In this document: positions 1 to 24,317 of the stretch, one piece after another
How the letters are laid out: each line of letters begins with the position of its first letter
Numbering within the stretch: the first letter of the stretch is position 1
From: a virus
Reading direction: 5' to 3' (one strand)
Length of the DNA: 24,317 nucleotides
Virus record (IMG/VR): IMGVR_UViG_3300009788_000293
Location: 1-24,317 of that record
Notes under the pieces: generated by a model
Seen by the model: the letters and a program-made list of their open reading frames with translations, nothing else
Database searches by the model: none
What the model was told of the DNA's origin: nothing
Program-made: the position numbers and the translations under genes

Positions 1-1
1 C

Positions 2-508
2 TGGATCAACAAAACGGGAAGGGAGATTATTGAAGACCTGACCGATGCCAGGATCGCAATCCATACCGGAACAGAAGGACGTTGGGGCGGTCCATTTCAA
101 GACGCCGGCAACCTTGCAGAAAGCAATCCCGCGAGTTTTACCTGTGGAGTGCCTCTGTCTGCTTTTAACGCTCTGTTCAAAACTTTCATGCTGACTTCTG
201 CCGGTGGGACCTCTCAGACAACCTGGTCTTATTTGAACACCATGGAAGGCAGGCAAGCAACCGGGATTACTAATTGGCAAGTAATTCTTGATTTCGACAA
301 CGCTTTCAATTCTGGAGCGGCTGCCGGATTCATGCTTTTTCCCAACGACAGCGAAGCTTACAGTATGGTGAAAGCTGCCGATCTCACGCCATTGGCAACC
401 CAATTCAGGGGCTTGTCGATGATTGTACCTTATTATGATTACTTCGCCGGTTTGAAGTTGATCAGAAATAAGGCGCTGGTGAGACGCTATTCAATCCAAG
501 CCCCATAA
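2..508 (+). CDS. Probable major capsid protein, C-terminal part (gene cut by window start)
   Basis: The frame is open from base 2 with no start in view, so this is the 3' end of a longer gene; a GTG at 149 is internal, not the real start. About 168 residues are visible. The last 45 residues (acidic stretch, then FRGLSMIVPYYDYFAGLKLIRNKALVRRYSI with a hydrophobic beta pattern) resemble the C-terminal end of HK97-fold capsid proteins of the DUF2184 kind, in which a strand pair ends in a 'G-x-K/V-x-R-x-x-A' segment. Position supports this: it lies just before the head-tail connector genes, where myophages usually place the capsid gene. The family call is from memory of patterns plus context; another capsid-associated protein is possible. 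Confidence 0.5.
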   Translation, partial: WINKTGREIIEDLTDARIAIHTGTEGRWGGPFQDAGNLAESNPASFTCGVPLSAFNALFKTFMLTSAGGTSQTTWSYLNTMEGRQATGITNWQVILDFDNAFNSGAAAGFMLFPNDSEAYSMVKAADLTPLATQFRGLSMIVPYYDYFAGLKLIRNKALVRRYSIQAP

Positions 509-516
509 GGAGATTC

Positions 517-1170
517 ATGGATAATCTGTCATTGATGTCCAATGCCAATGGGACATGGGAATATGAGATTGAAGAGGGAAAAGACAAGTCCAAGCGTAAG
601 GTTAGTTACAAAATTACGCCAGGGTTTAATGAGATTCCCGGGTCTCACGTCGAAACATTGGAAAAGGACGCTGGCTACAGGGCCAGGAAAAAACAAGGCA
701 CTTATGAAATTCTGAAAGGCAAAGAGGCGGTAAAGGCTTCCAAAGTCGATGAAACCGAGATAGAAGCTGCCAAGTCAGAAAAAGAAGCCAAGGCTAATTT
801 CAATACACAGATTGCCGATATCAAAAAGGCAAATGACGTTGAATTGAAAAGAGTCAAGGAACAAAATAGGCTGGAAGTTGAGGGTCTGTTAGCTTCCAAA
901 GCCGAATTGGCGGCAAAAGTGAAAAAGCTGGAAGATGAAAGGCTTGGTTTTGTCGGACAATTAGCAGAATTGAAAGGGGAATATGACCAACAGATCGAGA
1001 CTTTAAACAAGCAATTATCTGATCAGAAGACCGATTCAGAGAGTGTGATTGCAAGTTTAAAACTTGAAGGTGAGAGAAAGGTCAAAACCCTTGATGGCAA
1101 AATCACTGCTCTTGACAAACAAGTCAAGGCTCAAGCAGAAGAAATCAAGGGGCTGAAAGCTAAAAAATGA
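517..1170 (+). CDS. Coiled-coil virion-region protein, function unknown
   Basis: 217 residues. The start has a strong AAGGAG site 6 bases upstream and lies 8 bases after the capsid stop. Residues 1-70 form a small compact region (WEYEIEEGKDK, PGFNEIPGSHVETL, GYRARKKQGTYEIL) that looks like a beta-rich domain. Residues 75-217 are charged, with heptad-like Leu/Ile spacing and many Lys/Glu/Gln, a long predicted coiled coil. It sits between the capsid gene and the connector genes, the place where Mu-like phages carry small head-completion genes. I do not recognise the family. A head decoration, scaffold-like or internal head protein is possible, but nothing in the sequence decides this. Confidence 0.75.
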   Translation: MDNLSLMSNANGTWEYEIEEGKDKSKRKVSYKITPGFNEIPGSHVETLEKDAGYRARKKQGTYEILKGKEAVKASKVDETEIEAAKSEKEAKANFNTQIADIKKANDVELKRVKEQNRLEVEGLLASKAELAAKVKKLEDERLGFVGQLAELKGEYDQQIETLNKQLSDQKTDSESVIASLKLEGERKVKTLDGKITALDKQVKAQAEEIKGLKAKK

Positions 1171-1619
1171 CAACCTATTTTTTGTTACCGCTTTGGATAG
1201 ATTGGTCGGACATTGTAAATCGGGCTCATTATTTCAAGTCCGAGCTTGATAACTTCGACCAAAATCTTAAAGATTCGGTGCTACAATGGGTTCATGATCA
1301 GCTCTATTTGCCAGCCGATGCCGGGGTTTCCATCACGTTTAAAGACGAAACAACAGGTGGGTCTCCCGGCAGCTCTCAATTCGATATAACACAGCTCAGA
1401 CAAATTCAAATAGCTCTCGGAGCATGGGGAGCTGCTTTTACGGTTGACAATCCTGCAGGTACTGGCTCACTGTCTGGCGTTTCAATAAATAGCTTTTCGA
1501 TATCGAATACCATGGCAAAAAACAACTCAACAGCTGAAGACCTGAATAATGCGAACCAGTACGGGACTCAAGCTTTTCAAATTTGGTCACAACGATTTAC
1601 AAGCAGAATGATGATATGA
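1167..1619 (+). CDS. Putative head-tail connector/adaptor protein
   Basis: 150 residues, starting at an ATGA overlap with the gene before. The first 50 residues are helical and aromatic-rich (WSDIVNRAHYFKSELDNFDQ), the C-terminal half is Asn/Ser-rich with a final helix (NQYGTQAFQIWSQRF). Size, order and overlap with the next gene fit a connector (adaptor) protein that joins portal and neck in long-tailed phages. No motif proves this. The call rests on gene order: capsid, this gene, an HK97-gp10-like neck gene, then tail terminator and sheath. Confidence 0.5.
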   Translation: MTTYFLLPLWIDWSDIVNRAHYFKSELDNFDQNLKDSVLQWVHDQLYLPADAGVSITFKDETTGGSPGSSQFDITQLRQIQIALGAWGAAFTVDNPAGTGSLSGVSINSFSISNTMAKNNSTAEDLNNANQYGTQAFQIWSQRFTSRMMI

Positions 1620-2170
1620 GCAAAGACCAGGAAGAAATTGATTTTGGGCTAGATAATTACATGGCCGAATTAGACGATGACCTGAGTTTTGTTGATGTTG
1701 GTATTCTGTCTAAAGACGGAGCAAAGAAACATGGTCCGACATCTGACGGGAAACAAAGTGATATCACCATGGCCGAACTTGCGACCATTCAGGAATTTGG
1801 AACTGTGATAAATGTCACGCCAAAAATGAGAAAGTTTTTGAGTGCGACCGGGCTCAATCTAAGTCCTGAAACGAAAGTCATAACGATCCCGTCGAGGCCA
1901 TTCATGCGGCAAACCTTCGATGAACAAGAATCTGAACTTGGGGCAATGGCTGAGAAATTGGACCGAGATATTTTGACGAAACAGACTTCGAGACGGGCAG
2001 CACTTAACCAATTAGGGCAATCTCATCGCCAGGAAATACAGAAAAATATGTCCACTTCCGGAAAATTTAAAGCGAATCATCCTTATACGGTCGCGAGAAA
2101 AAAGGGAAAATCGATGCCCTTGATTGATTCTGGAGCAATGAGGCAAGCAATTGATTTTGAGGTCGGTTAA
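1616..2170 (+). CDS. HK97 gp10-like neck / tail completion protein
   Basis: 184 residues from the ATG at 1616, which overlaps the previous stop as ATGA; the frame is open a little further upstream, but the overlap argues for this start. Middle residues read ITIPSRPFMRQTFDEQ, close to the 'IPARPFLRPAFD' signature of HK97 gp10-like and virion morphogenesis proteins, preceded by MAELATIQEFGT ('xAxxxExGT'), another usual element of this family. The C-terminal end has PLIDSGAMRQAIDFEV, like the 'PLxDTGxLxxSI' ending of the same group. These proteins sit in the neck and help tail attachment or completion. The three motifs in the right order make this one of the clearer neck calls here. Confidence 0.75.
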   Translation: MSKDQEEIDFGLDNYMAELDDDLSFVDVGILSKDGAKKHGPTSDGKQSDITMAELATIQEFGTVINVTPKMRKFLSATGLNLSPETKVITIPSRPFMRQTFDEQESELGAMAEKLDRDILTKQTSRRAALNQLGQSHRQEIQKNMSTSGKFKANHPYTVARKKGKSMPLIDSGAMRQAIDFEVG

Positions 2171-2575
2171 ATGCCTGTTGACCGAGAGCTTAAACAATTA
2201 GCTGTAACGCTATCGAAAAAGATACCGGCAGACCAAAATGGTCCTTATAGAATCAGAACGAGAAAGCCGGGAGCAAAAGGTAGCAGAGGTCAGGCAAACA
2301 ACGTATCAACACAATATAATTTCAGAACGATTAAAAACATGCGAACTCAACCTTTGAGTGATGCAGATTTCAACAGACTACCAGAGGGATTAAGGGACAG
2401 AACATGGAGATTTGTAGAAGTGGTGCCAAAAATCCCGGGAGAATTGCCTGTTTCTCAAAAAGATGAAATGTTAGAATTTGGTGATGAGTTTGAATACAAA
2501 GGCCATTGGTACGAGATAAAATTCATTAACGATTGGGATTTAATACAAGGATGCAAAGCGGTATTTGTTGAATGA
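2171..2575 (+). CDS. Putative neck/head-closure protein
   Basis: 134 residues; the ATG follows directly on the previous TAA. The N-terminal half is basic (KKIPADQNGPYRIRTRKPGAKGSRGQ), the C-terminal half has alternating hydrophobic residues (WRFVEVVPKI, FEYKGHWYEIKFINDWDLIQ), suggesting a small beta barrel. Head-closure and tail-completion proteins of long-tailed phages often have such a fold, and the place between the gp10-like and the terminator-like genes fits. I do not recognise the family itself. Confidence 0.5.
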   Translation: MPVDRELKQLAVTLSKKIPADQNGPYRIRTRKPGAKGSRGQANNVSTQYNFRTIKNMRTQPLSDADFNRLPEGLRDRTWRFVEVVPKIPGELPVSQKDEMLEFGDEFEYKGHWYEIKFINDWDLIQGCKAVFVE

Positions 2576-3189
2576 CTCAAGAAATAATTCAAATCACTGA
2601 TTTTCAAGCGATCGAAGACGCTATTGAGCTGTGGGCGGCAACTGGAAGCGATTTGCCCCAATTGCAAGATGCGAAAAAGGTTGACGTGCCAAAGGTTTTC
2701 TGGGCTGGTTTTGATTTCGATAGGAAAAGACCATACGGTCTGTTGACAATAGTATCCGATCTGTCACCAGGGCAATCATGCACTGACCAGGAGATGGTTA
2801 CAGTAGGCGCAATTACCAGCTTGCAAACTGTGTATTCAAAACTTTATGTATGGAATGTCCAGGTCCAATTCTTTCAAGATGCATATGACATAAACGGAGA
2901 TCCGATAAGGGTTACCGCCAGGCAATATGCAAAAAATTTAATCGATCGCTATGATATTCCACCGATTAGAAATATATTACTTGCTGAGAGTATTGCTTTC
3001 CATCCACTTGGTAAAAATATCCGGGGAGATATTGCAGATAGCCAAGATGAAGACAAATATATACATCAGGCCTCAGTGGAGTTTAGGTTTTCTGGTGTTA
3101 ATAACATCGCGTTAAGAGATACAGATTATTTTACGTCGATAACTTCTCCGACTGAAGAAAATGGTGGCATAACCTTATCCGGGGCGTGA
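2572..3189 (+). CDS. Phage neck/tail terminator protein (gp12-like)
   Basis: 205 residues, starting in an ATGA overlap with the gene before and ending 1 base before the sheath gene. The pattern of an N-terminal helix (IEDAIELWAATGSDLP), PYGLLTIVSDLSPGQ, then a long strand-rich segment (LYVWNVQVQFF), a helix with ARQYAKNLIDRYD and a final strand SVEFRFSGV matches the tail terminator / neck gp12-like fold that caps the tube at the head end. In this family a strand ending in 'xAxxxFxF' after a helix is usual. Position directly before the sheath supports it. Confidence 0.6.
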   Translation: MTQEIIQITDFQAIEDAIELWAATGSDLPQLQDAKKVDVPKVFWAGFDFDRKRPYGLLTIVSDLSPGQSCTDQEMVTVGAITSLQTVYSKLYVWNVQVQFFQDAYDINGDPIRVTARQYAKNLIDRYDIPPIRNILLAESIAFHPLGKNIRGDIADSQDEDKYIHQASVEFRFSGVNNIALRDTDYFTSITSPTEENGGITLSGA

Positions 3190-3190
3190 C

Positions 3191-4495
3191 ATGACAGAAC
3201 TTGATAATAGAGTCAATATTACAGTGCAAATTCAGGATGTGACGGTAACACGGCCAGGATTTGGGATTTTGGCAATTGTCCACAAGCATCAGCAAAGCGC
3301 ACTTGCGAGAGTTCAGACATATACCGATCTCGCAGGACTGCTTTTAGATTTTCCAAGTTATACGCCGGTAGGGAAATTTGCAACGATTGTGTTTTCTCAA
3401 GCATTTGTTCCGGAAACGGTCAAGGTTATCAAAAGAGATGTAGCCGAAACAATGACGGCGGCTCTTGATGCTGCGGTGTTGGTCGACAACGATTTTTATG
3501 CTGTCGCCACGCCTTCAAAACTTACGGCAGATATTCAAGCGGGGGCAGCATGGACATTGGCTAATAAAAAGTTTTTCGGGTATTCAACTCCTGATCCAAA
3601 CGCGATCACGTCAGCAACGACGGATGATTTTTCATTGTTGCAGGCCTTATCAAACAACCGGGCCGCTGGCTGGTATTCAGACGATGCCGGTGGAGAATTC
3701 GAAATTGATACAGTGACTGTTGCAGGAACTGTGGCCACGGCAGACGTGACCGGCTTCGGGAGTGTCCCGGTCGAGGTAGGAGATACATTCGGGATATGGA
3801 CGAGCGCGGTGTCTGCCTTAAATGCCATATGGACAGTGGCGACTATTGGAGCGCTTGAATTTACGTTTACGGTTCCAAGCGGCACGTCCAGCGATGTAGC
3901 CACAAGTGACGCATGGTTTGACTATAATCTCTTGGAAGCCGCTATTTTCGGAAAAATGTTGCCACAGGACGCTGGAGCCAAAACCTGGGATATTCAACAA
4001 CTTGCAGCTGTAACGCCAGATAACATACCTGGCACAGCTCAAACAAACCTCGGCGGAAAGAGCGGAAACTGGTTTTCAACGATTGCCAGCTTGAATGTCA
4101 CCAGTGGTTTAAAAACTGGCGGTGGAGGCGGTAAAACTGCATCCGGTCGCTACATCGATATCCAACGTGGAGCGGATTGGTTGTCTGTCAATTTACAGCT
4201 TGATTTATTCGCTTTGATGGTAAATGAAGGCGGAGATCTTGGATATGATGCGATTGGCTTTCAAAAGGTCGAAACAACGATAGCCACCAGGTTAAACGAT
4301 GGCCTTGATAAAGGGTTCCTGACTCCTTTCGTAAGCGGGACATTTGTCGGTCTGGATTATAACATTGCAATGCCAAACCTCGCAGATATACCCCAGGCTG
4401 ATAAAACGGCCAGGTTGCTTGAAGGAATTCAAATCAACGCAAATATCAGAGGCAAGATTCATAATATGGAAGCAACCCTTACCCTTTCTACATAG
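3191..4495 (+). CDS. Contractile tail sheath protein (DUF3383-like)
   Basis: 434 residues. The N-terminal part (NITVQIQDVTVTRPGFGILAIV, then YTDLAGLLLDFP, KFATIVFSQAFVPETVKVIKRD) and the C-terminal part (a 'DKTARLLEGIQINANIRGKIHNMEATLTL' type ending with the Arg and the IH) match DUF3383 proteins, the tail sheath of many myophages. The sheath wraps the tube and contracts to drive it through the host envelope. Residues about 170-250 (TVTVAGTVATADVTGFGSVPVEVGD) form a Thr/Val/Gly-rich insert, probably a surface domain. It is followed by tube genes, as expected. Confidence 0.8.
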   Translation: MTELDNRVNITVQIQDVTVTRPGFGILAIVHKHQQSALARVQTYTDLAGLLLDFPSYTPVGKFATIVFSQAFVPETVKVIKRDVAETMTAALDAAVLVDNDFYAVATPSKLTADIQAGAAWTLANKKFFGYSTPDPNAITSATTDDFSLLQALSNNRAAGWYSDDAGGEFEIDTVTVAGTVATADVTGFGSVPVEVGDTFGIWTSAVSALNAIWTVATIGALEFTFTVPSGTSSDVATSDAWFDYNLLEAAIFGKMLPQDAGAKTWDIQQLAAVTPDNIPGTAQTNLGGKSGNWFSTIASLNVTSGLKTGGGGGKTASGRYIDIQRGADWLSVNLQLDLFALMVNEGGDLGYDAIGFQKVETTIATRLNDGLDKGFLTPFVSGTFVGLDYNIAMPNLADIPQADKTARLLEGIQINANIRGKIHNMEATLTLST

Positions 4496-4505
4496 GAGCC
4501 GATAA

Positions 4506-4955
4506 ATGCCGACAAAAGAATTCGACGCTGGTAGCCACACTGCATATGTTACGACTTTTGATGATAAGACCTTCGCCCTGGAAGGTGAACCAGACGGTGA
4601 CGCCTATAACGCTACTTTTGATAACGATGCAGTTGGGGCGATAGAGGGAGCAAAAGAGGATGTCCAATTTTCATTACGTGGTGCCTCTTTAGGGACTTTT
4701 ACAAAGACGATGCAATGGGGGGCAGATACCAATAAGATTTTGAACCAAGTTTTCAAAGATCAAAAAGCCGGAAACTTCGCAAAAAGGGTAGAAATAAAAC
4801 GAATTAATCAAAGTGAGAATGTATTGGTTCTCACTTGCGCCCGGGCCGTGATAACCAAAATACCAGATCTAGTATTTGGAGTTGCGGCAGCCGATAGGCC
4901 ATGGGCATTCAAACTTGAAAAAATGGAATTTCCGGAAACTCAAGCCCCTGCATAA
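4506..4955 (+). CDS. Tail tube protein (DUF3277-like)
   Basis: 149 residues with a GGAG site 7-10 bases ahead of the ATG. The segment DVQFSLRGASLGTFTKTMQWGADTNKILNQVFKDQKAG follows the pattern of phage tube proteins of the DUF3277 group, where a strand pair 'G..tvTl..tSp.N..L..l...D' is central, and it comes straight after the sheath gene. Tube subunits stack as hexamer rings inside the sheath. A second tube-like gene follows, so which of the two is the main tube subunit is open. Confidence 0.65.
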   Translation: MPTKEFDAGSHTAYVTTFDDKTFALEGEPDGDAYNATFDNDAVGAIEGAKEDVQFSLRGASLGTFTKTMQWGADTNKILNQVFKDQKAGNFAKRVEIKRINQSENVLVLTCARAVITKIPDLVFGVAAADRPWAFKLEKMEFPETQAPA

Positions 4956-4958
4956 AAA

Positions 4959-5396
4959 ATGTTTGTTTATAAGCCCGATGACATAAGCATATGGATAGGA
5001 ATCCCGGGTGTTGCAGGCGTGGAGATAAGAGATTGGCTGAGAGTTACCCCGAGTCAGCCGGTCCCTAGATTCACCATTACAAAAGGAGTTCTAGGCGAAA
5101 AGGGTTTGAGAATGTCAACAGACTCTTCGAGAACATTCACAGTAACGATATTGCAGACATCGCCTGATATAGAATTTCTTCACAATCTTTATCTTGCACA
5201 ATTAACTGGATTTCTCGGTTTCCCTTTTTCGATTATAGACAACGGGAAGGACAGTGGTGCGTCAACCCAACGAAGACAAAAAAGCTTGTATCCTGTGAGC
5301 GTTATATTAAACGAACGCGAAGAATCTTTTGAGCTTGAAGGAGCGGCCTGGAATTATAGGATTGGCGTAGCTTCAGGCGGAACACTATACCTATGA
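4959..5396 (+). CDS. Second tail tube-like protein
   Basis: 145 residues, starting 4 bases after the previous stop with only a weak ribosome site, so probably translated by coupling. The core KGVLGEKGLRMSTDSSRTFTVTILQTSPDIEFLHNLY closely follows the DUF3277 pattern (charged turn, S-R-T-x-T-V-T-x-L-Q-T-S-P-x-x-x-x-L), even better than the gene before it. FPFSIIDNGKDSGASTQRR then resembles the family's 'FPFxIxDxSG' loop. It may be the tube subunit itself, with the preceding gene as a variant, or a tube-initiator or terminator protein at the baseplate end. Confidence 0.65.
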   Translation: MFVYKPDDISIWIGIPGVAGVEIRDWLRVTPSQPVPRFTITKGVLGEKGLRMSTDSSRTFTVTILQTSPDIEFLHNLYLAQLTGFLGFPFSIIDNGKDSGASTQRRQKSLYPVSVILNEREESFELEGAAWNYRIGVASGGTLYL

Positions 5397-5400
5397 GATT

Positions 5401-5766
5401 ATGAAAGGTGAAATCAAAGAAATAGAAGTCGACGGCAGAAAGTTTGAATTGATAAAAAAGGGGATCAGCGAATCATTGGTGATTCAGGCAATGTTTATTA
5501 GGTTGCTCATAAAATCGGGCTCAATGAACCCGGACATGGATGATGACAAACTTGAATGGGCGTTGGCGGCTGGCTTGGATACATCAACTGTTATTGAAGT
5601 AAAGAACATCATTATGTCGTGTGTTCATGCTCCGAAAATTACAGAAGATGGATATGAAGACCTTGGCATAAAGGCGATTCCTGCATTGTTCCTGAAAATT
5701 TATTTATTCAATGTCGGTGATTCGGAAAAAAAAAGCGACGAGCAGCAAGATTCGGAAAAATCATAG
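5401..5766 (+). CDS. Tail assembly chaperone, short (0-frame) form
   Basis: 121 residues ending in an acidic, Ser/Gln/Lys tail (GDSEKKSDEQQDSEKS). It lies between the tube genes and the tape measure, the fixed place of the G/GT-type tail assembly chaperones that hold the tape measure before tube assembly. The body is helical (SLVIQAMFIRLLIKSG, DKLEWALAAGLD, IPALFLKIYLFN). No clear ribosome site; the ATG lies 4 bases after the previous TGA, so coupling is likely. The gene ends at 5766, but a second open frame in -1 begins under its tail and runs to the tape measure (see the frameshift entry). Confidence 0.75.
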   Translation: MKGEIKEIEVDGRKFELIKKGISESLVIQAMFIRLLIKSGSMNPDMDDDKLEWALAAGLDTSTVIEVKNIIMSCVHAPKITEDGYEDLGIKAIPALFLKIYLFNVGDSEKKSDEQQDSEKS

Positions 5767-5954
5767 AGCCAAAAGAAAGAGTAACGAAGCTATTGAGCCT
5801 AATCGATTACGACAAATGGCATGCGGTGTGGAACGGATTATTTAGTTATTCGATCATCGAACGTGATAAATATTGGACTTTAGACGACGATGCCGAATTT
5901 GATATTGCGTGTGACATTAAAAGTATAATTGGTAAAAAATGTCCTCTAATGTAG
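5401..5954 (+). CDS. Tail assembly chaperone, long form made by -1 frameshift
   Basis: The -1 frame is open from 5721 to the TAG at 5952-5954 and has no sensible start of its own, but it reads as a good protein: KERVTKLLSLIDYDKWHAVW, then SYSIIERDKYWTLDDDAEFD. The nine-A run at 5726-5734 gives an A-AAA-AAA heptamer in the right phase (zero-frame codons gaa aaa aaa agc). A slip there would give 111 zero-frame residues plus 73 residues in -1, 184 in total. The stop overlaps the tape measure start at 5939. This is the arrangement of lambda gpG/gpGT, conserved in long-tailed phages: the short form is abundant and the long form binds tape measure and tube. Shift efficiency cannot be read from the sequence. 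Confidence 0.75.
5727..5733 (+). promoter_or_regulatory. Slippery heptamer A AAA AAA for -1 frameshifting
   Basis: The seven bases sit inside the A9 run at 5726-5734, in the phase X XXY YYZ relative to the zero frame. A second copy of the surrounding 12 bases (GATTCGGAAAAA) occurs at 5749-5760, but with only five A it is a weaker slip site. I see no strong stimulatory hairpin directly downstream, which is not always needed for A-rich bacterial sites. Confidence 0.7.
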
Positions 5955-7219
5955 TAAGAGAGCTAATAAACCGAATCAGTTTCAAGATAAATCCTGCTGA
6001 CAAGGCTAATGCTCAGAAGGCTTTTGCAAATATCAAAAGAGATGCGGCCACTGTCATTGCAGGAACGAAGAAGATAGCAAAGGCCACTCTTGCCGCCATA
6101 ACTACCTTGACAGTTGCTGGCGCTAAGATTTTTACTGATTTTGAGAAAGATGTAGCGAGCGTAAAATTCTTTTCGCGCACAAACGAGGAAGCCGAAAAAC
6201 TGCTTGAGATAGTGAATGAGATTCGTGGTGAGGGGATAATCTCGAAACGCGAAAGGGGCCAGGCAGCTGCAATACTGGCAGAATTAACCGCACCATTGGC
6301 GGCATTTGAAAGAGCTTTGCCGATACTAAAAGACATCTCGATAGCCCAGCCAAAACTCGACTTTCCTCAAACCGTGAAACTCTTTGCGGAATTTGTGCAA
6401 TCAGGAGATATAGAACCTCTCAGGCAATTAGGGGCCGTTGGTAAGGACCTAGCCGAACAATTAAGCCTTGCGAATTTGGATCTGAACCAGTCAGTCAAAG
6501 GTCAACAAAACCGGGCTGAATTATTAACCGCTGAACTTGATAAACAGAAAGACAGAATAAAAGATCTAGCGACCGAACAAAAACAATCTCTGACATTCGC
6601 ATTCCGTGGATTAGCCAAAGAAGCAAGCGACTTCAGTTTTAATTTTGGCGAGGAAACAGCCCCTCAAATTAAAGAAATAGTATCATTAATCAGGGATACT
6701 ATTAAGGAGTTAAACGAGTCGGAGGATTTTTGGGGAACAGTAAAAACGGGAGCTGACGCTATATTAGGAACCTTAAATGCAGCCTTAAACATTGCGAAGA
6801 TACTAAGGCAAAAAAAGAAAGAAGATGATGAAAAAGTCGAATCGGTTGTTGGACTAACAGAAGCGGCCAGGTTTGCCAGGGACGTGAGCAATCTGGGACT
6901 ATTTGAAGCATTGAAGGAAGCCAGGAAAAGAGTAAAAGCGGCAGAAGGAGCAGAGGGCGGCGGAGACATTGGCGGCTTTTTTAAAAATTTAACGCTTTCA
7001 TCAGACGAAAATAGGGAGTTATTTTCAAAAAGCGGAAGGTCTGGCGCTCAATTGATAGAAGTTAATCTTAATGGAGAAATTAGCGTAAAGGGAATAGAAG
7101 GGCCTGGCGGTGAACAGTTAAAATCTAAAGTATCTGAGGAAATTGTAACAGGGATCAAGGAATCATTTCGTAACGTGGCCGCACAATCTGGTAGAGCGGT
7201 TTCTACAGGAGGGCGATAA
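5939..7219 (+). CDS. Tape measure protein (short)
   Basis: 426 residues. N-terminal VRELINRISFKINPADKANAQKAFANIKRD is typical of tape measure N-termini, followed by one hydrophobic helix around residues 40-65 (KATLAAITTLTVAGAKIF). Long helical, Ala/Glu/Lys-rich segments fill most of the rest. A Gly-rich stretch lies near residue 345 (EGAEGGGDIGG), and the C-terminal end holds a small beta element (LIEVNLNGEISVKG). It follows the chaperone pair and precedes the baseplate genes, as expected. Tape measure length sets tail length; at about 0.15 nm per residue this predicts a short tail near 60 nm. No lysozyme or peptidase motif is visible. Confidence 0.85.
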   Translation: MSSNVVRELINRISFKINPADKANAQKAFANIKRDAATVIAGTKKIAKATLAAITTLTVAGAKIFTDFEKDVASVKFFSRTNEEAEKLLEIVNEIRGEGIISKRERGQAAAILAELTAPLAAFERALPILKDISIAQPKLDFPQTVKLFAEFVQSGDIEPLRQLGAVGKDLAEQLSLANLDLNQSVKGQQNRAELLTAELDKQKDRIKDLATEQKQSLTFAFRGLAKEASDFSFNFGEETAPQIKEIVSLIRDTIKELNESEDFWGTVKTGADAILGTLNAALNIAKILRQKKKEDDEKVESVVGLTEAARFARDVSNLGLFEALKEARKRVKAAEGAEGGGDIGGFFKNLTLSSDENRELFSKSGRSGAQLIEVNLNGEISVKGIEGPGGEQLKSKVSEEIVTGIKESFRNVAAQSGRAVSTGGR

Positions 7220-7792
7220 ATGGCGGACCCTAGATTTCTTAATCCCATTACCGTATTAGCTGACATCGGAGGTATTAGTATAGATGTGACCAAGAGAATT
7301 GGTGAGGATTATGAGCATATCATTACCCAAAATCCGATAGAAGATGGAAGTCCGACGACAGATCATGTTATCAACCTGCCGCCAAAAATAAGCATTCAGG
7401 GAGAATTCTCTGACGTAATAATATCTAACTTGATTGGACCTGCATTTCAACCATCAAATGCATTCAAAGGCAGGGCAAAACTACAGTTTGATAAATTGCT
7501 GGACTTATTTGTCTCGAGGGAAACGTTTCTGGTTATGGACGGTTTTCACTTATTTAAAGAGATGCAGTTTAAAAGCCTAAAATTACTCAAGGAAGAAGAG
7601 GGTTTTTTCGTTTCTTTCGAGGCTGAAATCTGGAACATAAAAAAGATAAGCCTGGATACGGCCTCTTTAATAGGGCCAATTGGCAACCTCTCAGATTCAA
7701 TAGACAGGTTAAAAGTTGCGCCACAATTATTATTGGGTGTCGGAGCTGTGAGCGTTAAAGATTCTTTGCAATCAATTGGAGTCCTGTTGTAA
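7220..7792 (+). CDS. Dit-like baseplate/tail protein
   Basis: 190 residues with a strong AGGAGG site; the ATG directly follows the tape measure stop. The segment ITQNPIEDGSPTTDHVINLP followed by KISIQGEFSD is the signature of Dit-like N-terminal domains and related baseplate proteins ('xHPVExGxxxTDHVxxxPxxixixG'). These proteins form the ring that links tube and hub. The C-terminal part (LLKEEEGFFVSFEAEIWNIKKI) gives further strands, and the final 40 residues are hydrophobic and less typed. Context (after tape measure, before plug and hub) agrees. Confidence 0.75.
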   Translation: MADPRFLNPITVLADIGGISIDVTKRIGEDYEHIITQNPIEDGSPTTDHVINLPPKISIQGEFSDVIISNLIGPAFQPSNAFKGRAKLQFDKLLDLFVSRETFLVMDGFHLFKEMQFKSLKLLKEEEGFFVSFEAEIWNIKKISLDTASLIGPIGNLSDSIDRLKVAPQLLLGVGAVSVKDSLQSIGVLL

Positions 7793-8112
7793 TGGCTATT
7801 ATTGAAATAGAATTGAACATTGAAAAGCAGGGATCTGGGTATTTTACTATCAGTCCGACACTTTCGGGACAGGTTTATCGATTCACATTAAGTTGGTCTG
7901 CTAGGGCGCTGGCATGGTATCTTGATATAGATGACACTATTCAGGGTATTAAAATTGTGAATGGCATCGATATTTTAGATCCATACCATTACAATAACAA
8001 CCTTCCACCCGGAAAACTTGGAGCTTTTCGCAACAAGGGCACAAAATCCAAACCATCATTTTTTAATTTTGGGATCGAAAAAGAAATTACTTTGCTATAT
8101 GAAGAACCATGA
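7792..8112 (+). CDS. Baseplate plug protein (Pam3 gp18-like)
   Basis: 106 residues, starting in a TAATG overlap. The order GYFTISPTLSGQVYRFTLSWSARALAWYLDIDD then a Gly-Ile stretch matches the small baseplate plug domain ('Y.l...L.g..y.l.l.wN.r...W.l.l.d..g') found beside hub genes in myophages such as cyanophage Pam3. It is thought to close the hub channel. The gene order Dit-like, plug, hub, spike is the usual one. Confidence 0.65.
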   Translation: MAIIEIELNIEKQGSGYFTISPTLSGQVYRFTLSWSARALAWYLDIDDTIQGIKIVNGIDILDPYHYNNNLPPGKLGAFRNKGTKSKPSFFNFGIEKEITLLYEEP

Positions 8113-9077
8113 CAGAACAATTCGGTCGATTTTGGAAATTAAAAATAAAGGATCGGGAGGGAGCTTTTGATTTTGATATTGAGCAGGATGGATTTGGAAA
8201 TTCTTTAAGATGCCAATTTGAAATAAATGCCAGCAGGGATCTCAGATTTTATAGCGGAGTGATAAAGGTCTTTAATCTGGAGCCAACGAAACGAAAGCAA
8301 CTTGTCTTCAACCAATTGAGGGAGGATTTTGGAAAAGGGCCTCTTGCCCAACTTACGGCTGGATACCAGGAAAACAATGGATTGATTTTTAATGGTGCTG
8401 TTCATAGAGGCTACACTATAAGAGAGATACAGGGCGGTGATTATATTACGATATTGCAGGTAGGCATCCCCTTCAAGTATGACAAAAAAATAACCATTGA
8501 TCCGCAACCGATAAACGATAACAACTTGCTTGGGTTTCTCAAGAAAGCTATTGATAAGATACTGAATCAACCGGACAGAATATCAATAAACAAAGCCCAA
8601 AATTATGAAACTAATTTTGAGACGGCAATAAATGACTTTTTATCGACAGGCAACATAGCGAATAAAACGCTTGGATATCATGGGACATCCATCAAAATAA
8701 TAGGAGATATTGAAGAAGAATTCAATATCAAGTTTTTTCAGGATCATAACGGTTTTAATGTGGTTGGAGGAAAATTTGCAACAAGCTCAGATCCGAGGAC
8801 TCCAATTACATTGCCACAGGGAAACACTGTTCCGGAGATAACGTTTAATAAAGAAACGGGCTTGATAGGCTCCCCGATCTATACAGACACAGGAGCAAAG
8901 TTTTTCGTTTATTTGCGGCCAGAAATTAAAATGTTCCAATTCGTTAGAGTCGAGTCTGATGTTTTGACAAAGAATGTTTCGATACAATCATTGATCCATA
9001 GAGGTGATAACCGTGGTGATGAATGGTTTTCTGAGATCGATGCGTCTAATTTCAATCAGCTGATAAGAAATAAATAA
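8109..9077 (+). CDS. Baseplate hub protein (gp27-like)
   Basis: 322 residues, beginning in an ATGA overlap with the plug gene. The N-terminal domain (FWKLKIKDREGAFDFDIEQD, LRCQFEINASRD, YSGVIKVFNLEP, then LTAGYQENNGLIFNGAVHRG) follows the first tube-like barrel of phage hub proteins, where 'I.v.NL......L' and 'v.l.AGY......iF.G.i' are usual. A helical middle part and a second barrel (FQDHNGFNVVGG, then NKETGLIGSPIYTDTGAKFFVYLRPEI) follow. Hub trimers connect the tube to the central spike. Family by pattern and strong context. Confidence 0.75.
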   Translation: MTEQFGRFWKLKIKDREGAFDFDIEQDGFGNSLRCQFEINASRDLRFYSGVIKVFNLEPTKRKQLVFNQLREDFGKGPLAQLTAGYQENNGLIFNGAVHRGYTIREIQGGDYITILQVGIPFKYDKKITIDPQPINDNNLLGFLKKAIDKILNQPDRISINKAQNYETNFETAINDFLSTGNIANKTLGYHGTSIKIIGDIEEEFNIKFFQDHNGFNVVGGKFATSSDPRTPITLPQGNTVPEITFNKETGLIGSPIYTDTGAKFFVYLRPEIKMFQFVRVESDVLTKNVSIQSLIHRGDNRGDEWFSEIDASNFNQLIRNK

Positions 9078-9670
9078 TGTTTGAAGAAGAATTTATTGAA
9101 GCGTTTGAGGGGCTTTCTGACTTAAGGGAGGCAAATAAATTTCATGTCGCCATTGGGTTTTTTCAAGAATACACTGCTCCGGCTGTTGAGTCAGACTCAG
9201 AGGGTTTGAGGTTTTGCACTCTAAAGCTTCATTACAAAGGCGAGGAATCAGAAGACATTGCTATTTTAGGTGTGCCCTTACTCTACATCGGGAATTCTAA
9301 TGGGATCGTGGATTTTGGACTTACTGAAGGTGATCAATTGCTGGTTGTGTTCACCGATAGAACGCTGGAGCAATGGAAAGCGGCAGCCGGGAATATACCC
9401 CAGGATCTTAAAAATCCTGTCAGGAATAGCATCAATCATGCGATAGCGATACCAGTCGTGACAACTCACGGAGCAAGTACAGCGGCATCAAACCCTGTTG
9501 CAGCCGGGGCATTGGCGTTAATATCGAAAAACGGAGACAAGGTTGAAGTAGGAAACGGGATACTGGTAGAGAAAACGGGAGGCGGAAAAATTGAGATAAG
9601 TAGCTCTGAAATAAAATTGACCATGGGAACAGTGATGAAAATAACAGCAACCGGGGTGGAGGTTACATAA
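9077..9670 (+). CDS. Baseplate central spike protein (Gp138 N-terminal OB fold)
   Basis: 197 residues, TAATG overlap with the hub gene. Residues 20-110 have the OB-fold pattern of Gp138-like spikes (FHVAIGFFQEY, RFCTLKLHYKG, IAILGVPLLYIG, VDFGLTEGDQLLVVFTDRTLEQW; note the 'G..vgD..ll.f.eR....W' element). After residue 145 come short strand repeats (LISKNGDKVEVGNGILVEKTGG, IEISSSEIKLTMGTVMKITATGVEV), a typical triple-helical needle tip. The next gene encodes a PAAR-like cap, which fits onto such a needle. Confidence 0.8.
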   Translation: MFEEEFIEAFEGLSDLREANKFHVAIGFFQEYTAPAVESDSEGLRFCTLKLHYKGEESEDIAILGVPLLYIGNSNGIVDFGLTEGDQLLVVFTDRTLEQWKAAAGNIPQDLKNPVRNSINHAIAIPVVTTHGASTAASNPVAAGALALISKNGDKVEVGNGILVEKTGGGKIEISSSEIKLTMGTVMKITATGVEVT

Positions 9671-10002
9671 TGCCAAAAGTATTGACGATAAACGCAAACA
9701 TACAATGTGGACACGCTGGGAATTATGTTTTCCTTCCAGGAACTGGGAAGATAAAAATAGATGCCAATGAAATTGTCACAGAATCAATGTTGGCAGCTGC
9801 GACCATTGCGGGATGCACTAATACTGTTCTTCCAGAAACTCCCTGACTTCTTGTTTCTACGATCGCTTCAGGGCAAGCGACAAAACTGAAATCTGGAGGT
9901 ATAAAGGCAATGCTTGAGACAATGATTGTCGTAACCAATGGAACGCAACCAAATCTGACTACAGTAATCGCCCCAGGCCAAACTAAATGGGATAACGTGT
10001 AA
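9670..10002 (+). CDS. PAAR-like spike tip protein with in-frame TGA (candidate selenoprotein)
   Basis: 110 codons if the TGA at 9844-9846 (codon 59) is read through. The ATG overlaps the spike stop and has a GGAGG site. N-terminal MPKVLTINANIQCGHAGNYV and the later IAGCTNTV are typical of PAAR-like (DUF4280-type) tip proteins, with a C-x-H pair (C13, H15) and C49. In this family, as I remember it, another Cys follows about ten residues after that Cys, in a '(T/H)PC' context; here the text is PETP-TGA-LLVSTIASGQ, so the TGA takes the Cys place. The frame then stays open for 51 codons to TAA at 10000-10002, which overlaps the next ATG. If not read through, the product has 58 residues and loses half its fold. 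Selenocysteine, near-cognate readthrough or a TGC-to-TGA error are all possible. Confidence 0.7.
9847..9886 (+). promoter_or_regulatory. SECIS-like hairpin after the in-frame TGA
   Basis: TCGCTT (9863-9868) and AAGCGA (9875-9880) form a perfect 6-bp stem with loop CAGGGC. GTTT (9853-9856) and AAAC (9883-9886) can form an outer 4-bp stem across an internal loop. The loop starts 22 bases after the TGA, close to the distance in E. coli fdhF mRNA (18 bases), and carries AGGG where fdhF has AGGU. The bulged U of the fdhF element is not seen, and the first loop base is C, so the match is partial. The TGA is followed by C, a leaky context. Confidence 0.4.
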
Positions 10003-10385
10003 TGGATCTAAAAATTGAAATAATAAGAGACGGGCAAGAAAACTTTTTATATCACGATATTGTCTTTGAAAACGGAAGGCTGGCCACCGTAGATGAAAAG
10101 GATGAAATAAAAAATAGATTAATTTGTGGTCTGAGCGTCTTTCTTGGTGAAAATTTTACTAATCCGAGTTACGGCACCGATTATTATAATAATGTGTTTG
10201 GCCGTGAAGTTACCGAAACTGTTGTGATAGACGAGCTAAAAGCTCAGATATTGCAAACCAGGGGAGTTACTGGACTAAAGACATTTGATTTGACCAGAGC
10301 GGCAGGATCAAGAAACGCGCAATTAGTAGCTCAAGTACAGACAACTCAGGGAGAAATAGACCTGACAACCCCGATCCCGATTTAA
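10002..10385 (+). CDS. Baseplate wedge protein, gp25-like
   Basis: 127 residues in a TAATG overlap with the tip gene. GRLATVDEKDEIKNRLICGLSVFLGENFTNPSYGTDYYNNVFG is the core of gp25-like / W-type wedge proteins: a strand, a helix with 'I.~~i...L....GE...~~~~G~d~~', and an aromatic turn. The protein is usually a sheath-like initiator at the baseplate. It is followed by the J-like gene, the standard order (W then J then I). Confidence 0.75.
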   Translation: MDLKIEIIRDGQENFLYHDIVFENGRLATVDEKDEIKNRLICGLSVFLGENFTNPSYGTDYYNNVFGREVTETVVIDELKAQILQTRGVTGLKTFDLTRAAGSRNAQLVAQVQTTQGEIDLTTPIPI

Positions 10386-10388
10386 GCC

Positions 10389-11537
10389 ATGGCAGGACTG
10401 ACATCAACAGGATTCGAAGCGAAACGGTTTAATGATATCTTAGAAGCCATTAAAACTCGCTTGAGATCAACTTTTGGAAGTGGTATAGATACCAATGAGG
10501 ATGAGATCGTAATGCAGATTGTTAACCCTGTGGCATTAGAGATTGAGGAATCATGGGGCTCAAAGTTATTGTATGACGCCATGAACCCAGCAGCAGCAGA
10601 AGGACCTGCATTAGACAATGTTGGCGCAATAACGGCCACAAAAAGACTGGAAGGCTCAAAAAGCACTGTTTTAGTCAATGCGACTGGGAACGAATTTGCC
10701 ACTATTCCTGTAGGTTTTCAAAGGGGAGTCCAGGACACTGGAGAATTATTCGAGAATTTGATCTTGCGAACATTGCCGGCAGTCGGGTCCCAACCTTTAC
10801 AATTTACGATGGAATCTATCGATGAGGGACCTATTGCTGCTATAGCTAATACTTTGAATCAAGGTTCTTTGCCTTCCGGGATCACAGACGTAGTGAACCC
10901 AGGTGACGCGACACTGGGAACGCTCGATGAAACTGATGAAGAATACAGAATATCGAGAAAAGTGAGGCTTCAGGCATTAGGAGCTGGAACGGTTGTTTCA
11001 ATAAAAGCGGCATTGTTAGAGGTATCGGGTGTCACATCTGTTTCGATATTAGAAAATGATACTAGTTTATATGACGCCAATGGCCAGGCCCCACATTCAA
11101 TTCGGTGCATAATTTTAGGCGGAGCCGATCAGGATATTATTGATGTAATCGGAGCAACCAAGGCAGCTGGGACCGGGACTGTTGGAACTGAAAGTGGAAC
11201 GTTTACTGATCCAGTTGACAGCCAGACCTTTCCGATAAATTTTGACAGAGTTACAGAGATTGATATTTATGTCGATGTCGTTGTGACTTCAAAAGGTACG
11301 AGTTATCCTGTCACCGGAGATCAAGACATTGAAGATGCAATATTGGCCCTAATTTGGGAGCCTGGCGGAGACGTTACATTGCCAACATTGCAAAATGCTG
11401 TCACTTCGATTCCTGGAATTCTGGCATATACTTTATTTTTTGATACTTCAGCGACTCCTGTAGTCGATGTGACGATATCAATAGACACAGACGAGTTGGC
11501 AGATTTTGATTCGACTAGAATAGGAGTAAGCTCATGA
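10389..11537 (+). CDS. Baseplate J-like protein (gp47-like)
   Basis: 382 residues. N-terminal FNDILEAIKTRLRSTFGSGIDTNEDEIV and ALEIEESWGSKLLYDAMNPAAAEGPALDNVGAI are the hallmarks of J-like baseplate proteins (the 'A.G..Ld.lg.l.gi.R' element, here LDNVGAITATKRLEGS). DETDEEYRISRKVRLQALGAGTVVSIKAALLEVSGVTSVSILEND is the usual middle part ('ETDEeyR.R......~g~gt~~ai~~al~~v~GV~~v~v~eN'). The C-terminal beta-rich part contacts the W and I proteins. This is a confident call. Confidence 0.88.
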   Translation: MAGLTSTGFEAKRFNDILEAIKTRLRSTFGSGIDTNEDEIVMQIVNPVALEIEESWGSKLLYDAMNPAAAEGPALDNVGAITATKRLEGSKSTVLVNATGNEFATIPVGFQRGVQDTGELFENLILRTLPAVGSQPLQFTMESIDEGPIAAIANTLNQGSLPSGITDVVNPGDATLGTLDETDEEYRISRKVRLQALGAGTVVSIKAALLEVSGVTSVSILENDTSLYDANGQAPHSIRCIILGGADQDIIDVIGATKAAGTGTVGTESGTFTDPVDSQTFPINFDRVTEIDIYVDVVVTSKGTSYPVTGDQDIEDAILALIWEPGGDVTLPTLQNAVTSIPGILAYTLFFDTSATPVVDVTISIDTDELADFDSTRIGVSS

Positions 11538-12166
11538 GTGCAGAGCTAGTGATTGATTTTGGTGTGTTTAATTTTCTAACTGATCTCGATCGAGGTTCGA
11601 ATATACTTCCAGAATTTCTCAAATGGTCGCCTGGTGTAAAAGGTTTGGTTGACGCCATTATGCCGGAAATACAAGAACTACATGACGCTCAAAGTGATGT
11701 TTATTCTACTGTTAATATATTCGAAGCCGTTGGCTCTCAACTAGATGACATTTTCGGTGAAATTCTGGATTTGCCGAGGGAGTTAGGGCAAACCGATGAT
11801 ATATATCGGACTGTTCTTTTGGCTGTCATTCCAAGCATTGGAGGATCTGGAACAATTGGTGTTGTGAAATCGGTTCTTAGGGACCTTTCAGAAGCTCCGA
11901 CTGTTAGTTTGATCGAGGTCTTTAGTCACATGGTCATAATGCATGCTATTGTCGATAGTTTTGGAGATATAACAGACAAAGATTTAATCGATACCACCAT
12001 GAATGGAGTCAAAGGCGGTGGGATAAAATTGGATATTGGAATCCAGGAAATAGACAATGCGTTTATCTTTTCTGAGGATGTAGGCGGGGGAACGGTTGAC
12101 GGAGAAGGATTTGCTACGGTGGCCGCTGGTGACGATGGCGGTGCATTTGCCAGAATAAGACTATAA
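11534..12166 (+). CDS. Baseplate gpI-like protein (DUF2612-like)
   Basis: 210 residues, starting in an ATGA overlap with the J-like gene. FEAVGSQLDDIFGEILDLPRELGQTDDIYRTVLLAVIPSIGGSGTIGVVKSVLRDL matches the DUF2612/gpI pattern 'G.qLD.iG.~lgl.R.g.~Dd.YR.~l~~~i~~n.s.Gt'. These proteins complete the wedge and attach fibres. The C-terminal tail (GGGTVDGEGFATVAAGDDGGAFARI) is Gly-rich and flexible, and the last Gly-Gly-Ala-Phe-x-R-Ile is the kind of ending seen in this group. Confidence 0.75.
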   Translation: MSAELVIDFGVFNFLTDLDRGSNILPEFLKWSPGVKGLVDAIMPEIQELHDAQSDVYSTVNIFEAVGSQLDDIFGEILDLPRELGQTDDIYRTVLLAVIPSIGGSGTIGVVKSVLRDLSEAPTVSLIEVFSHMVIMHAIVDSFGDITDKDLIDTTMNGVKGGGIKLDIGIQEIDNAFIFSEDVGGGTVDGEGFATVAAGDDGGAFARIRL

Positions 12167-12175
12167 AAGGATGAC

Positions 12176-13567
12176 ATGGGACGAACAAAACCATTTGGGA
12201 TAGCTGAAGCCAGTAGAACCGATATAACTCAAGCAATTAGAAGAGTCGGGGTAAATTCTTTCGGGACAAAGGGATATTTTAGAGAATACTTCAATCAAAA
12301 CATGTTTGAAGTCGGGCAAGAACATGTTTTAGGCACGTCTGCACAGGTGGCGAATGATGACGCTACAATCCATTACGATGATACAGCTGGTGTATTCAAG
12401 GACAAGGCAGGGGGAACCGTAACATTGCTAGATTTAGAGCGTGTCGGAGTCGTTGTCGATACTGCAGGCGATGATATTGATTTTCCCAGCGCGAAGGAAA
12501 TAGTATTTGTGCCCTATGATGCCATAGATCTCGATTCTAATACTTTGAATTTACCCGGGACCTACTCAGGAGAATTAAGGGCAGATAATGGAACAATTGT
12601 ATTGAATGGCACAAGCCATGGATTAAGGATAAATGGTACCGCCATTGTTGATACTTCGTCTATGACCGCTGGCACAGTTATAGTAAATGGCATATTATTG
12701 AGAGCATCTATAAAAGTGCAATGGTCGTTTCCGCAATTAATTGGTTCTGGATTAACTATCACCGGCGCAGGAGTTCCGGCTCTGGCAGTATTAAATAATA
12801 CGGATGTTGCTTATTTTGATGATGGTATAGGAGAACTTAGAACATACCGTTTTAACGGCTTAACATGGAGTCTGGTTGGGTCGGGGTTAGCGATTGGCCC
12901 AATAAGCACTCCTGCCCTGGCTGCATTGAATAGTACTGATGTTGCTTTTATTGCTGATACTCAAGAAGAACTTAGAACATATCGCTTTAACGGTTCGGTG
13001 TGGGCCTTAGTCGGTTCTGGATTAGGTATATCAGGCATAGCCAATCCTGCCCTAGCTGCATTGACTGGGACCGATGTTGCATTTGTTGATGCCGATTTGG
13101 AAGAGCTTAGAACCTATCGTTTTGGTGGCTCAACGTGGAGTTTAGTGGGATCTGGATTGTCTTTCGCTGACATAACGACTCCTGCCCTGGCTGCATTGAA
13201 TAGCACTGATGTTGCCTTTACTGATGATGACAGCGATGAACTTAGAACCTATCGATTTAACGGCTCAACGTGGAATTTGGTTGGGTCTGGTTTGCCAATT
13301 TCTGGAGGCATAGGAGTGCCTGCTTTAGCATCTTTAAATGGTACGGATGTCGTTTTTATTACTGCAACTTTGGAAAATCTTGAAACCTACCGGTTCAACG
13401 GCTCAACGTGGAGTCAAGTGGGATCTGGATTGGCAATTTCTGGAATTGGACAACCTGCACTGGCAGCAATAAATGGTGTGGATGTAATTTTTATTGATCA
13501 GACTCTGGAAAGTTTGAGAACCTATAGATTCGGATTTAGCATTGAAAGTCCCTATCGTCCTTTTTAA
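12176..13567 (+). CDS. Tail fibre / receptor-binding protein with C-terminal six-bladed beta-propeller
   Basis: 463 residues; AAGGA site 5 bases before the ATG. Residues 1-60 are the probable attachment end. Residues 60-185 have short Gly/Asn/Thr-rich strands (LPGTYSGELRADNGTIVLNG) like a beta-solenoid or trimeric shaft. From residue 190 six copies of a 45-residue unit follow: GSGLxI...PALAAL..TDVAF.D.....ELRTYRFNGSTWSLV. The sixth copy lacks the last strand (ends GFSIESPYRPF), while the segment just before copy 1 (IKVQWSFPQLI) looks like that missing strand; this is how beta-propellers close their ring. The place after the gpI-like gene is the usual fibre place. Binding partner unknown. Confidence 0.8.
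   Translation: MGRTKPFGIAEASRTDITQAIRRVGVNSFGTKGYFREYFNQNMFEVGQEHVLGTSAQVANDDATIHYDDTAGVFKDKAGGTVTLLDLERVGVVVDTAGDDIDFPSAKEIVFVPYDAIDLDSNTLNLPGTYSGELRADNGTIVLNGTSHGLRINGTAIVDTSSMTAGTVIVNGILLRASIKVQWSFPQLIGSGLTITGAGVPALAVLNNTDVAYFDDGIGELRTYRFNGLTWSLVGSGLAIGPISTPALAALNSTDVAFIADTQEELRTYRFNGSVWALVGSGLGISGIANPALAALTGTDVAFVDADLEELRTYRFGGSTWSLVGSGLSFADITTPALAALNSTDVAFTDDDSDELRTYRFNGSTWNLVGSGLPISGGIGVPALASLNGTDVVFITATLENLETYRFNGSTWSQVGSGLAISGIGQPALAAINGVDVIFIDQTLESLRTYRFGFSIESPYRPF
12743..13564 (+). repeat. Six tandem 135-bp coding repeats (propeller blades)
   Basis: Units begin with the GSGL codons at 12743, 12878, 13013, 13148, 13283 and 13421. The first four are exactly 135 bp, the fifth is 138 bp (one extra Gly), the last is incomplete. 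Nucleotide identity is visibly high in the TDVAF and RTYRFNGSTW parts and low in the loops (GISGIANP, SFADITTP, PISGGIGVP), the pattern expected for a duplicated scaffold with varying surface loops. Confidence 0.9.
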
Positions 13568-13929
13568 AATGACAACACAAAACCAGCCGAATGGTTATAA
13601 TCGATCGCTTCTTTTTCATTTTTCATTAAAAAATATTGCCAGCGTATTCTATGTTTTTTGGGAAGAAAATAGGTAACGAGTGCATGGGAGATGATGCCTG
13701 CAAAAATAAGGGTGTCGATTTTATCTTGAGACGGCCTCTCTCCCAAAATTGAGTTTGATTCCCTTCTGTTTAAAGCTCTGAATGATTTTGTTTGCATCCA
13801 ATCGACGCATATCATGCCAGTTAGTACAGACTGCAAAATAATATCCTGCTTATCCAATGGTTGAAAGAATTCTACTGCAAAAACACTGCTTGGAATAATT
13901 AGCAGAATCAAAAATATTGTTTTTCTCAT
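13564..13929 (-). CDS. Secreted or membrane protein of unknown function, lone minus-strand gene
   Basis: 121 residues from the ATG at 13929 (complement), chosen because an AGGAG site lies 9 bases upstream and the N-terminus MRKTIFLILLIIPSSVFAVEFF is a clean signal peptide with a likely cut after VFA. The upstream open frame to 14067 runs through a hairpin and the divergent promoter and is not used. The mature part has DWMQTKSF, ESNSILGERPSQDKIDT, a hydrophobic helix TLIFAGIISHALVTYFLP, then HRIRWQYF and a final NHSAGFVLSF. I recognise the general layout ('DwxQT...E.NpiLG..Ps...~') of small envelope proteins found in phages and proteobacteria, but no function. It ends 4 bases inside the fibre gene. 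A role in lysis or cell-surface change is possible. Confidence 0.7.
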   Translation of the reverse strand: MRKTIFLILLIIPSSVFAVEFFQPLDKQDIILQSVLTGMICVDWMQTKSFRALNRRESNSILGERPSQDKIDTLIFAGIISHALVTYFLPKKHRIRWQYFLMKNEKEAIDYNHSAGFVLSF

Positions 13930-13947
13930 CTTTTGAACTCTCCTACC

Positions 13948-13984
13948 AAAAAACCGCTCCGCAATGCCGGGAAACATTGCGGAG
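13948..13984 (-). terminator. Terminator-like hairpin in the leader of the minus-strand gene (possible attenuator)
   Basis: CTCCGCAATG (13957-13966) and CATTGCGGAG (13975-13984) form a perfect 10-bp stem around an 8-base loop. Read on the minus strand it is followed after three bases by six T (13948-13953), a classical intrinsic terminator, and then at once by the ribosome site of the minus gene. On the + strand T5 follows after seven bases, so it may also stop fibre-operon transcripts before the early promoter. Confidence 0.75.
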
Positions 13985-14026
13985 TCCCGCCTTTTTATCA
14001 AACATAAAAAAAACATGCAATAAACA

Positions 14027-14065
14027 TTGACAATCTGCAATCGTGTGCTATTATAGGTATTATAC
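14027..14065 (+). promoter_or_regulatory. Early sigma-70 promoter with direct-repeat operator
   Basis: -35 TTGACA (14027-14032), 16-base spacer, -10 TATTAT (14049-14054). A 7-base direct repeat TATTATA occurs at 14049-14055 and 14058-14064, and GTATTATAC (14057-14065) is a small palindrome. On the other strand the same repeats read TATAATA, so they could also serve as -10 elements for the minus gene. The first gene downstream encodes a ribbon-helix-helix protein, a class that binds short repeated operators, so autoregulation is likely. Confidence 0.75.
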
Positions 14066-14085
14066 AATCAGCTAAAAGAGGTGAA

Positions 14086-14271
14086 ATGTCAAGAAAAAAG
14101 ACCAGGGTAACTAATGCTCGGGGAGACGTAAGGTTGGCAACTACTTGGATTCATCCAAAATTCGATGACCATTTAAGAGAAATGGCCAAGAAAAATCATA
14201 CGTCAATTTCAGATGCCATGAGAACATGCATCCAATTTCACATGGACCATAGTGAAAAGGGAGATTTGTGA
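14086..14271 (+). CDS. Ribbon-helix-helix DNA-binding regulator
   Basis: 61 residues; GAGGTG site upstream and a strong promoter just before. After a basic N-terminus (MSRKKTRVTNARGD) comes a strand (VRLATTWIH), helix (KFDDHLREMAKKNHT) and second helix (SISDAMRTCIQFHMDH), the order and spacing of the Arc/CopG ribbon-helix-helix fold, in which the strand of a dimer enters the DNA major groove. First gene of the rightward early operon; probably controls its own promoter and perhaps the divergent gene. Confidence 0.65.
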   Translation: MSRKKTRVTNARGDVRLATTWIHPKFDDHLREMAKKNHTSISDAMRTCIQFHMDHSEKGDL

Positions 14272-14474
14272 AAGGCAGGAAATATCATAAACGCGCTAGA
14301 TCAAAAGAGGAAAATATCAGGCTTATCGAAGAAGCTGCAATAAAAAGAACTCATGGTCTATCAAAGTTAAGACCAAGAACAATCACGCGAGAAATTGTCA
14401 ATACGGCAGTAGAAAACTTTTTGTCCAAAGGTGGAAAGATAAAACGTGAAGAAAAGAATACACAAAGTAAATAA
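14268..14474 (+). CDS. Small basic protein, function unknown
   Basis: 68 residues from a GTG start that overlaps the previous stop as GTGA. Very basic (GRKYHKRARSKEEN, KRTHGLSKLRPRT, GGKIKREEKN) with one probable helix (TREIVNTAVENFL). Size, charge and coupling to a DNA-binding regulator suggest nucleic-acid binding. I recognise no family. It overlaps the next gene by 29 bases. Confidence 0.6.
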   Translation: MKGRKYHKRARSKEENIRLIEEAAIKRTHGLSKLRPRTITREIVNTAVENFLSKGGKIKREEKNTQSK

Positions 14475-14652
14475 ATCGTCATGGTATGTGCAGTGTATTA
14501 AACCAGGTTGCAAAAAATGGTTTTCTCACAGGCCAAAGAATATCAAGGCGAGAGCGCCCAGCTATTGCGAAGGATGCAAAACAAAAAAACGGCATGAGGA
14601 ATATCTGGATAACAAGGTTATACAAAGCTTAAGTGCTGAAATTTTTGATTGA
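14446..14652 (+). CDS. Small zinc-finger-like protein
   Basis: 68 residues from a GTG at 14446, inside the end of the gene before. Two cysteine pairs, C-x4-C (CIKPGC) and C-x2-C (CEGC), about 20 residues apart and surrounded by Lys/Arg, look like a small zinc ribbon. Ribosome site GGTGGAAAG is present. No family recognised; nucleic-acid or protein binding is likely for such a domain. Confidence 0.6.
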   Translation: MKKRIHKVNKSSWYVQCIKPGCKKWFSHRPKNIKARAPSYCEGCKTKKRHEEYLDNKVIQSLSAEIFD

Positions 14653-14692
14653 ATAGTCGTCCCAAGAAAGAAACCTCAAACCAAAGGAAATT

Positions 14693-16576
14693 ATGAAGAA
14701 GATAGAATTACAAGAACTTGTCTTTGAAAATTTCAAAGGCATCAGAAACCTTTCGATAAAATTCGAAAAAACTACCTGCATTTACGGTCAGAACAAGGCA
14801 GGTAAGACAACGGTGTTTGACGGGTGGTTATATCTTATGTTTGGCAAGGATTCATCAAATAGGGCCGATTTCGATATAAAAACGATAGTAAATGGTGAGG
14901 CCCTGCACAAATTGAATCATTCGGTTACCGGGACGCTATTGGATGACGGCAATCCCTTGGAATTAAAAAAGACGCATTATGAAAAATGGACAAAGAAGAA
15001 AGGGCAAGCAAACCGGGCATTCGAGGGACACAAGACAGACCATTTCATTGACGGCGTGCCGGTTCCCAAAACGAAATATGATTTGAAGATTTCCGAGTTG
15101 ATCGATGAAAAGCTGTTCCGATTGCTCACTGATGCCACCTTTTTCAATACTCAGCTGCCATGGACAGACCGCAGGAATATTTTGACTGAGATGTCCGGAG
15201 AGCTGAAAGAAAATGAAATTGAGGGATATAGCCTGATAAAAGCTTTCCTGGGTGAGAGAACGGCTGAAGATCATAAGAAGGTCATTGCAGCGGAAAGGAA
15301 AAAGATCAATGACGAGCTTGAGAGCATTCCAATCAGGATTGATGAACTCACAAAACAATTTATCGAGATCCCTACCGCGAAAGAGGAAATTCAAAGCAAG
15401 ATCAATGAATTGACATCGAGGAAAGAGAACCTGCAGGAAAGAATCAATGAAATGAAAAACGATGCAGGAGAAGCCGACCGGAAAAGAAAATTTACTGCTG
15501 TCCAGGACGAGATCACTCAGAAAAAGTCAGATTTCAGCCGTGTGAAAAGCGGCAGGCTCGATGAGGTTACTAGAAAACTGAGCCCTCTCAGACTGAAAAG
15601 AGATGAGATTGATTCGGCGGTCAAAAAGTTAAAAAACGAGGCCGTACAGAATACTGCTACACTTGAAAGGCTTGAAACTGAGATCGGAAAAACCAGGACA
15701 AAATGGAGTGAGATTGCAAACTCCAATGAAAAAGCCTTGGATACCTGCCCGACATGCAAACAATCATTGCCGGCAACATTGGTTGAGGAAACGAATAAAT
15801 CGATCAATATGAAGAAGGCGGAGCAAGAAAAAGAACTGAATAAAAAAGGTCAGGACCTTGTAAAAGAAAGAGAGGATTTTAAGGAACGGAGTACGGCAAT
15901 CGATGCTTCGATAAACGCAAGGGTCATTGAATTTGAAGACGCAAACAGTGCTATCGATGAATTGCAAGCTGCGTTTGACAAAATCTCTCAAGAGACTGTC
16001 GATATTTCAGACCTGGAAAAACAGCAACGCGAACTTCAAACAATAACGTCTCCTATTGATACGTCAGACCTGGAAGTCGAGAAGCAATCCATTGTTACCG
16101 ACATCAAAGCTTTTGAGGGCGCTCTTCTTAATATCGAGAAGAACAAAGGCTATCAAAAAAGGATTGATGAATTATCGGCCAGTGAAAAGAAACTAAGTCA
16201 AAAGTTTGCTGATCTTGAGAAACAACTAAACCAGATCGAGGAATTTATTGTTGCTAAGACTGTCATGGTAGAAGATAAAGTAAATAAAATGTTCGAAATA
16301 GCGAACTTCCGTATGTTCGAAAAACAAATTAATGAAGGCACAAGACCGGTATGTATGACCTTGATCGATGGCGTTCCCTATAGTTCCGCCAATAATGGGG
16401 GTAGGGTGCAGGTCGGAATAGACATCATAAAAACGCTTCAAAAACATTATGGGATTTATGCTCCGATTTGGGTGGACAATAGGGAATCAGTGAGCGAGAT
16501 ACCTGAAGCCGATTGTCAGGTGATAAATTTATATGTTTCTCCCTCAGATGAGAGTTTGCGGGTTGAATACAATTAA
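14693..16576 (+). CDS. SbcC/Rad50-like ATPase with zinc hook
   Basis: 627 residues; AAGGAAATT before the ATG. Walker A is YGQNKAGKTT (residues 31-40). Residues about 180-520 are a long charged coiled coil with a C-x2-C zinc hook (CPTC, Cys352 and Cys355) near its middle, as in Rad50/SbcC. The C-terminal lobe has a reduced signature (NNGGRVQVGIDIIKTL) and a Walker B-like strand (PIWVDNRESV), as in phage SbcC-like proteins that are shorter than the bacterial ones (about 1000 residues). Such proteins work with a nuclease in DNA end processing. No SbcD gene is next to it; the metallo-beta-lactamase-fold protein at 18002 may take that part, which is only inference. Confidence 0.85.
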   Translation: MKKIELQELVFENFKGIRNLSIKFEKTTCIYGQNKAGKTTVFDGWLYLMFGKDSSNRADFDIKTIVNGEALHKLNHSVTGTLLDDGNPLELKKTHYEKWTKKKGQANRAFEGHKTDHFIDGVPVPKTKYDLKISELIDEKLFRLLTDATFFNTQLPWTDRRNILTEMSGELKENEIEGYSLIKAFLGERTAEDHKKVIAAERKKINDELESIPIRIDELTKQFIEIPTAKEEIQSKINELTSRKENLQERINEMKNDAGEADRKRKFTAVQDEITQKKSDFSRVKSGRLDEVTRKLSPLRLKRDEIDSAVKKLKNEAVQNTATLERLETEIGKTRTKWSEIANSNEKALDTCPTCKQSLPATLVEETNKSINMKKAEQEKELNKKGQDLVKEREDFKERSTAIDASINARVIEFEDANSAIDELQAAFDKISQETVDISDLEKQQRELQTITSPIDTSDLEVEKQSIVTDIKAFEGALLNIEKNKGYQKRIDELSASEKKLSQKFADLEKQLNQIEEFIVAKTVMVEDKVNKMFEIANFRMFEKQINEGTRPVCMTLIDGVPYSSANNGGRVQVGIDIIKTLQKHYGIYAPIWVDNRESVSEIPEADCQVINLYVSPSDESLRVEYN

Positions 16577-16579
16577 CCA

Positions 16580-16694
16580 AAAAGACATGGCTGAACGGTA
16601 AGGCACTCCGGCGAAAGTCAGGAGATTCCGGCAGTTCGATTCTGCCTTTTACATTCGGTGTGGGTTCCGGGGTTCGAATCCCTGGTGTCTTTTA
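16580..16694 (+). tRNA. tRNA-like element with two T-arms (degenerate or unusual tRNA)
   Basis: Outer stem AAAAGACA (16580-16587) pairs with TGTCTTTT (16686-16693), 8 bp. Then T8, a D-arm very like that of tRNA-Gln (GCTGAACGGTAAGGC, 16590-16604), and an anticodon-place hairpin CTCC (16606-16609)/GGAG (16621-16624) with an abnormal interior that can close on a GAAA tetraloop. ATTCC (16625-16629) is a normal 5-base variable loop. T-arm 1 GGCAG-TTCGATT-CTGCC (16630-16646) is perfect, but the bases after it do not pair with the 5' end. T-arm 2 CGGGG-TTCGAAT-CCCTG (16668-16684) is followed by the half that does. No proper 7-base anticodon loop with U33 is seen, so no amino acid can be given. Confidence 0.55.
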
Positions 16695-16710
16695 AAACTG
16701 AGGATTGAAT

Positions 16711-16953
16711 ATGGACAATGATAAGCATAAAAGCGCAGATGTTTTGCGTAGTGAAATAAAGGAACTTGAACAACGGTTAAATATACTTGAGTCGATCAAA
16801 GAGCGCGACAACAGACTTGGATTGGCTCAGATAAATGACAGTAGTTACAAGGTCGCAATACCAAAGGAGTACAAAAAAATCTTTATCATTATGTTGAAAA
16901 CGATTCTTGAAGATGAGCTGGAATCCAAGAAAAAAAATTACCAAAACCTGTAA
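16711..16953 (+). CDS. Small coiled-coil protein, function unknown
   Basis: 80 residues from the ATG at 16711 (GAGGA six bases ahead; a TTG at 16705 is in frame but too near the site). Residues 8-35 form an amphipathic helix (LRSEIKELEQRLNILESIKER), then a short strand part (SYKVAIPKEYKK) and a second helix (FIIMLKTILEDELESKKK). Likely oligomeric. It follows the tRNA-like element. No family recognised. Confidence 0.65.
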   Translation: MDNDKHKSADVLRSEIKELEQRLNILESIKERDNRLGLAQINDSSYKVAIPKEYKKIFIIMLKTILEDELESKKKNYQNL

Positions 16954-17011
16954 AAATGTGCTATGATATTTGAAGGTAAACAGAAATCTTAAAACTTTAA
17001 AAAAGGAAATT

Positions 17012-18001
17012 ATGGAAAACGAAAAAGCACTTGTTACTACATCGTTGGAGATAATGGATATATCTGCCGTTAAAAAACAGGTAAATCTAATTCAGCAATT
17101 GATGAAAGATGTCATGGAAGAGAATGAACATTATGGGACAATCCCAGGCACTAAGAAAGCTGGCCTCTGGAAATCCGGAGCTGAAAAGTTGTCGATGACG
17201 TTCAGGCTGGTTCCAAAATATCAATTTGAAAGGATTGATATGGAAAATGGCCATAGAGAGATAGTGGTGACTTGCACATTGATAAATGCCGTTACCGGTG
17301 AGTTTGTGGGAGAGGGTGTTGGTAGCTGCTCAACCATGGAATCAAAATATCGCTATAGAAACTCAGCTGCCTTTGAAATCACAGACGATTCGATCCCGGA
17401 TGATGCCAAGGAGAATAAAGCTAAGTATAGAAAGCAGGGCTTTGGAATGCAGAAAGATGATAACAATGTCTGGGTTTGGGTAAAATATTCAGGAGATGGA
17501 AAAGTCGAAAATCCTGACATTGCAGATGTTTACAATACTGTTTTGAAGATGGCCAAAAAGAGAGCGCATATCGATGCTGTTCTTACTGCCACAGCCGCTT
17601 CGGATATTTTTACCCAGGATTATGACGATAGTATGACCGAGGAAAATGGAGGAGATGAGCCAAGAAGCCAGGTGACGCCGATACATGAATGGATTACCAA
17701 TTTTGATGCCTGCCGGAACCTGGATGAATTGAAGGACTCGGTTGCCATGTTTAACATAAACAAGCATAAATACACGGTAGCCGAGGGCGTCCAAATTGGA
17801 AAGGCAAAAGATAAAGCCAAGGATGCTTTGCAGGCGGTGGAAACTGCACAGGAATTCAATAAAGAAGAGGAACCGTCCATTCAGCAACAAGCTGATGCAG
17901 ACCAAGCAGAATTTGAAGAACAATTGACCGACGAGCAGATTGACGCTGAAGAACGTGAAGGAATGCAGAGTGAAGGTCAACCCAGGAAACCAGCCTTTTA
18001 A
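17012..18001 (+). CDS. Conserved phage protein, possible single-strand annealing / recombination protein
   Basis: 329 residues from the ATG at 17012 (AAGGAAA site); an in-frame TTG at 16970 is less likely. HYGTIPGTKKAGLWKSGAEKLSMTFRL and VYNTVLKMAKKRAHIDAVLTATAASDIFTQDYDD are strong conserved-looking blocks that I know from many prophage proteins near recombination genes. The helix 'MAKKRAxxDAVLxATAxSDxFxQD' is close to the end of Rad52/RecT-like annealing domains. The last 70 residues are acidic and low in complexity (EEEPSIQQQADADQAEFEEQ), as in proteins that contact partners. Setting between an SbcC-like ATPase and a metallo-hydrolase supports a recombination role, but the exact class is not fixed by what I see. 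Confidence 0.55.
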   Translation: MENEKALVTTSLEIMDISAVKKQVNLIQQLMKDVMEENEHYGTIPGTKKAGLWKSGAEKLSMTFRLVPKYQFERIDMENGHREIVVTCTLINAVTGEFVGEGVGSCSTMESKYRYRNSAAFEITDDSIPDDAKENKAKYRKQGFGMQKDDNNVWVWVKYSGDGKVENPDIADVYNTVLKMAKKRAHIDAVLTATAASDIFTQDYDDSMTEENGGDEPRSQVTPIHEWITNFDACRNLDELKDSVAMFNINKHKYTVAEGVQIGKAKDKAKDALQAVETAQEFNKEEEPSIQQQADADQAEFEEQLTDEQIDAEEREGMQSEGQPRKPAF

Positions 18002-18673
18002 ATGATCGAAATCAAAACATTCAAATCGAGTTCAGCAGGCAATCTGCATTTGATAAGGTTTGGTGGCAGAAAGCTACTTATCGAGTGTGGTCTTCCGATT
18101 TCAAAGATTAAGAAATATTTGGATTTCGATCTTGATATTGACGCCTGCCTTCTTTCTCATCATCACGCCGATCATTCAAAAGCGGCCAAAGAGATGATGA
18201 GGGCAGGAATCACGCTTTATTGTAGTGAAGAAACTGCCAAGGCCTGCAAGCTAACTGGCCACCGGCTGAAACACGTCAACTCTCAATTTGTTCTCGGGAA
18301 AGGCTTTTTTGTGAATCCTTTCCCGATAAACCATGATACACCGGGGGCGCAGGGTTTCTTGATAACTTGGGGCCAGGATCGTATCTTATTTGCTACGGAT
18401 ACGGGATCTTTGCCTTACAGGTTTCCAGGCATGACATTTATCATGATTGAATGCAACCATTCGGACGAAACCTTACAAGATCTTGAGCCCTACCTGGTTG
18501 CCCGTATTAAAAAGACTCACCTCAGCCTTGACAAATGCATTGAATTTTTAGAGCGGAACGACCTGTCAAATGTAAGGGAAATTAGGTTAATTCATTTGTC
18601 CAGCCGTAATGCAGACGGTGAATATTTTAAGACTACAATCCAGGAAGAGTTTGGAATCCCTGTTATAATATAG
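18002..18673 (+). CDS. Metallo-beta-lactamase-fold hydrolase
   Basis: 223 residues; ATG directly after the previous TAA. SSSAGN near the N-terminus and HHHADH at residues 53-58 (H-x-H-x-D-H) are the metal-binding motifs of the fold. FPINHDTPGAQGFLI holds the next His, and FATDTGS the bridging Asp; a late His (LIHLSSRNAD) completes the set. The layout resembles YycJ/WalJ-type proteins, some of which are nucleases. In the place after the recombination gene it may act on DNA ends. Substrate cannot be told from sequence. Confidence 0.8.
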   Translation: MIEIKTFKSSSAGNLHLIRFGGRKLLIECGLPISKIKKYLDFDLDIDACLLSHHHADHSKAAKEMMRAGITLYCSEETAKACKLTGHRLKHVNSQFVLGKGFFVNPFPINHDTPGAQGFLITWGQDRILFATDTGSLPYRFPGMTFIMIECNHSDETLQDLEPYLVARIKKTHLSLDKCIEFLERNDLSNVREIRLIHLSSRNADGEYFKTTIQEEFGIPVII

Positions 18674-18681
18674 GAGCCTCA

Positions 18682-19029
18682 TTGAAAACAATTAATCATT
18701 ATGAAGTTGAAATATTGAAAAACGGCGAGAAGACGTTCAAAAGAGAAAAGATCGAAGTCATTGCAGAAAATGAAGGATGGATTGTTTTGAATACCAGAAA
18801 CTACGATAGGGTAACCAAGACAAAGACTTTTGAATTCTGTCATTGCAGGCTGGACAAACCCAGACTCACAGCCAGGGAAAATGACAAAATTTTCAAAAAT
18901 GGTGTTTTTTATGAATTCTATTCATACGGCACCAAAAGAGCCACAACTATAAGAAAAGAGATCGCCAAATTCATTGATGACAGATATGGTTATTTGGCTG
19001 CTATCGACCTTTCTTTTATAAAACTATGA
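18682..19029 (+). CDS. Hypothetical protein
   Basis: 115 residues from a TTG start chosen because TAGGAG lies 6 bases upstream and no ATG fits. Strand-rich (HYEVEILKNGEKTFKREKIEVIAENEGWIVL, then KTKTFEFCHCRLDKPRL), a helix near the C-terminus (TIRKEIAKFIDDRYG). No family recognised. It ends in an ATGA overlap with the next gene, so the two are co-translated. Confidence 0.65.
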   Translation: MKTINHYEVEILKNGEKTFKREKIEVIAENEGWIVLNTRNYDRVTKTKTFEFCHCRLDKPRLTARENDKIFKNGVFYEFYSYGTKRATTIRKEIAKFIDDRYGYLAAIDLSFIKL

Positions 19030-19463
19030 ATAAGATATTCTTATCAAAAGCGATTCAACAGGCTTTCCCAGTAGACGAAGATGCCCAGGAAGCTTTCAAT
19101 AAATTCCCGATCGGGCAGAAATTTGAAGTCCTGCCATGGGATGAAAGGAACTATGGATTTCACAAAAAATTGTTTTCCTTAGTTGATCTTGTTGTGCAAA
19201 ACAACCCCAATTGGAAGGCTCCCTATTTTCTGTTAAAGCTGATACAGCTTGACTTAGGCATTGTAGAAGTCGGAAGAGATTTCCAGGGAATAGTTAAAGA
19301 ATTCCCGAAATCGATTGCTTTCAGAAACATGAAGCAAATAGAGTTTAATGATCTATTTTCAAAGGTTCATCAACACATGCTTTCGAATCTTGCTATCCTT
19401 ATTCCCGGGATGAGCGAGAAGATGTTTAATAGTTTTGTGAGCAGAATTTTAAATTTTACCTAA
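19026..19463 (+). CDS. DUF1367-like phage protein
   Basis: 145 residues, ATGA overlap. The core FPIGQKFEVLPWDERNYGFHKKLFSLVDLVVQNNP matches the 'kG......~~RN~~fHrK~FaLl~l' element of DUF1367 proteins, common in replication regions of temperate phages. Further YFLLKLIQLDLG, then AFRNMKQIEFNDLFSKVHQHML with a C-terminal helix. The function is not established; the family often lies near nin-type and recombination genes. Confidence 0.65.
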   Translation: MNKIFLSKAIQQAFPVDEDAQEAFNKFPIGQKFEVLPWDERNYGFHKKLFSLVDLVVQNNPNWKAPYFLLKLIQLDLGIVEVGRDFQGIVKEFPKSIAFRNMKQIEFNDLFSKVHQHMLSNLAILIPGMSEKMFNSFVSRILNFT

Positions 19464-19481
19464 GATCATTGAAGGAGAAAT

Positions 19482-19613
19482 ATGATATATAGAAAAACCT
19501 GGTATTCTCGTTCGAGCAAATACTTCGTCGAATCAAAGCGCAAAGATTACAAATATACCGGCTGGTTTTTATTTGGAGTATTGCCTCTATACATTGTTAG
19601 AGAAAAATACTGA
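19482..19613 (+). CDS. Small basic protein with hydrophobic C-terminal half (43 residues)
   Basis: Good AAGGAG site 6 bases before the ATG. The first 25 residues are basic and aromatic (YRKTWYSRSSKYFVESKRK), residues 27-39 hydrophobic (GWFLFGVLPLYIV). It could sit at the membrane, though the stretch is short for a full span. It fills the gap between the DUF1367-like gene and the next small gene. Confidence 0.5.
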   Translation: MIYRKTWYSRSSKYFVESKRKDYKYTGWFLFGVLPLYIVREKY

Positions 19614-19658
19614 ATATCAATTTTTGAATTTTACATAATCAAACACTTAGAGGTCAAA

Positions 19659-19892
19659 ATGGAAGATAAAATTGCTATGGGAAATACGGCACCTGAAAAT
19701 GATATTGAACTTTGGATTACCAAAGAAGAACATCAAGAGGAAATTATCAAAATCACTCCTGAAAAAAAGATCTTTGTGAGAGGTGTTGAAACAACCGATC
19801 CCAAGACAATCGGGGAAGCGTTTATTTATTTCATGAATGAGTTTTATTCAGAGCAACTGGAGGATGTTGATGAAAAGGATCGACAAATATAG
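19659..19892 (+). CDS. Hypothetical acidic protein
   Basis: 77 residues; AGAGGT site before the ATG. Acidic, with a strand-turn-strand pattern (IELWITKEEHQEEIIKITPEKKIFVRG) and a helix at the end (TIGEAFIYFMNEFYSEQL). The turn 'ITPEKKIFVRG' resembles small phage proteins with a 'G.i.v~G' turn, but I know no function. It overlaps the next gene by 23 bases. Confidence 0.6.
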   Translation: MEDKIAMGNTAPENDIELWITKEEHQEEIIKITPEKKIFVRGVETTDPKTIGEAFIYFMNEFYSEQLEDVDEKDRQI

Positions 19893-20112
19893 ATCAATTG
19901 AAAAGTTTACCGGTGATGAAGGTGAAACGCTTGAACTCACGTATACAAACAATATATCGGATCACAACTATCATGAAGGAGTCCGGCTGCATTTCTATGA
20001 GCAGGAATGGGCCAATGAAATCAGCGTACTCCTTGAAGATCGGGAAGCTAAAAGAATGCGTGATTTTCTGTTAAAATTGTATCCATTGACAGATAAACAA
20101 TCCACAGGATAA
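19870..20112 (+). CDS. Hypothetical protein
   Basis: 80 residues from the ATG at 19870, which has CTGGAGG 7 bases ahead; an ATG at 19864 lies inside that site. Sequence runs YRSIEKFTGDEGETLELTYTN, VRLHFYEQEWANEISVLLEDREAKRMRDFLLKLYP, a beta part followed by a C-terminal helix. No family recognised. Part of the coupled chain of small genes. Confidence 0.6.
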   Translation: MKRIDKYRSIEKFTGDEGETLELTYTNNISDHNYHEGVRLHFYEQEWANEISVLLEDREAKRMRDFLLKLYPLTDKQSTG

Positions 20113-20125
20113 TTGGAGTTATAAA

Positions 20126-20359
20126 ATGAATAAACGTCGGAAAACTATCGACGATATTGGTATTGGAGATAAATTCATTGATGATGAGCGGGGCTTGTTG
20201 GTTTCTGTAAAGTCTTTTCACGGCACAACAATGATGTTTTGCGAAGCTTCAGAGGGAAAAGAATTCGATTCTTACTATCATCGATCAGAAGAGAATTTAA
20301 GACGAATTAATAAATATTTAAAAAAGAATGAAAATGGCAAAATTACGCAAATTATCTAA
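20126..20359 (+). CDS. Hypothetical protein, small beta-barrel-like
   Basis: 77 residues; GGAG 8 bases before the ATG. IGDKFIDDERGLLVSVKSFHGTTMMFCEA has alternating hydrophobic residues and the 'G.~f...~g...V~~~~~~~v~~' pattern of small SH3-like barrels. The C-terminus is a basic helix (SEENLRRINKYLKK). Function unknown; it overlaps the next gene by 32 bases. Confidence 0.6.
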   Translation: MNKRRKTIDDIGIGDKFIDDERGLLVSVKSFHGTTMMFCEASEGKEFDSYYHRSEENLRRINKYLKKNENGKITQII

Positions 20360-20576
20360 AAACCGCAGGAAGAAGGACAAGAGAAAGAATACTTGTCAAT
20401 ATTGTGGCCAGGTGCAAAAAGGAACTAGGATGAGAATATGTTGCACTCCTAATTTTGGCATAGGGAATAAGGTATCATCTGTTTCTTATGTAAAAAACGG
20501 TGTTCCTCATATAAAGTTTTTCGAAAAAGGACGATTTTTTAAAGATCCGAATCAAATCCTACAAATTAATAAATAA
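20328..20576 (+). CDS. Small zinc-ribbon-like protein
   Basis: 82 residues from ATG 20328 (a second ATG at 20334 is equally possible; neither has a strong ribosome site, so coupling to the gene before is likely). Very basic N-terminus (KLRKLSKNRRKKDKRKN) followed by CQYCGQ and RICC, which together may bind zinc. C-terminal half is strand-rich (VSSVSYVKNGVPHIKFFEKGRFF). Nucleic-acid binding is a fair guess. Confidence 0.55.
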   Translation: MKMAKLRKLSKNRRKKDKRKNTCQYCGQVQKGTRMRICCTPNFGIGNKVSSVSYVKNGVPHIKFFEKGRFFKDPNQILQINK

Positions 20577-20594
20577 AAATATAGATTTTACTTG

Positions 20595-20638
20595 TTGACT
20601 TTTCGGCTTTACCATATAATAATAATACTTATTATATG
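20595..20638 (+). promoter_or_regulatory. Promoter overlapped by a perfect 10-bp palindrome (operator)
   Basis: -35 TTGACT (20595-20600). -10 either TATAAT (20615-20620, spacer 14) or AATAAT (20618-20623, spacer 17). CATATAATAA (20613-20622) and TTATTATATG (20629-20638) form a perfect inverted repeat with a 6-base spacer, covering the -10 region and probable start point. It lies before a small HTH-like gene, the usual layout of an autoregulated promoter. Confidence 0.65.
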
Positions 20639-20662
20639 ATAACTCAAAAATACAGGGTGAAA

Positions 20663-20845
20663 ATGAGAGAGAAACTTTGGGAAAAATTAAAAGAAGATGA
20701 TCGAAGCTTTGCATGGTTTCACAGAAATTACCTAAAAAACGCCAGCCTAAGATATAACACTCTTTATCAGCAAGCCAAGGGTGATATCCTTACTAAAATG
20801 TCCGAGGAACTTCAAACAGCTATTAAAAAATACATAGGCGAGTAA
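20663..20845 (+). CDS. Small HTH-like DNA-binding protein, possible autoregulator
   Basis: 60 residues from ATG 20663, preceded by AGGGTG; an ATG at 20636 is in frame but lacks a ribosome site and lies in the operator palindrome. Sequence RSFAWFHRNYLKNASLRYNTLYQQAKGDILTKMSEELQTAIKKYI follows short phage helix-turn-helix proteins (first helix, 'sy.Tl....kGd', then 'mSeelq.aI..Yl'). It heads the replication operon and is the natural candidate to bind the palindrome at 20613-20638. Confidence 0.55.
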   Translation: MREKLWEKLKEDDRSFAWFHRNYLKNASLRYNTLYQQAKGDILTKMSEELQTAIKKYIGE

Positions 20846-20848
20846 TCA

Positions 20849-21610
20849 ATGGGCAGACACTTGAAATCTGGCTTGGATTATTTTCCTCTTGATACAAAGA
20901 TGGATGATGAGATCGAGCTTGTAGAATCTGAGCATGGAATAGTTGGATTTGGCGTTTTAATAAAATTGTATCAGAAGATTTATGCAAACAATTATTGGAT
21001 TAAATGGGACAAAAAAGAGAAAATTATCTTCAGTAATCGTATTAATGTCGACATAAATACGATAGATGAGATCATAAATTCATGCATCGAATGGGAGATC
21101 TTTAACAAAAAGATTTTTAAAGAATATGAAGTCTTGACTTCGCATGGTGTTCAAAAAAGATATTTCGAAATAATTAAAAGACGGGTTAGCGTTGTAGTTA
21201 TCAGTGAATATTCATTGTTTGATTGTGAAAAATATCTTGAAAATGAAAAGATAAATGTCATCATAAATAACATTTCTGCAGGTACAAATACACAAAGTAA
21301 AGTAAAGGAAAGGAAAGAGAAAGTAATATATATTATTGATTACTTGAACAAGATTTTGAAAACAAAATACAAATACACTTCTATAAAAACCGTTGAAGTA
21401 ATCACAGCAAGATTAAATGAAGGATATGTGGGGAAGGATTTCAAAATTGTCATTGATAAGAAATACAGTGAATGGTTTGGAACCGATAGCGCGAGATTCT
21501 TAAGACCAGAAACTCTATTTGGAAATAAATTCGAGGGATATCTCAACCAAATAGAAGGGAAGGGGAACGGAAGCCAAGCAAAAAACCCATTACCAGATGA
21601 ATTCAAATGA
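20849..21610 (+). CDS. Phage replisome organiser / replication initiation protein (DUF4373 plus conserved phage C-terminal domain)
   Basis: 253 residues. Residues 1-95 (SGLDYFPLDTKMDDEIELVESEHGIVGFGVLIKLYQKIYANNYWIKW) match the DUF4373 N-terminal winged-helix domain (Lin1244/Lin1753-like) of replication initiators. Residues about 160-240 (IIDYLNKILKTKYKYTS, ITARLNEGYVGKDFKIVIDKK, RPETLFGNKFEGYLNQ) match the conserved phage C-terminal domain with its 'LRPeTLFg.kFe.YLnq' ending. Such proteins bind the phage origin, often within their own gene, and recruit helicase via a loader. The next two genes fit this chain. Middle part (120-160) is a linker. Confidence 0.85.
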   Translation: MGRHLKSGLDYFPLDTKMDDEIELVESEHGIVGFGVLIKLYQKIYANNYWIKWDKKEKIIFSNRINVDINTIDEIINSCIEWEIFNKKIFKEYEVLTSHGVQKRYFEIIKRRVSVVVISEYSLFDCEKYLENEKINVIINNISAGTNTQSKVKERKEKVIYIIDYLNKILKTKYKYTSIKTVEVITARLNEGYVGKDFKIVIDKKYSEWFGTDSARFLRPETLFGNKFEGYLNQIEGKGNGSQAKNPLPDEFK

Positions 21611-21969
21611 ATAAAGAAGAAGCTTCAGAAAAATATGGGAAAGAAAGGTGCCAGGATATGCATGAATTTCTGGATAAACTCAGTCGGTATTACGCCTTTC
21701 CTTATTCAGAAGAGACATTGCTAGATTTCCTGGTCGACCTCGAGAGTTTTTCGAATGAAGATCTGCAGGAAGCATTTAAAAGGCTTAAGTATCGAGAGTC
21801 CAATTTTCTAAAATTCAATGATGTTTATAACGTGTGCAGCGCAATTAAAAAGACCAGAGAGTCAAGAGAGGAATGGGAAGCCCAGAAAAAGAAAAAAGTG
21901 AAAAGGGGTATTCCGTTACCTGAAAATTTAAGGGACAGGTTGATTAAAAAACGAGAAAATAATGAGTGA
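21607..21969 (+). CDS. Putative helicase loader or accessory replication protein
   Basis: 120 residues, ATGA overlap with the initiator gene and overlap with the helicase gene. Helical: MHEFLDKLSRYYAFPYSEETLLDFLVDLESFSNEDLQEAFKRLKYRE, then FNDVYNVCSAIKKTRESREEWEAQ and a basic tail ending in LPENLRDRLIKKRENN. The pattern 'Y..p.~e.....w...L..~~~~~l..A~~~l......fP~~~~~' is that of small phage proteins found between initiator and DnaB, which load the helicase. No Walker motif, so not a DnaC-type ATPase. Confidence 0.5.
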   Translation: MNKEEASEKYGKERCQDMHEFLDKLSRYYAFPYSEETLLDFLVDLESFSNEDLQEAFKRLKYRESNFLKFNDVYNVCSAIKKTRESREEWEAQKKKKVKRGIPLPENLRDRLIKKRENNE

Positions 21970-23305
21970 AGATCCTAGACCATCAGACATTCCACAAGAC
22001 TTTGAAGCAGAACAAGCTGTCCTGGGAACGATAATTGAGGACAATGGAAAAATAACAGATATCGGTGCTGTCCTTAATCCTAATTCATTTCACACGATCG
22101 CACACCAGCACATTTATCGGGCAATGCTGGAATTGGATGACAGAAAAGAACCGGTTGATGAAATTATGCTAGGCGACCAGCTTAATTCTCTCGGCCAACT
22201 TGATGAAATTGGCGGGTATGCTTACCTAGCAGAATTAGCTGAATGCTCACCGTCGACAGGAAACGTTATTTATTACGCCAAAATACTGCAAGAACACGCG
22301 ATGCTAAGGGATTTGATATCTGTCACGATGGATATTGGTCGACGGAGCAGGGACCCTGAGCAAAACATTACGGAACTTCTCAAAGATGCCGAGACAAAGA
22401 TTTCGGAAATAGCTCAATCCAGAACTACCCAAAATCTTGAACATGTAAAAGATAGTCTGAGGGAACTCTTCAAGGATATAGAAAAAAAATCTGACAACCG
22501 GATTGACCCTGATGAATTAAAAACCGGGTTTGTGGATTTGGATAGGATAATAGGCGGGTTATTGCCTCCTGATTTGATTGTGATCGGAGGGAGGCCTTCA
22601 ATGGGGAAAACTGCCCTGGCTTTAAATATCGCGTCTTATGTTGCTACCCGGGGGGAAACTTCCAAATCGATTCTGGTTTATTCAAGGGAGATGCAAAACA
22701 AGCAGTTGGCAGGTCGAATGATTAGTTCAAGCGGTAGAGTCGACTCAAAAAAGCTGAGAGACGCCAACCTTGACCAAGAGGATTGGGATAAATTGGCGAT
22801 GGCCACAGATGAAATATCGGGCTCGGAAATATATCTTGATTCGAAAACGAGTGACATCAGGCAGCTTGTTTATGACGTTAAAAGCTTCGATAAACGACAC
22901 AAAGAAGGAGTCGCCCTGGTAATTGTAGATTATCTGCAATTGATGAGAGGATCAAAGGACAAATTCAGAGAGCAGGAAATTGCTGAGATATCTCGGTCAT
23001 TAAAAAATCTGGCCATGGATCTCAATATTCCGGTGATTGCTCTGTCCCAGTTAAATAGAAAGGTTGAGGAAAGAGCTGACAAAAGGCCAACGCTGCAGGA
23101 CCTGAGAGAATCGGGAGCCATAGAGCAGGATTCTGACATAATACTTTTTATTTATCGAGACGAGGTTTACAATCCCGATTCGCCGGACAAGGGCATAGCT
23201 GAGATAATAATTGCCAAAAATAGAAACGGCTCCACTGGAATGACACGACTTCAATTCATTGGGAAATATACAAAGTTTTCCAATCTTTCACTTCAGAACC
23301 CATAA
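21962..23305 (+). CDS. dnaB: Replicative DNA helicase (DnaB family)
   Basis: 447 residues, about the usual length. N-terminal domain starts with PQDFEAEQAVLGTIIEDN, the DnaB signature. C-terminal RecA-like domain: Walker A GGRPSMGKT (residues 209-217), YSREMQNKQLAGRM (the 'SLEM...ql..R' motif with Leu changed to Arg), Walker B VALVIVDYLQLM, then VIALSQLNRKVEERADKRPTLQDLRESGAIEQDSDIILFIYRDEVY. It unwinds the phage fork 5'-3' as a hexamer. Replication genes around it form one operon. Confidence 0.95.
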   Translation: MSEDPRPSDIPQDFEAEQAVLGTIIEDNGKITDIGAVLNPNSFHTIAHQHIYRAMLELDDRKEPVDEIMLGDQLNSLGQLDEIGGYAYLAELAECSPSTGNVIYYAKILQEHAMLRDLISVTMDIGRRSRDPEQNITELLKDAETKISEIAQSRTTQNLEHVKDSLRELFKDIEKKSDNRIDPDELKTGFVDLDRIIGGLLPPDLIVIGGRPSMGKTALALNIASYVATRGETSKSILVYSREMQNKQLAGRMISSSGRVDSKKLRDANLDQEDWDKLAMATDEISGSEIYLDSKTSDIRQLVYDVKSFDKRHKEGVALVIVDYLQLMRGSKDKFREQEIAEISRSLKNLAMDLNIPVIALSQLNRKVEERADKRPTLQDLRESGAIEQDSDIILFIYRDEVYNPDSPDKGIAEIIIAKNRNGSTGMTRLQFIGKYTKFSNLSLQNP

Positions 23306-23315
23306 TGAGGGAACA

Positions 23316-23753
23316 ATGAACAGAATTACAAGATTGCAATTTTTAAATAGCTTTAACAGTATAGCCGCAAAAATACATGAAACGGCGATAATGAAAGGAT
23401 GGTGGGATCAGAAAACTGCTGAAGACTGGATGCAAGAAATAGCAGGTAATGGAAAAATATATAGTCTTATCGAGGCATTCGAAGCCGGTCAGGCTAACCC
23501 GGAACGAAATAAAGGAGAAATGATTTCTTTAATGCATTCAGAGCTTACCGAGTGTTTGGAAGCCTTACGTGCAGGAAACCCGAAGGATGATAAAATACCA
23601 GGCCATAGTGGGATGGCTGCCGAGTTAGCTGATACGATTATTCGAATTATGGATTTTGATATAGCCTTTGGAATTGGTGTGGCTAACGCTCTGATTGCAA
23701 AGATTGAATACAACGAAACGCGACCATACAAACACGGCGGGAAGAAATTCTAA
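23316..23753 (+). CDS. MazG-like nucleotide pyrophosphohydrolase
   Basis: 145 residues from the ATG at 23316 with GAGGGAACA ahead; earlier in-frame starts fall inside the helicase gene. SLMHSELTECLEALRAG and MAAELADTIIRIMDFD give the E-x2-E ... E-x2-D metal set of all-alpha NTP pyrophosphatases, and YNETRPYKHGGKKF is the usual C-terminal end (N-x-x-R...HGGKKF) of phage MazG-like proteins. Likely removes modified or alarmone nucleotides, or adjusts nucleotide pools during phage replication. Confidence 0.85.
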   Translation: MNRITRLQFLNSFNSIAAKIHETAIMKGWWDQKTAEDWMQEIAGNGKIYSLIEAFEAGQANPERNKGEMISLMHSELTECLEALRAGNPKDDKIPGHSGMAAELADTIIRIMDFDIAFGIGVANALIAKIEYNETRPYKHGGKKF

Positions 23754-23998
23754 TGCACGTCAACGTTCATTACAACGAATCAGAGGAAATTGAAAAGCTT
23801 AGTTGCTATGGGCATATTGACGCCTTGAAATTCAGGGAAGCCTGCTTTGAAAGCTATAAGGTGAGGCCAATTGACATTAAGCTAATTTTTGTCAAAACGG
23901 CTAACAGGAAGAACAGAAAAGGCAAATGGTATCAAAAAACGGTCCCATGCAATCAAAGTGAACCAGGGGCTACTCCGATGACAATTGGAATTATTTGA
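23753..23998 (+). CDS. Hypothetical protein
   Basis: 81 residues, TAATG overlap with the MazG-like gene. HVNVHYNESEEIEKLSCYGHIDALKFREACFESYKV then IDIKLIFVKTANRKNRKGKWYQKTVPC. Strand-helix-strand pattern with a basic loop (NRKNRKGK). No family recognised; co-translated with MazG-like. Confidence 0.6.
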   Translation: MHVNVHYNESEEIEKLSCYGHIDALKFREACFESYKVRPIDIKLIFVKTANRKNRKGKWYQKTVPCNQSEPGATPMTIGII

Positions 23999-24006
23999 GG
24001 TAGAAA

Positions 24007-24207
24007 ATGCCATATTTTCATATAGACGTTGATGTAATTGGAGCCACCGGAGGTCAGACTTGGCAAATCGAAGCCGAAACAAAAAAAGAAGCCATTGAAA
24101 AAATGAAAACCGGCGATGGTGAAATAATAGATGAAGAAATAGAGCCAAAACTCGGCAAAGTTTATTATGATGAAGCCCGCGAAGCAGAGCGCGAAGAACC
24201 TCTTTAA
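24007..24207 (+). CDS. Hypothetical acidic protein
   Basis: 66 residues; GAGGTAGAAA before the ATG. YFHIDVDVIGATGGQTWQIEAETKKEAIEKMKTGDGEIIDEEIEP is a strand-turn-strand-helix fold of a kind common in small phage proteins ('~v.v..~.~~~~~veA~s~eeA~e~~..g~~'). Last part acidic. No function known. Confidence 0.6.
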   Translation: MPYFHIDVDVIGATGGQTWQIEAETKKEAIEKMKTGDGEIIDEEIEPKLGKVYYDEAREAEREEPL

Positions 24208-24218
24208 TAAAGGATTAA

Positions 24219-24317
24219 ATGGAACACAGACTAAAAACATGGATCGGGTTTTACAAAGCAATTGAATCTGGAGCAAAGAATTTTGAGATCAGGTTCGATG
24301 ATAGGGAATTCAAGATA
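24219..24317 (+). CDS. DUF3850-like protein, 5' end only (cut by window end)
   Basis: 33 residues are visible, with AAGGATTAA before the ATG. HRLKTWIGFYKAIESGAKNFEIRFDDREFKI is the clear DUF3850 start ('H.LKt...yF.av..G.K~fEiR.nDR.f'), an ASCH/PUA-like RNA-binding fold often found in phages. The rest lies outside the window. Confidence 0.8.
   Translation, partial: MEHRLKTWIGFYKAIESGAKNFEIRFDDREFKI

What the first reader, a model, noticed from the sequence alone, without database searches (positions are those of the whole stretch)
9670..10002. Candidate phage selenoprotein: in-frame TGA at the expected Cys site of a PAAR-like tail tip protein
Seen: the only stop in an otherwise open 110-codon frame is TGA at 9844-9846. 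The frame starts in a TAATG overlap with the spike gene and ends in a TAATG overlap with the wedge gene, so the full length fits the operon exactly. The N-terminal half has the C-x-H and later Cys of PAAR-like/DUF4280-type proteins; from memory of the family, the next position is a Cys in a (T/H)PC context, and here it is TP-TGA. Such Cys-to-TGA pairs are the classical mark of selenoproteins. If so, the tip may hold a metal with selenium as ligand, a role I do not know in any phage. The host would need SelA, SelB, SelD and tRNA-Sec, as in many anaerobic Deltaproteobacteria and Firmicutes.
Basis: partly seen in the sequence, partly recalled or inferred. Interest (0 to 1): 0.88.

Follow-up and report, generated by a model that had tools for sequence, protein, structure and literature searches.

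The report
Phage spike-tip protein, probable selenoprotein
A virus that infects an unknown bacterium seems to make the sharp tip of its tail needle with selenocysteine: a stop codon (TGA) sits exactly where all known relatives have a metal-gripping cysteine, although only one such sequence has been seen and the host is unknown.

Summary
In detail: TGA 9844-9846 is the only stop in a 110-codon frame (9670-10002) between a spike and a wedge gene. TGA is a normal stop elsewhere in the window. The frame is a real PAAR-like spike-tip gene: a profile built only from Cys relatives (Streptomyces, Rhodovulum, Deinococcus, Paracoccus; all in spike-PAAR-gp25-J operons) scores it 39 bits with TGA read as X, ungapped across the TGA, and puts the TGA on the relatives' invariant Cys; direct tblastn to S. 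canus gives E=9e-10. C13, H15, C49 and the TGA codon are the four invariant Cys/His positions, the expected metal site. It is also the only TGA in six frames with coding signal on both sides. Selenocysteine is the best reading, but not proven: no second TGA homolog was found, the contig is a 24-kb metagenomic fragment without host, tRNA or Sec genes, and the hairpin after the TGA (22-nt spacing, 6 bp; about 2-3% of sites do as well) breaks the strict 'G in the first two loop bases' rule. Main rivals: sequencing error or nonsense mutation; UGA read as Cys. I found no report of a phage selenoprotein or a selenium spike tip.

The parts
9077..9670 (+). Baseplate spike protein (N-terminal xxxxx_N domain; short beta-strand C-terminus, no HxH iron tip)
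   Evidence: Pfam PF18352 E=3.3e-7; N-terminal part aligns with the spikes of L055/L056/L012 at 34-44%, C-terminal end differs
9657..9662 (+). Strong Shine-Dalgarno GGAGGT for the PAAR-like gene
   Evidence: anti-SD duplex -10.0 kcal/mol, among the strongest in the window
9670..10002 (+). PAAR-like spike-tip gene, 110 codons with in-frame TGA
   Evidence: Cys-only profile 39.0 bits with TGA as X; tblastn to S. canus E=9e-10
9706..9714 (+). Codons C13-G14-H15, first two predicted metal ligands
   Evidence: C13 and H15 invariant in A4, A9, A10
9814..9816 (+). Codon C49, third predicted metal ligand
   Evidence: invariant in A4, A9, A10
9844..9846 (+). In-frame TGA (codon 59) on the invariant (P)C column; proposed selenocysteine codon and fourth metal ligand
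9847..9999 (+). C-terminal half of the tip protein (51 codons), coding-like and aligned to the family up to the PGQ motif
   Evidence: codon score +6.0; adds 15.6 bits to the profile match over the N-terminal half alone
9863..9880 (+). Candidate SECIS upper hairpin TCGCTT-CAGGGC-AAGCGA, loop begins 22 nt after the TGA
   Evidence: about 2-3% of positions do as well; loop fails the strict G rule
10002..10385 (+). Baseplate wedge (gp25-like), starts in the TAATG overlap
   Evidence: PHROG 120 E=1.5e-17
10389..11537 (+). Baseplate J-like protein
   Evidence: PF04865 E=1.7e-4

Best explanation
The gene at 9670-10002 encodes the PAAR-like cap of a contractile phage spike. In the host, UGA 59 is decoded as selenocysteine by SelB and tRNA-Sec, guided by a hairpin just 3' of the codon. 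The selenol then replaces the usual Cys as one of four ligands (C13, H15, C49, U59) of the metal that holds the tip cone together, so that full-length tips, and probably infective virions, depend on selenium. Shown here: the gene, its family, its place in the operon, the fall of the TGA on an invariant Cys, and coding on both sides. Inferred: decoding as Sec, the hairpin as SECIS, the metal (zinc or iron) and the selenium ligand.
For: Cys-only subfamily profile matches the frame with X at the TGA at 39.0 bits (E about 4e-11), X falling on the invariant Cys, and 46.2 bits when Cys is put there. BLASTP to the S. canus homolog: 36% over 106 aa...AGCTN....PCL.V..I..G against ...AGCTN....TPULLVSTIASG. 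Five Cys relatives in the same spike-PAAR-gp25-J order. C13/H15/C49/C(U)59 are the only invariant Cys/His columns. Only TGA in six frames with coding on both sides. A random nonsense change hits this codon in about 3% of cases within the gene, and only 25 of 2367 nonsense routes over 24 other window genes go through Cys. Hairpin at 22-nt spacing, about 2-3% of sites as good; 11 of 13 true TGA stops in the window have none. Published PAAR work: zinc held by Cys/His at the tip is needed for function, and PAAR-like IglG uses four Cys (PMC10715212).
Against: Only one TGA sequence. The strict bSECIS rule (G in the first two loop bases) is not met by any hairpin with 4 or more contiguous pairs; allowing C9869-G9873 to pair gives loop AGG but costs 1.5 kcal/mol. 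The fold of the whole 60 nt is not unusually stable (z -0.72), and there is no Rfam match. Host unknown; no tRNA or Sec gene in the fragment. The closest phages (L055, L056, L012) have no PAAR gene there, so no near relative could be compared.
Confidence: 0.6

Rival explanations
1. The TGA is a sequencing or assembly error, or a nonsense mutation in one strain, of an ordinary Cys-form PAAR-like gene (TGC or TGT to TGA). The phage then makes a normal Cys tip, or a defective one.
For: Single metagenomic contig; no read data; no second TGA homolog. TGY to TGA is one base change. The rest of the gene is intact, as expected for a very fresh change.
Against: A random nonsense change hits this codon in about 1 of 33 cases within the gene, and this is the only interrupted coding frame in the window. 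A SECIS-like hairpin at correct spacing is not expected.
Confidence: 0.22
2. UGA is read as cysteine, not selenocysteine: some Desulfobacterales and Syntrophobacterales carry selC*-type tRNA-Cys, in Desulfobacterales with an opal (UCA) anticodon, and a second selB.
For: The column is Cys in every relative. Such tRNAs are described in anaerobic bacteria (PMC7609411).
Against: Rare trait, host unknown; Sec decoding is much more widespread (general knowledge; PMC5029168). No tRNA found in the window.
Confidence: 0.07
3. Programmed termination or near-cognate readthrough: the phage makes a 58-residue N-terminal protein, with a little full-length product or a separate C-terminal peptide started at ATG 9910 behind a GGAGG.
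For: UGA-C is a leaky context (general knowledge); GGAGG lies 10 nt before the in-frame ATG 9910.
Against: The 58-aa product would lack the fourth ligand and half of the fold conserved in every relative. Four of the 13 true TGA stops in the window are also followed by C. The codons between the TGA and 9910 also align with the family. GGAGG here is simply Gly-Gly codons.
Confidence: 0.07
4. The gene is a decaying pseudogene in a spike module that no longer needs a PAAR cap.
For: Closest phages lack a PAAR gene at this place.
Against: No frameshift or other stop; codon usage intact on both sides; strong ribosome site; the relatives' invariant residues are all kept. The spike end also differs from those of the PAAR-less phages, as if tip and spike end came in together.
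Confidence: 0.04

Closest known systems
PAAR-like tip protein of Streptomyces canus plasmid (NZ_CP109336, L158:2501-2839) and its Rhodovulum, Deinococcus and Paracoccus relatives
   Same: Same length, same four invariant Cys/His positions, same C-terminal GQ motif, same gene order spike/baseplate V - PAAR-like - gp25 - J
   Different: They have Cys (a sense codon) where the window has TGA; carried by plasmids, not found in the phage collection
DUF4280 / PAAR_motif superfamily, including PAAR-like T6SS tips such as IglG
   Same: Other Cys relatives (A5) hit PF14107 and PF05488 weakly; tip metal held by Cys/His (PMC10715212)
   Different: The window protein itself has no Pfam hit; a Sec ligand is not described there
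xxxxx (Phi92) and P2 gpV spikes with six-His iron tip
   Same: Metal-capped phage spike apex (PMC10715212); the window spike has the xxxxx_N domain
   Different: In those the spike itself carries the iron site; here the cap is a separate small protein and the spike lacks HxH
Bacterial selenoproteins found as Cys/Sec pairs (119 families and subfamilies listed in PMC13188914)
   Same: TGA at an invariant Cys plus a hairpin just downstream; metal-binding Sec is proposed for some families
   Different: No phage, PAAR or baseplate protein is mentioned in that review; strict SECIS rule and second TGA sequence missing here
tRNA-Sec gene reported in Basilisk-like Bacillus phages (PMC6145125)
   Same: A phage link to selenocysteine decoding
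   Different: A tRNA annotation, not a selenoprotein; unrelated phage

Membership tests
PAAR-like (DUF4280-type) spike-tip proteins | Sequence similarity to family members beyond chance | tested here: met
   tblastn E=9e-10 to S. canus; profile without the query 39.0 bits with X at the TGA; broader-family profile 22.9 bits, only non-member hit of that strength in 10,959 frames
PAAR-like (DUF4280-type) spike-tip proteins | Conserved CxH ... C ... PC metal-ligand pattern | tested here: met
   C13, H15, C49 present; the fourth column is the TGA codon, Cys in all relatives. Met only if UGA is decoded as Sec or Cys
PAAR-like (DUF4280-type) spike-tip proteins | Gene between spike and gp25-like wedge, before J | tested here: met
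   Window order equals that of L138, L143, L158, L244-L247
PAAR-like (DUF4280-type) spike-tip proteins | Direct match to Pfam PF14107 or PF05488 | tested here: not met
   No Pfam hit at E up to 10; PF14107 search of the own record empty
PAAR-like (DUF4280-type) spike-tip proteins | PAAR cone fold with bound metal | tested here: inconclusive
   Single-sequence AlphaFold2 model has pLDDT 38 and is not usable
Bacterial selenoprotein genes | In-frame TGA aligned with a conserved Cys of at least two homologs | tested here: met
   Invariant Cys in all aligned homologs
Bacterial selenoprotein genes | TGA conserved in at least two distinct sequences | tested here: inconclusive
   None found in viral contigs, in about 800 genomes of two phyla, or in related phages; the search could not reach most Sec-rich phyla or metagenomes
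Bacterial selenoprotein genes | bSECIS: upper stem 4-16 bp, loop 3-9 nt, loop 16-37 nt after UGA | tested here: met
   6 bp, 6-nt loop, 22 nt
Bacterial selenoprotein genes | bSECIS: G in the first two loop positions | tested here: not met
   Loop CAGGGC; met only if C9869-G9873 pairs, at a cost of 1.5 kcal/mol. The review says some real bSECIS break the model
Bacterial selenoprotein genes | bSECIS: folding energy at or below -7.5 kcal/mol | tested here: inconclusive
   -13.8 for 60 nt, -6.5 for 41 nt; z-score -0.72, not unusual
Bacterial selenoprotein genes | Host has selA, selB, selC, selD | not testable with these tools
   Window is a virus record with no host given

The most novel reading that the evidence does not exclude
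The first phage structural selenoprotein: a virion whose puncturing tip holds its metal with a selenium ligand, so that the phage depends on the host's selenium supply and Sec machinery to build the tip.
Probability: 0.55. Interest if true: 0.9.

Novelty: new variant of a known kind. Interest (0 to 1): 0.74.

Why it matters
Known selenoproteins are mostly redox enzymes. A virion part with selenocysteine would be a structural use of selenium, would tie infection to host selenium metabolism, and would show that phage gene callers cut such tip proteins in half. It gives a testable question: do contractile phages of Sec-decoding bacteria carry Sec in their spike tips?

Tried and rejected
Direct searches of the protein in Pfam, NCBIfam, PHROGs, PDB, phages and viral contigs gave nothing useful (the tau hits in PDB are a chance match). 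Fixed-spacing and gapped DNA motif scans of viral contigs gave only chance matches (checked). Scans by J, hub and tip-motif alignments gave three close phages, all without a PAAR gene. Profile searches of 398 Pseudomonadota (two profiles) and 398 genomes of the Paenibacillus phylum gave two spurious hits with several stops. A global TGA reassignment was rejected. Single-sequence structure prediction failed. Rfam found nothing. The first probe for the family was a consensus written from memory; its hits are real records, and the decisive S. canus hit came independently from the window protein itself.

Full report
What is there. The window is a 24,317-base IMG/VR virus record without host. Frame 9670-10002 reads 110 codons, with a single internal stop, TGA at 9844-9846, and ends in TAA. 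It overlaps the spike gene by one base (TAATG, 9668-9672) and the wedge gene by one base (10000-10004), and has one of the strongest ribosome sites of the window. TGA is an ordinary stop for 13 of 41 window genes, so a changed code is excluded. No tRNA or Rfam RNA is found.

Is the frame coding on both sides? A codon-usage score trained on long frames was applied to all TGA triplets with long open flanks in six frames. The site at 9844 is the only one with positive scores on both sides (+8.0 and +6.0).

What family? The protein hits nothing in Pfam, NCBIfam or PHROGs that is significant. A probe for the PAAR-like tip family found members beside VgrG or baseplate-V genes on plasmids, and an alignment put C13, H15, C49 and codon 59 on its invariant C, H, C and PC columns. 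A profile of nine such members, without the window protein, picks the window frame at 22.9 bits (E=4e-5), the only non-member hit of that strength among 10,959 frames. Independently, tblastn of the window protein against plasmids gives Streptomyces canus, 35.8% identity, E=9e-10 (alignment). From this came Rhodovulum, Deinococcus and Paracoccus relatives. All lie in the order spike/baseplate V - PAAR-like - gp25 - J, the same as the window. A profile of these five Cys proteins scores the window frame 39.0 bits with the TGA as X, in one stretch without a gap at the TGA, with X on the invariant Cys; 46.2 bits with Cys there; the N-terminal half alone scores 23.4. The C-terminal half alone is not significant (7.9 bits, equal to the best of 500 shuffles), but in frame it adds 15.6 bits. 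This subfamily lacks the fifth Cys of the wider family, so the four ligands C, H, C, C/U are what is left.

How it would work. PAAR proteins cap contractile spikes and hold a metal by Cys/His at the very tip; loss of most of these residues abolishes function in a T6SS, and the PAAR-like IglG uses four Cys (PMC10715212). Phage spikes of the xxxxx and P2 gpV type instead hold iron with six His in the spike itself (same paper). The window spike has the xxxxx_N domain but no HxH end, and its C-terminus differs from those of its nearest relatives, which have no PAAR gene. So a spike end with a separate PAAR cap seems to have been acquired in this lineage (inference). By position, codon 59 supplies the fourth metal ligand. 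Stopping at 58 residues would remove it together with half the fold.

Selenocysteine or not? For: a random nonsense change in the Cys form of the gene would hit this codon in 1 of 33 cases, and a hairpin (TCGCTT-CAGGGC-AAGCGA, 9863-9880) begins its loop 22 nt after the TGA, inside the 16-37 nt of the published model (PMC13188914); about 2-3% of window positions do as well. Against: the loop does not have G in its first two bases, the 60-nt fold is not unusual (z -0.72), no second TGA homolog was found, and the host is unknown. The field calls a single TGA sequence a candidate because of possible sequencing errors (PMC1088965). UGA read as Cys by selC*-type opal tRNA-Cys in some anaerobes is a real alternative (PMC7609411).

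Literature. A 2026 review listing 119 prokaryotic selenoprotein families and subfamilies does not mention phage, PAAR or baseplate proteins (PMC13188914). The only phage link to Sec that I found is a tRNA-Sec gene reported in Basilisk-like phages (PMC6145125). Searches of the held library for phage-encoded selenoproteins or a PAAR selenoprotein gave nothing relevant; most subscription papers and all preprints are outside it.

Verdict. A selenocysteine-containing spike tip is the best explanation (0.6). Error or nonsense mutation (0.22) cannot be excluded without reads or a second sequence.

Noticed in passing
window 9077-9670 with L055, L056, L012: The spike shares its first 150 or so residues with the nearest phages, but its end is different, and only the window has a PAAR-like gene behind it: spike end and cap may be exchanged as one module.
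   Followed up: partly
window 9895-9912: GGAGG lies 10 nt before an in-frame ATG (9910) after the TGA; it could start a 30-residue C-terminal piece, though the GGAGG is also plain Gly-Gly codons.
   Followed up: partly
window 12176-13567: Tail-fibre-like ORF made of about 50-residue tandem repeats (YRFNGS.W.LVGSGL.I...).
   Followed up: no
window 13564-14067 (minus strand): A 167-aa minus-strand ORF without Pfam match between the tail and replication modules, whose other genes are on the plus strand.
   Followed up: no
L159, L160 (Campylobacter plasmids): Large proteins on Campylobacter plasmids contain an internal domain resembling this tip subfamily (CxH...AC..N...PC), with Cys.
   Followed up: partly
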